DNA from: Aeromicrobium sp. A1-2
GTDB lineage: Bacteria; Actinomycetota; Actinomycetes; Propionibacteriales; Nocardioidaceae
DNA: 64,000 nt
Assembly (NCBI RefSeq): GCF_003443875.1
Contig: NZ_CP027482.1
Span: forward strand, 2,294,001 to 2,358,000
Reading direction: 5' to 3'
Under the pieces are notes generated by a model. It saw only the letters and a list, made by a program, of their open reading frames with translations. It did no database searches and had not been told where the DNA came from. Each line of letters begins with the position of its first letter. The first letter of the stretch is position 1. Shown piece by piece: positions 1-64,000 of the stretch. The position numbers and the translations under genes are program-made.

Positions 1-825
1 ACCGATCCACATCATCAGCCGGTACGCAACGACACAGAGCACCGCGCCACCGGCCAAGACGATCCCGCCGGCCGGTGTCGCGAAACGGTGGATCACGTCG
101 GGCTGCAGGCACATGAACAGCAGCACGACCCATGGCGCCGCGACGGCAAGCCGCGCCCCGTTGACGGTCCACGACTGGCGCGACTCGAGCTCGCCGCGCG
201 TGCGCAGGTCGTCGCGGAGGAATCCGGAAAGAGATCTCAGCACCCGGCCCAGGTCTCCCCCACCAACCTCCCGCGCGATCCGCAGCGCCTCGACGACACG
301 GTCGCCCACCGGATCCGCAAGCCGCGCCTTGAGCTGGTCGAGCGAGTCGTGGAAGCGACCCGACGCCTGATAGTCGCGGCCGAACTGCGTGAATGGCGGC
401 CGGAGGCCGACGGGCCCACGCTCTCCCAGCTGCATCAGCGCCTCGGGCAGCGAGAGCCCCGCGCGTACGGCGGAGGAGAGATTGTCGACCGCATCAGGCC
501 ACAGCGCCGCGTGATCTCGTGCCCGTCGTTGGGCCCGCCCGCGGAGCACCGCGATCGGGAAGGCTCCCGCCATCAGCCCAAAGATTCCCCCGATCGCGGT
601 CACGCCGGAGATCGCGGTGAGAATGAACCCGAACACCGCGAATGCCGCCACACACAGTGCGACAACCTGCGGAGGCGATACACCTTCGACCCCGGAACGA
701 GCCAGGAGATCCTCAAGCCTTCCGGTTGAGCGGGTCCGACGCGCCGGCTGCCAGGCTGGCTCGTTCAACGCCCACCCGATCAGGAGCAGGCCAGTCCCCA
801 CCATCAGGCCGATCAGGGCGCCCAT
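1..825 (-). CDS. tadB: TadB-like type II secretion F-domain membrane protein (3' end cut by window edge)
   Basis: 275 residues are visible and the frame is still open at base 1, so the C-terminus is missing. It reads as an inner-membrane platform protein of a Tad/Flp pilus system. There is one N-terminal membrane segment (about 3-19), a hydrophobic pair (about 52-93), a cytoplasmic T2SSF domain (about 113-240, with the typical SSAVRAGLSLPEAL and AREVGGGDLGRVL stretches) and two more hydrophobic segments near the visible end. The ATG overlaps the stop of the upstream ATPase gene by 13 bases, so the two are translationally coupled. Such proteins work with the TadA ATPase and usually with a following TadC, which would lie outside the window. 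This frame was read directly from the minus strand. Confidence 0.85.
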   Translation of the reverse strand, partial: MGALIGLMVGTGLLLIGWALNEPAWQPARRTRSTGRLEDLLARSGVEGVSPPQVVALCVAAFAVFGFILTAISGVTAIGGIFGLMAGAFPIAVLRGRAQRRARDHAALWPDAVDNLSSAVRAGLSLPEALMQLGERGPVGLRPPFTQFGRDYQASGRFHDSLDQLKARLADPVGDRVVEALRIAREVGGGDLGRVLRSLSGFLRDDLRTRGELESRQSWTVNGARLAVAAPWVVLLFMCLQPDVIHRFATPAGGIVLAGGAVLCVVAYRLMMWIG

Positions 826-2051
826 CGGCCCACTCCCAGCACCTCGTCGAGGTCGATGCCGACCTGGTCAAAGGCCTCGCGCCGCAGCGGCGTGCCGTGG
901 GCGCGCTCGAGCTCTCCGGACCGCCGCACGAAGACCGGCTCACACTCGATCAGGTCATTCTCGACCCGCCCTGTCACGGCCACGATCTCCCGGACCGCGC
1001 GCGACCCGTCCGGCGCGATGCCGGTGTGCACGACGAGGTCGACCGACGTGGCGACGGTCGGCACGACGAACCGCGAACCGATGTTGTCCCCCGCCAGCAG
1101 CGGCAACGTGCAGAGCTTGACCAGCGCCTGGCGCGCCGAACTGGCGTGGATGCTGGCCATGCCGGGAAGCCCCGCGTTCAACGCGAGCAGCATGTCAAGA
1201 CACTCTGCGGCCCGCACCTCGCCGACGATGATCCGCGACGGCCGCATGCGCAGCGCCTCCTTGACCAGGACGCGCAACGAGATCTCACCCGTACCTTCCA
1301 GACCGGCCTGCCGGGTCTGCATCGCGACCCAGTCGGGGTGTCCGCACTGAAGCTCGAAGACCTCCTCGACCGAGACCAGACGCTGGGCGCCCGGGATCGA
1401 GGCGGCGAGGCAGTTGAGCAGCGTGGTCTTGCCGGCCTGAGTTCCACCCGACACCACAATGTTGAGCCCCGCCGCGACGCTCGCGTGGAGGAATGCAGCA
1501 CCGCGCACATTCAAGGTGCCCAGGGTCACGAGGTCGTCGAGCGAGTGGGCACGCGCAACAAACTTGCGGATGTTGACTGCCGCGAAATTCCGTGAGATCC
1601 CATCCAGCACGACGTGCAGCCGGTGACCACCGGGCAGCATCGCGTCCACGAAAGGCTGACTGATGTCGAGCCGGCGCCCCGATGAGCTCAGCATCCGCTC
1701 GACCAGCTCGCGAACCTGCTCCGTGGTCAGGATCAACGCGGTCAGCTCGTGCCGGCCGTCGCGTGCGATGAATACCCGCGACGGGTCGTTGATCCAGATC
1801 TCTTCGACCGAGTCGTCGTCCAGGTAGGCCTGCAGGGCTCCGAACCCTGACACCTCGGCCACGATCTGACCGATCACGATCTCCGGCTCGTCGAGCGAGC
1901 GGACCGCGCCGGTCAGGCTGCGGGACTCGTGCTCGGCAATGACATCGATCGCCGCCTGGCGCACCGAGTCGGCATCCGAGCGCGGATCGATCCGGCGCTG
2001 ACGCACCAGGTCACGCACGCGGTCGGACAATGCCGACGTCTGAGACTCCAT
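813..2051 (-). CDS. tadA: TadA/CpaF-family pilus assembly ATPase
   Basis: 412 aa secretion ATPase that would power Tad/Flp pilus assembly from the cytoplasm. It has an N-terminal domain with the family stretch DDDSVEEIWIND (about 78-89), Walker A GGTQAGKTT (202-210), a Walker B region RIIVGEVR (273-280) and the histidine box GMASIHASS (297-305). The length fits CpaF proteins. I chose the ATG at 2051 because the reading frame upstream is low in family character and an A/G-rich stretch precedes this codon. The gene is followed immediately by tadB. No pilin, prepilin peptidase or TadC is visible; a CpaE-like ATPase and a SAF/CpaB-like protein sit 16 kb away at 18.4-20.2 kb. The roughly 190 bases before the start hold no gene I recognise. 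Confidence 0.9.
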   Translation of the reverse strand: MESQTSALSDRVRDLVRQRRIDPRSDADSVRQAAIDVIAEHESRSLTGAVRSLDEPEIVIGQIVAEVSGFGALQAYLDDDSVEEIWINDPSRVFIARDGRHELTALILTTEQVRELVERMLSSSGRRLDISQPFVDAMLPGGHRLHVVLDGISRNFAAVNIRKFVARAHSLDDLVTLGTLNVRGAAFLHASVAAGLNIVVSGGTQAGKTTLLNCLAASIPGAQRLVSVEEVFELQCGHPDWVAMQTRQAGLEGTGEISLRVLVKEALRMRPSRIIVGEVRAAECLDMLLALNAGLPGMASIHASSARQALVKLCTLPLLAGDNIGSRFVVPTVATSVDLVVHTGIAPDGSRAVREIVAVTGRVENDLIECEPVFVRRSGELERAHGTPLRREAFDQVGIDLDEVLGVGRWAP

Positions 2052-2243
2052 CCCCCGATGGACCTTTCCCCTAGAGCACTTGAGTCGATACTGCCGAAAC
2101 TGCGGGGATTTGTGAAGGTGTCCACGGGTGGCTTGTGGACTCGGTCGACCCGATCGAAGTGTCGGTCGGCACATGCCGTGGATCCGGGCGACGGATGCTC
2201 GGGCTCGAAACACGAGGCACGCGGGTGGTCGACGTGGGCGGCC

Positions 2244-2837
2244 TCAGTCGTCGGCGCGGACCAACGCTTCGACGACGTGCCGCACGTGCGTGTCGAATGC
2301 CCGGCCGACGGGCAGCGCCTCCGGCGTCGCGTGTGCGAGCTGCGCATGGCCGAGAAACGCCGTGTAGGCGAGCAGGCTGCGGCCACGGGCACGGGCCGGC
2401 GACATGCCGGCCTCGGCGAAGAGCCGGGTGAGGTAGGCCAGACGTCGCGAGGTGACCCGGCCTAGCGATGCCGAGACCAACGGGTCAGAAGCGTTGGCCT
2501 GAAGGGCGAGCTCGACTGATCCAGCGCCCGGTTGCACACCGATCTGCACTGCGCCGAACACGAGCTCGAGCAGGTTGCGGAGCCGTTCGGTCGGATCGTC
2601 GCCCCGTTCGATGGCGGCGATCACGAGCTCGGTGTCCCGCTCCTCCCAGCTTGCGAGTGCTGCGACGACAAGGGCGTTCCGGTCGGCGAAGTGCCAGTAG
2701 AAGCTGCCCTTCGTGGTCCCTAGGTGCTTCGCGAGAGGCTCGATGGCAACAGCAGCGAGCCCGCCACGAGCGATCGCGTCGAGTGCGGCAGCAGTCCAGT
2801 CCCCCGCCGTGAACGACTCGCCCTTCCCACCGACCAT
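2244..2837 (-). CDS. TetR-family transcriptional regulator
   Basis: 197 aa repressor-type protein. The N-terminal helix-turn-helix (about 10-55) contains the TetR signature region LAKHLGTTKGSFYWHFADRNAL; the rest is a helical ligand-binding domain. It is divergent from a DUF2867 gene, and the gap between them is nearly filled by two 18-bp operator-like arms at 2840-2882, so it very probably represses itself and its neighbour. An ATG at 2843 would add two residues but lies inside the first operator arm; I prefer the ATG at 2837, which has a weak GGTAG upstream. The ligand cannot be told from sequence. Confidence 0.9.
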   Translation of the reverse strand: MVGGKGESFTAGDWTAAALDAIARGGLAAVAIEPLAKHLGTTKGSFYWHFADRNALVVAALASWEERDTELVIAAIERGDDPTERLRNLLELVFGAVQIGVQPGAGSVELALQANASDPLVSASLGRVTSRRLAYLTRLFAEAGMSPARARGRSLLAYTAFLGHAQLAHATPEALPVGRAFDTHVRHVVEALVRADD

Positions 2838-2839
2838 GG

Positions 2840-2882
2840 CCATACGCTACCGTATGGGCACGCGCCATACGGTAGCGTATGG
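2840..2882. promoter_or_regulatory. Double TetR operator: perfect 18-bp inverted repeat
   Basis: The arm 2840-2857 (CCATACGCTACCGTATGG) is the exact reverse complement of the arm 2865-2882 (CCATACGGTAGCGTATGG), with a 7-base spacer. Each arm is itself a near-palindrome of CCATAC and GTATGG, the usual shape of a TetR-dimer site, so this is probably two operators side by side. The last two bases of the right arm form part of the GGAGG ribosome-binding site of the DUF2867 gene. The left arm abuts the tetR start. Regulation by the adjacent TetR protein is inference. Confidence 0.85.
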
Positions 2883-2890
2883 AGGTAGTC

Positions 2891-3373
2891 ATGAGACCCG
2901 AAACCCATCGCGTGCACGCCGTCGCCACGCCGAAGTCGCCACTCCTGACAGGCGCCCTCCCCCGCGTCGACTGGTCCGACGCGTACGCCGTTCCCTTCCC
3001 CGGCCGGCCGCCCGGAGATCCGCAGGACTGGGCTGCTGCGATCTTCCACTCGCCGCCGTCGTGGGTCGTCGCCCTGCTCGGCGTGCGCGAAGTCCTGGTC
3101 CGGGCCGTCGGGATGCAGCGTGGCGGGAGCCACGCCTTCGACCCGGTCGCCCGCAGCAGCGACGAGGTACTCCTCGGCATCGACCAGGATCACCTCGGCT
3201 TCCGAGCGTCCGTGCTGTTCGAGCCCACCCGGGTGGTGCTGAGCACGATCGTCCAGGTGCACAATCGTCGAGGGCGTGCCTACTGGGCGCTGGTCCGCTG
3301 GGTCCACCCGGTCGTCGTGCGGTCGATGCTGGCTCGCGCCGCGCGCACGATGGCGGAGTCGTCACCGGTCTGA
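2891..3373 (+). CDS. DUF2867-family protein
   Basis: 160 aa protein that matches the DUF2867 pattern: an N-terminal stretch with VDWSDAYAVPFPG (about 26-38), a central region DEVLLGIDQDHLGFRASV (about 98-115), and the terminal VQVHNRRGRAYWALVRWVHP region before a final helix. The family has no established biochemical role that I know of. The ATG at 2891 has a clean GGAGG six bases upstream; an upstream in-frame ATG at 2879 lies in the operator arm. Its only evident control is the double TetR operator that overlaps its ribosome-binding site. The 120 bases after it hold no gene. Confidence 0.8.
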   Translation: MRPETHRVHAVATPKSPLLTGALPRVDWSDAYAVPFPGRPPGDPQDWAAAIFHSPPSWVVALLGVREVLVRAVGMQRGGSHAFDPVARSSDEVLLGIDQDHLGFRASVLFEPTRVVLSTIVQVHNRRGRAYWALVRWVHPVVVRSMLARAARTMAESSPV

Positions 3374-3493
3374 GCCGAGATCCCTCGAGTCCATCGGGGC
3401 CATGACCTGCGTCACAGCGGCGCGTGCCCGCTTGCTGCTGTCGGGGCGCGCAGGACATACTCTCGGTATGATCCATGCCGTCGGGACCAGCAC

Positions 3494-4678
3494 GTGATCA
3501 CCCGGCAGACCAAGATCCAGCTGCTCGTCTTCCTGGCCGTCACGGTCCTCGGCGGGGCGTTTGTGGGTGGCCGCTACGCCCAGATCGACCGCCTGGTCGT
3601 CGATCGGACCTATGCCGTTGACGCCCACTTCAGCGACTCCGGGGGAATCTTCGAAGGCGCCCAGGTGACCTACCGCGGCATCGAGGTCGGTCGGGTCGGC
3701 CTGCTGGAGTTCGAGCCGTCCGGCGTCCGGGTCCGGCTCGACATCGAGAACAATGCACCGAGCATCCCGTCGGACGTCGAGGTCGCCGTGGCCACCAAGT
3801 CGGCGATCGGTGAGCAGTTCGTCGATCTGCGCCCCCGCGCCTCCGGCAAGCCCTACCTCACCGACGGGTCGGAGGTCGCGCTCGCCGACACCCGCATCCC
3901 GATCGACACCACGACACTGCTGGTCGACGTCAATGATCTGGTGACATCGGTCGACACCGACAACCTGCGGACCGTCGTCGACGAGCTGGGTCAGGCCTTC
4001 GACGGAACCGGCGAAGACCTCGCCACGATCCTGGACACCTCATCGGAGTTCATCGAGGCAGCCGATGACAACATCGGTGTCACACGCTCCTTGATCCGCG
4101 AGTCGGACTCGGTCCTGCAGACCCAGATCGACAAGGAGAGCGCGATCGGCTCGTTCTCCGAGAACCTTGCCCTGCTGTCCGACAGCCTCGTCGACGCCGA
4201 CCCCGACCTGCGACGCCTGCTCGACCAGGGCAGCGACAGCGCCCAGACCCTGCGCACCGTCGTCGACGAGAACTCCGAGGACCTCGGCTCGATCATCGAC
4301 GACCTGCAGACCATCAACCGCCCCATCGCCGAGAACCTCATCGGCATCCAGACACTCTTCGTGATCTACCCGACCGTCGTCCAGTCGACGTTCTCGGTCC
4401 TCAACCCGACCGGGACCGGCGACTACAACGCCGGCTTCGGCCTGGCACTCACCGACCTGACACCCACCTGCACGTACGCCAACAGCGGCGGCGCGGCCTC
4501 CGGCTACCAGCCTCGTCGCGAAGAAGCCGTCATCAGCGACCGCGAGCTGCGGCCCGGCACCGACTGCAACGTCGAGAACTCGATCGCACGGCAGGCGTCC
4601 AAGACGGTCTACAACCGCCCCGCCGCCAGCTCGGACCCCTCGTGGGCCACCCTCTTGATCGGGCCAGCCACCCACTGA
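3494..4678 (+). CDS. Orphan MCE (mammalian cell entry) family protein
   Basis: 394 aa, GTG start. A single N-terminal membrane anchor (about 8-25) is followed by an MlaD/MCE domain (about 37-115, with GIFEGAQVTYRGIEVGRV) and a long helical segment (about 140-290) typical of the tail of actinobacterial Mce proteins. MCE proteins form periplasmic channels for lipid transfer and normally occur as six genes after two yrbE permease genes. Here there is one gene with no YrbE or other Mce neighbour, so it may be a solitary adaptor for a complex encoded elsewhere or a remnant of an operon. No lipobox is present. The substrate is unknown. Confidence 0.85.
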   Translation: MITRQTKIQLLVFLAVTVLGGAFVGGRYAQIDRLVVDRTYAVDAHFSDSGGIFEGAQVTYRGIEVGRVGLLEFEPSGVRVRLDIENNAPSIPSDVEVAVATKSAIGEQFVDLRPRASGKPYLTDGSEVALADTRIPIDTTTLLVDVNDLVTSVDTDNLRTVVDELGQAFDGTGEDLATILDTSSEFIEAADDNIGVTRSLIRESDSVLQTQIDKESAIGSFSENLALLSDSLVDADPDLRRLLDQGSDSAQTLRTVVDENSEDLGSIIDDLQTINRPIAENLIGIQTLFVIYPTVVQSTFSVLNPTGTGDYNAGFGLALTDLTPTCTYANSGGAASGYQPRREEAVISDRELRPGTDCNVENSIARQASKTVYNRPAASSDPSWATLLIGPATH

Positions 4679-4700
4679 TCCGGCGTGGCACGATCGGTCC

Positions 4701-5219
4701 ATGACCTGGATCTCTCCGACACCCACCGAGACCGATGGACCCCTGACCGGGCCTGACCGTCCGATGCTCGAGGCCGAGCTCGACTATCAGCGAGCAACCC
4801 TGCTGAACATCTGCGCGGGGTTGACCGCCGAACAGCTGGCCGAGCGACCGATCCCATCGACCAACCTGTCACTGCTGGGCCTGGTCCGGCACATGGCCAA
4901 GGTCGAGCGCATCTGGTTCCGCAAGCGGACCGCCGAACAGGACATCGAGCACCTGCACAACTTCGAGGCCCGTGACGACACCGACTTCGTCGTGATCGAC
5001 GCCTCGGATGCCGAGCGCGCCATGGCCCAGCTGGTCGAGGAGCAGGGTCTCGCCCGCGCCGCCGTGTCGGATCTCGATTTCGACCTCGCGGTCGACGACG
5101 GGCACGGCGATCGGCTCTCCCTGCGCCGGGTGCACGTGCACATGATCTCCGAGTACGCGCGGCACAACGGCCACGCCGACCTGCTGCGCCAGGCCATCGA
5201 CGGCGCGACCTCCAGATGA
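4701..5219 (+). CDS. DUF664/DinB-fold protein (mycothiol transferase-like)
   Basis: 172 aa four-helix DinB-fold protein of the DUF664 type. The expected metal-site histidines appear in LVRHMAKVER (H64) and in the HMISEYARHNGHADLLR block (H147, H155, H158). In actinobacteria this family is linked to mycothiol-dependent transfer reactions; mshB, a mycothiol biosynthesis gene, lies at 59.2-60.1 kb in this window. It starts 22 bases after the MCE gene on the same strand and may share its transcript. The substrate is unknown. Confidence 0.85.
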   Translation: MTWISPTPTETDGPLTGPDRPMLEAELDYQRATLLNICAGLTAEQLAERPIPSTNLSLLGLVRHMAKVERIWFRKRTAEQDIEHLHNFEARDDTDFVVIDASDAERAMAQLVEEQGLARAAVSDLDFDLAVDDGHGDRLSLRRVHVHMISEYARHNGHADLLRQAIDGATSR

Positions 5220-5294
5220 TGGTGACCCCCGAGTAACTTCGACTCCTGCTCGATCGTTGTGACGTGCAACACAAATCGAGACTGAGGAGCCGTC

Positions 5295-8051
5295 GTGCGT
5301 CGTAGCGCCGTCATCACCGTGTTCAGCGTGTTGGCAGTCGGAGCGGCGGTGCTCCCCGCGGGCGCCGCGACGACGGTCCCGTCGCCGGCGACGGCCGACT
5401 CGTACGGATCGGTCCGCAACATCGTGCCGGCCGGCCAGCGCGGATCGGTCAACGCCCTCCAGCTCGCACAGGTGCTGACCGGAGGTGGCCTGCAGGCGGT
5501 CGACGGCAAGAACGCGCCGCCCAACTACGCCGACCAGCTCGAGATGTACGACGACCTCGCGAGGTACCGCCCCCACCAGATCACGGACGCCGTGGTCGAC
5601 AAGGACTTCAAGCGGGCCGGCTTCGTGCCCGACAAGGTCGTCAGCACTGAGACGCCACGGCCCGGTGTCACGATCGTCCGCGACAGCTTCGGCGTCCCCT
5701 TCATCACCGGCAAGACCTACAACGACACGATGTTCGGGGCCGGGTTCGCCGGCACCCAGGACCGGATGTTCCTGATGGACGCCCTGCGCCACCTCGGCGC
5801 GGGCCGCGGCGCGGAGTTCGTCGGCGGCACCCCGGGCAACATCGCGATGGACCGCGCACAGGTCCGCTCGGCGTATTACACGCCCAAGGAAGCGGCCGAC
5901 CAGCTCGAGATCATCGCCGACGAAAACGGTGCGGAGGGACAGCGCCTGCTCGACGGCGCCGACGCCTACCTCGCCGGCATCAACGCCGCGCAGAACCAGA
6001 TGTGCCCGCTGGGCCTGCCGACCGGACTGAACTGCCCCGCCGAGTATCTGGCCCTGCAGAAGAAGCCGGCGCCGTGGACCCGGGCCGACCTGACCTACGT
6101 CGCCTCGCTCGTCGGCGGCATCTTCGGCAAGGGCGGCGGACAGGAGTACGCCAACAGCGTGTTCTACGCCAAGCTCGTCAAGCAGTTCGGCACCACCAAG
6201 GCCGACAAGATGTTCGTCAGCCTGCGCTCCAAGAACGACAAGGAAGCGCCCACGACGTCAACGCTGTCGTTCCCGTACGACAACAAGGCGTTCAACCCGC
6301 GCCAGGCGGGCGTCGCGATTCCCGATCTCGACGGTCCCACGGCCAGCGGCTCGGGCGACGACGCCGGCACCACGAGCCCGATCCAGACCCTGCTCGACGC
6401 ACTCAAGCTCGGCCTGACCGGCACACCGGACCAGATCGACACCCCCTCGGGCACGATCGACCTGAGCAGCCTGTTCTCCAGCAACGGCATGAGCAACGCG
6501 CTCCTGGTCGGCGCCAACAAGACCTCGACGGGTCACCCCTTGACGGTGTTCGGACCACAGACCGGCTACTACAACCCCCAGCTCCTCAACGAGCAGGTCT
6601 TGATGGGCCCGGGCGTCTTCGCCCGGGGCGTGTCGTTCGCCGGCACCAACCTGGTCGTGGAGCTCGGCCACGGTCTCGACTACGCCTGGTCCGCGACCAG
6701 CTCGGGCAGCGACAACATCGACACCGTGATCGAGAAGCTCTGCAACGCCGACGGGAGCAAGCCGACCGTGACCTCGACGTCGTACAAGAAGGACGGCGGC
6801 GCCTGTGTGCCGATGCAGTACAACGAGCACAAGCAGACCGTTATCCCGAACATCTCGGCGCCGACTCCGCCGTCGACGATCAAGATGCAGGTGTGGCGGA
6901 CCAACCACGGCATCGTGCAGACCCGCACGACGGTCAAGGGTGTCCCGGTTGCGGTCGTCATCGAGCGCAGCACCTACGGCCGCGAAGCAGCCTCGATCCT
7001 CGGCTTCTCGCGGTTCAACAACCCCGACTACGTCAAGGACGCCACGACATTCAAGAAGGCCGCCAACGCGATCGACTACACGTTCAACTGGTTCTATGCC
7101 GACGACAAGGACATCGCGTTCTTCTCCTCGGGCCGTCTGCCGGTGCGTGCCGCAGGCACCGATACCGATCTGCCTCGCTGGGCCGGCAAGACGTACGACC
7201 CGAAGGGATGGCTCAGCGCCGCCAAACACGTGCAGCAGGTCAACCCGCCGACGGGCTATCTTGCGAGCTGGAACAACAAGCCCGCGCGTGACTTCGCTGC
7301 CGCCGACGACAAGTGGTCCGACGGAGCGGTGCACCGCTCGCAGGCCCTGAGCAAGCGCATCACCGACGCGATCTCGAAGGGGAAGATCAAGCGGGCCCAG
7401 CTCGTCGGGATCGTCGAGGACGCCGCGACCGAGGACGTGCGCGCCAAGGAGCTGCTGCCGATCCTGCTCAAGACGCTCGGCAACGACACCAAGACCGCGC
7501 AGGCCCGCTCGCTGCTGTCAGCGTGGCTCGCCGACGGCGCACACCGGGTCGACTACGACCGCACCGGCTCCTACGCCCACCAGGCGGCGATCCGCATCTT
7601 CGACACGTGGTGGGAGGACGGCGACAACGCGCTGGCCTACGACTTCGCGACGGCGAGCCTGGGCACGACCCTTCCCCGAGAGCTGCCACAGCCCCTCGAC
7701 GACCATCCGAGGGCTGGCGGAGGCTCGTCGTGGCTCGGCTCACCCTGGTATGGCTACATCAGCAAGGAGCTGCGCGACATCAACGGCTCGAGCGTCAAGA
7801 GCCCGTACGCGTACGCCCTGTGCGGATCGCTCACGACGTGCCGCTCGACGCTGCGAGCATCGCTGCTCGGAGCCGTCGACCGCGCGCAGCAGGCACAGGG
7901 AGTTGGCAACCCCGCCGCGCTGACCTATGACAAGTCGATCGACTACATCCGGCCCACGACCGGCGGTGTCGTGAGCGTCCGGCCGACCGACTGGCAGAAC
8001 AGGCCGACCTTCCAGCAGGTAGTCGACTACCGGACGCACCGCGCCCGGTGA
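5295..8051 (+). CDS. Secreted penicillin acylase-family (Ntn-hydrolase) protein
   Basis: 918 aa, GTG start after a GAGGAG site. An N-terminal Sec signal (about 1-25, ending PAGAA) indicates export. The protein has the organisation of penicillin/acyl-homoserine-lactone acylases: an alpha region, then the nucleophile motif GMSNALLVG, where Ser400 would become the N-terminus of the beta chain after self-cleavage, then GPQTGYYNPQ and the oxyanion-type region SATSSGSDN (about 465-473). The length is near the upper end for the family. Between roughly 340 and 395 is a linker-like segment with acidic and Thr/Ser-rich residues, compatible with an excised spacer. Family members hydrolyse amide bonds of acylated small molecules; the substrate here cannot be predicted. 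A TTGTG-n8-CACAA inverted repeat precedes the ribosome-binding site. Confidence 0.87.
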   Translation: MRRSAVITVFSVLAVGAAVLPAGAATTVPSPATADSYGSVRNIVPAGQRGSVNALQLAQVLTGGGLQAVDGKNAPPNYADQLEMYDDLARYRPHQITDAVVDKDFKRAGFVPDKVVSTETPRPGVTIVRDSFGVPFITGKTYNDTMFGAGFAGTQDRMFLMDALRHLGAGRGAEFVGGTPGNIAMDRAQVRSAYYTPKEAADQLEIIADENGAEGQRLLDGADAYLAGINAAQNQMCPLGLPTGLNCPAEYLALQKKPAPWTRADLTYVASLVGGIFGKGGGQEYANSVFYAKLVKQFGTTKADKMFVSLRSKNDKEAPTTSTLSFPYDNKAFNPRQAGVAIPDLDGPTASGSGDDAGTTSPIQTLLDALKLGLTGTPDQIDTPSGTIDLSSLFSSNGMSNALLVGANKTSTGHPLTVFGPQTGYYNPQLLNEQVLMGPGVFARGVSFAGTNLVVELGHGLDYAWSATSSGSDNIDTVIEKLCNADGSKPTVTSTSYKKDGGACVPMQYNEHKQTVIPNISAPTPPSTIKMQVWRTNHGIVQTRTTVKGVPVAVVIERSTYGREAASILGFSRFNNPDYVKDATTFKKAANAIDYTFNWFYADDKDIAFFSSGRLPVRAAGTDTDLPRWAGKTYDPKGWLSAAKHVQQVNPPTGYLASWNNKPARDFAAADDKWSDGAVHRSQALSKRITDAISKGKIKRAQLVGIVEDAATEDVRAKELLPILLKTLGNDTKTAQARSLLSAWLADGAHRVDYDRTGSYAHQAAIRIFDTWWEDGDNALAYDFATASLGTTLPRELPQPLDDHPRAGGGSSWLGSPWYGYISKELRDINGSSVKSPYAYALCGSLTTCRSTLRASLLGAVDRAQQAQGVGNPAALTYDKSIDYIRPTTGGVVSVRPTDWQNRPTFQQVVDYRTHRAR

Positions 8052-8064
8052 TCTACTGACCGGC

Positions 8065-8619
8065 ATGAGACGCACCCTGCCCGCGGCCATCGCGATCCTG
8101 CTCCTGGCCGCCGGGTGCGGCTCGGGGTCGCCCGGCCCCTCAGCCGGCCCGACGTCGAGCCCTTCAGGCTCGGTGCCGTCGACACCCGTCGCAACGTCTG
8201 CACCGGCGCCGACGGGGTCGACCGCTGCCGCGCCGGGCGTCGTCGACTACGGCGATGACGAGGTGACGGTCTCGAAGCCGTCGGACGCCGGCCAGCTCAC
8301 CGGCGCACCCGACGACTTCGCCGCGTTCATCCGGGCCGAGCTGGCCCGCCAGCAGGCCAGCAAGGACGACGTCTGCACCGAGAAGGCCGAGATCCATGTC
8401 GCTCGTGTCGACCCGCGCGGCTGGGCCTCCGGCGGCCTGTTCATTCCACAGTGTGGCGGCAACGCCGCGCTGTGGGCCAAGGTCGGCGGGGCGTGGAAAG
8501 AGGTCTGGGCCGGTCAGACGCTGCCCGACTGCTCGATCCTGAAGAAGTACCGATTCCCGGTCGCGATCGCGCAAGGCACCTGCGTCCAGGGCGGCAAGGA
8601 GATCCCGTACACCGCCTGA
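8065..8619 (+). CDS. Putative lipoprotein with four C-terminal cysteines
   Basis: 184 aa. The signal peptide ends in lipobox LAAGC with Cys18 as the predicted lipidated residue. A Ser/Thr/Pro/Ala-rich linker (about 19-60) leads to a small folded domain (about 68-184) that has four cysteines (in DDVCTE, IPQCGG, LPDCSI and GTCVQ) which could form two disulfides outside the membrane. It starts 14 bases after the acylase gene and is probably co-transcribed with it. I do not recognise the domain. Its stop codon lies in one arm of a hairpin shared with the convergent tetR gene. Confidence 0.75.
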   Translation: MRRTLPAAIAILLLAAGCGSGSPGPSAGPTSSPSGSVPSTPVATSAPAPTGSTAAAPGVVDYGDDEVTVSKPSDAGQLTGAPDDFAAFIRAELARQQASKDDVCTEKAEIHVARVDPRGWASGGLFIPQCGGNAALWAKVGGAWKEVWAGQTLPDCSILKKYRFPVAIAQGTCVQGGKEIPYTA

Positions 8620-8632
8620 GCCCGGCTCAGGC
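8614..8632. terminator. Bidirectional hairpin between convergent genes
   Basis: GCCTGAGC (8614-8621), CCG loop, GCTCAGGC (8625-8632): a perfect 8-bp stem. The TGA of the lipoprotein gene (8617-8619) lies in the left arm and the stop of the convergent TetR gene (8627-8629 on the other strand) in the right arm. There is no T-run, so termination efficiency is uncertain. Confidence 0.6.
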
Positions 8633-9220
8633 AGACGTGAGTGCGGTGAACAGCGGGCCGACCAGCTCGAGGAACCGGTCGGGCGAGGCCTCACGATTGA
8701 CGACACTCCGGATCCCCACGCCGATCGCGTAGTCCACGACCGCCTCGGCCAGCACCTCGATGGTGCCGTCGTCGATCGCGCCTCCCGGCACGATCATGCG
8801 GATGACCTCGGCTGCCTGGTCGAGCGCCGCGGCCTGCCGCTGCGTCTGGGCCGCGGCGAGCTTTTCGTCCCCGATCGTCTCGAGGAGCAGCTCGAGCTCG
8901 AACCGCACCCACCCGGAGTCGCTCGCGCGCTTGGCCCACTCCCGCACCTGGGGCAGCAGCTGATCCGGCCCGTCGGCATCACGTACGCGGCCTGCCAGGG
9001 CGTCAATCTGCTCGGTCTGGATGCCACGCAGCACACCCAGCGCCAGCTCTGCCTTGCTGCCGAAGCTCGAGTAGACGATGCCCGTCGTGAAGCCGGCCTC
9101 GCGCGCCACCGCCGCGACGGATGTGGCGACATAGCCATCACGCAGGAATGCGTCTCGCGCCACCGCCAGCACCGTGTCACGATTGCGATCCTGCGCCTGG
9201 GAACGGGTCAAGCGCGTCAT
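8627..9220 (-). CDS. TetR-family transcriptional regulator
   Basis: 197 aa. The N-terminal helix-turn-helix is clear (ATSVAAVAREAGFTTGIVYSSFGSK region, about 32-55), followed by a TetR_C-type helical domain. It converges on the lipoprotein gene and is 21 bases upstream of the small Gly/Gln-rich gene in map order, both on the minus strand. No palindromic operator stands out next to its start, and the target is unknown. Confidence 0.88.
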   Translation of the reverse strand: MTRLTRSQAQDRNRDTVLAVARDAFLRDGYVATSVAAVAREAGFTTGIVYSSFGSKAELALGVLRGIQTEQIDALAGRVRDADGPDQLLPQVREWAKRASDSGWVRFELELLLETIGDEKLAAAQTQRQAAALDQAAEVIRMIVPGGAIDDGTIEVLAEAVVDYAIGVGIRSVVNREASPDRFLELVGPLFTALTSA

Positions 9221-9241
9221 GGTGCCAGCCTAGTGGTCGGT

Positions 9242-9529
9242 TCAGGCCGGGCCGCGATTCGCACCGTCGGCGCCTCGCCCCGTCGCCCCGGACACCTGCT
9301 GGCCCTGACCCTGCCCGGGCGGCTGACCCACTCGCCCTTGCTGGCCCGTCTGGCCCGGACCTTGTCCCTGTGCGCCGCCGGCGCGGCCGCCACGGGCATC
9401 CTGCGTCCCGCCCGCTGCGCCGAGCGCGGCACCGGCGCCGAGTCCCAGCACCACCACAGCGATCGCTGCAGCCGCGAGCGTACGGGTCGACCAGGTCCTG
9501 GTGGGAGGCATGTCGCTGTGCTGACTCAT
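9242..9529 (-). CDS. Small membrane-anchored Gly/Gln-rich protein
   Basis: 95 aa: a short cytoplasmic start, one hydrophobic segment (about 17-39), then a low-complexity tail of Gly, Gln, Ala and Arg with blocks such as GGRAGGAQGQGPGQ. The tail closely resembles the low-complexity insert in the GT39 glycosyltransferase at 11.9-14.0 kb (GGGRAGGAGGGPTGQ). The gene is divergent from the response regulator, and its upstream region carries one of the three TCACAG direct-repeat sites. I do not know a family for it. The function could be as partner or acceptor for the glycosyltransferases, which is inference. Confidence 0.65.
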   Translation of the reverse strand: MSQHSDMPPTRTWSTRTLAAAAIAVVVLGLGAGAALGAAGGTQDARGGRAGGAQGQGPGQTGQQGRVGQPPGQGQGQQVSGATGRGADGANRGPA

Positions 9530-9551
9530 GCGGACACTGTCGAGCCGCGAC

Positions 9552-9568
9552 CTGTCAGGCCCCTGTGA
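9552..9568 (-). promoter_or_regulatory. TCACAG-n5-TGACAG direct repeat upstream of the small membrane protein gene
   Basis: Read on the minus strand the site is TCACAG GGGCC TGACAG, two hexamers with an 11-bp period, pointing at the gene starting at 9529. It matches the arrangement of PhoP-type boxes (TCACAGC repeats, 11 bp apart) and of the sites at 9598 and 11862. Confidence 0.6.
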
Positions 9569-9597
9569 TTCCCCCTAATGAAGACTGGGACCACCAA

Positions 9598-9614
9598 TCA
9601 CAGGTTGCTCACAG
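9598..9614 (+). promoter_or_regulatory. TCACAG-n5-TCACAG direct repeat upstream of the response regulator gene
   Basis: Two perfect TCACAG hexamers at 9598 and 9609, with a degenerate third (TCTCAC) in the same 11-bp phase at 9620. It lies 45-61 bases before the response-regulator start, suggesting autoregulation by a PhoP-like protein. The binding protein is inferred. Confidence 0.65.
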
Positions 9615-9658
9615 GCAGTTCTCACCCAGCCCCCGGCCAGGGGACGCACACTGGATGC

Positions 9659-10375
9659 ATGGCCTCATCACTGACACGGGCGGACGGGGCGCCTCTGCGC
9701 GTCCTGGTCGTCGACGACGAGATCAACATCGCCGAGCTGCTGCAGATGGCGCTGCGCTATGAGGGCTGGGACATCCAGATGGCCCACACGGGCCGCCAGG
9801 CGGTCACGGCGGCCAAGGAGTTCGGACCCGACGCGATCGTGCTCGACATGATGCTGCCGGACTTCGACGGCATGGAGGTCCTGCGCAAGGTTCGCGCTGA
9901 TGCCCCCGAGATCCCGGTGCTGTTCCTCACCGCGCGCGACTCGGTCGAGGACCGCGTCGCCGGGCTCACCGCGGGCGGTGACGACTATGTGACCAAGCCG
10001 TTCAGCCTCGAGGAGGTCGTGGCCCGGCTCCGTGGTCTGATGCGCCGCGCCGGTGCGCTGGACGCACGGCCCAGCTCGGTCATCACGGTCGGTGACCTGA
10101 GCCTGGACGAGGACAGCCGCGACGTCGAGCGGGACGGCCGCGAGATCGACCTGACCGCGACCGAGTTCGAGCTGCTGCGCTTCCTGATGCGCAACCCACG
10201 GCGGGTCCTGTCCAAGGCGCAGATCCTCGACCGGGTGTGGGACTACGACTTCGGCGGCCAGGCCAACATCGTCGAGCTCTACATCTCCTATCTCCGCAAG
10301 AAGATCGATGCCGGCCACGCGCCGATGATCCACACCAAGCGCGGCGCCGGCTACGTCCTCAAGCCTGTGGACTAG
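9659..10375 (+). CDS. PhoP-like OmpR-family response regulator
   Basis: 238 aa. Receiver domain (about 13-125) with the acidic pair DD19-20, phosphoacceptor Asp63 (VLDMMLPDFDG) and Lys in YVTKPFSLEEVVARLR; C-terminal winged-helix domain (about 140-236) with YDFGGQANIVELYISYLRKK. The sequence around the receiver end and recognition helix is strongly PhoP-like as in mycobacteria. I chose the ATG at 9659, since the longer frame from 9578 would run through the TCACAG operator. The kinase follows after three bases. Direct repeats typical for PhoP lie before this gene, before the divergent small gene and before the glycosyltransferase operon, so the protein probably controls all three. Confidence 0.92.
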   Translation: MASSLTRADGAPLRVLVVDDEINIAELLQMALRYEGWDIQMAHTGRQAVTAAKEFGPDAIVLDMMLPDFDGMEVLRKVRADAPEIPVLFLTARDSVEDRVAGLTAGGDDYVTKPFSLEEVVARLRGLMRRAGALDARPSSVITVGDLSLDEDSRDVERDGREIDLTATEFELLRFLMRNPRRVLSKAQILDRVWDYDFGGQANIVELYISYLRKKIDAGHAPMIHTKRGAGYVLKPVD

Positions 10376-10378
10376 CGC

Positions 10379-11836
10379 ATGCGCACACTGCTGCCCGCCT
10401 CGCTGACCGGGCGACTCGTCATGACCTCGGTGGCACTCGTCGCCGTGGTCAGTCTCCTGATCGGGGTCGTGGCCACGATCGTGATGCGGTCCTACCTCAT
10501 GAACCGTCTGGATGACCAGCTCGGCCAGTCCCTCGACCGCGCCCAAAGTGCCGTCAGGGGCGACGGAGGCGCCGGTCCGTCCGGCCAGGACGGACGTACC
10601 CCTGACGGGTCGTTCGGCGGCGACACCCCACGCATCCCGTTCGGTCAGGGCGCCGGAAGCATCACGACGTTCTTCGACGCAGAGGGCCTGCGTGGTGTCG
10701 TCATCACGGCATCCGGCGAGCGCAAGGCACTCTCCCGCACAGCGCTCCAGAAGATGTCTGCGGTCGAGGTCAACGAGGATCCCCGATCGATCGAGCTACC
10801 GGCTCTCGGCACCTACCGCGTCGCCGCGACGACGACCCCGACGGGCGGCATCGTCTGGCAGGCGCTGCCCGCCGACGAGGTCGACGGGACGATCTCGAGC
10901 CTGATCTGGTGGGAGAGCCTGCTGGCGCTCGGCGGCACCGTCGCGGCGGCGGGTGCGGGACGCGTCCTCGTACGCCGCCAGCTCCGGCCCCTGCGCGACG
11001 TCGCGACAACTGCGCACCAGGTCACCGCCATGCCCCTCGCCTCCGGAGAGATCGGTGAGATAGGTCGCGTACCAGCCCACCTGACCGATCCGGCGACGGA
11101 GGTCGGCCAGGTCGGCGAGGCTCTCAACCAGATGCTCGGCCATGTCGAGGAGGCCCTCGACGCCCGCCACGAGAGCGAGCAGCAGGTGCGACAGTTCCTC
11201 GCGGACGCCTCGCACGAGCTGCGCACCCCCCTGTCGACGATCAAGGGCTACGCCGAGCTCAGTCGGCGGACCGGCCGCGACGATCCGGACCAGATCCTCG
11301 CGAAGGTCGAGTCGGAGGCGGGTCGCATGTCGTCCCTCGTCGAGGACATGCTGCTGCTGGCCCGCCTCGACGCGGGACGCGAGGTCGATCGTCGCCCCGT
11401 CGACCTGACCCGTCTGGTCGTCGAGGCGGTCAACGATGCGCGGGTCGTCGACCCCGAGCGGCACTGGACGTTCGACGTGCCCGACGAGCCCGTCACCGTG
11501 ATCGGCGACGAGCTGCGACTGCACCAGGCCGTCACCAACCTGTTGACGAACGCCAGCCGGCACACCCCCCCGCAGACGACGGTCGACGTCCGCCTGCGGC
11601 TCGGCGACGACATACAGGTCGAGGTCCACGATGACGGTCCGGGCATCGACCCCGCACTCGTGCCGACGATCTTCGAGCGGTTCGTGCGCGGCGACTCCTC
11701 CCGCACCCGAGCCTCCGGAGGCGCGGGCCTGGGCATGTCGCTGGTCCGCGCGATCATGCACGCCCACCAGGGCTCTGCGACGGTCACGAGCTCTCCCGGC
11801 GACACGACCTTCACCCTGACGCTGCCCGCCTCCTGA
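10379..11836 (+). CDS. Sensor histidine kinase partner of the PhoP-like regulator
   Basis: 485 aa membrane kinase. Two membrane segments (about 12-36 and 180-202) enclose an extracytoplasmic sensor region of roughly 145 residues with a Gly/Asp-rich stretch; then HAMP, the phosphoacceptor box FLADASHELRTPLSTI with His279, and an HATPase domain (about 375-485) with N-box NLLTNASRHTPP and GGAGLGMSLV. It is encoded three bases after the response regulator, so they form a cognate pair. The signal is unknown; related PhoR kinases respond to acid or envelope cues, which I cannot infer here. Confidence 0.92.
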   Translation: MRTLLPASLTGRLVMTSVALVAVVSLLIGVVATIVMRSYLMNRLDDQLGQSLDRAQSAVRGDGGAGPSGQDGRTPDGSFGGDTPRIPFGQGAGSITTFFDAEGLRGVVITASGERKALSRTALQKMSAVEVNEDPRSIELPALGTYRVAATTTPTGGIVWQALPADEVDGTISSLIWWESLLALGGTVAAAGAGRVLVRRQLRPLRDVATTAHQVTAMPLASGEIGEIGRVPAHLTDPATEVGQVGEALNQMLGHVEEALDARHESEQQVRQFLADASHELRTPLSTIKGYAELSRRTGRDDPDQILAKVESEAGRMSSLVEDMLLLARLDAGREVDRRPVDLTRLVVEAVNDARVVDPERHWTFDVPDEPVTVIGDELRLHQAVTNLLTNASRHTPPQTTVDVRLRLGDDIQVEVHDDGPGIDPALVPTIFERFVRGDSSRTRASGGAGLGMSLVRAIMHAHQGSATVTSSPGDTTFTLTLPAS

Positions 11837-11861
11837 ACGGCCCGGCCTGACCGGTAGGCGG

Positions 11862-11878
11862 TCACAGGAGGGGCACAG
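11862..11878 (+). promoter_or_regulatory. TCACAG-n5-GCACAG direct repeat upstream of the glycosyltransferase operon
   Basis: TCACAG at 11862 and GCACAG at 11873, 11 bp apart, with a degenerate third element (CCACAC) in phase at 11884. It sits 45-61 bases before the GT39 start, the same distance as the site before the response regulator. It probably places the glycosyltransferases under the same regulator. Confidence 0.6.
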
Positions 11879-11922
11879 ACGGACCACACGGCCGCCCCAG
11901 AGCGCACTCGCACTGTGGGGGT

Positions 11923-13974
11923 ATGAACCAGACCACCCTCATCGCTCCCCCGCTCGAGCGCGGCGCCACCGGGGCCGAAGCACCCGTCCGCCCCGGCCGC
12001 TCGGCCACCTGGCTCGCCCGTACCCTGCGCGGTCGACCGGACGACTCCCCGCTCGTGCGTCCCGCTCTGATGGCGCTGCTGGTCGCGAGCGGCCTGCTCT
12101 ACCTCTGGGGCCTCGGCGCCTCCGGCTGGGCGAACTCGTTCTACTCCGCAGCGGTGCAGGCCGGCTCGGAATCATGGAAGGCCTTCTTCTTCGGCTCCTC
12201 CGACGCGGCCAACTCGATCACGGTCGACAAGACGCCCATGGCGCTGTGGCCCATGGCGCTGTCGGTCCGCCTGTTCGGACTGTCGTCGTGGAGCATGCTC
12301 GCGCCCCAGGCGTTGATGGGGGTGGGCTCGGTCGGGCTGTTGTACGTCACGGTTCGGCGCTCGACCAGCAACGCGTGGGCCGGCCTGTTCGCTGGTGCGG
12401 TCCTGGCACTGACCCCCGTCGCGGTCCTGATGTTCCGGTTCAACAACCCCGACGCGCTGCTGACCCTCCTGCTGATCGCGGCGGTGTACGCCACGATCCG
12501 GGCGATCGAGTCACCCGAACGAGCCGTGCGCTGGCTCGTGCTCGGCGGGACGCTGGTCGGACTCGCCTTCCTCACCAAGATGATGCAGGCCTTCCTGGTG
12601 CTGCCTCCGCTGGTCATGGTCTACCTCGTCGCGGCGACCCCGCCGTTCGGCCGGCGCATCCTGCACCTGCTCGCCGCATTCGGCTCGATGATCCTCGCCG
12701 CGGGTTGGTGGATCGCAATCGTCGAGCTGTGGCCCGCCTCCAGCCGTCCGTACATCGGCGGCTCGCAGAACAACTCGATCCTCGAGCTGACCCTGGGCTA
12801 CAACGGTTTCGGCCGGCTCAACGGCAATGAGGTCGGCTCCGTCGGCGGAGGCAACACCGCCGGTGGTGGCAACTGGGGCGAGACCGGGCTGCTGCGCATG
12901 TTCAGCTCCGAGATCGGCGGTCAGATCGCCTGGCTGCTGCCGGCCGCACTGGCCCTGCTGGTGCTCGGCCTGTGGTTCCTCCGCAGTGCCGGGCGCACCG
13001 ACCAGCGAATCGTCGGACTCGTCGTGTGGGGCGGCTGGCTCGTCGTGACCGCGCTGACGTTCAGCCTCATGGCTGGCATCTTCCATGCGTACTACACCGT
13101 CGCGCTGGCCCCCGCGATCGCCGCGGTCGTCGCGATCGGCGCAGCCGTCCTGTGGGACCACCGCGAGTCGCTCGTGGCAACCCTCGGCGCAGCCTTCGTC
13201 ATCGCGATGACGGCAGCGATGAGCTTCACCCTCCTCGGCCGGTCCGCGGACTTCCTGCCCTGGCTCAAGTACGTCGTGCTGGTGACCGGGGTGGTGTCTG
13301 CGGTCCTGCTGGTCCTGCACCGGATGCTGCCGCGCCGCGCGATGCTCGCGGTCGCCGGAGCCATCCTCATCACGGCCCTCGCCGGCCCCACGGCATACGC
13401 CGTCGACACGGCGTCCACACCGCACACGGGATCGATCCCCAGCGCTGGCCCGAGCACCGGGAGCAGCGTTGGAGGCGGCGGAGGACGCGCCGGAGGTGCG
13501 GGAGGCGGCCCCACCGGGCAACGCCCGGCACAGCAGGGCCAAGCGCAGCAGGGCCAAGCTGGCGGCCAGGCCAACCAGGGGCAGGGCACGACCGGAGGTC
13601 TGTTGTCCGGCTCGGAGTCGACTGACGCGATCGACGCGCTCCTGACTGCCGACTCCGGCTCCTACACCTGGGTTGCCGCCGCAGTCGGCGCCAACACGGC
13701 GGCGGGTTATCAGCTCGCCACGGAGCTTCCGGTCATGTCAATCGGCGGCTTCAACGGCTCGGATCCCAGCCCGACGCTGGAGCGGTTCCAGCAGAACGTT
13801 GCCGACGGCGAGGTCCACTACTTCATCGCCAGCACCGACGCTGGCGGCAGAGGCGGCCCGGGAGCCTCGAGCACCGGCACGAGCTCGCAGATCTCGACCT
13901 GGGTGTCCGAAAGCTTCACCGCCCAGACCGTCGACGGTGTCACGGTCTACGATCTCTCGGGCGGCATCCAGTGA
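11923..13974 (+). CDS. GT39/YkcB-like membrane glycosyltransferase with Gly/Gln-rich insert
   Basis: 683 aa. About a dozen membrane segments over the first 490 residues, with the catalytic-loop pattern DKTPMALWPMAL (about 102-113) seen in ArnT/YkcB-type GT-C enzymes that use polyprenyl-phosphate sugars. Residues about 496-560 are a Gly/Gln/Ala-rich low-complexity segment, followed by an extracytoplasmic C-terminal domain (about 565-683; ALLTADSGSYTWVAAAVGAN) typical of YkcB proteins. The stop overlaps the GTG of the following GT2-GtrA gene. Together they form a lipid-linked sugar route: the GT2 domain makes the polyprenyl-sugar, GtrA may help flip it, and this enzyme transfers the sugar outside. 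The acceptor is unknown. Confidence 0.85.
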   Translation: MNQTTLIAPPLERGATGAEAPVRPGRSATWLARTLRGRPDDSPLVRPALMALLVASGLLYLWGLGASGWANSFYSAAVQAGSESWKAFFFGSSDAANSITVDKTPMALWPMALSVRLFGLSSWSMLAPQALMGVGSVGLLYVTVRRSTSNAWAGLFAGAVLALTPVAVLMFRFNNPDALLTLLLIAAVYATIRAIESPERAVRWLVLGGTLVGLAFLTKMMQAFLVLPPLVMVYLVAATPPFGRRILHLLAAFGSMILAAGWWIAIVELWPASSRPYIGGSQNNSILELTLGYNGFGRLNGNEVGSVGGGNTAGGGNWGETGLLRMFSSEIGGQIAWLLPAALALLVLGLWFLRSAGRTDQRIVGLVVWGGWLVVTALTFSLMAGIFHAYYTVALAPAIAAVVAIGAAVLWDHRESLVATLGAAFVIAMTAAMSFTLLGRSADFLPWLKYVVLVTGVVSAVLLVLHRMLPRRAMLAVAGAILITALAGPTAYAVDTASTPHTGSIPSAGPSTGSSVGGGGGRAGGAGGGPTGQRPAQQGQAQQGQAGGQANQGQGTTGGLLSGSESTDAIDALLTADSGSYTWVAAAVGANTAAGYQLATELPVMSIGGFNGSDPSPTLERFQQNVADGEVHYFIASTDAGGRGGPGASSTGTSSQISTWVSESFTAQTVDGVTVYDLSGGIQ

Positions 13975-15194
13975 CCGCCGTGCAGACGCTCGTCGAGCAG
14001 ACACAGGTGGGCACCACTGCGCTGGACATTGTGATCCCGGTCCACAACGAGGAGAGCACCCTGGTCGCCTCGGTCGAGACCGTACGAGCCCACCTGCGCA
14101 TGTTGCCGTACACGTCCCGCGTAACGATCGCCGACAACGCCAGCACCGACGGGACGAGCCTGCTGGCCCATGAGCTGGCGCATCAGCACCCCGATGTCTC
14201 GGTCGTCTCGCTGGCCCGCAAGGGCCGAGGCCGGGCGCTCAAGCAGGCCTGGTCCCAGTCCGATGCGGATGTGCTGGTCTACATGGACGTCGACCTGTCG
14301 ACCGACCTCAACGCGCTGCTGCCGCTCGTCGCTCCACTGCTGTCGGGGCACTCCGACCTGGCGATCGGCTCCCGCCTGGCCAGGTCGTCCCGGACAACGC
14401 GCGGCCCCAAGCGCGAGCTGATCTCCCGGACGTACAACGTGCTGCTGCGCAGCGCGTTGCGAGCCCGGTTCTCGGACGCGCAGTGCGGCTTCAAGGCGAT
14501 CCGTCGCGATGTCGCGGCACAGCTCCTCCCGCTCATCGAGGACGACGAGTGGTTCTTCGACACCGAGCTCCTGGTCGTCGCCGAACGGGCCGGCTTGCGG
14601 ATCCACGAGGTGCCGGTCGACTGGATCGACGATCCGGACAGCAAGGTCGACATAGTGCGGACCGCGGCGGCGGACCTGCGCGGCATGGGCCGATTGGGCT
14701 TGGCGCTGCTGCGCGGCCGCGTGCCGTTGGCCGCGGTCGCCCAGGCGCTCGGTCGGACCTCGGCCCGCAGCGCGGGCGGGCGACTCAGCGCCCAGATGGT
14801 CGTGTTCGCCATGGTCGGGATTCTGTCGACCTTGGCGTACGGCGTCCTCTATGTTGCGCTGCGCGGCAGGCTCGGCGCGCAGGAGGCCAATGCGATTGCA
14901 CTGGCGGCGACCGCGATCGCCAACACGGCGGCCAACCGGCGCTTCACCTTCGGCTTCCGCGGACCAGAGGGGGCACTCCGGCACCAGCTCCAGGGCCTGC
15001 TGGTGTTCGCCTGCGGGCTCGGCGTCACGGCCGGCACTCTGTGGGCCATGCGTGCGGTCGGCGGCGACGGTCATCCACTCGTCGAGGTCGTGCTGCTGAC
15101 GGCGGCGAACCTGTTCGTGACCGGGATGCGATTCGTGCTGATGCGGGTCTGGATCTTCGGCTCGGCGGAGTCCGCTGCCGCCGGCACGACGTGA
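13971..15194 (+). CDS. GT2-GtrA fusion (polyprenyl-phosphate glycosyltransferase/flippase-like)
   Basis: 407 aa, GTG start overlapping the preceding stop (GTGA). The N-terminal GT2 domain (about 15-245) has VIPVHNEEST, the DxD metal motif in YMDVDLST (Asp106-Asp108) and QCGFKAIRRD. The C-terminal GtrA domain (about 270-395) has four membrane segments, with ANTAANRRFTFGFRG. The arrangement matches DPM1-like enzymes that charge polyprenyl phosphate with a sugar. It is coupled to the GT39 enzyme, so it probably supplies its donor. The sugar cannot be predicted. Confidence 0.9.
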   Translation: MTAVQTLVEQTQVGTTALDIVIPVHNEESTLVASVETVRAHLRMLPYTSRVTIADNASTDGTSLLAHELAHQHPDVSVVSLARKGRGRALKQAWSQSDADVLVYMDVDLSTDLNALLPLVAPLLSGHSDLAIGSRLARSSRTTRGPKRELISRTYNVLLRSALRARFSDAQCGFKAIRRDVAAQLLPLIEDDEWFFDTELLVVAERAGLRIHEVPVDWIDDPDSKVDIVRTAAADLRGMGRLGLALLRGRVPLAAVAQALGRTSARSAGGRLSAQMVVFAMVGILSTLAYGVLYVALRGRLGAQEANAIALAATAIANTAANRRFTFGFRGPEGALRHQLQGLLVFACGLGVTAGTLWAMRAVGGDGHPLVEVVLLTAANLFVTGMRFVLMRVWIFGSAESAAAGTT

Positions 15195-15324
15195 TCCTCA
15201 CGACGCACCCTGTTGTCTCGGCCACCGTCATGCACCAAGATCATCGTGTGGCGCCACCGGCGCCGCCCATCCCGCCGACGGACGCAGCATCCCGCCCGGC
15301 AGCACCTGACAGAGAGTGACGACC

Positions 15325-16080
15325 ATGGCTCAGAAACAGTCCATCCTGGGGCGCATCGGTCAGCTGACCCGCGCCAACATCAACTCCCTCCTCGACAAGG
15401 CCGAAGATCCGGAGAAGATGCTCGACCAGCTGGTCCGCGACTACACCAGCTCGATTGCCGAGGCCGAGCAGGCCGTCGCGCAGACGATCGGCAACCTGCG
15501 GCTCGCCGAGGCGGACCATGCCGAGGACGTCACTGCCGCCAAGGAATGGGGCAGCAAGGCCCTTCGGGCGTCGCAGAAGGCCGACTCGCTGCGCACCTCG
15601 GGTCAGCCGACCGAGGCGGACAAGTTCGACAACCTGGCCAAGATCGCCCTGGGCAAGCAGATCAGCTTCGAGAACGAGGCACGGACCGAGGCTCCCCAGA
15701 TCGCCTCGCAGGGCGAGGTCGTCGAGAAGCTCAAGGTCGGCCTGATCGGCATGAAGGCCAAGCTGGGCGAGCTGCAGTCCAAGCGGGATCAGCTCGTGGC
15801 CCGGGCCAAGACCGCCGAGGCCCAGGCCAAGGTGCAGGACGCTGTTAGGTCGATCGACATCCTCGACCCCACCAGCGAGGTCTCCCGGTTCGAGGACAAG
15901 GTCCGCCGGGTCGAGGCCCAGGTCGCCGGCCGGTCCGAGCTGGCCGCGTCGAGCCTTGATGCGCAGTTCGAGGAGCTCGAGGGGGACAGCACCGCGGCCG
16001 AGGTCGAGGCACGGCTCTCCGAGCTCAAGAGCCTCGGTGCGGCGTCGTCGACTCCCGCGGTCGAGCCGGTGGCGGAATGA
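15325..16080 (+). CDS. PspA/IM30-family membrane-stress protein
   Basis: 251 aa, almost entirely alpha-helical and coiled-coil, with the amphipathic N-terminus SILGRIGQLTRANINSLLD and the diagnostic EDPEKMLDQLVRDY. PspA proteins bind stressed membranes as ESCRT-III-like oligomers. I chose the ATG at 15325, which has a GAGAG site; an in-frame GTG at 15316 is possible. No pspB/pspC or sigma-54 partner is visible, as is usual in actinobacteria. The 130 bases before it contain no gene. Confidence 0.9.
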   Translation: MAQKQSILGRIGQLTRANINSLLDKAEDPEKMLDQLVRDYTSSIAEAEQAVAQTIGNLRLAEADHAEDVTAAKEWGSKALRASQKADSLRTSGQPTEADKFDNLAKIALGKQISFENEARTEAPQIASQGEVVEKLKVGLIGMKAKLGELQSKRDQLVARAKTAEAQAKVQDAVRSIDILDPTSEVSRFEDKVRRVEAQVAGRSELAASSLDAQFEELEGDSTAAEVEARLSELKSLGAASSTPAVEPVAE

Positions 16081-16123
16081 CCGATCCGCTGCAAGACCCG
16101 TCGATGTGCACAAGGATGTCCAG

Positions 16124-16609
16124 ATGAAGCTCACGGAACAATTCAGCTATTCAGGTGCTGACGTCGAGGCGGTCTACGCACTGATCACCGACCAGGCATT
16201 CCGCATCGAGTCCTGCGAGAACCAGGGTGCCCACGAGTTCGACGTCACGGTCGAGCAGGTCGGGGACGGCGCCACGGTGACCGTCATCCGTACGCAGGAC
16301 GCGGACATGCCCGACTTCGTCAAGAAGCTCACGGGCAGCACTGTCAAGGTCAAGCAGACCGAGGTGTGGGCCGCGCCTGACAGCGAAGGCAACCGCACGG
16401 CCGACGTCAAGGTCAGCATCATCGGCCAGCCAGCAGAGATGACCGGCAAGGCCAAGTTGTTCCCGGGCGGCGGCGGCACCGAGTTCAGCCTCGATGGAGA
16501 CGTCAAGGTCTCGATCCCGTTCATCGGCAAGAAGATCGAGCCCGAGGTCGCCAAGGCGATCCGCTCATCGCTGCGCGAAGAGGTCGAGTACGGCCAGACC
16601 AAGCTCTAG
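16124..16609 (+). CDS. DUF2505 family protein
   Basis: 161 aa. The pattern (MKLTEQFSYSGADVEAVYALITDQAFR, then alternating beta strands and a final helix IEPEVAKAIRSSLREEVEYG) fits DUF2505, a START/SRPBCC-like fold found in actinobacteria that may bind a lipid or other hydrophobic molecule. ATG at 16124 with AAGGA upstream; a longer frame exists but overlaps pspA. It follows pspA by 43 bases and may be co-transcribed. Confidence 0.82.
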   Translation: MKLTEQFSYSGADVEAVYALITDQAFRIESCENQGAHEFDVTVEQVGDGATVTVIRTQDADMPDFVKKLTGSTVKVKQTEVWAAPDSEGNRTADVKVSIIGQPAEMTGKAKLFPGGGGTEFSLDGDVKVSIPFIGKKIEPEVAKAIRSSLREEVEYGQTKL

Positions 16610-16625
16610 GTCGACCGCGACGGCA

Positions 16626-16937
16626 TCACGACGACGCCGTGTTCCCGCCCCGCAGGGTGTGGAGCACGGCGTCGATCTCTTGGGTCGCGAACCAGGCCAG
16701 GTCGCCCGTCTCGTCGACCGCGGTGTGGAACGAGGCGATGTCCGCCAGAGTGACCGGGGAATCAGGGTCGTCGAGCTCGGCGGCTGCTACTACCGCGCCG
16801 TGCTCGGAGGCTTCCTCGAGCGCCGCGAGCTCGTCCTCCTCGTCCTCGGAGGCAGCGACGAATGCGGGCGGGGACACCGGGTCACCGGCCGCCAGCGCGA
16901 CGAGATCGTCGTCGCCGACCGCGAGATAGACCCTCAT
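16626..16937 (-). CDS. Small acidic actinobacterial protein (DUF6912-like)
   Basis: 103 aa, strongly acidic with a middle segment of Glu/Asp/Ala. It starts MRVYLAVGDDDLVALAAG and ends with an IDAVLHTLRGG helix. The start resembles small actinobacterial proteins grouped as DUF6912; that assignment is tentative. Its ATG overlaps the stop of the WS/DGAT gene (ATGA), so it is translated with it. No catalytic motif is visible. Confidence 0.65.
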   Translation of the reverse strand: MRVYLAVGDDDLVALAAGDPVSPPAFVAASEDEEDELAALEEASEHGAVVAAAELDDPDSPVTLADIASFHTAVDETGDLAWFATQEIDAVLHTLRGGNTASS

Positions 16938-18340
16938 GACTTCTTAGCGGGCCGCTGCCGCCCGCGCGGTGCCCGGGAGCTCCGACCGTCCACCGTCTCG
17001 ACCAGCTCGGTCAGGGCGTCCTCGATGCACTGGGCCAGGATGTCGACGTCCGGCACGGCCTCACGGTCCGCGACGATGCCGAAGAACACCTTGCTGTTGT
17101 ACGACGTCACCCCGATCGACACCGCCCGGTGTCCGCTCAGCGGGATGCACGGATAGACCTCGCTGACGACCTCACCTGCCATGTAGACCGGGTCCTGCGG
17201 TCCGGGCACGTTCGTGATGACGATCTGGTGGCCCCGCCCAGCCTCGGCGTCGGCAACCCGGGCGCCGACCGCGTGGAACGTCGAGGTCGCGAAGCCCGGG
17301 AGGTTGGCGAGCTTGTTGGCCGCCACCGCCGATCCCGTCTCGCGATGATCCTTCAACGCGTACGACACCTGGTGCAGGCGGACGACCGGGTTGGACTCAC
17401 CGACCGGCAGCGACAGCAAATGTCCACGCACCTTGGAGCCCAGCGAGGTTGGCAGCCCGTCCTCGGCGACGACCGACATCGGCACCATCGCGCGGAAGCT
17501 CGTCTTGGCCGAGACGGGTTCGGCCCTGGTGAGCATCCACCCGCGGATGCCACCGGCGATCACGGCGAGGATCACGTCGTTGACGGTGCCGCCGTGCTCT
17601 TCCCGCACTCGCCGGAAGTCGTCGAGCTGAGCCGCCAGTGATGCGAAGCGGCGATGCCGTGACAGCTCGGTCGACAGCACGCCGTGTGGAGCTTGACCGT
17701 CCGAACCGATCAGCGGGAGACGACGCGCGAGCCGGCCCAGGTTGAGCTCGGCGACCTTGAGCGCCTCTCCGGGATGTCGGAGGTTGCGGTTGAGGGTCCC
17801 GACGACGAGCCCCGCGGCGTGCGGCTCGGACCGGGCGTTCCACTCCTCGTGCGGGATGTCCCGGTCGTGCGCTGTCTCCTCGAGCAGGACCTGAGCCAGG
17901 TCGACAGTCTCGGACCCGTCCACCAGCGCCTGGTGCGCCTTGAACAGCAAGGCCGCGCGTCCGCCGGACAATCCCTCGATCAGGTAGAGCTCCCACAACG
18001 GGCGGTCCAGGTCGAGTCGGCGGGCGATCAATCGGCCCACGAGCTCGTGCAGTGCATTGGTCGTGCCCGGCCGGGGCAACGCCGACCGGCGCACGTGCAG
18101 GGTGATGTCGAAGTTCTCGTCGTCGAGCCACACCGGTGTGCCGAGGGATCCGGGCACCGTGCGCGGGACCTGGCGGTAACGGGGCACCAGATCGATGCGC
18201 TCGTTGATCACGTGGATCAGCCGGTCGTACTCCAGCGAGTGCTCGCCCGGCTCGAGGATCGCCAGTGAGGCAATCTGACGCGGCACGGTCGGGGTGTCCT
18301 GTTGCAGGAACATCGCGTCCAGGGGGCTCAACCGTTGCAT
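16934..18340 (-). CDS. WS/DGAT-family O-acyltransferase with altered active-site motif
   Basis: 468 aa, the usual length for actinobacterial wax ester synthase/diacylglycerol acyltransferases, which make storage lipids from acyl-CoA. The start MQRLSPLDAMFL, the region TVNDVILAVIAGGIR (about 265-279) and the C-terminal NVPGPQDPVYMAG are typical. The catalytic HHxxxDG motif reads H136-Q137-A-L-V-D141-G142: the second histidine is glutamine. Bases at about 17930-17950 confirm CAC CAG codons. The enzyme may be inactive or have another role. ATG at 18340 has AGGAGA upstream. Confidence 0.88.
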   Translation of the reverse strand: MQRLSPLDAMFLQQDTPTVPRQIASLAILEPGEHSLEYDRLIHVINERIDLVPRYRQVPRTVPGSLGTPVWLDDENFDITLHVRRSALPRPGTTNALHELVGRLIARRLDLDRPLWELYLIEGLSGGRAALLFKAHQALVDGSETVDLAQVLLEETAHDRDIPHEEWNARSEPHAAGLVVGTLNRNLRHPGEALKVAELNLGRLARRLPLIGSDGQAPHGVLSTELSRHRRFASLAAQLDDFRRVREEHGGTVNDVILAVIAGGIRGWMLTRAEPVSAKTSFRAMVPMSVVAEDGLPTSLGSKVRGHLLSLPVGESNPVVRLHQVSYALKDHRETGSAVAANKLANLPGFATSTFHAVGARVADAEAGRGHQIVITNVPGPQDPVYMAGEVVSEVYPCIPLSGHRAVSIGVTSYNSKVFFGIVADREAVPDVDILAQCIEDALTELVETVDGRSSRAPRGRQRPAKKS

Positions 18341-18380
18341 GACTCTCCTCGGGACGTCCTGCAGTGAAGTTACCACCGAG

Positions 18381-19514
18381 TCATGTAGTTGAGGGCGCGA
18401 GGATCGGTGTGTTCCCGACCTGCGAGACCAACGTCCGGGCCAGAACCTCGATCCGGGCCACGAATGGGGACGAAGGGGACACCTCGCGCGGTGTCCGCCC
18501 GCTGACCGCGGCGAGGTCGAGGGCCGCCTGGTCGAATGGCAGGTGGACCGACGGCGCGATGCCGGCGAGCCGGTGGAGCGTCGCATCGACCTCGCGCTCG
18601 CGCCATCCCAGGGATGAGCGTGCCTGGTTGAGCACCAGGGTCGGCACGCGTCCGGGCAGCGTCTCGCCCAGCTCGTGCAGCCCACGCACCAGTCGGGCGA
18701 GCCCTACCGGCTCGGAACGGCCGACGACCACGACGTGGTCGGACTCCTCCAGCACCTGCAGCGTCGTCTGGTTGCGGTTGCCGGGCTCGAGGGAGAAGCC
18801 GCAGTCGACCACCAGCAGGTCTGCGGAGGCGCGCAGGCGCCCGAGGACCAGGTCGAGCGCTCCGGTCCGCACCTGCGGCCACATGTCGGCTCGTGGCAGG
18901 CCCGTGAGCAATCTCAGCCGATCGTCGATCACGAGCAGGTGGTCCTTGACCTCCATGAAGCGACCCGTGTTGGCTGCGCGGCAGGCGGCGACCAACCCGC
19001 TGACGTCGTCGAGCACGGACAGCGACTGTCCGAGCGAGCCGCCGTACGTGTCAGCGTCGACCAGGATCGTGTCGATGCCCTGCGCGGCCGCGGCAGCGGC
19101 GAGCGACAGGGCGAGGGTGCTGCGTCCCGGCGAACCGGCCGGACCCCACACTGCGACCAGGGGCGCCCGCGACTCGTCCGTCGGCGGCGGCACGGACCGA
19201 CGATCGCGGGCCAGGTCGGCGAGGTGGCCGAGCCGCGCGATCCGATTGATACCGAGCGCGCGGCACTCCTCCTGGTCCGACTCGATCGCGGCGACCCGGA
19301 TACCGTCCCGCTCGAGCCGGTGGACCGTGTCCGCATCCAGGCCGACGAGATCGGCACTGACCAGGGCCGCTGTTGCGAGGCCAGTGCCTGCCACGGCGAG
19401 CAGATCGGCGACGTCCACGCAGCGTCGGACTAGGCGAAGTCCGGCTGAGTCCTCGATCTCGCGGATCGTCGCAGCCTCCCAGCGCGCGCCACCTGCTGCG
19501 AGCACGACGTCCAT
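18381..19514 (-). CDS. CpaE/MinD-like P-loop ATPase
   Basis: 377 aa. An N-terminal receiver-like region (about 1-110) precedes a SIMIBI ATPase domain (about 117-360) with a deviant Walker A GPAGSPGRST (124-133), the switch-like DADTYGGS (about 153-160) and LLVVDCGFS (Walker B, about 233-241). The P-loop lysine position holds arginine, and the lysine of the usual KGG motif is absent. CpaE proteins help place Tad pili or secretion machinery; this one overlaps by one base a SAF-domain gene, the CpaB-like partner. The tadA-tadB genes are 16 kb away, so a link to them is plausible but unproven. Confidence 0.8.
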   Translation of the reverse strand: MDVVLAAGGARWEAATIREIEDSAGLRLVRRCVDVADLLAVAGTGLATAALVSADLVGLDADTVHRLERDGIRVAAIESDQEECRALGINRIARLGHLADLARDRRSVPPPTDESRAPLVAVWGPAGSPGRSTLALSLAAAAAAQGIDTILVDADTYGGSLGQSLSVLDDVSGLVAACRAANTGRFMEVKDHLLVIDDRLRLLTGLPRADMWPQVRTGALDLVLGRLRASADLLVVDCGFSLEPGNRNQTTLQVLEESDHVVVVGRSEPVGLARLVRGLHELGETLPGRVPTLVLNQARSSLGWREREVDATLHRLAGIAPSVHLPFDQAALDLAAVSGRTPREVSPSSPFVARIEVLARTLVSQVGNTPILAPSTT

Positions 19515-20176
19515 CAGGACACTCGCACGAGCGTCACGTGGCCGGAGGCGACTGCGCCTACGACCGAGCCCTCCAGCTGGGCCGCAGCAACATCGACCAG
19601 CACGGTCTGGGCCAGCGAGCCGCTCCTGGCGGCGGAGTCCCCTGCCGACTCCACGACGCGCACGGACTCAAGCACCCTCTTCGCGATACTCCCCGGTTCG
19701 TCGCCGGGACCAGGGCCCACCCAGACGTCCACCAGATCGCCTCGCGCCAAGTCGGCTGGGGCCGAGCCATCCGCGACGCTGAGCGGCAGCTGGCTGCGCG
19801 AGTCCCGGGACGCGGGGACGACCGCAGCCTTGTCGACCAGCGATCCCTCGGTCACGCCATATGCCCAGACCAGCTCCTCGAGCGGAGCGGCGAACTCCTC
19901 GTCGGCCCGGACGTAGTTGCCCGTTGCCCCCTCCGAGAGGCGCACGCGGGTCGTCCGCAAGGCGCCCGGGTCGACCGGATCACCTGGCTGCGCCGACGAG
20001 CTGATCGACCAGTACTCGACCGTGTCGTCGCTGGCCGCGGCCAGTCGAGCGCCCAGGACCGTGGCCCCCAGCACGAGGAGCAGCCCCGTCAGCAGCCGTG
20101 GATCGCGCCACGGCCGGACGCGCAGACGCTGCGCCGTTGCCCCGCCCGATCCCCCGGGCCCCCGCCAGTTCCGCAT
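19514..20176 (-). CDS. SAF-domain (CpaB-like) membrane-anchored protein
   Basis: 220 aa. An Arg-rich cytoplasmic start, one membrane segment (about 29-47), then a SAF-type domain (about 55-125; QPGDPVDPGALRTTRVRLSEG) and a second beta-rich region with LARGDLVDVWVGPG. CpaB/RcpC relatives sit under the outer part of Tad pili; actinobacterial versions are poorly studied. Its TGA overlaps the ATG of the CpaE-like gene. It is divergent from the excisionase-type HTH gene, with 108 bases between. Confidence 0.75.
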   Translation of the reverse strand: MRNWRGPGGSGGATAQRLRVRPWRDPRLLTGLLLVLGATVLGARLAAASDDTVEYWSISSSAQPGDPVDPGALRTTRVRLSEGATGNYVRADEEFAAPLEELVWAYGVTEGSLVDKAAVVPASRDSRSQLPLSVADGSAPADLARGDLVDVWVGPGPGDEPGSIAKRVLESVRVVESAGDSAARSGSLAQTVLVDVAAAQLEGSVVGAVASGHVTLVRVS

Positions 20177-20284
20177 ACCTCGGTTCTACCGACTCGTCCC
20201 GGTTTCGTCCAGACCCGCTCTGGGTTGTCCACAACTTCACGAACCCCCCGCGCCCGTGACACCCAGCCATGGGAAACTGTGGGC

Positions 20285-20521
20285 ATGCCACCTTCCACCC
20301 CTCGGTTCCTGACGCTGGCTGACGTCGCCGAGGTGCTCAATGTGACGGTGCGCCAGGTATACGCGTTGGTCCGCTCCGGCGAGCTGCGCGGCATCCAGAT
20401 CGGCGGACGCGGCCAGTGGCGCATCGAGAACGACCAGCTCGAGGACTACATCACTCGGCAATATGCTCGCGCCGAGGTGCAGGACGACGAGCGCACCGAG
20501 GACGTCACCTCCGACCGCTGA
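20285..20521 (+). CDS. Excisionase-type (BldC-like) helix-turn-helix protein
   Basis: 78 aa. A MerR/excisionase winged HTH (about 7-58): LTLADVAEVLNVTVRQVYALVRSGELRGIQIGGRGQW, then a short acidic tail. Similar small proteins are chromosomal regulators in actinobacteria (BldC being the best known) rather than phage excisionases, and no integrase or attachment site is nearby. ATG at 20285. The 3' end overlaps the convergent gene by 17 bases. The target is unknown; the divergent SAF/CpaE operon is the obvious candidate. Confidence 0.82.
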   Translation: MPPSTPRFLTLADVAEVLNVTVRQVYALVRSGELRGIQIGGRGQWRIENDQLEDYITRQYARAEVQDDERTEDVTSDR

Positions 20522-21008
20522 CCACGGCGATCGCGTCGAACGGCACAATCTGCTCACGACCCGAACCCACGCGGAGCTGCACGAAGTCCTGACCGACGAC
20601 CTGCACCGAGCCATCGCGGGACATGCCGTCGACCAGTTGGACTCGGACGTCCTCCCCCCCATCCCGCAGCGCGCGGAGCACATGGCCCCAGCCGAGCGCG
20701 GATCTGACCGCGGTCGGCGCCTCGGACCGCCGCTCGGTGGAATGGACGGTCAAGACAGCCAGTGTGCTGACGACGTGATCGATCCCGTCGCCCCGGAGGT
20801 GGATCACCTGGTCGTTGACGAGCTCGACGACACCCTCGATCCGCTCGACGCCGCGCACCGCAAGGACCACACGCCCGCCGAGCAGCCGACGCCACGGCGT
20901 GCTGGCCCAGTCGCCATCACGCAGCTCCACCGCCAGCGCATCACGCTGCTCCAGCTCGATGTCGGCCGCCTGGCCCTCCAGGTCGTCGAAGAGTCGGTCC
21001 CACCTCAT
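20505..21008 (-). CDS. Conserved actinobacterial protein of unknown function
   Basis: 167 aa. The start MRWDRLFDDLEGQAADIELEQ and the following beta-rich body, with GVERIEGVVELVNDQVIHL and a C-terminal VGQDFVQLRVG, recall uncharacterised actinobacterial proteins that may have an Sm- or SH3-like fold. A longer frame from 21083 exists, but the ATG at 21008 fits the usual N-terminus. Convergent overlap of 17 bases with the HTH gene. No enzyme motif is visible. Confidence 0.7.
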   Translation of the reverse strand: MRWDRLFDDLEGQAADIELEQRDALAVELRDGDWASTPWRRLLGGRVVLAVRGVERIEGVVELVNDQVIHLRGDGIDHVVSTLAVLTVHSTERRSEAPTAVRSALGWGHVLRALRDGGEDVRVQLVDGMSRDGSVQVVGQDFVQLRVGSGREQIVPFDAIAVVSGRR

Positions 21009-21113
21009 GTCCCGCACGCTATCCCAGCTCGGGGGCCCACGGCGCTGTCCCCAGGTTTGTGCACCACCTGTTGACAGACGCATTCAACCGGTCTTGTCTT
21101 GACTTAAATGTTG

Positions 21114-21133
21114 TCAAACGTCATCAAACGTCA
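21114..21133. promoter_or_regulatory. Tandem 10-bp repeat TCAAACGTCA x2
   Basis: Two exact, abutting copies of TCAAACGTCA (21114-21123, 21124-21133), 20 bases before the LysM gene start and in the divergent gap. The surrounding 60 bases are AT-rich for this genome. TTGACA at 21071 and TTGACT at 21099 resemble -35 elements. A helical-turn repeat in a promoter suggests a regulator site; the regulator is unknown. Confidence 0.5.
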
Positions 21134-21153
21134 AGGTCGGGTGGGGATGTCGC

Positions 21154-21744
21154 ATGGTGTCTCGGGTTGGATGGGCCCTCGCGTCGCTGGCGGCCGTGAG
21201 TTTTGCGGCGCTCGGACCCGACGCCCGTGGGCTCTTGACGGACTTCGGCCGCGCCAGCTTCCCCGACACCCTGCTCGCCATCGGCAGTCTGGTGCAGCTG
21301 GGACTCTCGACGTGGGTCCTCGCCGTGGTCGCGCTCACCCTCGTCCGTACGCCCGCGCCGATTCTCCGCCGGGTAGCTCCGCACCTGTTCCGACGGGCGC
21401 TGCTCGCTGGCACCGCCGGAGCCTTGGCTGTGGCGCCCGCGTCGGCGGATCGGGCCTCGGCGCCGGACGAAGCGCCCGCGCGCGACATCGTGGGCCTGCG
21501 CGTGCCCGACCGACCCACCATCGAGCCGCTCCCAGCCCGCGTTGCTGAGCCCATCGTCGTCCGGGCCGGCGACACCCTGTGGGCGATCGCCGCCGGCACC
21601 CTGCCGGACGATGCCGCCACCGCCGACGTCGCCCGGGCGTGCGCCCGCTGGTACGCCGTCAATCGGGACGTCATCGGCGCGGACCCCAACCTCATCTTCC
21701 CCGCTCAGCACCTCATTCCACCTGCAGGGAAGGACCACACATGA
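21154..21744 (+). CDS. Membrane protein with C-terminal LysM domain
   Basis: 196 aa. Three hydrophobic segments (about 5-20, 39-64 and 78-97), then an extracytoplasmic linker and a LysM motif (about 133-190; IVVRAGDTLWAIAAG to NLIFPAQHLIPP) that would bind peptidoglycan. GGTGGGG seven bases upstream supports the ATG at 21154. It overlaps the following Rv3235-family gene (ATGA). The same pairing before secA occurs in related actinobacteria, as I recall; the function is unknown. Confidence 0.85.
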   Translation: MVSRVGWALASLAAVSFAALGPDARGLLTDFGRASFPDTLLAIGSLVQLGLSTWVLAVVALTLVRTPAPILRRVAPHLFRRALLAGTAGALAVAPASADRASAPDEAPARDIVGLRVPDRPTIEPLPARVAEPIVVRAGDTLWAIAAGTLPDDAATADVARACARWYAVNRDVIGADPNLIFPAQHLIPPAGKDHT

Positions 21745-22226
21745 AGACCGCCATTGCACTGATCGCCCCCACCCAGCTCCCCTCGTTCGCCGGGCCCGTC
21801 GAGCCCGCCACCGGCCAGATCCCGCTGCCGTTCCCCGGCATGAGACCCGTGCTTCCGGTCCCCGTCGAACGGGGCGACGCCGGTCCGCTGCGCGAGCGGT
21901 CCGCGCGCTTCATGCAGGCCCTTGTCGAGGTCCTGTCCGGCGAACGGGCCGCGCGGCAGATGGCCGCCTGGATGTCGCCCGAAGTCTACGAACAGCTCAC
22001 GACGCGCCTCGCGGCACATGCCCGCGTCCCGTTGCGTGCCCGCTCGGGCCACCATGGAGTCCGGATCGTCTCGGTGCACGTCTCGATGGTCCACGACGAG
22101 GCGGCCGAGATCGCCGGTCGCATGGTCCACCGCGGCCGGTCCCGAGCCGTCGCGGTACGCCTGGAGCTGCAGAGGACCCACCGTGGCGAACAGGTATGGC
22201 GCTGCACCGCACTCACCTGGGCCTGA
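21741..22226 (+). CDS. Rv3235-family protein
   Basis: 161 aa. An N-terminal Pro-rich part (about 1-50), then a helical region ERSARFMQALVEVLSGERAARQMAAWMSPEVYEQL and a beta-rich end with ARSGHHGVRIVSVHVS and VWRCTALTWA. This matches the Rv3235 family, of unknown role. The ATG overlaps the stop of the LysM gene. It converges on secA across a repeat-filled gap. Confidence 0.8.
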   Translation: MKTAIALIAPTQLPSFAGPVEPATGQIPLPFPGMRPVLPVPVERGDAGPLRERSARFMQALVEVLSGERAARQMAAWMSPEVYEQLTTRLAAHARVPLRARSGHHGVRIVSVHVSMVHDEAAEIAGRMVHRGRSRAVAVRLELQRTHRGEQVWRCTALTWA

Positions 22227-22258
22227 CAAGCAAGGGCCGAGCGAGCAAGCTCAACAGT

Positions 22259-22506
22259 GGGCCGAGCGAGCGCAGCGAACAAAGGCAGGCGCCCAGGCGA
22301 AGCCTGGCAGCGGTAGCAACCGCAACACCGGGCCGAGCGAGCGCAGCGAGCAGTGGGCCGAGCGAGCGCAGCGAGCAGAGGCAGGCGCCCAGGCGAAGCC
22401 TGGCAGCGGTAGCAACCGCAACACCGGGCCGAGCGAGCGCAGCGAGCAGTGGGCCGAGCGAGCGCAGCGAGCAAAGGCAGGCGCCCAGGCGAAGCCTGGC
22501 AGCGGT
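22259..22506. repeat. 96-bp tandem repeat (about 2.6 copies) between convergent genes
   Basis: Units begin with GGGCCGAGCGAGCGCAGCG at 22259, 22355 and 22451, exactly 96 bases apart; the third copy breaks off near 22506. Each full unit has the GGGCCGAGCGAGCGCAGCGA module twice (also at 22330 and 22426) and a hairpin CCAGGC-GAA-GCCTGG (first at about 22293). Copies differ by only a base or two. A second small repeat, GAGGAACGA(A/G)CCGC, follows at 22507-22545. The whole 322-base gap 22227-22548 holds no gene. The hairpins may serve as terminators; the origin looks like a repetitive intergenic element that expanded recently. Confidence 0.85.
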
Positions 22507-22548
22507 GAGGAACGAACCGCTGGAGCGGCGAGGAACGAGCCGCGCGCC

Positions 22549-25281
<2,733 letters not shown>

Positions 25282-25331
25282 GTAGATGCACTTCCTGGAT
25301 GAAGGGGTTGCCGAAAAGTTTGAGAGCCTGC

Positions 25332-26561
25332 TCAGTCTAGGTGACGTGCAAGGGAGGCCGTGAGTTCCCCGGCCAGATCTCCCCGCTCCGGCGGGACCAC
25401 CGATGCCAGGCCCAACCAGCGGGCCATCAGACGCAGCTCCTGCGCCAGCTCGTCGGCCGTGCTGGCCGGCGCGTGCGACTCCGCCCATGCGCCGTGCACC
25501 ACGAGTCGGCCGGTCTGCCGGTCGGCCTTGAGGTCGACCCGGGCGACGAGACGGTCGCCCAACAGGAACGGCAGCACGTAGTAGCCGTGCACACGTTTGT
25601 GCGCCGGGACGTAGATCTCGATGCGGTACTGGAAGTCGAACAGCTGCTGGGTGCGGGTGCGCTCGAACACCAGCGGATCGAATGGGCTCAGCAGAGCACG
25701 TGCCGCGATCTTGCGGGGCCGCGCTGCATCGCGATGCAGGTACGCCGGACGCTTCCAACCCTCGATGGTCGCTGGGATCAGCTCACCGGTGCCGACCAGC
25801 TCGTCGATCGCGGCCCTGCTCGACGCCGGATCCATCCGGAAGTAGTCACGCAGGCACTGAGCGGTCCCGACACCGAGGGCCCGGGCTGCGTGGCTCACGA
25901 GGACTCGGTGCGCTTCGCGACCGTCCAGCGGTGGCGCATCCAGCTGGGCCTGCGGAATCACTCGTTCGGGCAGGTCGTAGACACGCTCGAAGGCGGAGTT
26001 GCGTCTCGCGGCGGTGACCTGCCCCTTGTAGAACAGGTACTCCAGGGCCATCTTGACCTCCGACCAGTTCCACCCCCAGCTGTCCTTGTCCCGAGGCGTG
26101 TCGTGCTGAATCTCCCGCGCGGTCAACGGACCGTGCGCCCGCACCTCCTCCAGCACCCAGGCCACGAACTCCGGCTTCGCCAGGAAGATCCGCGCCATGC
26201 CGCCCCACATGCGAGCGCCGCTGGCCATCCTGAACTGAAGGGCCTGCCACAGATTGACATCCACCAGCGCGGCCTCATGCGCCCAGTACTCGAACAGCCG
26301 TCGCGGTCGCCGACTCGCTGCCCGGTGGAGCAGTTCCACGTCATAGGCGCCGAGCCGCGAGTACAACGGCATGTAGTGCGCGCGGGGCAGGACGTTGACC
26401 GAGTCGATCTGGAAGAAGCCGAGCCGGTCGACGACCCGTCCAACGTGCCGCGCCGTGACGTCGCCGTCGACACCCGGCCTCGGCCGGGTGAAGCCCTGCG
26501 CGGCCAACGCGATCCGCGCGGCCTGCGCCCTCGTCAGGTTCCGAGACATTGCGGGAGCCAT
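25332..26561 (-). CDS. YcaQ/AlkX-type winged-helix DNA glycosylase
   Basis: 409 aa, the usual length of HTH_42/YcaQ proteins, which unhook interstrand crosslinks or bulky alkyl adducts. The catalytic QxD appears as QIDSVN (Q51-I-D53). Further family stretches are [35 protein letters not shown] and the C-terminal [21 protein letters not shown]. The start could be M1 (26561) or M5 (26549). It is 19 bases downstream of the NarL-type regulator and on the same strand, with secA 50 bases after it. Confidence 0.88.
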
Positions 26562-26580
26562 GCTTGGCGGGCTCGCGTCC

Positions 26581-27255
26581 CTACTGGATGTCGTCGACGA
26601 GCTTGCTGCGAACGGCGTACATGGCCGCTTCCATCCGCGACTTCATCTGCAGCTTCTCCAAGATGTTGCGGATATGGTTCTTGACCGTGTTCTCGCTGAT
26701 GAAAAGCTCTTCGGCGATCTCACGGTTGCTGCGCCCGCGTGCCACGTGGCGCAGGACGCCGAGCTCACGCGGGGTGAGGTTCGTGGTCGGTGCGGGGCTC
26801 CGGGACATCTGGACGAACTCGTCCAGCAGCTTGGTAGCCATGCTCGGGCTGATCAGCGACTGGCCTGATGCCACGAGTCGCACCGCCTCAGCCACCTGCT
26901 CGTACGTCGAACCGTCCTTGAGCAGGTAGCCCGATGCGCCGCTGCGGATCGACTCGTAGAGGTCGGACTCGTCGTCGCTCGCTGTGAGCATGATGATCCC
27001 GGTCGTCGGAGAGATCTCCTTGATCGCGGCGCAGACCTCGACACCGCTGCGCCCAGGCATGCGAACGTCGAGCAGCACGATGTCGAACGGATTCTCGGCA
27101 ACGAGCTCGAGCGCCTTGTCGCCGTCGTCGCACTCCTCGAGCTCGAGGGCGTCGTCAGCGCTCAGCACCATCTTCACACCACGCCGGAAGAGCTCCTGGT
27201 CATCGACCAGCAGGACCCGGATGCTGTCACCCCGAGTAGTCACGGGACTGATCAT
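26581..27255 (-). CDS. Orphan NarL/LuxR-family response regulator
   Basis: 224 aa. Receiver domain (about 12-125) with DD18-19, phosphoacceptor Asp63 in LLDVRMPG and Lys113; C-terminal LuxR HTH (about 155-215) with LTPRELGVLRHVARGRSNREIAEELFISENTVKNHI. No kinase is adjacent. The position between hpf and secA, near mtrAB-lpqB, matches an orphan regulator seen at this place in other actinobacteria such as Streptomyces. The regulon is unknown. Confidence 0.92.
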   Translation of the reverse strand: MISPVTTRGDSIRVLLVDDQELFRRGVKMVLSADDALELEECDDGDKALELVAENPFDIVLLDVRMPGRSGVEVCAAIKEISPTTGIIMLTASDDESDLYESIRSGASGYLLKDGSTYEQVAEAVRLVASGQSLISPSMATKLLDEFVQMSRSPAPTTNLTPRELGVLRHVARGRSNREIAEELFISENTVKNHIRNILEKLQMKSRMEAAMYAVRSKLVDDIQ

Positions 27256-27285
27256 GCCACGCCAAGCGCCGCGACGCCCACAGGC

Positions 27286-27912
27286 TCACTCGGTGACGTC
27301 GAGGTGGATCACTCCGTAGTCATAGGCTCGTCGCAGATAGACGACGCTGGGTCGCATCGAGTCCTTCTCCACGAACAGGTAGAAGTCGTGACCGACGAGC
27401 TCCATCTCGTACATCGCCTGATCGAGCGTCATGGGGGTGGCCTGGTGGGACTTTTCCCGCACGACGATCGGGCCGTCGCCCTCCACAGCGATGGGGCCTT
27501 CCTGGCGGTCGGGCACGTCATCGACCGGCTCGTCCTTGACCAGATCGGCGACTGGAAGGTCAGCGGTCGCGGCCGCCAAGGACGTCGCACTGTGGGGGTC
27601 ACGGTGGTCGCGAGCCCGGTCGACCGAGCGGCGTAGGCGGGACTCGAGCTTGTCGATTGCCGCGTCGAGCGCGGAGTGCTGGTCGGTGGACGAGGCTTCG
27701 GCCCGAACCGCGGGTCCACGCGAGCGCAGCGTCATCTCCACCTTGGCCGCGGTGTCGTGCTGGCGCGGGTTCTTCTCGTGCGTGACCTCGACCTCGACCC
27801 GGCTGATCTTCTGCCGAGAGTCGTACTTCTCGAGCCGGAGGAGCTTGTCCTCGACGTGCTCGCGGAACCGTTCAGAGATCTCGCTGTTGCGACCGTTGAC
27901 GACAATTTCCAT
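27286..27912 (-). CDS. hpf: Long-form ribosome hibernation promoting factor
   Basis: 208 aa. N-terminal S30AE domain (about 1-105: MEIVVNGRNSEISERFREHV, YDSRQKISRVEVEV) that binds the 30S decoding region, and a C-terminal dimerisation domain (about 150-208: MTLDQAMYEMELVGHDFYLF to GVIHLDVTE) used to pair 70S ribosomes. I chose the ATG at 27912, with AAAGGGAG upstream; the frame runs 11 codons further up. A linker of about 45 residues joins the domains. Confidence 0.95.
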   Translation of the reverse strand: MEIVVNGRNSEISERFREHVEDKLLRLEKYDSRQKISRVEVEVTHEKNPRQHDTAAKVEMTLRSRGPAVRAEASSTDQHSALDAAIDKLESRLRRSVDRARDHRDPHSATSLAAATADLPVADLVKDEPVDDVPDRQEGPIAVEGDGPIVVREKSHQATPMTLDQAMYEMELVGHDFYLFVEKDSMRPSVVYLRRAYDYGVIHLDVTE

Positions 27913-28017
27913 GGGGACTCCCTTTGTTGTCGGTGCCGCGCTCAAACTTCAGCGCCGTCTTCACATACCTGAGACGGTAGACCGCGCTCCAAGGATCCGC
28001 CAGAGCATCGATGAACT

Positions 28018-28716
28018 TCATGGCCGATCCCCAGCAATGCGAGGAGTTGCTGCCACGACCGCCGCACCGATCGGGCGATGGCCGGCCGCGCTCAACGCCC
28101 GGACGGCCTCGGTCATCGTCGCCCCAGTTGTCAGGATGTCGTCCACGACGACGATGTCACGGCCCACCAGCAGGCGGGTCGAACGCAGCCGGAACGCTCC
28201 ACGAAGATTGTTCGACCGCTCGGCCGCGTCGAGCCCCACTTGGTCCACCGTCTCCCGCGCCGATGCCAGGGCCCACGCGACTCGTGCGTCCACCCCGACC
28301 CGGCGCAGCAGACGTGCCGACGATGTGGCGAGCTCCCCCACCAGGTCACAGCCACGCGCCCGGCGACTCCTGCGCGACGTCGGCACCGGGACCAGCACCA
28401 CGGGGCAGCCGTGACGCACGTGCACCAGAACGGACGCGGCCAGCAGATGGTCCAACGGAGTCGTCAGACGGGTGTTGCCCTGCTCCTTCCAGGCCACGAT
28501 CACTCGCCGCAAGACGTCGGTATAGCGGCCCGCCGCGATGGGTGGCACCGGTCGGGTCCCACGCAGCGACTCCGGTGCCGGAGTCGGCCAGGCGATCTCG
28601 GGATGGGGACGGATCGCTTCGCCGCACGTGCGGCACAGTGCGAGCGCTGGACCGCCGCAGCCCGCGCATCGCACTCCGAGCACCAGGTCGGCAGCGGGGA
28701 TCAGCAGGTCACGCAC
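28018..28716 (-). CDS. ComF-family phosphoribosyltransferase-like protein
   Basis: 232 aa, GTG start. A zinc-finger-like N-terminus has CAGC and CRTC pairs (about 17-31), and the C-terminal type I phosphoribosyltransferase fold has VVVDDILTTGATMTEA (about 188-203). ComF proteins are linked to DNA uptake in some bacteria, but in actinobacteria the role is unproven. It lies between lpqB and hpf, the conserved position. Confidence 0.9.
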   Translation of the reverse strand: MRDLLIPAADLVLGVRCAGCGGPALALCRTCGEAIRPHPEIAWPTPAPESLRGTRPVPPIAAGRYTDVLRRVIVAWKEQGNTRLTTPLDHLLAASVLVHVRHGCPVVLVPVPTSRRSRRARGCDLVGELATSSARLLRRVGVDARVAWALASARETVDQVGLDAAERSNNLRGAFRLRSTRLLVGRDIVVVDDILTTGATMTEAVRALSAAGHRPIGAAVVAATPRIAGDRP

Positions 28717-28775
28717 GCCACCAGCATTGCGTCATCGGACACCGACAACGAGGCGGAACCGGTCGGCTGTGGACG

Positions 28776-30527
28776 TCAGCGGCCCGTGGTCAAGGCTGTG
28801 ACTCCGGTCGTGGTCAGGAGGCGCCACGATCCCCCCGGGGAGAGGAACCAGAGTCGGTCGCGCGCATCGGTCGCATAGCGCGCCCGAGACTCACCACTGT
28901 CGATCGCGAGCGTGCCCGCATCGACGTCCGGCAGGAGCGCGCCACCTCGGGCGACTCCCCCGTTCGTCGAGGATCCGTCGATCGCCGCGCTGTAGACCTG
29001 GCGACCGGACTGGCTCTCGGCCAGGAATGTCAGCTCTGTGCCGGAGGACCAGCTGACCGATCGAGGTGCGCGAGCCGATGTGTAGACCCTGCTGGGTTCG
29101 CCCAGGCCCAGGATCTGGTCCTTGGCGTCCCGCAGGACCCTCCCCACGTGGAGCGAGGACCCGGCGGCCGTCACGGCGTAGCGGGACCCATCGGGCGAGA
29201 TCGCGAAATCCGTGGCCTCGAGCGAGGTCAGCCCACCGACGTCCAGCGTCCGGACATCCTTCCCCACGACCAGCCGGACCCGGGTGCGCGACCCTGGCCG
29301 GTCCACGAGCCACAGACCACCGTCGCTGTCCCACCGCGGGGCGATGAATCGTGAGCCGTCGAACGTACGCGCTGCCGTGCCCTTGCGGTTGGTGACCCGG
29401 ACTGCCGTACGACCGGCCAGGACCCCGGCCACCCCCTGCTCCGAGACCCCGATGAAGACGGCACCGCGCGCATCCGTGCCCCACGCGCCGGTCATCGGCT
29501 CGACCTTGCCATCATCGATCTGCACGATCTTGTCGCCGGCGATCGCATACGTGTGCGTCCGCGCGATGCTCGGCCCGTAGCCGCCCCACGAGTCAATGTC
29601 CTGGAGCGCGTTCCCGCTGCTCGTCAACACCGTCGCATCCCCCACGAGTCGGACCGCAACGACCTCGGGGACCTGACGAAGCGTCCACACGATCTGGGCC
29701 GAGAGGTGCTTCTGCTCCGTGTCGGACAGGGCGGACAAATCGGTGGCGAACTCGACGTCCGCCACACCGTTGGCAGAGACCGGCACTGACGGCCGCAGCG
29801 AGTCGGTCCCCGGGACGTACGTCCGCTCGGCGCCATCGCCGGCCGCGCCCGGTCCGCGGACCAGGCTCGCGATCAGTCCGGTCGCAAGCTGATCGCCCAC
29901 CGGCAGGTAGATCGGGTCCGGCACGAGCCGGCTGCCGGGGCGATCGAAGTAGAAGATGTTGAACCGCCGGAAATAGTCTTCGAAGAACTTCTGGTTGACC
30001 AGCAGGCCGGCCTGCGGATTGGCAATACGCCACTGTCCGTCGACCCGTTCGAGCTCGTAGGAGATCTCTGCCTGCTCGGCCACCCGGGCGTAGTGCCCCT
30101 GGCGGTCAAGCCGCGCATCCTCGGCCAGCCTCAACCGGACCTCGACGGGCGGCTGCTCGGACTTGCTGGCGCCCGAGTCGTCCCGCCCCGCAAGTGTGGG
30201 AGACACCTCGGGATTGCTGTAGACCCGCACCTGGGCCGCCGAGCTCCACGACTTGGCGCCCTCAGGGGTCAGGAAGGCGGCGGCCGTGCCGGTCGACACC
30301 GGGTAGGCCAGCATCGCGTCGAGATAGCCACGGACGATCTGCTGCGGCGAAGCGCCGTCCGACGGCCGCGCCGGCGTGTAGCGCACCGTGCTCTCCCCGA
30401 AGCCGCTGTCGTCGGCGACCTTGGTGACCGGACCGGAGGTCGGGATACCTGCACATGCCGACACCACAAGAACCGTCGCGATCCCAGCGACGAGCCGGGT
30501 CACCGACTTCCTCCGACAGTCGCTCAT
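28776..30527 (-). CDS. lpqB: LpqB lipoprotein, MtrAB accessory
   Basis: 583 aa. Signal peptide with lipobox VSAC, lipidated Cys25. An N-terminal domain (about 50-200) and GerMN-type domain (about 200-310) are followed by a WD40/beta-propeller-like C-terminal half (about 320-580), as in LpqB. In actinobacteria LpqB interacts with the MtrB sensor domain and tunes MtrA activation. The ATG at 30527 overlaps the mtrB stop (ATGA), so the three-gene operon mtrA-mtrB-lpqB is intact. Confidence 0.95.
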   Translation of the reverse strand: MSDCRRKSVTRLVAGIATVLVVSACAGIPTSGPVTKVADDSGFGESTVRYTPARPSDGASPQQIVRGYLDAMLAYPVSTGTAAAFLTPEGAKSWSSAAQVRVYSNPEVSPTLAGRDDSGASKSEQPPVEVRLRLAEDARLDRQGHYARVAEQAEISYELERVDGQWRIANPQAGLLVNQKFFEDYFRRFNIFYFDRPGSRLVPDPIYLPVGDQLATGLIASLVRGPGAAGDGAERTYVPGTDSLRPSVPVSANGVADVEFATDLSALSDTEQKHLSAQIVWTLRQVPEVVAVRLVGDATVLTSSGNALQDIDSWGGYGPSIARTHTYAIAGDKIVQIDDGKVEPMTGAWGTDARGAVFIGVSEQGVAGVLAGRTAVRVTNRKGTAARTFDGSRFIAPRWDSDGGLWLVDRPGSRTRVRLVVGKDVRTLDVGGLTSLEATDFAISPDGSRYAVTAAGSSLHVGRVLRDAKDQILGLGEPSRVYTSARAPRSVSWSSGTELTFLAESQSGRQVYSAAIDGSSTNGGVARGGALLPDVDAGTLAIDSGESRARYATDARDRLWFLSPGGSWRLLTTTGVTALTTGR

Positions 30528-32053
30528 GCGAACACCGACACGATGGCGGGGAACTTCGCGGAGCCCTCGGGCTTGGGGATCGTCAGGACGAACTCGCTGC
30601 CGTCGCCAGGTCGACCCCATGCCTGCAAGGTACCTCCGTGCAGCGCGGCGTCCTCCCTGGAGATCGCCAGACCTAGGCCCGTGCCGCCCTGCGTGCGAGC
30701 GGGATCGGCACGCCAGAAGCGGTCGAACACCCGGAGGTTCTCATCGCCGGTCAGTCCCACGCCGAAGTCACGCACCGACAACGACACGCACTGCTCGTTC
30801 TGTGCGACTTCGATCTCGATCACCGGGGATCCGCTGTACTTCGCGGCATTGGTCAGCAGGTTGCGGACGATCCGATCGATGCGGCGGATGTCGGCCTCGA
30901 CCACGGCCGGGCGGGCGACTCCCACGAGGCGGATCTCGATGCCCTTGCGGGCGACGACCGGGTCATCGGCCGCCTGTTTCGCGACCCGGGCGAGGTCGAT
31001 CGTGTCGAGCTCGAGGTCGGCGGCACCCGCATCGAAACGGCTCAGGTCGAGCAGATCGGCCAGGAGCGACTCGAACCGGTCGAGCTCACCCTTGAGCAGC
31101 TCGGCCGAGCGGGCGGTCTGCGGGTCGAACCGGGTGCGCGAGTCGTAAAGCACGGCGCTGGCCATCTGCACTGTCGTAAGAGGTGTCCGCAACTCGTGCG
31201 AGACGTCCGAGACGAACCGCTGCTGCAGCCGGGAGAGGTTCTCGAGTCGGCGGATCTGGCTCTGCAGGCTGGCCGCCATCTGGTTGAACGAGGTGCTCAG
31301 CCTGGCAATGTCATCCTCACCATTGACGTGCATGCGTTGCTCGAGGTTGCCGCTGGCGTAGCGCTCCGCGATGCGACGTGCCAGCCGGACCGGGTCGAGG
31401 ACCTGTCGCGAGACGAGCCAGGCCACGCCGCCCACCATCAGAACCATCGCGAGCCCGCCCAGCATCAGGGCGCGCCGAACGAGGTCGAGCGTCGCCTGCT
31501 GGTCCTCCATCGAGAAGAGGTAGAACATCGCGTAGGTGTCCCCCGTGCCGGGAGCACGGAGCTGACTGCCGACCACGACCGAGGGCTCGGCCTCGGCCGA
31601 GCCGAGCAACGCCAGGTCGGAGTAGCGCCAGTACGTGCCGGCGGCACCCCTGACCGCCTTGTCGATGTCGGCCGGCAACGAGCCCTGCTCGATTGCGGCG
31701 GAGGATCGCACCGGCACCTGTCCCGCGTCCTTGGACAGCGGCCCCTCGAGCACCAGCTCATACGTCCGCTTGGCCCCCCGCGAGCTCGTCAACGAGTCGA
31801 CCATGCGGGTCAGCGTCTGCGACTGCGTCGCAGGCTCGGTCTCGACAGCCGCATCGAGCTGGGTCTGCGCGTAGTCGAATCCCGACCGGGCCTCGGAGAT
31901 CGCGGCGACCCGGCGTCCGTCGGCCAGACCGGTCGCGACGTCGCGCAGCAGCGCCCATCCGGTCAGTGAGATCACGAGCGCGCTGAGCACGATCGTGCTG
32001 GTGACGACCCGGGCCTGGATCGAGCGCCGCCAGATGCTGGTCAGGCTCGGCAT
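30524..32053 (-). CDS. mtrB: MtrB sensor histidine kinase
   Basis: 509 aa. Two membrane segments (about 15-35 and 188-210) with a sensor region of about 150 residues between them, HAMP (about 212-265), H-box FVSDVSHELRTPLTTVQ, and HATPase domain with NLLTNAAKYSG and GGTGLGLAISRE. MtrB with MtrA controls cell-wall metabolism and division genes in actinobacteria. The start is taken as ATG 32053; a GTG one codon earlier is possible, and ribosome-binding signals are weak. It lies 25 bases after mtrA. Confidence 0.95.
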   Translation of the reverse strand: MPSLTSIWRRSIQARVVTSTIVLSALVISLTGWALLRDVATGLADGRRVAAISEARSGFDYAQTQLDAAVETEPATQSQTLTRMVDSLTSSRGAKRTYELVLEGPLSKDAGQVPVRSSAAIEQGSLPADIDKAVRGAAGTYWRYSDLALLGSAEAEPSVVVGSQLRAPGTGDTYAMFYLFSMEDQQATLDLVRRALMLGGLAMVLMVGGVAWLVSRQVLDPVRLARRIAERYASGNLEQRMHVNGEDDIARLSTSFNQMAASLQSQIRRLENLSRLQQRFVSDVSHELRTPLTTVQMASAVLYDSRTRFDPQTARSAELLKGELDRFESLLADLLDLSRFDAGAADLELDTIDLARVAKQAADDPVVARKGIEIRLVGVARPAVVEADIRRIDRIVRNLLTNAAKYSGSPVIEIEVAQNEQCVSLSVRDFGVGLTGDENLRVFDRFWRADPARTQGGTGLGLAISREDAALHGGTLQAWGRPGDGSEFVLTIPKPEGSAKFPAIVSVFA

Positions 32054-32078
32054 CACGCGCGCCCGGGAGGTCGCGACA

Positions 32079-32777
32079 TCATGGCGTCGGCGTGATCGCC
32101 TGATATCCGACGCCGCGCACGGTCCGGATGATCTGCGGGTCCTCGGCGTCATCCTCGATCTTCGACCGGAGCCGGGTCATGTGGACGTTGACGAGCTTGG
32201 TGTCGCCCGGATGGTGATAGCCCCACACCTTCTGCAGCAGCGACTCGCGGGTAAACACCTGCGCAGGATCCCCGAGCAGGCAGGCCAAGAGGTCGAACTC
32301 AAGCGGCGTGAGCTCGAGCGGCTCGCCCTTGCGGGTCACGGTGTGCCCCGCAGGATCGAGCACGATGTCGCCGAACTCAAGCGGCTCGGCCAGCTGGTCG
32401 GACCGGCGAAGTCGAGCCCGCACGCGGGCCACCAGCTCGGTGTTCTTGAACGGCTTGGTGATGTAGTCGTCGGCCCCTGCCTCCAGGCCCGCCACGACGT
32501 CGGGGGTGTCCGACTTGGCCGTCAGCATGATGATCGGCACGGCGGACTTCTCCCGGATCTGCCGGCACACGCTCATGCCGTCCAGGCCGGGGAGCATCAG
32601 GTCGAGCAGGACCACGTCGGGCTTGAACTGCGTGAACGCCGCCATGACCCGGTCGCCCGAGCGGCACACAGCTGTCGTGAGGCCCTCGCCCTCGAGAACG
32701 ATCGTCAGCATCTCGGCGAGCGAAGCGTCGTCGTCGACCACGAGAACGCGGTCACGCTTGGTGCGGCGGTAGCTCAC
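32079..32777 (-). CDS. mtrA: MtrA response regulator
   Basis: 232 aa OmpR-family regulator. Receiver with DDD15-17, phosphoacceptor Asp59 (VVLLDLMLPGLDGMSV) and ADDYITKPFKNTELVARVRARLRR; C-terminal winged helix with VWGYHHPGDTKLVNVHMTRLRSKIE, a sequence diagnostic of MtrA. First gene of the mtrA-mtrB-lpqB operon. It is separated from sahH by a strong terminator. Confidence 0.97.
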   Translation of the reverse strand: MSYRRTKRDRVLVVDDDASLAEMLTIVLEGEGLTTAVCRSGDRVMAAFTQFKPDVVLLDLMLPGLDGMSVCRQIREKSAVPIIMLTAKSDTPDVVAGLEAGADDYITKPFKNTELVARVRARLRRSDQLAEPLEFGDIVLDPAGHTVTRKGEPLELTPLEFDLLACLLGDPAQVFTRESLLQKVWGYHHPGDTKLVNVHMTRLRSKIEDDAEDPQIIRTVRGVGYQAITPTP

Positions 32778-32809
32778 TCGTCACGGCCCGTCTTCGAGAC
32801 AGACAACAA

Positions 32810-32841
32810 CCACCGCAGCCGGGAGGACCCGGCTGCGGTGG
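32810..32841 (-). terminator. Intrinsic terminator downstream of sahH
   Basis: A perfect 14-bp stem, CCACCGCAGCCGGG (32810-32823) with CCCGGCTGCGGTGG (32828-32841) and a 4-base loop. Read on the minus strand it is followed by TTGTTGTCTG, a T-rich tract. It lies 40 bases after sahH and ends its transcript before mtrA. Confidence 0.88.
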
Positions 32842-32880
32842 CGCTGTTCTGTGCGTGATTCATGCGGTGTCGCTACCGGC

Positions 32881-34308
<1,428 letters not shown>

Positions 34309-34459
34309 GTCAAAGAGTCTACCGGCGGGTACGACATCGCACCGAATCGACTCGAGGACTACTGGCGTTCCCCCGACTTTCGCGACGATTCGGGTAGGCG
34401 TACGGTGTCCGATGAGCTGTGACGGGGGTCACGGCACAACTGATTCGGGGGAATCACGC

Positions 34460-34741
34460 ATGTCAGAAGGCACGACACCCGACAACGCGCGCACGCCACC
34501 CGGCCGCGGCCCGCTTGTCCTCGCCGGGGTCCTCCTGGCGATCGCCATCGTGGTCCCGCTACTGGTGTGGACCTACGCCAAGACCGAGCCCACGCTGTGG
34601 GGTATCCCGTTCTTCTTCTGGTATCAGTTCGTCCTGGTCCTCGCGTCGGTCGTGCTGACCTCGATCGCCTACCGCCTGGTGATCGGCCACGAGCGCCAGC
34701 GCCGGATCTTCGAGGGAAGGACCGGGGGTGACGTCCGATGA
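34460..34741 (+). CDS. DUF3311 small membrane protein, transporter companion
   Basis: 93 aa with two hydrophobic segments (about 19-42 and 50-73), the second containing the FFFWYQFVLVLAS pattern of DUF3311. These proteins are regularly encoded next to MctP-type symporters and may be a small subunit. The ATG of the symporter overlaps its stop (ATGA), supporting a joint role. The gap to sahH (150 bases, divergent) contains presumably both promoters. Confidence 0.85.
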   Translation: MSEGTTPDNARTPPGRGPLVLAGVLLAIAIVVPLLVWTYAKTEPTLWGIPFFFWYQFVLVLASVVLTSIAYRLVIGHERQRRIFEGRTGGDVR

Positions 34742-36408
34742 ATGACGTCAACCCGGTCTCGATGTCGGTCTTTTTGTTCTTCTTCCTGCTCGTCACGATC
34801 ATGGGCTTTCTGGCCGCCCGCTGGCGCAAGGTCGGCGAGATGGACAATCTCGACGAGTGGGGTCTGGGCGGACGCAGCTTCGGCACGTTCGTCGCGTGGT
34901 TCCTGATCGGCGGCGACATCTACACGGCGTACACCTTCATCGCGGTGCCCGCGCTGCTGTACGCCGGCAACTCGATCGGCTTCTTTGCGGTTCCGTACAC
35001 GATCGTCCTGTACCCGATCATCTTCATCTTCCTGCCGAGACTGTGGTCGGTCTCGCACCGCCGCTCGTACGTCACGCCGGCCGACTTCGTCCAGGGTCGA
35101 TTCGACTCCAAGTCGCTGTCGCTGGCGATCGCCTTCACCGGGATCCTCGCGACGCTCCCCTACATCGCGCTGCAGCTCGTGGGGATCCAGGCCGTGCTCG
35201 ACGTCATCGGGCTCGGCGGCGGGGCTGACGCGGGCTGGTTCCGCAAGGACCTCCCGCTGTTCCTGGCCTTTGCGGTGCTCGCCGCCTACACCTACTCTTC
35301 GGGCCTGCGGGCTCCCGCCATGATCGCGTTCGTCAAGGACACCCTGATCTATCTGGTCATCATCGTCGCGGTCATCTACATCCCGACGCAGCTCGGGGGG
35401 TGGGGCAACATCTTCGACTCGGCCGGCAAGGCGTTCGACACCTTCAACGCCGACAACGCCGACAAGATCGCCGCAGGCGACGCCAGCGGCAAGGGCCTCG
35501 TGCCCACGCTCGGCGCCTCACAGTGGGCGTACGCCTCGTTGTCCCTCGGCTCCGCGCTCGCGCTGTTCATGTATCCGCACTCGGTGACCGCCGTGCTGTC
35601 GACCAAGAACCGCAACATCATCCGACGCAACGCCGCACTGCTACCGGCGTACTCGTTCCTGCTGGGCCTGCTCGCGCTGCTCGGCATCGTGGCGATCGCC
35701 GCCGGGATCCAGGTCAAGAACCCGCAGCTGGCAATCCCGCAGCTTTTCGAGCAGGAGTTCACCCCCTGGTTTGCCGGGGTGGCCTTCGCGGCGATCGTGA
35801 TCGGCGCGTTCGTGCCGGCCGCGATCATGTCGATCGCGGCGGCCAACCTGTGGACCCGCAACATCTACAAGGCCTTCATCAATCCCGACGCCACCGACGC
35901 GCAGGAGGCCAAGCAGAGCAAGGTGGCGAGCCTGTTCGTCAAGTTCGGTGCATTGCTGTTCGTCCTCGCTCTGCCGAAGGACTTCGCGATCAACCTGCAA
36001 CTGCTGGGCGGCATCTGGATCCTGCAGACCCTGCCGGCGATCGTCGTCGGGCTCTACACGCGCTGGCTGCACCGCTACGCCCTGCTTGCCGGTTGGGCCG
36101 TGGGCATGATCTGGGGCACGATCGCGGCGTACAACAAGCCCGTGATCGGCGACCCCGGCTCGCACTTCGGCGGCTCCGTGGGACCGCTGGAGATCTTCGG
36201 CATCTCGATCAGCAACAACCTGATCTACTTCGGCATCACCGCACTCGTGCTCAACCTGCTCGTCGCGGTCATCGGCACGTACGTGTGCCGAGCGCTGAGC
36301 ATCGATGCCGGAACTGACGACACGCACCCGACGGACTACCTCGCCGACGCCGGCGATCCGGATGTCGTCGATCGCCTCGACCCGCTGTCGACACCGCCCG
36401 TCGACTGA
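34738..36408 (+). CDS. mctP: MctP-like sodium:solute symporter (monocarboxylate uptake)
   Basis: 556 aa SSS-family transporter with about 13 membrane segments. Family markers include the first-helix region GFLAARWRKV, LGGRSFGTFVAWFLIGGDIYTAYTF, RSYVTPADFVQGRF and PHSVTAVLSTKNRNIIRRN. MctP of Rhizobium and Corynebacterium takes up lactate, pyruvate, acetate and similar acids. The substrate here is inferred from family and from the DUF3311 partner. A bidirectional terminator follows. Confidence 0.88.
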   Translation: MNDVNPVSMSVFLFFFLLVTIMGFLAARWRKVGEMDNLDEWGLGGRSFGTFVAWFLIGGDIYTAYTFIAVPALLYAGNSIGFFAVPYTIVLYPIIFIFLPRLWSVSHRRSYVTPADFVQGRFDSKSLSLAIAFTGILATLPYIALQLVGIQAVLDVIGLGGGADAGWFRKDLPLFLAFAVLAAYTYSSGLRAPAMIAFVKDTLIYLVIIVAVIYIPTQLGGWGNIFDSAGKAFDTFNADNADKIAAGDASGKGLVPTLGASQWAYASLSLGSALALFMYPHSVTAVLSTKNRNIIRRNAALLPAYSFLLGLLALLGIVAIAAGIQVKNPQLAIPQLFEQEFTPWFAGVAFAAIVIGAFVPAAIMSIAAANLWTRNIYKAFINPDATDAQEAKQSKVASLFVKFGALLFVLALPKDFAINLQLLGGIWILQTLPAIVVGLYTRWLHRYALLAGWAVGMIWGTIAAYNKPVIGDPGSHFGGSVGPLEIFGISISNNLIYFGITALVLNLLVAVIGTYVCRALSIDAGTDDTHPTDYLADAGDPDVVDRLDPLSTPPVD

Positions 36409-36418
36409 CCACCAAGAC

Positions 36419-36454
36419 GGCGACGGTCCTGCACCGCGGTGCGGGACCGTCGCC
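36419..36454. terminator. Bidirectional terminator between mctP and the CDF gene
   Basis: Two 17-base arms (36419-36435 and 36438-36454) pair across GGCGACGGTCC/GGACCGTCGCC and further inward with one wobble, leaving a tiny central loop. It lies 10 bases after the mctP stop and 7 bases before the end of the convergent CDF gene. Confidence 0.85.
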
Positions 36455-36460
36455 GTGTGG

Positions 36461-37441
36461 CTAGTGGCTCGGCGCGCTCGGCGTGGCGGGTCGGGCCTCG
36501 GGCACATGGCCGGCCATGAACACGTCCGGCTCCAGGTAGATCTGTGCGGCCATGGGCTCGGCCGCACGGATCGCCCGTTCCGCCGCGTCGATGATGCCAG
36601 CGATGTCGCTGCCCGACGCATCGGCCTCGATGCCGATCTTGGCCGCGAGGAGGAGCTCCTCGGGGGCGATGTGCAGGGTCTTCATGTGAATGATCTGCGT
36701 GACCCCGGTCGTCGACTCGATCGCGCCGCGCATCCGATCGATCGACTCGCGGGTAGCAGCCTCGCCGACCAGCAGACTCTTGACCTCGATCGCCAGCACG
36801 ACCGCGACGACGATCAGCAGCACGCCGATGAAGCCCGTGCCGGCAACGTCGAAGTACGCGTTGCCGGTGAGCAGCGACAGGCTCACCGCGAGGAACGCTG
36901 CGACCAGGCCGATCAGGGCGGCAAAGTCCTCCAGCAGGATGACCGGCAGCTCGGGGGACTTGGCGCGCTGGATGAACGACCACCACGAGTGCGCACCGCG
37001 CACCTTGTTGCCCTCAACGATCGCGGTGCGGAACGACAGCGACTCCAGCACGATCGCGATCGCGAGCACGACCAGCGGAATGAAGCGCCACTTGCTGTCG
37101 AGGCTGTCGCCGTGACCACCCTGGAGCTCATGGAACTTGTGATACGCCTCGTAGAGCGCGAACAGTCCGCCGACGCTGAACAGCACGATCGACACGACGA
37201 ACGCGTAGATGTAGCGCTCCCGTCCGAAGCCGAACGGGTGCTCCTCGGTCGCCTCGCGCTGCGAGCGCTTGCCGCCGACCAGCAGCAGCACCTGGTTGCC
37301 GGAGTCGGCCAACGAGTGGATCGACTCGGCCAGCATCGAGGAGAAGCCGGTCAGCAGGAATGCGATGAACTTGGTGATCGCGATCCCGGTGTTGGCCAGG
37401 AGTGCCGCGACGACCGCCTTGTTGCTGCCTTCGGTCGACAT
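36461..37441 (-). CDS. Cation diffusion facilitator family transporter
   Basis: 326 aa with five to six membrane segments. The TM2 metal region is ESIHSLADSGNQ and the TM5 counterpart LLEDFAALIG, giving an ED..A pair rather than the more usual HxxxD. The cytoplasmic domain follows. GKRSQREATEEHPFGFGRERYI is typical for the SLC30A9-like branch. It would export divalent metal ions, such as zinc. It is 16 bases downstream of the Trm112-like gene. Confidence 0.88.
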   Translation of the reverse strand: MSTEGSNKAVVAALLANTGIAITKFIAFLLTGFSSMLAESIHSLADSGNQVLLLVGGKRSQREATEEHPFGFGRERYIYAFVVSIVLFSVGGLFALYEAYHKFHELQGGHGDSLDSKWRFIPLVVLAIAIVLESLSFRTAIVEGNKVRGAHSWWSFIQRAKSPELPVILLEDFAALIGLVAAFLAVSLSLLTGNAYFDVAGTGFIGVLLIVVAVVLAIEVKSLLVGEAATRESIDRMRGAIESTTGVTQIIHMKTLHIAPEELLLAAKIGIEADASGSDIAGIIDAAERAIRAAEPMAAQIYLEPDVFMAGHVPEARPATPSAPSH

Positions 37442-37457
37442 CAGTCCACTCTCGCGA

Positions 37458-37628
37458 TCAACGGAGCGAACGCGCCTCGTCGACGAGCATCACTGGGATG
37501 TCGCGACGGACGGGATAGGCCAGGGCACATGCGCTGCAGACCAGCTCGCTGGCCTGCTCGTCGACGGCGAGGGTCGCGCGGCACTGCGGGCACACGAGGA
37601 TCTCGAGCAGGGCGGGGTCAAGATTCAT
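37458..37628 (-). CDS. Trm112-family small zinc-ribbon protein
   Basis: 56 aa, read directly from the minus strand ([20 protein letters not shown] at the start, then [20 protein letters not shown]). The CPQC and CSAC pairs form a zinc ribbon as in YcaR/Trm112 proteins, which activate methyltransferases in other organisms. It lies between manB and the CDF gene in a minus-strand run, with 16-50 base gaps. It is too short to stand out as a long frame. Confidence 0.9.
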
Positions 37629-37677
37629 GGGGCAACCCTAGCGGCCGCCGCACCAGCCGTCTCGTCGGCAGGCGGCG

Positions 37678-39042
37678 TCAGTCTCGGCGGATCACTGCGA
37701 GGACTTCGTCGCGCACCCGGGCCATCGTCGCGTCATCGTCGCCCTCGACGTTGAGTCGCAGCAACGGCTCGGTGTTCGAGGCGCGCACGTTGAACCACCA
37801 CGTGTCCGCCGTGACGGTCAAGCCGTCGAGGGTGTCCTGCGGCAGGTCGGCGTACGCCCGGGTCAGCTCGGCCAGCACCGCCGAGGCATCCTGCACCGTG
37901 CTGTTGATCTCGCCGGAGGAGACGTAGCGCTCGTACTGCGCCATCAGCTCGGACACCGTGCCGGTCGTCTCGGCCAACGCTGCCATGACGTGCAGGGCCG
38001 CGATCATGCCGGAGTCCGCGAGGAAGAAGTCCTTGAAGTAGAAGTGACCCGAGTGCTCGCCACCGAACACGGCCCCCGTGCGCGCCATCTCGGCCTTGAT
38101 CAGGGAGTGACCGACCGGAGTGCGGATGGCCGTTCCACCGTTCTCGGCGATGATCTCGGGGACCGCCCGCGACGTGATGACGTTGTGCAGGATCGTCGCA
38201 CCCGGCGTCGTCAGCAGAGCCCGTGAGGCGATCAGCGCCGTGATCGCAGACGGCGAGACGACGTCGCCTCGCTCATCGATCACGAAGCAGCGGTCGGCAT
38301 CTCCGTCGAAGGCCAGGCCGATGTCGGCGCCGATCTCGCGCACCTTGGCCTGCAGGTCGACCAGCGTCGAGTGGTCGAGCGGATTGGCATCGTGGTGCGG
38401 GAATGTGCCGTCCAGCTCGAAGTACATCGGCGTCAACTCGACGTCCAGCGTCGCGAAGACCGAGGGCACGGTGTGACCTGCCATGCCGTTGCCGGCATCG
38501 GCGACGACGTCGAGCCGCCGACCGGCCGGGACCGGCACGATCTCGTGAAGATAGTCGGCGTAGCGGCTGAGCGCGTCCAGCTCCTCGTAGGTCCCGGTCG
38601 GCTCCGGGAGCTCAGAGCGGGTGAGGAAGATCGTCGCCTGCTCCGCGATGGCCGAGAGGCCCGTGTCATAGCCGATCGGTCTGGCGCCAGCACGACACAG
38701 CTTGATGCCGTTGTAGGCCGCCGGGTTGTGGCTCGCGGTGATCATCGCGCCGGGGAGGTCCAGGTCGCCGGAGGCGAAGTAGAGCAGATCGGTCGACGCC
38801 AGGCCGATAGCGATCACGTTTCCACCCTGCGCACGGACGCCATCGGAGAATGCCTCGACCAGGATCGGGGAGGTGTCGCGCATGTCGTGACCGATCACGA
38901 CGGTGCCGCGGCCGGCATCGACCCCGGTCTCGAGGGCGAACGCCTCGCCGAGCGCACGGGTCAGGGCAGCGTCGAGCTGTTCGGGCGAGCGGCCGCGCAC
39001 GTCGTACGCCTTGACCACCTCCGCCAAGCGGGGATGGATCAA
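37678..39042 (-). CDS. manB: Phosphomannomutase/phosphoglucomutase
   Basis: 454 aa. Active-site serine loop TASHNP (102-107, Ser104), metal loop DGDAD (246-250) and sugar-binding loop GGEHSGH (327-333), plus the C-terminal phosphate loop RASNTEPLLRLNVEG. It interconverts mannose-6-phosphate and mannose-1-phosphate, feeding GDP-mannose for mannosylated lipids, proteins and wall sugars. The start is TTG at 39042, overlapping the stop of DUF3499 (TTGA), so translation is coupled. The position near whiB2 and DUF3499 matches the conserved actinobacterial locus. Confidence 0.95.
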   Translation of the reverse strand: MIHPRLAEVVKAYDVRGRSPEQLDAALTRALGEAFALETGVDAGRGTVVIGHDMRDTSPILVEAFSDGVRAQGGNVIAIGLASTDLLYFASGDLDLPGAMITASHNPAAYNGIKLCRAGARPIGYDTGLSAIAEQATIFLTRSELPEPTGTYEELDALSRYADYLHEIVPVPAGRRLDVVADAGNGMAGHTVPSVFATLDVELTPMYFELDGTFPHHDANPLDHSTLVDLQAKVREIGADIGLAFDGDADRCFVIDERGDVVSPSAITALIASRALLTTPGATILHNVITSRAVPEIIAENGGTAIRTPVGHSLIKAEMARTGAVFGGEHSGHFYFKDFFLADSGMIAALHVMAALAETTGTVSELMAQYERYVSSGEINSTVQDASAVLAELTRAYADLPQDTLDGLTVTADTWWFNVRASNTEPLLRLNVEGDDDATMARVRDEVLAVIRRD

Positions 39043-39362
39043 GAGTCAGGCCTCACGAGTCGAAGGGGGGGGGGACCATCAGGCACCGGCGGCGGCGGGC
39101 GTCCGGCCTCGCGGACGGCATCGGCCAGCGCGAGCAGATCATCGCGGCTGGGCTCGGCTGCCTGTGGGTCAGGTGCGAGTCGCAGGACGCTCCAGCCTTG
39201 CGGCGCGGACATCCGTTGCGTGTGCTGGGCACACAAATCGTAGGTGTGGGGCTCGGCATAAGTCGCGAGCGGCCCAAGGACCGCGGTCTGATCCGCGTAG
39301 ACATAGGTCAGCGTCGCCACTGCCGTCTGCGAGCACGCCGAGCGCGTGCACCGTCTCACCAC
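39039..39362 (-). CDS. DUF3499 family protein
   Basis: About 107 aa. Contains the diagnostic RRCTRSACSQTAVATLTYVYADQTAVLGPL and the Cys/His pair in HTYDLCAQH, suggesting a zinc-binding site of unknown role. The start is ambiguous: GTG codons at 39368, 39362 and 39359 are all close to the family N-terminus; ATG at 39425 would overlap the divergent gene. I took 39362. Coupled to manB by TTGA overlap. Confidence 0.88.
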   Translation of the reverse strand: MVRRCTRSACSQTAVATLTYVYADQTAVLGPLATYAEPHTYDLCAQHTQRMSAPQGWSVLRLAPDPQAAEPSRDDLLALADAVREAGRPPPPVPDGPPPLRLVRPDS

Positions 39363-39416
39363 ACCCACGTGGTGAGGGTAGCCCGGCCGTCCGGTCCGGC
39401 GCGTTAGGCTCACCGC

Positions 39417-39863
39417 ATGGATCATCTCGATGGTGTCGTGAGCGGTCCCCGGCCCGGTCGGATGCGCGATCGACGCGGCCGCGGGTCCCGCGGTCCGATG
39501 GCGCTCCCGGGTCCGCTCTCACCGCGGAGCGTGCCGATCCACCGCCCGGCCCGTGCCTCCTTCGACCTGCTGGTCGGTGACGTGCTCGCGGCTCTCGAGC
39601 CACACTTCGCGGTCGAGTCCGATCATGTGGAGATCGTCGTCGAGGAAGCCCCGCTGCTGCCCCAGGAATGGAGCGAGGATGTGCCGTTGAGTGTCGTCTC
39701 GCCCGGCATCGGGGGATCTCGGATCGTCCTGTTCCGCATCCCGATCAGCCAGCGGTGCACCAACCGGGACGACCTGGAGGATTTGGTCTGGTCCGTGGTG
39801 CTGGACCGGCTCGCCGAACTGTGGCACATCTCCCCAGACGAGCTGGACCCCCGACCGCGCTGA
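39417..39863 (+). CDS. Zincin-like metallopeptidase family protein with degenerate motif
   Basis: 148 aa. The arrangement, an Arg/Pro-rich start, FDLLVGDVLAALEPHF, VEIVVEEAP and RDDLEDLVWSVVLDRLAELWHIS, fits the actinobacterial metallopeptidase family that neighbours whiB2 and manB (Rv3259-like). Where zincin relatives carry HExxH, this one has a VVLDRLAELWHI stretch with no HExxH, so a peptidase activity is doubtful. It is divergent from DUF3499 and convergent with DUF5719, whose stop pairs with its own in a small hairpin. Confidence 0.8.
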   Translation: MDHLDGVVSGPRPGRMRDRRGRGSRGPMALPGPLSPRSVPIHRPARASFDLLVGDVLAALEPHFAVESDHVEIVVEEAPLLPQEWSEDVPLSVVSPGIGGSRIVLFRIPISQRCTNRDDLEDLVWSVVLDRLAELWHISPDELDPRPR

Positions 39864-39873
39864 CGGCAGTCAG
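39860..39873. terminator. Short hairpin at convergent stops
   Basis: CTGAC-GGCA-GTCAG: a 5-bp stem containing the TGA of the zincin-like gene (39861-39863) and the stop of the convergent DUF5719 gene (39870-39872). Weak on its own, so the terminator call is uncertain. Confidence 0.35.
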
Positions 39874-41210
39874 GAGACCGGCCGCACCTGCGGTCCGAGC
39901 ACCGTCACCGGCGCCGCCTCCAGCATCAACGAGCTGATGCCGTCGCCCTTGGCGTACGTTGCCGCGGCGATGACCTTGCCGTGCGGACGGACGACGAAGT
40001 AGGCGGCGTCCTTGGCATCGAGAGCCAGGTATGTCGTGGTGCCGCCCTTGATCGTCACCGAGCTCGACGCGAGCGGCCGCATGCTCTTGTCGAAAGCCTC
40101 GACGTCCGCGGTCGCAGTGCTGCCGGTCGCAGTCAGCAGCAGTCGGGGGGCGCCGATGTTGGAACCAACCTCAATCGGGACGATCGCCGGTCCGGTGAGC
40201 GGAAGAGAGGCCTCGGCGTAGGCGTAGTCCTTGTTACCGGGAGCCATGCGGACCGACGCGGACACAGGTTGGTCAGAGGTCAGGCGCAATGCCAGGGAGT
40301 CAGAACCCGCAGACTTCGGCACCGGGATCGACCGGGTCGAGCCGGCCGGGACCTTGATCTGGTCGAGGCCCGACGGCGCAAAGGTGTTTTTGGGCCCGAT
40401 GACCTGCACGCCCACACGCGCCGTTGTCGTCCCCGGATTGAGCAGCAGGAGCGTGCGGCCCGAGGAGTCTTTGACCACACCTCCGACGACCTGGGCTCGA
40501 CGCGGCGAGAGCGTTGCTGACACCTGCTCGGTGCCTTGGAAGACCGAGGTCGCCGAGTCGGTCACGACGGCCGAGAGTGAACCGCGACGGCGGTGGACGT
40601 GCATCGCGAGCTCGGCCTCACCAGCCGCCAGCTCGTCGAGCCGGATGCGCCGGACCGAGGATGGCTTGACCACGATGCCCTCCGACCCGACGGCGTCGAT
40701 CTCCCCCTTGGGTCCCCAGAGCGTGAGGTCTACCGCGGCCGGTGTGTCGGCAAGGTTCGTCAGGATCAGGGTCGAGAAGTGCTTGCCTCCCGAGCCGAGG
40801 CCCATCAACCACGCGTCGTCGACCACACCGGGGCAGGATCCGACCACAAGCCCGCCGCCACCCTTCTTGGATGCCGTACCGGCGAAGAATCCCACCGCAC
40901 CGGAGCCGCGTCCTCCCTGCTGGACCACGACGCCCTCTCCATCGACGTCGGAAGTGCGCCACGTGGTCGCGTCCTCGAGGGCGGACACCCGGGTGTCGTC
41001 CGGCGACACGGTTGCGATCGCGTCGGTGCCGGCCTTGACCTGCCCTGCCGCCACAGTGATGACCGACGAGGCGGGACATGCGTAGGAAGACTCGGTGACA
41101 GTGACCCGAGAAGGCGGCCGGGGCGAGCTCGAGCCGGACGGGGCAACCATCGCCAGGACGACCAGCCCGATCGCCGCGATCGGGATCAGCAGCGCGCGGT
41201 ACTTGCTCAT
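39870..41210 (-). CDS. DUF5719 family exported protein
   Basis: 446 aa. One N-terminal membrane segment (about 7-26) followed by an extracytoplasmic, beta-rich body with repeated immunoglobulin-like strand patterns (for example LTLWGPKGEID, LLLLNPGTTTARVGVQVIGP). It is found in actinobacteria downstream of the large GT2 protein, here overlapping it by ATGA, so the two likely work together at the membrane. No enzyme motif is visible. Confidence 0.82.
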   Translation of the reverse strand: MSKYRALLIPIAAIGLVVLAMVAPSGSSSPRPPSRVTVTESSYACPASSVITVAAGQVKAGTDAIATVSPDDTRVSALEDATTWRTSDVDGEGVVVQQGGRGSGAVGFFAGTASKKGGGGLVVGSCPGVVDDAWLMGLGSGGKHFSTLILTNLADTPAAVDLTLWGPKGEIDAVGSEGIVVKPSSVRRIRLDELAAGEAELAMHVHRRRGSLSAVVTDSATSVFQGTEQVSATLSPRRAQVVGGVVKDSSGRTLLLLNPGTTTARVGVQVIGPKNTFAPSGLDQIKVPAGSTRSIPVPKSAGSDSLALRLTSDQPVSASVRMAPGNKDYAYAEASLPLTGPAIVPIEVGSNIGAPRLLLTATGSTATADVEAFDKSMRPLASSSVTIKGGTTTYLALDAKDAAYFVVRPHGKVIAAATYAKGDGISSLMLEAAPVTVLGPQVRPVS

Positions 41211-44002
41211 GTGTCGTCCTCCGTCTCGCCGTCGCCCAGCACGGCAGGTGCGGCGCGCTTGCGGACCGGCGCGGTCAGGATGATCGCGACGAGCCAGGCG
41301 AGGATCTGCAGGACCACAATGCCGCGGTGCCACCACGGGGTTGCCGACGACGTCAGGTCCGGATCGGCTGCGAGGGTCCAGACCCGCGAACCTGGCTGGT
41401 CGCTGCCCGCGGGCTGCAGCATGGGTGCTGCGTCGATGCGGCGGGTGAGCTCGGGATCAGCGCGCGGTGCGTAGATCGCATCGATGCCAAGACCGCTCAA
41501 TGCCTCGATGTCGGCCGACGTGGCCTGGGCGAGTATGCGGCGCGTCACGGCGGTGAGCTGCCGCGAGTCGCCAGCGGAGGCCACCACGGCCTCCTGGCCG
41601 AGGAACGGTCCGTTGCTGGCCACGACGCGGTAGTTGACACCGCCCTCGATGGTGCCGGTCAGGATCAGGGTGTCGCCGGGTCGTTCGGCCAGGAACACCG
41701 GCACGACCGAGGTGCGGCCGTCACGGATTGGGTAGTCCATACCGCGGCCGAGCCACCACACACCGGTGCCGATCGGCAGGACGAGTGCCACCACGACGGC
41801 CGCCGCGAGCGCTGGTCGCGGCCAGGACATCGCCGCCGGCACCGCGAGCAGGACTGCGGTGAGAAGTCCACCGACCCACACCACGACAGGCACGCCGACC
41901 CACGGCGTGATGTCGGCAGGGCCGGCCTGGGTCGAGTACGTCACGAGGGTCCCGACCAGTGCGGCGGCGAGCCCCAGAAGTGCGACGAGCCACGCGATGA
42001 TGACGCCGCTGCGGGTGCTGCGGGGCACCAGCGCAACCAGAGCCAGGACGAGCAGACCCACCGTCAACCACTCTGGTGCGCCTCCTGAGCCACCGGCGCG
42101 ACCCAGCACGACATCGCGGACCGTTGCCGAGCCGGGAAACGGGTAGCCGGCCTCCCACCAGGCACGCCACGGTCGGAGTGTCCGCTGGGCGAGCCATGGA
42201 CCGAGCAACAGAAGCGGGACTCCGGCGGCGATCGCTATCTGGCGGCGAACCCATCGTCCTTCGGCGTACCAGAGCACCAGGAGACCCCCGAAGCTCATGA
42301 CCAGGACGATCGGTGCGAATGCCGAGGCGAGCGCGATCCAGATGCCGAGCCGCAGGGCCAGCTGCCACCCTGGGTTCTCCGCAAGCTGCCATCCCGTGTT
42401 GGCGATGATCGGCAGCACGATGAGGACCACGACCGTGCCGATCCGACCCTGGCTGACTGCCCCCGTCGCGACGACGCACAGCGCGTACGAGACCGCCCAC
42501 ACGATCCGCGGGATGCGGTGCGGGCTGATCTGACGTCCGAATCGATGGGCGGTCAGCGCGGCCAGCGGGACCGCGAAGACCATCAGCATCGTGACGACGA
42601 GACCCGGCGCGAACCAGACCGGGGTCGCCGCGACTGCCAGTGGGAGGGCGAATGCCGGGGGCAGGATGTCGCTCGGCAGCCCGACGGCCTGTTGCCCGGC
42701 GAGAGCCAGATGCCACCACCCGGTGACCGAGTCGGGCGATGGCGGGAGTGCCCCGCCGTGCAGGTTGCCGCTGAGCAGCCCACGTCCGGCGACCAGCGAG
42801 AGCACCATCAACGCTAGGACGGCAGCCAGCCACGGCCGGCGCTGCAGCATCGAGGGCCCGTCGTCGAGGTCGACGGCCTCGTCGGGCGCCTGGTCCAGGG
42901 TCGTGGACCGCCGGCCGACGGTCTCGATCGACTCGGGCTTGACCAGCGCGGCAACCGTCTCGCGCACGACGTCGAAGCCATGTTGGTACGGCAGCCAGTA
43001 GGGCGCGAACAGGTCACGTATGGATCGGTGGCTGCGGCGGGCCGTCTCCCGCCGCGCGCGTCGCGCTCGCGCGAGCTTGACCGGGTGGAGGTACACCGAT
43101 CGCAACGCGAGCAGCTCGTCTCCGGCGGACTCAGGATCCTTGCCGATCACCATGCCGACGACGCGCAGCAGTGAGCCGAGGAACAGGCGGACGTACTGCC
43201 ACAGGAAGCGTGGCATCGGGGTGTTGGCCAGCATCGTGTAGAGCGCCGCACGTCGCGGCTCCCAGTGTGGGACGTCGCCCGCGGTGCGGCTGCGCGTGCC
43301 GCGACCCGTGGCCTCGGCATGGAAGATCACCGCGGTGGGCGCGGTCAGGGTGCGGTAGCCCGCCCGGGCGATGCGCCAGCCCAGGTCGATGTCGTCGAAG
43401 AACAGCGGGAGGTTGGGGTCGAGCCCGCCGAGCTCGTCCCACACGTCACGGCGGATCAGCATGCCGGCGGTGTTGACCGCGAGCACGTCGCGGGAGCGGT
43501 CGTGCTGGCCCGCGTCTGGCTCGCCGGTCTCCAGACCGGTCTCCCGGGACCCGGTCGAGGTGATCGTCAGCCCGACCTCGAGCAGCCGTCGCAGCGACGG
43601 CCACTCCCGGATCTTGGGACCGACCGCGGCGATGTCCGGAGCCGAGGTTGCTGTGTCGAGCAGGCCCGAGAGCGTTCCTGGCAGCACCAGAGCGTCGTCG
43701 TGCAGCAACCAGATCCAGTCGGTCCGTGGCATCGACTCCAGCGCCAGGCGAACGGCATCGCCGAATCCGGTGCCGGACGGCGCGTAGGTGATGCGGTCGG
43801 CACCGAACGAGTCGCGGAGCAGGTCTGCACTGCCATCGGTCGAGCTGACGTCGACGACTCGCCACGAGAGTGGGGCGTGGAACATGTGGCTGAACGAACC
43901 GAGAACCTTCGGCAGCCAGGTCGCTCCATTGTGAGCCACCAGCACCGCTCCCACGGTCGGTGGATCATCGAGCCAATGGCGCGTCGTGCTGGTCTCGTCC
44001 AC
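41207..44002 (-). CDS. Large GT2 glycosyltransferase with polytopic membrane C-terminus
   Basis: 931 aa. The N-terminal GT2 domain (about 15-260) has VGAVLVAHNGATWLPKVL, a DD metal motif in WIWLLHDDALVLPGTL, and FFDDIDLGWRIARAGY. The remaining two thirds have about a dozen membrane segments and an extracytoplasmic C-terminal region. I chose GTG 44002, with AGGG upstream; a TTG at 44011 is possible. Relatives near whiB2-manB are thought to act in wall polysaccharide synthesis. The sugar and acceptor are unknown. Gene order whiB2, GT2, DUF5719 is preserved. Confidence 0.85.
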   Translation of the reverse strand: MDETSTTRHWLDDPPTVGAVLVAHNGATWLPKVLGSFSHMFHAPLSWRVVDVSSTDGSADLLRDSFGADRITYAPSGTGFGDAVRLALESMPRTDWIWLLHDDALVLPGTLSGLLDTATSAPDIAAVGPKIREWPSLRRLLEVGLTITSTGSRETGLETGEPDAGQHDRSRDVLAVNTAGMLIRRDVWDELGGLDPNLPLFFDDIDLGWRIARAGYRTLTAPTAVIFHAEATGRGTRSRTAGDVPHWEPRRAALYTMLANTPMPRFLWQYVRLFLGSLLRVVGMVIGKDPESAGDELLALRSVYLHPVKLARARRARRETARRSHRSIRDLFAPYWLPYQHGFDVVRETVAALVKPESIETVGRRSTTLDQAPDEAVDLDDGPSMLQRRPWLAAVLALMVLSLVAGRGLLSGNLHGGALPPSPDSVTGWWHLALAGQQAVGLPSDILPPAFALPLAVAATPVWFAPGLVVTMLMVFAVPLAALTAHRFGRQISPHRIPRIVWAVSYALCVVATGAVSQGRIGTVVVLIVLPIIANTGWQLAENPGWQLALRLGIWIALASAFAPIVLVMSFGGLLVLWYAEGRWVRRQIAIAAGVPLLLLGPWLAQRTLRPWRAWWEAGYPFPGSATVRDVVLGRAGGSGGAPEWLTVGLLVLALVALVPRSTRSGVIIAWLVALLGLAAALVGTLVTYSTQAGPADITPWVGVPVVVWVGGLLTAVLLAVPAAMSWPRPALAAAVVVALVLPIGTGVWWLGRGMDYPIRDGRTSVVPVFLAERPGDTLILTGTIEGGVNYRVVASNGPFLGQEAVVASAGDSRQLTAVTRRILAQATSADIEALSGLGIDAIYAPRADPELTRRIDAAPMLQPAGSDQPGSRVWTLAADPDLTSSATPWWHRGIVVLQILAWLVAIILTAPVRKRAAPAVLGDGETEDDT

Positions 44003-44037
44003 GAGGAGCAACCCTAGTGGACGAGATGAAACGGGGC

Positions 44038-44292
44038 TCAGGCCCGTTTCTTGAGCTTGCGACGCTCCCGCTCGGACAGACCGCCCCAGATGCCGAACCG
44101 CTCATCGTGCGCGAGGGCGTACTCGAGGCACTCTCCACGGACGTCACACGTCAGGCACACTCGTTTGGCCTCGCGCGTGGATCCACCCTTTTCGGGGAAG
44201 AACGCCTCGGGGTCCGTCTGAGCGCAGAGTGCGCGCTCTTGCCACATGAGTTCCTCATCGAGCTCTTGCGGCTGACCCAGATCGAATGACAT
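44038..44292 (-). CDS. whiB2: WhiB2/WhmD-type iron-sulfur transcription factor
   Basis: 84 aa. Four cluster cysteines (C23, C46, C49, C55), the GIWGG turn (67-71) and a basic tail RERRKLKKRA. The sequence of the first 20 residues fits the WhiB2/WhiB division regulator, which controls septation with WhiA in actinobacteria. ATG at 44292; a GTG at 44322 would add ten residues. It is divergent from the CofD-like gene, with 117 bases between. Confidence 0.93.
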   Translation of the reverse strand: MSFDLGQPQELDEELMWQERALCAQTDPEAFFPEKGGSTREAKRVCLTCDVRGECLEYALAHDERFGIWGGLSERERRKLKKRA

Positions 44293-44409
44293 ACATGGAA
44301 TTACAGTCCTGTCACCTGCCACAAGTCAAGCCGAATGACAAGATTCACGAAATCTACGGCGTGTCGCCCGCCTGCCGGACACATCGGAGCGCACGACACA
44401 ATGGTCAGC

Positions 44410-45183
44410 ATGCGGATCACGGTCATTCTCGGCGCCGATGGCGCACCCTTCGCGCACGACCTCACCAGCCACCTCGAGCCCGGTGATGAGCTGGTCGTGA
44501 TCGCCCCGACGATGCTCGACCGATGGGCGACGGGTCTCAAGGTCTGCCCCGATCTCGACGCCCTGCTGGTCGCCCGCGCCTCGTCCGTCACCCACGAGGT
44601 GGCTGACGAACTCATCGCAATCGGCTACGCCCCGGCGTGGCAGCGTCCCAGCGATGCCGTGGTCGCGGCCCAGCTCGTCCGCACCGACCTGCTCGGCGCC
44701 GGATACAGCCTGACCGAGGCCACCTCGGCGATCGCCGCCCGCCGCGACCTCGGATTCACCCTCCTGCCGGCCAGCGACGACCGTGCCGAGCTGCACGCCG
44801 TGGTCGAGTCCCCCGAGGGACAGCGCGCGATCCACCTGTCAGAGGTCATCGCCGATCCCTCCGCACACGAGGTCAAGGAGCTCGTGCTCGTCGCTGAGAC
44901 CTGGTCGGTGTCCGATGCCGTGCGGGCAGCGATCGGCACGTCCGACGTGCTCGTGCTCGGACCGAGCAGCCGGACACTCGCGATCGATCCGGTGCTCCGC
45001 GCCCCCGGCTTGCGCGAGTCGATCGACGACGACCTGCCGGTGCTCATCGTGGAGCACAACGAGACCGCTCCCCCCACCCTGGTCCAGATCGCCGGGATGC
45101 GCGAACCCGATCCGGGCCGCGCCGAGCCGGTCACCGCCGATGCGGCGACCGTGGCCATTGCCGCGCGAGCGGTCGTCCGGTGA
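44410..45183 (+). CDS. Degenerate CofD/FbiA-like protein
   Basis: 257 aa, against roughly 320-330 in CofD/FbiA, which transfers phospholactate or phosphoenolpyruvate to Fo in F420 synthesis. Family traces are clear: GLKVCPDLDALL (42-53), AQLVRTDLLGAGYSLTEAT (87-105), TLLPASDDRAELHAVVE (118-133) and SDVLVLGPSS (178-187). Missing are the N-terminal Gly-rich loop (GADGAPF here), the LGDxDLATH-type stretch (RPSDAVVAA) and the whole C-terminal part. No fbiB follows. The position beside whiB2 is that of fbiA in mycobacteria. It is likely not an active CofD. ATG 44401 is an alternative start. Confidence 0.8.
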   Translation: MRITVILGADGAPFAHDLTSHLEPGDELVVIAPTMLDRWATGLKVCPDLDALLVARASSVTHEVADELIAIGYAPAWQRPSDAVVAAQLVRTDLLGAGYSLTEATSAIAARRDLGFTLLPASDDRAELHAVVESPEGQRAIHLSEVIADPSAHEVKELVLVAETWSVSDAVRAAIGTSDVLVLGPSSRTLAIDPVLRAPGLRESIDDDLPVLIVEHNETAPPTLVQIAGMREPDPGRAEPVTADAATVAIAARAVVR

Positions 45184-45845
45184 AGTCCCTCGATCGGCTG
45201 CTCGGCACATCGGCAGACCCCTCGCAACCGCTGGTGACGTACTACGACATGGCGACCGGTGAGCGGATCGAGCTCAGCACCGTGACGACGGCCAACTGGG
45301 TTGCCAAGACCAGCAACTTCCTGGTCGACGACCTCGAGACGGAGCCAGGCACCCGAATCCGTCTCGGTCTGCCGAGCCACTGGCTGACGTTCGTGTGGAT
45401 CCTCTCGGCGTGGAACGTCGGCGCCGCAATCGTCGACTCCGCTGCCGACATCGGGGTCAGCGGTCCCGATCTCGTCGCCGACGAGCCCACCCGGGTGGCA
45501 GCATCTCTGCGTCCGATGGGGGGCCGGTTCCCGGTGTCGCCCGAAGGATTCCTGGACCTCGGTGCCGAGGTCCCCGGTCACGGCGACCACTTCGTCGCCC
45601 TCGACCCGCCGTCGCCCTCGACCATCGCCCTGGACCTGACCGGCGAGGTGCGCACGCACGCAGAACACCTCGCGTCGGTCACGCCCTCGGGTGCACGCCG
45701 CCTCGTGACTCCCGGCAGCATCCGCCGCGACGCCGACCTCATCGCCGAGTCGTGCCTCGGCGGCGGATCGCTCGTGATCGTGTCGGCGGCGACGGCCGAA
45801 CAGCTCGCCGCGGTGGGCGCACAGGAGGCCGCCGAGATCCACTGA
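45180..45845 (+). CDS. TIGR03089 family protein
   Basis: 221 aa, GTG start overlapping the CofD-like stop (GTGA). The pattern matches the actinobacterial TIGR03089 family, which looks like the N-terminal part of AMP-dependent synthetases: LVTYYDMATGERIELSTVTTANWVAKTSNFL, then GLPSHWLTFVWILSAWNVGAAIVD. No AMP-binding P-loop (SGTTG) is present. Role unknown. Coupled translation with the CofD-like protein suggests a joint function. Confidence 0.85.
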   Translation: MKSLDRLLGTSADPSQPLVTYYDMATGERIELSTVTTANWVAKTSNFLVDDLETEPGTRIRLGLPSHWLTFVWILSAWNVGAAIVDSAADIGVSGPDLVADEPTRVAASLRPMGGRFPVSPEGFLDLGAEVPGHGDHFVALDPPSPSTIALDLTGEVRTHAEHLASVTPSGARRLVTPGSIRRDADLIAESCLGGGSLVIVSAATAEQLAAVGAQEAAEIH

Positions 45846-45927
45846 TCTGATCCACTACACTCGACGTTGCCTCGACGGGTGCCCGTCGGGTCGCCCCGAG
45901 AGCCTGAACAGTTGGGACACCACACGG

Positions 45928-46791
45928 ATGACAACCGCTGAGGACGCGGCGCGCCTGGGCCTCCACCGGGTCGGCGGACGCCCGACATTTCGCGCGTACA
46001 TCACCGAGGTCTGGAAGCGACGGGTCTTCATCTACTCGATGGCGCGTTTCAAGATCGAGTCCGAGAACCAGCAGAACTCCCTCGGGATGCTGTGGGTCGT
46101 GCTCAAGCCGCTGCTCAACGCGATGGTCTACGGGCTCATCTTCGGCCTGCTGATTCCCAGCGGCAGCCGGCCAGACCACTTCGTTGAGTTCTTGATCATC
46201 GGCGTGTTCGTGTTCGAGTTCTTCTCTCAGTCCTGGGCCAGCGGCGGCAAGGCCATCACCAACAATGCGTCGTTGGTCCAGAGCCTGGCGTTCCCCCGCA
46301 TGGTTCTGCCCCTGGCCGCCGTGACCCAACGGTTCCTGCAGTTCCTGCCGACCGTGGCGATCATGTTGATCTTCCTCCTGATCAGTGGGGGCTTCGGTGC
46401 CGCGGACCTGCACTGGTTCCTGATCGTCCCGATCTTCGCGCTCTACTTCGTGTTCAACTGCGGACTGGCACTTGTGACGGCCAGGCTGTCGGTTCACTGG
46501 CGTGACCTCAACAGTTTCCTCCCGTTCCTGACCCGTTTCTTCTTCTACACGACGGGAATCTTCTTCAGCGTCGAGAAGCGGTTCGGGGACAACGCAGTCA
46601 TTATGCGCATCTCGGACTTCCAGCCGGTGCACGAATTCCTCAGCCTGGCCCGCTCGGCCCTACTCCAGGGCCCCGGGTACGGGACCAACCTGCACTATTG
46701 GCTGTACGCGACCCTCTGGTCCATCGGTCTGTTCACATTCGGCGTCTGGTTCTTCTGGCGCGCCGAGGAGAGGTACGGGCGTGTCGACTGA
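45928..46791 (+). CDS. Wzm/TagG-like polysaccharide ABC exporter permease
   Basis: 287 aa with six membrane segments typical of ABC-2 polysaccharide exporters. An amphipathic N-terminal region with RRVFIYSMARFKIESENQQNSLGMLW precedes TM1; AFPRMVLPLAAV and the C-terminal RSALLQGPGY are family-like. It overlaps the ATPase gene by 11 bases. Such pairs export teichoic-acid-like, galactan or O-antigen-like polymers linked to polyprenyl carriers. The neighbouring LCP ligases fit an export-and-attachment route. Confidence 0.88.
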   Translation: MTTAEDAARLGLHRVGGRPTFRAYITEVWKRRVFIYSMARFKIESENQQNSLGMLWVVLKPLLNAMVYGLIFGLLIPSGSRPDHFVEFLIIGVFVFEFFSQSWASGGKAITNNASLVQSLAFPRMVLPLAAVTQRFLQFLPTVAIMLIFLLISGGFGAADLHWFLIVPIFALYFVFNCGLALVTARLSVHWRDLNSFLPFLTRFFFYTTGIFFSVEKRFGDNAVIMRISDFQPVHEFLSLARSALLQGPGYGTNLHYWLYATLWSIGLFTFGVWFFWRAEERYGRVD

Positions 46792-47566
46792 ACAACCGCT
46801 ACCCCAACCGACGCCTCCGTCGCAGCGCAAGCCTGTCGTGATTGTCGACGACGTGCATGTCGACTACAAGGTCTTTGCGACCGGCAAACGCCCTACCGCC
46901 GTCGATCGTCGATCCAAGGCGTTGCGCGGGCGCACCAAGCAGCTACGGACCGTCCAAGCGCTCAAAGGGGTGTCCTTCACGGCGTACGAGGAAGACAGCA
47001 TCGGCGTCATTGGCACCAACGGCTCAGGCAAGTCGACCCTGATGCGGGCGATCGTTGGTCTGACACCGACGAGCCAGGGCGCGATCTACGCTGCCTCGCG
47101 GCCCAGCCTGCTTGGCGTCGGCGCGGCTCTGTTGAAGGACCTCTCAGGCGAGCGCAACATCATTCTCGGGGGGCTCGCGATGGGCTTCACGATGGCCGAG
47201 ATCGACGCCAACTACGACGAGATCGTGAAGTTTTCCGGGCTGGAGAAGTTCATCGACCTGCCGATGCGCTCGTACTCCTCAGGCATGACCGCACGGCTCA
47301 AATTCGCGCTTGCCAGCGTGCAGACGCACGAGATCCTGATCGTCGATGAGGCGCTCGCGGTCGGCGATCGCAAGTTCCGTCAGCGTAGCGAGCAACGCAT
47401 TCGCGAGATCCGGGACAACGCCGGGACTGTCTTCCTGGTGAGCCACTCGATGCAGTCGATCCGCGACACCTGCAGCCGCGTCATCTGGCTCGACCAGGGC
47501 ACGCTCGTGATGGATGGCGAGACCAACGAGGTCATCGAGGCCTACAACACCGCGCAGGACCAGTAG
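46781..47566 (+). CDS. Wzt/TagH-like polysaccharide ABC exporter ATPase
   Basis: 261 aa, GTG start. Nucleotide-binding domain with Walker A GTNGSGKST, signature RSYSSGMTARL, Walker B EILIVDEALAVGD and the switch His in LVSHSM. No extra C-terminal carbohydrate-binding domain is present, so recognition of modified chain ends is unlikely. Partner of the upstream permease. Its stop is 14 bases from the end of a convergent LCP gene. Confidence 0.9.
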   Translation: MSTEQPLPQPTPPSQRKPVVIVDDVHVDYKVFATGKRPTAVDRRSKALRGRTKQLRTVQALKGVSFTAYEEDSIGVIGTNGSGKSTLMRAIVGLTPTSQGAIYAASRPSLLGVGAALLKDLSGERNIILGGLAMGFTMAEIDANYDEIVKFSGLEKFIDLPMRSYSSGMTARLKFALASVQTHEILIVDEALAVGDRKFRQRSEQRIREIRDNAGTVFLVSHSMQSIRDTCSRVIWLDQGTLVMDGETNEVIEAYNTAQDQ

Positions 47567-47580
47567 CCTCAGCCGACCGG

Positions 47581-48987
47581 CTAGCAGGTGGCTTCGAGGT
47601 CATCAGCATTGTTGGACGCCCGACCCGAGGTGTCCTTGGTGGCCGAGGGATTTGGTGCTTTCGTGGCCTCGGACTTGTCGATGGCTTTCTGGATCGCGGC
47701 TTGGATCGCCGGGAAATCAGGCGCCACTGGGTTGAACTGGGGCGGAACGACCGAGACGGTCCGGATCTTGTTGCCGCGAGACTTCAGCGCGAGATCAGCG
47801 AACTGGCCGAGCTCCTTAGCCGGGATGTTGGTGCTCAGCAGCTCCTTGCCGGAATCGGCGATCTTCGTCGCGTTGAACAGGACCGTCTGCGGGCTGAGCT
47901 GACCCGCCATCGCGGCCATGAGGCACTTCTGCCGGCCCATGCGGGTGTAGTCGTCGGACTCGACCCGGCTGCGGGCGTACCAGAGCGCCTTCTGCCCATC
48001 GAGCTTCTGCTCGCCCGGCTCGATGTAGACGTTCTTGTAGGCATCGTCGTGGCCGAACATCGCGATGCGGTTCTTGACGTCGATGGTCACTCCGCCGACG
48101 GCGTTGACGAGTCCCTTAAAGCCGTTGAGGTTGACCATGACGTAGTAGTTGATCTTCAGGTCGGTGACGCCTTGGACCGCATCGATCGTGGCGTCGAGGC
48201 CCGGATCCGCGCTGTCGGGGTAGAGGTCGGTACGATTCTGGGCCGTCGTGTGGACCGCGTTGAGCAGGCACTCGGAGCCACAGTTGTAGCCGTACGGATA
48301 GATCGTCCGCATCGGCGAGCCCTCGGAGAACGGCACGTTCTGCAGGTTGCGCGGCAGCGAAACCAGGACCACCTTGCCGGTGTCGGCGTCGATGCTGGCG
48401 ACGGTCAATGAGTCCGGTCGCACGCCGGTGCGGTCGGCTCGAGCATCCGAACCGACCAGCAGGATGTTGTAGCGGCCCTTGAGCGGCGCCGAGGTCTCCG
48501 TCGCCTTGAAGACCGTCTTGACGGTCTCCCGGGAGACCTGGATGAGCTGCGAAGCGTACGCCGTAGAACCCGCGACGCCGCCGATGATGGCGAGGTTGAG
48601 CACGGTGATGACGGCCGCCCGCGCGAAGTTGAGCCGGAACGGGGACCCGAGCCGCCACGCATCGACGAACAGCACAACCCACAGCACTGCGACGACCACC
48701 ATGGCGGCTCGCGCCAGCAGCAGGAGATCCGGATCGGTGAACCAGCCCAGCACTTCCGCGCGATCCGTACGGGTCTTCCACAGCAGGTATCCACCGGCAC
48801 CGACGACGCCGAGCCACACCGTGACGGCGAACCATCCGACGCCGCGCCTGCCGGCCATGATGTGCCCGGATCCGGGCACCACGATCGTCATGAGGCACAG
48901 CGTCAACGCGCGACGAAAACGGACGCGCGGCGAATCCAGATGATTGTCCTGGTAGCCGCGGCCCAACAGACTCGCGCGATGTGACAT
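47581..48987 (-). CDS. LytR-CpsA-Psr (LCP) family protein with multi-TM N-terminus
   Basis: 468 aa. Four to five membrane segments over the first 170 residues, starting from RFRRALTLCLMTIVVPGSG, then an extracytoplasmic LCP domain (about 178-375; NILLVGSDARADRTGVRPDSLTV, SLPRNLQNVPF, WYARSRVESDDYTRMGRQ). LCP enzymes transfer polyprenyl-linked wall polymers to peptidoglycan. The tail is Ser/Ala/Asn-rich and ends NADDLEATC. ATG at 48987 has GAGGG upstream. Paralogous to the next gene, 104 bases away. Confidence 0.9.
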   Translation of the reverse strand: MSHRASLLGRGYQDNHLDSPRVRFRRALTLCLMTIVVPGSGHIMAGRRGVGWFAVTVWLGVVGAGGYLLWKTRTDRAEVLGWFTDPDLLLLARAAMVVVAVLWVVLFVDAWRLGSPFRLNFARAAVITVLNLAIIGGVAGSTAYASQLIQVSRETVKTVFKATETSAPLKGRYNILLVGSDARADRTGVRPDSLTVASIDADTGKVVLVSLPRNLQNVPFSEGSPMRTIYPYGYNCGSECLLNAVHTTAQNRTDLYPDSADPGLDATIDAVQGVTDLKINYYVMVNLNGFKGLVNAVGGVTIDVKNRIAMFGHDDAYKNVYIEPGEQKLDGQKALWYARSRVESDDYTRMGRQKCLMAAMAGQLSPQTVLFNATKIADSGKELLSTNIPAKELGQFADLALKSRGNKIRTVSVVPPQFNPVAPDFPAIQAAIQKAIDKSEATKAPNPSATKDTSGRASNNADDLEATC

Positions 48988-49091
48988 GCGTTCCCTCACG
49001 GAATGACCGACGAAGTATCCATTATCACCGACAGCCGGGGCGAACCTGTCATCGTCCCCACGATCTTAGGGATGCTTCAGGCTGAACGAGG

Positions 49092-50525
49092 TCAGCAGGT
49101 GGCGCCGAGATCCGCGCTCTGGTTGGCCTTGCGCGGATCCTTGGCGTCGTCCGTGGTCGAAGGCATCGACAAGGTGGCCTGCGTGATGCCGACCTTGGCC
49201 GTGCTGTTTCCCTCGGCCTTGGCGATCGCGCCGTCGACCAGCGTCCGGACCTTCTTGAAGTCCGGGTTGCCCGTGTAGATCACCGGCGGTACGAGCGAGA
49301 CCGTCGACACCTTCTCGGTCTTGGCCTTGAGGGCCAGGCCGACGAACACATCCAGATCCTGCTTGGGGATGTCGGTCGTCAGCAGTGCCTTGCTCGACGT
49401 GGCGATCTTCTCCACGTTCAGGAGCACCTTCTGGGGGCTGAGCTGCTGGAGCATCGCGTTCATGACGCATTTCTGCCGACCCATGCGGGAGAAGTCGTCG
49501 TTCTGCACGCGGCTGCGGGAGTACCACAGTGTCTGCGAACCGTTGAGCTTCTGGTCCCCCGCCTCGATCCAGCCGCGGATCGGCGAGCCGATGCCGCCGA
49601 TCGCAGTGCGCTCCTTGACATTCATCCGTACGCCGCCGACGGCATCGACCAGGGTGGCGAAGCCGTGCATATTGACCAGCGCATAGTAATTGAGCTTGAG
49701 GCCGGTGATCTCCTCGACCGCGCCCATCGTTGCCTTGATTCCTGGGTCCTTCTCCCCGAACAGCTTCGCATGGTCGTTGGCCCACGTGTTGACCCCGTTG
49801 AGCTCACACCCCTCGCAGTCGAAGCCGTGGGGGGATTGCTTGTTCATGACCGATCCCGAGGGGAACGGAACGTCCTGCAGGTTGCGAGGGAGGCCAACCA
49901 ACACCGTGCGACCGGTGTCGCGATCGATGCTGGCGACCGTCAACGAATCGGGGCGCAGACCACTGCGATCAGGGCCGGAGTCACCGCCCAGCAACAGGAC
50001 GTTGTAGCGGCCGTCCTGTGGCTTGGACACCGTGTCCGCGACGAAGACGCTGTCGATGAAGGATGTCTGGACCGCGACCAGGTGCGCGGCGAAGAACATC
50101 GTCCCGGCGGTCACGAAGCACAGGCTCGCGTTGAGGCCGGTCATCCAGAGCCGGTGCCGCCGGGCCAGCTCGCGCGGCCGACCGAGCCGCCAGGCATCGA
50201 TCAGCAGCGCGACCCACGCGATGGCGCCGGCGATCAGGACCCATCGGCCGATGGTCAACAGACGCGTGTCCAGAGCGAGCGACAGCAGGCCCTGTCGCGA
50301 CGTCAGCAGCATGAACAGCACCATCACACCGAACGCGAGGAAACCAAGCCAGACCCGGACGGCGATCCGGCCCACCTGCTTGTTGCCCATGACGAGCTGG
50401 GCCGAGCCGGGCATGACGAGAGTCATGGCCGTGAGGGTCAGTGCGCGGCGGAACTGGATGCGAGCCGAGGTATCGGCGGGGCGGGCATAGGACCCACCCA
50501 ACACACTCGAGCGAACGTCAGACAT
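49092..50525 (-). CDS. LytR-CpsA-Psr (LCP) family protein with multi-TM N-terminus
   Basis: 477 aa, a paralogue of the 47.6 kb gene with the same design: IQFRRALTLTAMTLVMPGSA, several membrane segments, then the LCP domain (NVLLLGGDSGPDRSGLRPDSLTVASID, GLPRNLQDVPFPSG, WYSRSRVQNDDFSRMGRQK). The C-terminus SADLGATC mirrors the ADDLEATC end of its neighbour. Extracytoplasmic cysteines (DCEGCEL) could pair with the terminal one. The pair likely arose by tandem duplication. Confidence 0.9.
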   Translation of the reverse strand: MSDVRSSVLGGSYARPADTSARIQFRRALTLTAMTLVMPGSAQLVMGNKQVGRIAVRVWLGFLAFGVMVLFMLLTSRQGLLSLALDTRLLTIGRWVLIAGAIAWVALLIDAWRLGRPRELARRHRLWMTGLNASLCFVTAGTMFFAAHLVAVQTSFIDSVFVADTVSKPQDGRYNVLLLGGDSGPDRSGLRPDSLTVASIDRDTGRTVLVGLPRNLQDVPFPSGSVMNKQSPHGFDCEGCELNGVNTWANDHAKLFGEKDPGIKATMGAVEEITGLKLNYYALVNMHGFATLVDAVGGVRMNVKERTAIGGIGSPIRGWIEAGDQKLNGSQTLWYSRSRVQNDDFSRMGRQKCVMNAMLQQLSPQKVLLNVEKIATSSKALLTTDIPKQDLDVFVGLALKAKTEKVSTVSLVPPVIYTGNPDFKKVRTLVDGAIAKAEGNSTAKVGITQATLSMPSTTDDAKDPRKANQSADLGATC

Positions 50526-50680
50526 GGTGTCCTCACGTGGGAAGAGGCTGAGGCGATTCTCAGTATCCACACAAACCCTCGATCTGAGGTTGAGGGCGCG
50601 CCGCGAGTCGCCGGAATTTCACAGCTGACCCTGCTCGTCGTTGCCATGACCGCCGCCCGGGTTCGGGTACGGTCATCCTC

Positions 50681-51799
50681 ATGTCAGACCAGCGCCCCGA
50701 GGGCGGATACGGGTGGTTGTACGGCGAGGACCAGCCGACCCGGTCCACGCCCACACGGGCCGGCTCCGACCTGCCACCGCCGAATCTGCCTCCGCCCGGA
50801 CGTCGCGTCGGCGGAGCCGAGCCACCCGCGCCTCGAAAGCCCCGCAAGAAGCGCGGCATCGGTCGGGTCCTCGGATTCCTCCTGCTGGCCTGGATCGTGT
50901 TCCTCGTCGCTGTCCCGGTGTGGGCCTGGGGCCAGATCGAGAAGGTCGACGCCTCTCCCGCGAGCGGGCGTCCTGCCACCCAGCCCGGTACGACGTACCT
51001 TTTGGTCGGCTCCGACAGCCGCCGCGGACTGACCGAGGCCGAGCAGAAGGAGCTCACGACCGGAGGAGACAGCGGCGGGCGCGGTCGCACCGACACGATC
51101 ATGCTGCTGCACACGGGCAGCGGGCCGAGCCTGTTGATGTCGCTCCCCCGCGACTCGATCGTCGACATCCCCGGTTACGGCCGGACCAAGATCAACGCGG
51201 CCTACGCCTTCGGCGGCCCGAAGCTCCTGGTGCAGACGATCGAGGAGAACACCGGCATCCGTGTCGATGACTACATCGAGGTCGGTTTCGGCGGTCTGGT
51301 CAAGGTCGTCGACTCGCTTGGCGGAGTCCAGATCTGTCCCAAGGAGCGGCTCAAGGACAAGGACTCCGGGCTCGACGTGCAGAAGGGTTGCCAGACCGCC
51401 GACGGCAAGACGGCTCTGGCCTACTCACGCAACCGGCACACGTACGCGACTCAGGACATCCAGCGGGTGCAGAGCCAGCGTGAGGTGCTCGGATCGATTG
51501 CTGCCAAGGCCAAGTCCCCGTGGACCGTGGTCAACCCCTTGCGCTACCTGAGCGTCGCCAAGGGTGCCTCCGGCTCGCTGCAGATCGGCGACGACGTCGG
51601 ACCCATCTCGCTGTTCCGCTTTGCCCTCGCGCTGTCCGCGGCGATGGGCGGCGAGGGCCTCAGCTGCACGGTCCCCCTGCGTGACTTCGCGGTCACCTGG
51701 GATCCCGAGCGGGCGCCCAAGATGTTCGACTACATCAAGAAGGACCGCACCGACCAGATCGGCAGCCTGTGCACCAAGGACGGCCTGCCCAAGCCCTGA
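50681..51799 (+). CDS. LytR-CpsA-Psr (LCP) family protein, single-TM type
   Basis: 372 aa of the ordinary LCP layout: a cytoplasmic Pro-rich start (about 1-58), one membrane segment (about 63-84), and the LCP domain ([64 protein letters not shown]). The Arg/Asp residues of the pyrophosphate site are in place. Divergent from the other two LCP genes and 25 bases before dapD. Confidence 0.92.
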
Positions 51800-51824
51800 G
51801 GCGCTCCCCGATAGGTTTGGCCGC

Positions 51825-52769
51825 ATGACTTCTGTGGATCACCCCGGCGCACACGCCTACGGCATCGCGACCCTCACGACGGACAACACGGTGCTCGACG
51901 TCTGGTATCCCGAGCCACGGCTCGGCGCGGCGCCCGCCGGAGAGGCCGAGCCGGTCGAGCTCGCTGCGCTCGCGGGCCACGACGAGATCCGCCTGGTGCA
52001 CACCGCTGTGGTGCACACCGTGGTTCCCGACCTGCAGCAGCCGCCGACGGATGCGTACGACGTCTATCTACGGCTGCACCTGCTGTCGCACCGCCTCGTC
52101 GCCCCGCACGGCCAGAACCTCGACGGCCTGTTCGGCCTGCTGACCAACGTCGTGTGGACCTCGATGGGTCCGTGCGCGGTCGATGACTTCGAGTCGACCC
52201 GCACGCGGGCGCGGGCAGCGCGACAGCACGTCCAGGTCAGCAGCATCGACAAGTTCCCCCGCATGACCGACTACGTCGTACCGTCTGGCGTCCGCATCGG
52301 TGACGCCGACCGGGTCCGCCTCGGAGCCCACCTGGCCGCCGGCACGACCGTCATGCACGAAGGCTTTGTGAACTTCAACGCCGGCACGCTCGGCACAGCC
52401 ATGGTCGAGGGTCGGATCTCCGCAGGCGTCGTGGTCGGCAACGGATCCGACGTCGGCGGCGGCGCATCGATCATGGGCACCCTGTCCGGTGGCGGCAAAC
52501 AGGTCGTCAGCGTCGGCGAGAACTGCCTGATCGGCGCGAACGCCGGTATCGGCATCTCCCTGGGTGACGACTGCGTCGTCGCGGCCGGGACGTACGTGAC
52601 GGCAGGTTCGAAGGTCACGATGCCCGATGGTGCTGTCGTCAAGGCCGCCGACCTGTCCGGTCAGGACGGCATCCTGTTCCTCACCAACAGCCAGACCGGC
52701 GCGATCGAGGCACGGCCGCGCGGCGAGCGCACCGGGATCGAGCTCAACGCCGCGCTGCACGCCAACTAG
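51825..52769 (+). CDS. dapD: Tetrahydrodipicolinate N-succinyltransferase
   Basis: 314 aa, the length of actinobacterial DapD. N-terminal helical domain, then left-handed beta-helix hexapeptide repeats (about 145-275; for example [52 protein letters not shown]) and a C-terminal strand region. It makes N-succinyl-2-amino-6-ketopimelate, the substrate of DapC encoded nearby, in the route to diaminopimelate and lysine. Confidence 0.96.
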
Positions 52770-52771
52770 CC

Positions 52772-53596
52772 GTGCGGTTCCGCTGGTTCGTCGCGCTCGG
52801 GCTGGTCGCCGCCGGCGTGCTGGTCGCGACGACCTTGCGCGACCGTACGCCGCTGCGCAGCGAGTTCTGCGTGGCCGAGGTCGGCACGGTGCGCGCACAG
52901 GTCGATCTGGAGCAAGGACAGTGGAGCGCGCTGATGGCCGCGGTCGCTCAGCGCCGGGGCCTGTCGCCACGCGCCACGACGATTGCGATCGCGACGGCGT
53001 TCCAGGAGTCCAAGATCCACAACATCGACTACGGCGACCGCGACTCGCTGGGGCTGTTCCAGCAGCGCCCCTCGCAGGGCTGGGGCAGCATCGAGCAGGT
53101 CACCGACCCCCTCTACGCGATCGGTGCGTTCTACGACGCCCTCGTCAAGGTCGAGGGATACGGCTCGATGGAGATCACCGAAGCAGCACAGCGGGTGCAG
53201 CGCTCAGCATTCCCCGGCGCCTACGCCCAGCACGAGGACTACGCCCGTGCGCTCGCCTCGACTTTGCGCGGCTACAGCCCGGCGGAATTCACCTGCCAGA
53301 TCAACCCCACGGGCGGCGGCAGCCTCACCGCGGTCAAGCGGGACGTCACAGCGGCTTTCGGTGCCATCGAGGTCACGACGAACGGTGATGAGGCGGCGTA
53401 CCCGCTGAGCGGCAAGTCCGCCGACGTGAAGGCGCGAGGGTGGGCCATCGCCCACTACCTGGTCGGCAACGCGTCGAACCTGGGCATCAGCACGGTCTCG
53501 TTCGGCAACCGGCAATGGGATGCCGCCGACTCCGACGAAGGATGGACACCGCGGTCCGGCGTGGACTCCGACATCGTGCGAGTCTCGACCAACTGA
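52772..53596 (+). CDS. Membrane-anchored lysozyme/transglycosylase-like protein
   Basis: 274 aa, GTG start two bases after dapD. One membrane anchor (about 5-21) and an extracytoplasmic domain with ATAFQESKIHNIDYGD (candidate Glu79) and SLGLFQQRPSQGWGS (92-106), a pair reminiscent of the ES...GLxQ motifs of lytic transglycosylases. A second region (about 195-274) may hold another fold. Activity on peptidoglycan is inference; I do not know a characterised member. Its position between dapD and dapC is in keeping with wall metabolism. Confidence 0.75.
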   Translation: MRFRWFVALGLVAAGVLVATTLRDRTPLRSEFCVAEVGTVRAQVDLEQGQWSALMAAVAQRRGLSPRATTIAIATAFQESKIHNIDYGDRDSLGLFQQRPSQGWGSIEQVTDPLYAIGAFYDALVKVEGYGSMEITEAAQRVQRSAFPGAYAQHEDYARALASTLRGYSPAEFTCQINPTGGGSLTAVKRDVTAAFGAIEVTTNGDEAAYPLSGKSADVKARGWAIAHYLVGNASNLGISTVSFGNRQWDAADSDEGWTPRSGVDSDIVRVSTN

Positions 53597-53608
53597 GCGG
53601 AACCGCTC
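53595..53608. terminator. Hairpin between convergent genes
   Basis: GAGCGG-AA-CCGCTC (53595-53608), starting inside the stop codon of the lysozyme-like gene and lying 10 bases from the end of dapC. The loop is only two bases and no T-run follows, so it is a modest candidate. Confidence 0.4.
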
Positions 53609-53617
53609 GACCAGAAG

Positions 53618-54727
53618 TCAGACCAGACGGTCGACTGCGGCCGCGACGCGCTCGTCGGTTGCGGTGAACGCAACCCGCACGTGCCGCCCGCCAGCCGTGC
53701 CGTAGAAGTCGCCGGGCGCTGCAAGGATGCCGCGCTCGGCTAGCCAGTCGATCGTGTCGCGGCACGGTTCTCCGCGGGTCATCCAGAGGTAGAGCGCACC
53801 CTCGGAGTGCTCGATCGTGAAACCGGCCGCCTCGAAGGCCTGCCGCAGGGTTGCTCGCCGCGCGGCGTACGTCTCCCGCTGCCGGTCGACGTGCGTGTCG
53901 TCTGCGAGCGCCGCGGTCATCGCCGCCTGTACGGGCGTTGGCACCATGAAGCCCAACTGCTTGCGCACCGCGAGCAGCTCCTCGACGATCGTCTGATCGC
54001 CAGTCACGAAGGCATCGCGGTAGCCCGCGAGGTTGGAACGCTTGGAGAGCGAGTGGACCGCCAGAAGGCCTTCGAACGAGCCGCCACAGACGTCGGGATG
54101 CAGCACCGACACCGGTGAGCCCTCCCAGGCGAACTCGAGATAGCACTCGTCGGACACGACCAGGGTGCCGCGCTCACGCGCCCAGTCGACGACCTTGCGC
54201 AGGTGGTCGGGAGGAAGGATCCGGCCGCTGGGGTTGCCGGGCGAGTTGACATAGATGATCGCCGGGACGCGAGGCCCCAGGGACAATGTGGAGTCTGACG
54301 CGATGACCTCGCAGCCGGCGTATCGGGCCCCCACCTCGTACGTCGGATAGGCCAGCGCGGGCACGACGACCAGGTCGCCCGAGCCCAGTCCCAGCTGGGC
54401 CGGAAGGTTGGCGATGAGCTCCTTGGAGCCGACCGTCGGCAGCACCTGTCCGGCGTCTAGCCCGGTCACACCGAAGCGGCGCCCGAGCCAGTCGACCGCG
54501 GCCTGGCGCAGCGAGTCGGGACCGAACACCGTGGGGTAGCCCGGGGCATCCGCCGCGTCGACGAGGGCCTGACGGGCAACGTCGGGCGTCGGGTCCACGG
54601 GCGTGCCGATCGACAGGTCGATGATCCCACCGGGATGCTCGCCGGCACGAGCCTTCGCTGCGGCGATCGTGTCCCACGGGAAGTCCGGGAACCTCGCCGA
54701 GACCCGGCCGAAGCCGCGAGGGGTCAT
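53618..54727 (-). CDS. dapC: Succinyldiaminopimelate transaminase
   Basis: 369 aa fold-type I aminotransferase. The PLP lysine is in HSLSKRSNLAGYRDAF, and other class I/II marks are IIYVNSPGNPSGRIL and LVVSDECYLEFAW. The start MTPRGFGRVSARFPDFPWD is typical of actinobacterial DapC. It produces N-succinyl-diaminopimelate for lysine and peptidoglycan. The ATG overlaps the stop of fdxA, a pairing common in actinobacteria. Confidence 0.93.
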   Translation of the reverse strand: MTPRGFGRVSARFPDFPWDTIAAAKARAGEHPGGIIDLSIGTPVDPTPDVARQALVDAADAPGYPTVFGPDSLRQAAVDWLGRRFGVTGLDAGQVLPTVGSKELIANLPAQLGLGSGDLVVVPALAYPTYEVGARYAGCEVIASDSTLSLGPRVPAIIYVNSPGNPSGRILPPDHLRKVVDWARERGTLVVSDECYLEFAWEGSPVSVLHPDVCGGSFEGLLAVHSLSKRSNLAGYRDAFVTGDQTIVEELLAVRKQLGFMVPTPVQAAMTAALADDTHVDRQRETYAARRATLRQAFEAAGFTIEHSEGALYLWMTRGEPCRDTIDWLAERGILAAPGDFYGTAGGRHVRVAFTATDERVAAAVDRLV

Positions 54728-55047
54728 TCCTGGATCTGCGGAGGAAGCGCGGCGATCAACGGGTGGTCCTTGTCGATCACGCCGAGCTTGGCCGCGCCAC
54801 CGGGTGAACCGATGTCGTCGAAGAAGTCGACGTTCGCAGCGTAGTAGTCCTTCCACTCCGGCGGAGTGTCGTCTTCGTAGAAGATCGCCTCCACCGGGCA
54901 GACCGGCTCACAAGCACCGCAGTCGACGCACTCGTCGGGCTGGATGTAGAGCATCCGGTTGCCCTCGTAGATGCAGTCCACGGGACACTCGTCCACACAA
55001 GCGCGGTCCTTGAGATCCACACACGGCTGGGCGATCACGTACGTCAC
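54724..55047 (-). CDS. fdxA: 7Fe-type ferredoxin
   Basis: 107 aa. TYVIAQPCVDLKDRACVDECPVDC followed by CVDCGACEPVCPVEA, giving the seven-plus cysteines of a [3Fe-4S][4Fe-4S] ferredoxin. GTG at 55047 has GGAG at good distance; the nearby ATG at 55053 is too close to that site. Electron donor of unknown partner. Coupled to dapC by ATGA. Confidence 0.95.
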   Translation of the reverse strand: MTYVIAQPCVDLKDRACVDECPVDCIYEGNRMLYIQPDECVDCGACEPVCPVEAIFYEDDTPPEWKDYYAANVDFFDDIGSPGGAAKLGVIDKDHPLIAALPPQIQE

Positions 55048-55142
55048 GAGCATTTCTCCTTCGACGAGCTGGTCCCAGTATCCCGAACGCCTCACGGCCA
55101 CCGGACACAAGGTCCACCTCAACGGCATGGAAGTCTTGAGTC

Positions 55143-56102
55143 ATGACTCTAGACGGCTCGGCGGTGGGGCGGCGCATCGTCGTGCGTCATGAGACAGGTG
55201 GTGTCGGACCATCGGGCGGGCCCGAGCTCAACGACGTCCTCGGACGGGTCGTCGCGGTCGACCAGCAGACCGTCCAGGTCGAGCTGCGCGATGGTCGCAT
55301 CCGCGAGATCGACCTCACTGCCATCACCACCTGGAAACCCGTCCCGGAGCGTCCGGCGCGCCGCCGGCGCGCCGCCGCCATCAGCGCTGATGACCTCACC
55401 CGGATCACCTCACGCGGTTGGCCCGCGATCGACTCGGCACAGCTTGGCGACTGGGAGCTGCGGGCCTCTCGCGGTTTTACCGGGCGCGGCAACTCCGTCG
55501 CGGTCCACGGCTCCGCGGGCCTGCCGTTCGTCGATGCGGTCGACCAGGTGCGCAATTTCTATGCCACGCACAAGATCCCGGCGCTGGCCCAGCTCGTCGT
55601 CGGCTCATCAGCCGAGCGCGAGTTCCTGGACGCAGGCTGGGTGCCGAAGCGCGACTACTACGGCGGTGCTGTGGTCCAGGTCGCTGACCTGCACGCCACC
55701 TATCCGCGCGATCGCGAGGCCGTCGTCAGCGACGTCGTCGATGACGAGTGGCTGGCTGCCTATCGCCGCGCCGACGAAGACCCTGTGACCGCACGCGAGG
55801 TCTTGCAGGCACCCCGCACGGTCGGATTCGTCTCGATCGGCACGCCGGTGCGAGCGATCGCGCGGATCGTCGTGACCGGCGAGTGGGCCGGCATCTCCGC
55901 CGTGGAGGTCGATCCGGATGCCCGTCGCCAAGGCCTGGGTCGTCGCATCGTCGACACCTCGCTGGCCTGGGCCGTCGAGCACGGCGCCGACAAGGCCTAC
56001 CTGCAGACCATGCGCTCGAACTGGGTCGCGCTCGCGCTCTACGAGCCGTACGGCTTCGTGGACCACCACGACTACCGTTACCTCGAGCCCCCGTCCCGCT
56101 GA
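55143..56102 (+). CDS. GNAT-family acetyltransferase with N-terminal SH3-like domain
   Basis: 319 aa. The N-terminal part (about 1-75) is a small beta domain (GRRIVVRHETGG, DVLGRVVAVDQQTVQVEL) as in Rv0428c-like proteins. The C-terminal GNAT domain (about 200-315) has the acetyl-CoA loop VDPDARRQGLGRRIVD and LQTMRSNWVALALYEPYGF. The middle holds a degenerate GNAT-like half. The substrate is unknown. Confidence 0.88.
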   Translation: MTLDGSAVGRRIVVRHETGGVGPSGGPELNDVLGRVVAVDQQTVQVELRDGRIREIDLTAITTWKPVPERPARRRRAAAISADDLTRITSRGWPAIDSAQLGDWELRASRGFTGRGNSVAVHGSAGLPFVDAVDQVRNFYATHKIPALAQLVVGSSAEREFLDAGWVPKRDYYGGAVVQVADLHATYPRDREAVVSDVVDDEWLAAYRRADEDPVTAREVLQAPRTVGFVSIGTPVRAIARIVVTGEWAGISAVEVDPDARRQGLGRRIVDTSLAWAVEHGADKAYLQTMRSNWVALALYEPYGFVDHHDYRYLEPPSR

Positions 56103-56116
56103 GAGCGGAGCCGGTG

Positions 56117-58327
56117 TCAGTCGGACTCGGGCTTCTTGCCGCAGATGACGTGGTCAGCGGCCTGGTAGCGGGCCGTGTCGGTCTCGGTCTTGACCTTCTT
56201 GCCGGCCTTGTAGAACGTGCGGTAGATGTCGATGTCGAATCCGGGGATCGGTCCCTGCGGCACGCACCGATCGGTGTCGTCGTACTGCGTGCCGGGCGAC
56301 CGGGCATTGCGACGCGCGGACTGGCCGGCCTTGATGTCCCACACCTTGGTGCTCCACAGCTCGACGTGCATGATGCCCGGCGACGAAGGCGTGGCCTTGA
56401 CGACGTACGACCGGATCAGCACGCCGTAGTCGGTCGGATTCTTGAACCGCAGATCGAGGCTGCCGAAGTAGACCGTCGCCTCGCGCCCCACCGGGTAACG
56501 GTTGATGTAGAACGCATGTGGATGGTGCTCGACGTCCTCCATCCCACCGAAGAAGGACGCGTTGTACGTCGTGGTGACGACCTGCGAGACACCTCCACCG
56601 AGCTCTTCGCGGAAGACGCCGCCGTTGATGACGGTGCCGGACACGAAGCCGTTGCCGGGCGTGCGCTCACCCACGGTGTCGTTGAAGCTGAACGTCTCAC
56701 CCGGCTTGACGATCGTCCCGTTGAGCAGCTCAGCAGCCCGCCCCTGGTTGATGTTGCGGTACTCCGCATAGGGGAAGGTCGTGTCGAAGCTGCTGATCTT
56801 CTCGGTGATCTTCAACGCCTTGGCGTCCCTGGTCGTGAACTCCGGGTCGACGACCTTGGCCTCGATCTCGACCATCCGCTCATCGCCGGTCTTGGTGAGC
56901 GCCGGGATGAGCTTGGTCGCCATCTCCTCGGGCTGCAGGCCGATGCCAGCCTTGCCGGGCACCACGACGGCCTTGCCCTTCTCGATCCGGACGGTCGCGT
57001 CGACTGCCTTCTTGCCGATCCCAGTTGTGGAATCGGTCAGGGGCTTGGCCAGCTTCTTGGGGTCCAGCTGGGGCGTGAGCTGGTTGTCCACGATCTGGAC
57101 CACCAGAGCCGGGGCGTACGCCGTCACCGGCAGCGCAACCTTCTTGTCCCCCGACCTGATAGTCACCGGACCGCTCACGGCAGGTTCGGCGATCGTCTTC
57201 ATGGCCTTGGCGAGGCCGTCTGCATCGACCGCCGGCTCGACGACGACGGTCGGGACCTTAACCGGATCCTCCTCGACGAGGTAGGCCGCACGGATCGCCG
57301 TCTGGGCGTCGGCACGTGCCACGACCAGACCCGGCTTGGGTTGGCGCGCCACAGGCTTGGCCTTGGGGAACGTGATCTGAGCCTCGACGACGTCCTGGTT
57401 GACAGTCTCGCTGATCGTGCCGATCGTGCTCTGCAGCTTGGCATCGTCGACATCGAGGGCAGGGGCGGTGGCGTGGTCACCGATGAACAGGCCAACGATG
57501 TCGGCCGGGTCCCAACTGCGCTGGCCACCTGCCTCCGAGACTGACCGGTCGACATCGAGCGCGAGGCCAGCGTCCTTCGGCTCGATCTCGAACGACGTCT
57601 TGTCGTGCTCCAGAGTGATCGGCCGGTCGACGTTGGGCGACAGGGCCTTGTCGACGGCAGAACGCGCCGCGCTGGGTGACATGCCGCTGACGTCGACGCC
57701 ACCGATCGTCGCGTTGGCGGGCATCCGGGTGCCGGTCAGGAAGTAGCCCCCGACGTACAACGCGCCCACCACGACCGCCAGGGCAAGGACGAAGCGGCGT
57801 GCACGGTGCGAGGACGGACCGTCGCCGGACTCGGCCGGCGGGAGGTCTGTGCCGTCGTCGTCTGTGTCGTCGTCGTCTGCGCCCGGCTCGGCCAGTCCGT
57901 CGGCCAGGGGGACGGCCAGGGGGACGGCCAGGACGGCTTCCGTCTGGTCAGCGGGCTCGTCCTGCTCGAGGGCCGTCTCCGTCTCCCCAGCGGGCTCGTC
58001 CTCGGCAGGCCCGTCGGCCGACTCCGGCTCGGGCTCGTCGGGGTCGGCTACAGGCTCATCCGCCTCGAGAGCGGTCTCCGGCACCTCTTCAGGCTCGTCC
58101 GCATCAGGCTTGTCCGGGTCAGGCGCATCGGCCTCGACCGGAGCGGCGTCCTCGGCAGCGACATCGGGCTCGTCGTCCAGATCGATCTCTGCGTCCGGCT
58201 CGACGACCAGGCCGGGCTCGGCGATGCCTGGCCCTTCGCCCAGGAGCTCTGCTCCGTCGGCATCTTTCGCGACGTCAGGAGCGCCCTGGTTCTCGCCGGA
58301 GGTGTTGTCGTCAGGTGTTTCGGTCAT
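56117..58327 (-). CDS. VanW-domain protein with long acidic cytoplasmic tail
   Basis: 736 aa. Residues 1-173 are extremely acidic and rich in Pro/Ala with only two lysines; a membrane segment follows (about 178-198), then two peptidoglycan-binding-like (YoaR/PG_binding_4-type) regions (about 200-590) and a VanW domain (about 590-720; NGTIVKPGETFSFNDTVGERT, GGVSQVVTTTYNASFFGG, HPHAFYINRYPVGREATV). VanW proteins occur in some vancomycin-resistance clusters but the role is unknown. The ATG overlaps the flavin reductase stop (ATGA). Confidence 0.88.
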   Translation of the reverse strand: MTETPDDNTSGENQGAPDVAKDADGAELLGEGPGIAEPGLVVEPDAEIDLDDEPDVAAEDAAPVEADAPDPDKPDADEPEEVPETALEADEPVADPDEPEPESADGPAEDEPAGETETALEQDEPADQTEAVLAVPLAVPLADGLAEPGADDDDTDDDGTDLPPAESGDGPSSHRARRFVLALAVVVGALYVGGYFLTGTRMPANATIGGVDVSGMSPSAARSAVDKALSPNVDRPITLEHDKTSFEIEPKDAGLALDVDRSVSEAGGQRSWDPADIVGLFIGDHATAPALDVDDAKLQSTIGTISETVNQDVVEAQITFPKAKPVARQPKPGLVVARADAQTAIRAAYLVEEDPVKVPTVVVEPAVDADGLAKAMKTIAEPAVSGPVTIRSGDKKVALPVTAYAPALVVQIVDNQLTPQLDPKKLAKPLTDSTTGIGKKAVDATVRIEKGKAVVVPGKAGIGLQPEEMATKLIPALTKTGDERMVEIEAKVVDPEFTTRDAKALKITEKISSFDTTFPYAEYRNINQGRAAELLNGTIVKPGETFSFNDTVGERTPGNGFVSGTVINGGVFREELGGGVSQVVTTTYNASFFGGMEDVEHHPHAFYINRYPVGREATVYFGSLDLRFKNPTDYGVLIRSYVVKATPSSPGIMHVELWSTKVWDIKAGQSARRNARSPGTQYDDTDRCVPQGPIPGFDIDIYRTFYKAGKKVKTETDTARYQAADHVICGKKPESD

Positions 58328-58857
58328 GGGTTGCTCCCGTAGACGGTCTTTTCCGAGTCCGGTAGTCGCAGGATCGTTCCGTAGTGGGCACGGTAGTAGA
58401 GAAGTGGGTCGTCGATGTCGTCCCGCACAGCAGCGCCGGTGACTGCCCCGACGAGGATCGTGTGATCTCCGCCTGCGGTCACCGAGACCGTGGAGCACTC
58501 GAGCCAGGCGAGCGAGTCGTCGAGCAACGGGGCACCGGAAGCCCCGCGGTGGAACGCGATCCCTTGCATCTGGTCCTCCAGCGGGCGGCCCCGGTGGGCG
58601 AACCAGGCCGATGCCGCGATGCCTTCCTCGGCCAGGATCGAGACGCCCCAGAACCCGGTCTCGAGGACAGCTTCGTGGAACCGGCTCTCGGTGTGGGAGC
58701 ACACCAGCACCAGCGGCGGGTCGAGCGAGACCGAGGTGAACGCGCTCGCGGTCATGGCGTGATCGATCCCGTTCTGGGTCGTCGAGACGACCGTGACGCC
58801 GCTCGCGAACCTACCGAGAGCTCCGCGAAAGGCCTGCTGGTCCACCGTCGCGGTCAT
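58324..58857 (-). CDS. Flavin reductase-domain protein
   Basis: 177 aa FMN-binding split-barrel protein. Family marks: FRGALGRFASGVTVVST, MTASAFTSVSLDPPLVLVC, FWGVSILAEEG. Members reduce flavin with NAD(P)H for partner monooxygenases. No monooxygenase is nearby, so the partner is elsewhere or the protein binds flavin for another purpose. It is sandwiched by ATGA overlaps between DUF6113 and the VanW gene. Confidence 0.9.
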   Translation of the reverse strand: MTATVDQQAFRGALGRFASGVTVVSTTQNGIDHAMTASAFTSVSLDPPLVLVCSHTESRFHEAVLETGFWGVSILAEEGIAASAWFAHRGRPLEDQMQGIAFHRGASGAPLLDDSLAWLECSTVSVTAGGDHTILVGAVTGAAVRDDIDDPLLYYRAHYGTILRLPDSEKTVYGSNP

Positions 58858-59189
58858 CGGACCAGCCTAGGAGGACGCAGGACGCCGAGCACGATTGCCC
58901 CTGCCGAGCCGATCGTGAACGACCAACCGATCCAGTCCGAAGCGATCAGATAGCTGTCGCCGGGAGAGACCTGTTGAGCCATCAGGACGAGCCCCCAGCC
59001 CAGCCCCAACCAGGCTCCGCCCGCTGGCATCAGCTGGCCGGCGGCCCGTACGACGGCGTACGTCACGGCGACCGTCAGCAGGACACCCCACGGCCAGATG
59101 ACACCTCCGGCCCACCAGACGTGCCGGTGCATGATCGCACCGACGACTCCGACGTAGACCCCCAGCACGAGCAGGCTTGCGCGCTTCAC
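58854..59189 (-). CDS. DUF6113-like small membrane protein
   Basis: 111 aa with four hydrophobic segments and a GGVIWPWGVLLTVAVTYAVVRA core. It lies three bases after mshB, where related actinobacteria have a similar small membrane protein (DUF6113). Role unknown. Its ATG and stop are tightly packed with both neighbours, implying one transcript mshB-DUF6113-flavin reductase-vanW. Confidence 0.75.
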   Translation of the reverse strand: MKRASLLVLGVYVGVVGAIMHRHVWWAGGVIWPWGVLLTVAVTYAVVRAAGQLMPAGGAWLGLGWGLVLMAQQVSPGDSYLIASDWIGWSFTIGSAGAIVLGVLRPPRLVR

Positions 59190-59192
59190 GAC

Positions 59193-60101
59193 TCAGAGAC
59201 CGGCGAACAGGTCTTCCTCGAGCCCGCTCTCCCCCACCGGCCCGCGAGCGCCCCGCACCAATCGGTAGAACTCCGTGCCCCACACCGTCGCCGCCATGTC
59301 CATGCCGCCGGCGAAGAACTGTCCGTCCTCGGTGATCTGGGTACGGTGCGCCTTCATCGCGGCGAGCTTCGCGGAGACGAACTCGGGGCCCTCGATCACG
59401 GCGTCCAGCTGATCGTCCTCGACCACCATCGCCGGCAGGTTGTCCGGATCCATCCCCTCGAACGTCTTGGTGTCACCGCTGTCGCGCAGCGCCTTGATGC
59501 CTGCCCGCATGCGCGACGCCGAGAGCGCGACCCAGTAGACCTTCGCGACGTCCCACGCCTCGCCGAGGACCGGCCGGAACGAACGCGCCGCAGCCAGGTC
59601 AGCGGCGTAGTGCGCGACCCGGTGCGCCTGGATGTGGTCGGGATGCCCGTAGTTGCCGAAGTCGTCGTACGTCACCAGCACGTGGGGGCGGACCTCACGG
59701 ATGATCTCGACGAGCAAGGCCGCGGCCTCGGTCAGGTCGGCGTGCCAGAACGCATTGTGATGGATCTCGTCAGCCGCGGTGGCGCTGCCGTTGTCGTCCC
59801 ACTTCATGCCCGAGTCACGGTAGTGGCCGGCGCCGCCCAGGATCCGGTGGTCGGTGACTCCGAGCTCGGCCATCGCCTCGGTCAGCTCCCCCTCGCGGTG
59901 CTGACCCAGCAGGTCATCGCGGTCGGAGGCCAGGTGCTCCAGGCCGGGCACGAGCACCTCGCCCATCTCTCCCAGCGTGCAGGTCACCAGCGTGACCTGG
60001 ACGCCCTCCGCGACGTACCTGGCCATCGTCACGCCGTTGTTGATCGACTCATCGTCAGGATGGGCGTGCACGAAAAGGATCCGTCGGTCGCTCAAGGTCA
60101 T
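59193..60101 (-). CDS. mshB: Mycothiol biosynthesis deacetylase
   Basis: 302 aa. Zinc motif AHPDDE (13-18) and GHPDH (152-156), with FVHAHPDDESINNGVTMARY typical of MshB. It removes the acetyl group from GlcNAc-inositol in mycothiol synthesis. Length fits. First gene of an apparent four-gene minus-strand operon. Confidence 0.94.
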   Translation of the reverse strand: MTLSDRRILFVHAHPDDESINNGVTMARYVAEGVQVTLVTCTLGEMGEVLVPGLEHLASDRDDLLGQHREGELTEAMAELGVTDHRILGGAGHYRDSGMKWDDNGSATAADEIHHNAFWHADLTEAAALLVEIIREVRPHVLVTYDDFGNYGHPDHIQAHRVAHYAADLAAARSFRPVLGEAWDVAKVYWVALSASRMRAGIKALRDSGDTKTFEGMDPDNLPAMVVEDDQLDAVIEGPEFVSAKLAAMKAHRTQITEDGQFFAGGMDMAATVWGTEFYRLVRGARGPVGESGLEEDLFAGL

Positions 60102-60170
60102 GTCCCAAGGCTACTGACCATCGCCGACGCCAGGCCCTGTCGCCTCCCGCTGCCGTGGTTGGATCGAAGC

Positions 60171-62252
60171 ATGAGCGTCTCCTACCCGCGACTGGCCGCC
60201 CGCACACTTCGTTTCACCCTTGGCATCCCCCGCAACATCACGGTGTCGCCGGACGGCCGGACTGTGCGGTTCATCCGCACACCGGACGGCGTGACCCGCA
60301 CCGGCCAGCTCTGGGAGCACGACGTCGCCTCAGGTGTCGAGACGATCGTGGTCGACCCGCTCGAGCTGCTCGGCGATGCCGGTGAGCAGCTGTCGGTCGA
60401 GGAGAGGTCCCGCCGCGAGCGCAGCCGCGAGTCCGCCGCGGGTCTGGTTGGCTACGACGTCGACCAGACTGGTCGCTGGGCCTGCTTCGCCCTGTCCGGG
60501 AGGCTCTGGGCGGTCCACCGGGGGGGCAAGTCCGTTCACGCCCTGCCGAGTACCGGCGCGGTCATCGATCCGCGTCTCGACCCGACCGGCCGGTTCATCG
60601 CCTATGCCTCGGGTGGCGCACTGCGGGTCATCGATGTGGGTGGGCGCGACGAGCGAGCCCTGGTCGAGCCGGACTCCCCCACCGAGGTCTGGGGGCAGGC
60701 CGAGTTCATCGCCGCGGAGGAGATGGAGCGCCATCGCGGCTTCTGGTGGGCGCCGAACGGTGAGTCATTGCTGGTCGAGCGCTACGACGACGCTCCAGTT
60801 CAGACGTGGCACATCGCCGATCCCGAGCACCCCGAGCGCGAGCCGGTGGCCCAGCGGTATCCCGCCGCCGGGACACCTAACTCCGTCGTCACGCTCTGGC
60901 ACATCGGGCTTGACGGCACCCGCCGACAGGTCGAGTGGGACCGCGCAGCGTACGAGTACCTCGGCCGGGTCACGTGGAACCAGCACGGCGCACCCGTGAT
61001 CCAGGTCCTGAGCCGTGACCAGAAGGCCTCACGGACCCTGTCGGTCGACACCGCGACCGGCCTGACGACCACGCTGCGCGAGCAGAGCGACCCGGCCTGG
61101 GTGGAGCTGTCGTCTGCGCCTCGCTTCGCACCTGACGGATCGCTCGTGACAGTCGAGGACGTCGACGGGTGGCGCCGGGTGCTGCGCGACGGCGTCGCGA
61201 TCTCACCCGATGGATGGCAGGTGCGCGGCATCGTCGAGGTGTTCCAAGACAGCGTCATCGCGACGGCCTCGCACGAGCCGACTGCGGTCCAGGTCGTCCG
61301 GCTCGGCTTCGATGGCGTGATCAGCGAGCTCACCGAGGGCGCCGCCCTGCACGGGGCGGTCATCGGCGGGCCCACGACGGTCATCGTCCGATCCGGCCTC
61401 GAGGCCGTCGGCACCTCGGTCATGGTCCACCAGGAGGACTCCGCACCGACCCCGATCCGTGTGCTCGCCGAGCCGGCGCCGCACGAGCCGGTCGTGACCC
61501 TGCTGGCGGCCGGCGAGCGCGGACTTCGCACGGCTGTGCTGTTCCCCCGCGGACACGAGCGCGGCTCGCACCGACTGCCGGTGCTGATGGACCCGTACGG
61601 CGGTCCGCACGCACAACGGGTGCTGGCCTCAGCCCGGGCATTCCTCGAGGCGCAGTGGCTCGCCGACCAGGGATTTTGCGTCATCGTCTCCGACGGCCGT
61701 GGCACCCCTGGGCGCGGCCACGCGTGGGAGCGCGAGATCCTCCACGGCTTCGCGACCGTGACTCTCGACGACCAGGTCGACGCGCTGGCCGCGGTCGCCG
61801 CGGCGTACCCCGACGACATCGACACCGACCGGGTCGGCATCACCGGCTGGTCGTACGGCGGCTACCTCTCCGCCCTGGCCGTGCTCAAGCGGCCAGACGT
61901 TTTCCATGCTGCGGTCGCTGGCGCGCCTGTGACTGAGTGGCGGCTCTACGACACCTGTTACACCGAGCGTTACCTCGGCGACCCGAACACCCAACCCGAG
62001 GTCTACGACGACAACTCATTGCTGCCGCTCGCGGCGGGGCTGGAGCGCCCACTCATGATCATCCACGGCCTCGCGGACGACAACGTCGTCGCGGCGCACA
62101 CCCTCCGGCTGTCGTCCGCGCTGCTCGCAGCCGGTCGGCCACACACCGTGCTCCCGCTGTCGGGCGTGACCCACATGACGCCGCAGGAGGTCGTGGCGGA
62201 GAACCTCAAGCTCCTGCAGGTCGAGTTCCTGCGCGAGCACCTCGGCGTCTGA
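60171..62252 (+). CDS. S9-family serine peptidase (dipeptidyl-peptidase IV-like)
   Basis: 693 aa. N-terminal beta-propeller (about 1-430) and a C-terminal alpha/beta-hydrolase with the triad Ser561 (GWSYGGYLS), Asp in GLADDNV (636-637) and His668 (GVTHMT). A Glu-Glu pair in FIAAEEMERHRGFWW, which in DPP-IV-type enzymes holds the substrate amino end, is present. ATG at 60171; the long frame before it belongs to antisense reading of mshB. No signal peptide is seen, so it is probably cytoplasmic. Confidence 0.92.
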   Translation: MSVSYPRLAARTLRFTLGIPRNITVSPDGRTVRFIRTPDGVTRTGQLWEHDVASGVETIVVDPLELLGDAGEQLSVEERSRRERSRESAAGLVGYDVDQTGRWACFALSGRLWAVHRGGKSVHALPSTGAVIDPRLDPTGRFIAYASGGALRVIDVGGRDERALVEPDSPTEVWGQAEFIAAEEMERHRGFWWAPNGESLLVERYDDAPVQTWHIADPEHPEREPVAQRYPAAGTPNSVVTLWHIGLDGTRRQVEWDRAAYEYLGRVTWNQHGAPVIQVLSRDQKASRTLSVDTATGLTTTLREQSDPAWVELSSAPRFAPDGSLVTVEDVDGWRRVLRDGVAISPDGWQVRGIVEVFQDSVIATASHEPTAVQVVRLGFDGVISELTEGAALHGAVIGGPTTVIVRSGLEAVGTSVMVHQEDSAPTPIRVLAEPAPHEPVVTLLAAGERGLRTAVLFPRGHERGSHRLPVLMDPYGGPHAQRVLASARAFLEAQWLADQGFCVIVSDGRGTPGRGHAWEREILHGFATVTLDDQVDALAAVAAAYPDDIDTDRVGITGWSYGGYLSALAVLKRPDVFHAAVAGAPVTEWRLYDTCYTERYLGDPNTQPEVYDDNSLLPLAAGLERPLMIIHGLADDNVVAAHTLRLSSALLAAGRPHTVLPLSGVTHMTPQEVVAENLKLLQVEFLREHLGV

Positions 62253-62261
62253 CCCCCACGA

Positions 62262-62528
62262 TCAGTCCTTGAGTCGCTTGGGCCCACCGGGGAGGTCGAT
62301 CGGGGTGACGGGCAGTCTGTCGTCTCCTGGCATCCAGCCGCCGTAGACATCGACCATCTCGATGACGCGGTCGTCGTAGGGCTCGACCAGCAGCACCCAC
62401 GCGTGGTCCTCGCCGTCGTCCTCGCCGGCAAAGCCCTCGCGTCGCAACGTCGTCAAGTAGCCCTCGCTCTCCAGCGCGTTGATGAGCTCCGCGGCGTCGT
62501 CGTCGGCATCGAAGTAGATCGGACTCAT
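62262..62528 (-). CDS. Small acidic protein of unknown function
   Basis: 88 aa, acidic. MSPIYFDADDDAAELINALESEGY starts a compact alpha/beta fold, with a VYGGWMPGDDRLP motif near the end. Proteins of this pattern occur in actinobacteria without assigned role. Convergent with the S9 peptidase, 9 bases between stops. Confidence 0.7.
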   Translation of the reverse strand: MSPIYFDADDDAAELINALESEGYLTTLRREGFAGEDDGEDHAWVLLVEPYDDRVIEMVDVYGGWMPGDDRLPVTPIDLPGGPKRLKD

Positions 62529-62693
62529 GCCGCCGAACCTATCGCGCGCACCGTGAATCCGGGCAGGTCGGTTGGGTGCGCTTGATCCGCACGCATCCCC
62601 GAGTACGAGATTGCCAGTCCGTCAGAGCCCTGAGGTCCGATCCGCGCAGCAGCCCCCGTGGCCAGCGCCTCCCATCGACCTCATGGAATGCAC

Positions 62694-62801
62694 ATGAACC
62701 TGGCCGAGGCACTTCGGTCGTACCGCGGAGCGCTACTCGTGGTGAGTCACGACGATCAATTCCTCGCCGACCTGGAGCTCACCCGACGTGTCGAGATGTG
62801 A
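62694..62801 (+). pseudogene. Relic of an ABC-F ATPase C-terminus
   Basis: A 35-codon frame (NLAEALRSYRGALLVVSHDD, then QFLADLELTRRVEM and a stop) is the H-loop end of an ABC-F protein. Just upstream, in another frame, GACCTCATGG reads IDLME, the remains of the TNHLDL D-loop, so an indel separates the pieces. Nothing else of the ATPase is recognisable in 62529-62693. It is a decayed gene end, perhaps left by a deletion. Confidence 0.7.
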
Positions 62802-62822
62802 GTCGGCGAGCACACTGGTGGC

Positions 62823-64000
62823 ATGACCGGAACGAACTGGGCAGGCAACCTGACCTATCACGCAACGGCGCTGCACCAACCGGGCTCGATCGAGGAGCTC
62901 TCCGCGCTCGTTGCGGCCGCCCCGTCGGCACGCGCGCTCGGCAGCCGCCACTCGTTCAACGCCATCGCGGACACCACCGGTGTCCAGATCTCGGTAGCCG
63001 GGCTGCCTCCGGTCGTCGAGGTCGATGCCGCCGCCCGCGAGGTCACGGTCTCCGCGGGTCTGCGGTACGGCGAGCTTGTCGAGGAGCTCGATCAGGCCGG
63101 CTGGGCGCTGCATAACCTGGCCTCACTCCCCCACATCTCGGTCGCTGGAGCCATCGCGACCGGTACGCACGGGTCGGGTGACCGCAACGGCAGTCTCGCC
63201 AGCTCGGTCGCCGGGCTCGAGCTCGTCACCGCGGACGGCACGGTGCGCTCGGTCCGCCGCGGCGACCCCGACTTTGACGGGATGGTCGTCTCGCTCGGGC
63301 TGCTCGGAGTCGTCACCAAGGTCACCCTCGACATCATCCCGACGTTCCAGATCCGTCAGGACCTCTACGAGGGGGTCCCGTGGGAGTCGATCGAGACGGA
63401 CCTCGATGCGATCACCGGCAGCGCGTACAGCGTCAGCCTCTTCACCGACTGGGGTGCCGGAGGCGCAGGCCAGGCCTGGGTCAAGTCGCGGGCCGACGCA
63501 GCACCTCGCGAGGAGTTCTTCGGCGCACGTCCAGCGGCCCGACAGCTGCATCCTCTACCGGGCGAGCAGGCCGACGTGGCCACGACACAGCTCGGCGCCG
63601 CCGGCCCGTGGTGGGACCGGCTGCCGCACTTCCGCCTGGGATTCACGCCGAGCAACGGCGAGGAGCTGCAGACCGAGTACCTCGTGCCTAGGGAGCACGC
63701 CCTCGAGGCGATCCGGGCCGTGCGCGCGCTCGCGCCACGCGTGCAGCCGCACCTGCTGATCAGCGAGATCAGGACCATCGCCGCCGACGCCCTGTGGCTG
63801 AGCCCCAGCCACTCGGTCGGCTGCCTCGCGATCCACTTCACCTGGCGGATGCATGTGCCGGAGGTGACGGCACTGCTGCCCGTCATCGACGCCGCACTCG
63901 CCCCGTGTGCCGCCCGGCCGCACTGGGGCAAGGTCTTCGAGACCGCACCCCAGCGCCTGCTTGAGGCCTATCCACGTATCCCGGATCTGCGCGCGCTGGC
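62823..64000 (+). CDS. aldO: Alditol oxidase-like FAD enzyme (3' end cut by window edge)
   Basis: 392 residues visible, out of about 418 in Streptomyces AldO. FAD-binding PCMH domain with the covalent-flavin His43 in LGSRHSFNAIAD and the LASLPHISVAGAIATGTHGSG loop; substrate domain with AYSVSLFTDWGAGG, LPHFRLGFTPSNGEELQTEYL and RPHWGKVF. Alditol oxidases convert xylitol or sorbitol to aldoses with release of H2O2. The similarity to AldO is strong as recalled; the exact sugar alcohol is not certain. It starts 22 bases after the ABC-F relic. Confidence 0.9.
   Translation, partial: MTGTNWAGNLTYHATALHQPGSIEELSALVAAAPSARALGSRHSFNAIADTTGVQISVAGLPPVVEVDAAAREVTVSAGLRYGELVEELDQAGWALHNLASLPHISVAGAIATGTHGSGDRNGSLASSVAGLELVTADGTVRSVRRGDPDFDGMVVSLGLLGVVTKVTLDIIPTFQIRQDLYEGVPWESIETDLDAITGSAYSVSLFTDWGAGGAGQAWVKSRADAAPREEFFGARPAARQLHPLPGEQADVATTQLGAAGPWWDRLPHFRLGFTPSNGEELQTEYLVPREHALEAIRAVRALAPRVQPHLLISEIRTIAADALWLSPSHSVGCLAIHFTWRMHVPEVTALLPVIDAALAPCAARPHWGKVFETAPQRLLEAYPRIPDLRAL

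Follow-up and report, generated by a model that had tools for sequence, protein, structure and literature searches.

The OmpR/PhoB-type response regulator encoded at positions 9659 to 10375 of the DNA analysed here would bind 11-bp-phased TCACAG half-sites, regulate its own gene and drive expression of a small membrane protein and of a transmembrane glycosylation operon (GT39/GT2-GtrA), most likely by activation; we assign this reading a probability of roughly 0.8. The window, the whole stretch of 64,000 nucleotides, lies within a 3.45-Mb genome (G000) whose close relatives, where they carry names, are Aeromicrobium. We infer that the adjacent kinase phosphorylates the regulator, which would then bind the half-sites head to tail, one per 11 bp, on a grid at -61, -50, -39 and -28 relative to the start codon, the genes being probably leaderless. 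The strong pair lies at -61/-50 in front of the regulator and GT39 genes, with weaker elements onward towards the -35 region, and at -39/-28 in front of the small gene. Within each half-site, the fourth base (C here) would be read by the Asn that opens the recognition helix of the regulator. The GT2-GtrA protein may make and flip a lipid-linked sugar, which GT39 would transfer outside. The initial annotation had proposed a local regulon in which a two-component system controls surface glycosylation; sequence comparison supports the control but not the local limit, arrays of the same kind being found in other families.

The locus and its phased sites

The genes concerned are the following.

9242 to 9529, minus strand: small protein of 95 aa, with one hydrophobic segment (hydropathy) and then a Gly/Gln-rich tail
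9659 to 10375, plus strand: OmpR/PhoB-type response regulator of 238 aa (PF00072, PF00486)
10379 to 11836, plus strand: sensor histidine kinase of 485 aa (domain matches to HAMP, HisKA, HATPase_c)
11923 to 13974, plus strand: GT39/YkcB-like GT-C glycosyltransferase of 683 aa (PF13231, PF02366, PF24878), with a Gly/Gln-rich segment (composition)
13971 to 15194, plus strand: GT2 (GT-A) fused to a GtrA/DPMS transmembrane domain, 407 aa (PF00535, PF04138)

The receiver domain (PF00072) and the winged-helix Trans_reg_C domain (PF00486) of the regulator both exceed the gathering score, which places it in the OmpR/PhoB class. Among the best 25 NCBIfam models for the regulator and for the kinase, none reached its cut-off. 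The GT2-GtrA gene start (13971) overlaps the GT39 stop (13974). The small gene is divergent from the regulator gene, and its product matches no Pfam or NCBIfam family at E 0.001 and nothing in PHROGs at E 1. Gly/Gln-rich stretches with 60% G+Q over 50 residues are present in both the small protein and GT39, and a milder one (36%) follows the first hydrophobic segment of the kinase. A PspA gene lies downstream of the glycosyltransferase pair, at 15316 to 16080; at three loci where GT39 is absent (L030, L033, L034), a PspA-like gene comes after the kinase, as judged from its translated start.

The sites and promoter elements are listed below.

9598 to 9614, plus strand: TCACAGGTTGCTCACAG, TCACAG-n5-TCACAG, before the response regulator, starting 61 bp upstream of the ATG at 9659
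11862 to 11878, plus strand: TCACAGGAGGGGCACAG, TCACAG-n5-GCACAG, before the GT39 operon, starting 61 bp upstream of the ATG at 11923
9552 to 9568, minus strand: TCACAGGGGCCTGACAG, TCACAG-n5-TGACAG, before the small gene, starting 39 bp upstream of the ATG at 9529
9620 to 9625, plus strand: TCTCAC, third, weak half-site in 11-bp phase at +22, regulator promoter
11884 to 11889, plus strand: CCACAC, third phased element at +22, GT39 promoter
11895 to 11900, plus strand: CCCCAG, fourth phased element, GT39 promoter
9647 to 9652, plus strand: CACACT, candidate -10 hexamer of the regulator promoter, -12 to -7 from the ATG
11911 to 11916, plus strand: CACTGT, candidate -10 hexamer of the GT39 promoter, -12 to -7 from the ATG

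The initial annotation had reported the three repeats, an equal start distance for the two plus-strand sites and a degenerate third element in phase, and all of these hold. The repeats are found at the positions and on the strands given above, and both plus-strand sites begin 61 bp before the ATG; the small-gene site is nearer its ATG by 22 bp, that is two repeat units. The third element was followed in 57 regulator, 35 GT39 and 38 small-gene promoters, chosen by the site and its distance, the third and fourth phased elements being no selection criterion. At +22, CCACAC is strongly conserved in the GT39 promoters, and a weaker consensus, tC.cag, is found in the regulator promoters; the GT39 promoters also conserve cCCAG near +33. 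A hexamer near -12 to -7 is common to all three promoter types; its second letter is A, and its sixth T, in 90% or more of the promoters each. This conservation fits a -10 box, and transcripts probably start at or near the start codon, as in leaderless promoters.

Searching the window with at most one mismatch returned 3 matches, exactly the three sites, where 100 dinucleotide shuffles gave a mean of 0.31 and reached 3 once. The scan of the whole genome that had been proposed as a check finds the motif not randomly scattered: at most one mismatch yields 9 matches (2 exact) against 4 for the reversed control pattern, and one third of the 9 lie within 2.4 kb at this locus. The second exact match (L002) precedes a distant GT2 gene, 60 bp from its ATG. 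It was rejected as a fourth regulon member: among 26 placed orthologs (of 28), the full site is present only in G000, one ortholog (L092) matches 8 of 10 core letters in the corresponding position, and the remaining placed orthologs have 6 to 8, elsewhere. We regard it as lineage-specific or a chance match. Another match (L007) was dropped as overlapping, by eye, the start of an open frame, and a match recurring in G006, G020, G023 and G013 was dropped because it appears, again by eye, to fall at the 3' end of an opposite-strand gene and is probably a coding coincidence.

TCACA is also half of the CRP palindrome. These letters are all that the repeats have in common with a CRP site; the repeats are direct, not inverted, and spaced at 11 bp. 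The palindrome TGTGA-n6-TCACA, with one mismatch, has 2 matches in the window against 1.28 expected, neither near these promoters. We give CRP-type sites practically no chance of being the explanation.

Conservation of the sites and co-occurrence with the kinase

We aligned 91 loci around kinase matches (L009-L059 and L119-L158). Removing one without a regulator match (L058) and 5 duplicates left 85, and L059 was also left out of the site count. The latter required at least 9 of 10 core letters and compared 38 close loci (35 belonging to genus code g1, 3 to other genera) with 46 others. Relatives that keep the genes retain the sites, whose loss had been named beforehand as evidence against the regulon. 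The regulator site was found at -60 to -63 in 36/38 close loci and 21/46 others, and the GT39 site, at the same distances, in all 26 GT39-bearing close loci and in 9/10 among the others. Two of the close loci (L145, L147) lack a site at -61 from the picked start and have a strict match farther upstream in their genomes. In many of the other 46 loci the pair before the regulator gene is displaced by two units, to -39/-40. At L017 and L223 (G038:C89) a gap of about 190 bp separates regulator and kinase, with a site inside it; the ATG at the -61 distance from this site opens only 9 codons.

The small-gene site was found in 22/38 close loci and 16/46 others (38/84 overall), with -38 to -41 the sole distances permitted in the scan. 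A pair covering -39 to -23 would block RNA polymerase, and both its position and its recurrence at these scanned distances suit a repressor too. However, about 10 bp separate the end of the small-gene pair from the candidate -10 hexamer, which is the geometry of PhoB activation at pho boxes, and in the code g7 relatives the regulator gene itself often has its own pair at -39/-40. We therefore consider repression of some units possible but doubtful, and retain activation as the preferred reading.

A broader set of 165 non-identical regulator promoters comprised the 85 earlier loci and 80 loci picked by us from other families. A CAxAG pair at 11-bp spacing is present in 128 of them, and 37 have no clean pair. 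Spacings of 8 to 10 and 12 to 16 give such pairs in 0 to 6 of the 165, and shuffled promoters at spacing 11 in a mean of 0.54 (maximum 2). The grid rests on start codons picked by rule, which 20 promoters lacked. Pairs lie 61/62 bp from the start in 70 of 145 cases, 38 to 40 bp in 26 and 50/51 bp in 14. The two 11-bp phases containing 61 and 62 hold 109 of the 145 pairs, with 36 off them, and arrays of at least three half-sites occupy several grid phases by construction.

Related genomes have sequence in common, so that simple descent, like chance, has to be weighed as the origin of the sites. Among relatives, however, the half-sites are constant while the spacer letters vary, and, among the loci listed, the small-gene site stays equally far from its own start, whereas the interval between it and the regulator start changes. 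Chance is opposed by the shuffled promoters. Either origin is very improbable, and together with CRP both were rejected, on the shuffle controls, the direct repeats and the varying spacers.

Co-occurrence was examined in 49 genus genomes, where the kinase is present at E 1e-60 in 37 and absent in 12. A hand count gives 82 matches of the strict motif, TCACAG-n6-CACAG, and 30 of its reversed control. The strict motif is found in 33/37 kinase-bearing and 0/12 kinase-lacking genomes (Fisher 2e-8, relatedness ignored), and, when completeness of at least 90% and contamination of at most 5% are required, in 26/29 with and 0/8 without the kinase (Fisher 4e-6, relatedness ignored). GT39, at E 1e-60, is likewise present in 23/37 and 0/12. 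Looser patterns separate the two groups less well than the strict motif: by hand-counted totals, a -61-type pattern gives 102 matches against 44 reversed controls and a -39-type pattern 62 against 42, with matches in 2/12 and 6/12 kinase-lacking genomes, respectively. One genome (G037; L195 and L222, contig C8) has no kinase match and a regulator frame ending after 63 residues, with both divergent relaxed sites remaining.

A PhoP-like regulator and the fourth half-site base

The recognition region had been described as PhoP-like, in agreement with our comparison. The closest solved chains to the regulator are those of Mycobacterium tuberculosis PhoP, and its six base-contacting residues N, V, E, S, Y and Y are matched here by identical N, E, Y and Y, with I for V and L for S. 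Among 22 protein matches of PhoP in G000, this regulator is the best (56% identity) and the second best has 49%. In all six code-f5 genomes PhoP matches a gene 77-96% identical to it, and five of them carry a separate gene (L319-L323) that is 55-57% identical to PhoP and 67-70% to this regulator. As code-f5 genomes thus contain a relative of this regulator in addition to a PhoP ortholog, we class the present regulator as a PhoP paralog, PhoP-like but not the ortholog of M. tuberculosis PhoP.

The DNA site described for PhoP is TCACAGC-n4-TCACAGC (PMC4832192). The first six letters of our half-site and its 11-bp period match this repeat, and the seventh base is mostly G where the PhoP consensus has C. 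In the PhoP-DNA crystal, the base contacted by N212 is C7, which is the fourth letter of TCACAGC (PMC4832192).

The fourth base varies with the residue at the N212 position, the first of the recognition helix. Promoters of Asn regulators (107/141 with pairs) have C 229 times, T 7, G 3 and A 2; those of His regulators (10/13) have G 20 times, T 3 and C 2; those of Ser/Thr regulators (11/11) have T 25 times and C 4. A tree of 110 of these regulators, built with the helix masked, shows two changes of the residue and, for the majority base (80 rows with a pair), 5 changes. As the residue changes just twice, these counts represent two matched switches, not 165 independent cases. One His locus (L237) is an exception, with one each of T, C and G, and three orthologs from code-f5 genomes (L233, L234, L322) have Asn yet mainly CATAG, that is mostly T; a fourth (L321) has C only. 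Genome G401 encodes both an Asn-type system with C-type sites (L263) and a His-type system with G-type sites (L264).

We lean, with less confidence than for the core mechanism, towards a one-residue code in this PhoP subfamily (Asn with C, His with G, Ser/Thr with T) operating on the 11-bp promoter grid of an ancient, class-wide glycosylation circuit. If true, such a code would separate paralogous systems that share a cell.

The number of PhoP relatives in G000 also raises the question whether another PhoP-like paralog binds the sites, the adjacent two-component system being merely a target. PhoP genes elsewhere are themselves preceded by a similar site (in 4/6 loci, a TCACAG-like pair lies 61-65 bp upstream of the expected start), so related regulators can share the motif. 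On the other hand, the strict motif is absent where this kinase is absent, and the fourth base tracks the helix residue of this very regulator. A different regulator is thus unlikely, and binding by the product of the adjacent gene remains our preferred reading.

Extent of the proposed circuit and relation to known systems

A regulator match at 1e-75 was found in 290 of 394 class genomes, a number that may include paralogs. Among 60 loci from other families, a GT39 match near the system was found in 17. Of the 17 kinase-GT gaps, 15 contain a phased pair that matches 7 or 8 of the 8 core letters (scored with no shuffle control); in 11 of these 15 an in-frame start follows at a distance of 61 or 62 bp. 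Four loci (L252, L277, L281, L291) have other best distances in the gap, and two code-f5 loci have no pair there. The gene order at the code-f5 GT39 loci is regulator, kinase, GT39, GT2, PhoP being a different gene. With the same kind of array at regulator and glycosyltransferase promoters of other families, the circuit, as far as sequence can tell, is not merely local and extends beyond this locus and this family.

Sites were also observed before other genes. In relatives (L176, L180, L181, L184, L193, L211), the gene for a Dioxygenase_C (PF00775) protein with a lipoprotein-like start is preceded by a site, of the -61 type in G013, G019, G020, G023 and G035 but of the -39 type in G022; the family was tested for G020, G035 and G022 and assigned to the others by similar N-termini. 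The N-terminal part of the G020 protein had no match in G000, in a search run without a positive control. At L185 (G000:C1:329734), a relaxed site lies about 62 bp before the ATG of a Beta-lactamase2-family gene.

The M. tuberculosis PhoP system (PMC4832192) and the present one have in common an OmpR/PhoB regulator, the hexamer, the 11-bp period and the N/E/Y/Y residues; they differ by the 56% identity, the Leu at the S216 position, the mostly G seventh base and a glycosylation operon among the targets. The PHO boxes of Streptomyces coelicolor PhoP are 11-bp direct repeats with GTTCACC (PMC9019756, PMC4832192): the repeat unit is common to both, whereas the core letters and target genes differ. 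Gram-positive multi-component transmembrane glycosylation systems such as CsbB-GtcA-YfhO are described in an account that gives the function of Bacillus subtilis YkcBC as unknown (PMC8035078). As in these systems, GT-A, GtrA-type and GT-C proteins are encoded together here, and GT39 matches the YkcB C-terminal family. Unlike CsbB-GtcA-YfhO and YkcBC as presented there, the GT-A and GtrA parts are fused, and the module adjoins a two-component system with which it shares sites. A literature search of openly licensed papers found no description of the circuit or of the code, and excerpts of papers on Streptomyces two-component systems contained no match to this system.

Judged by these comparisons, the finding is real and larger than earlier described, with a regulator that appears to work like PhoP without being its ortholog. 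From sequence, a widespread signalling system thereby gains a predicted site, core targets and a promoter grammar. How paralogous response regulators keep off one another's sites becomes a testable question, and in several actinomycete families surface glycosylation would be tied to a two-component switch, also in code-f5 genomes, which carry a PhoP ortholog as well.
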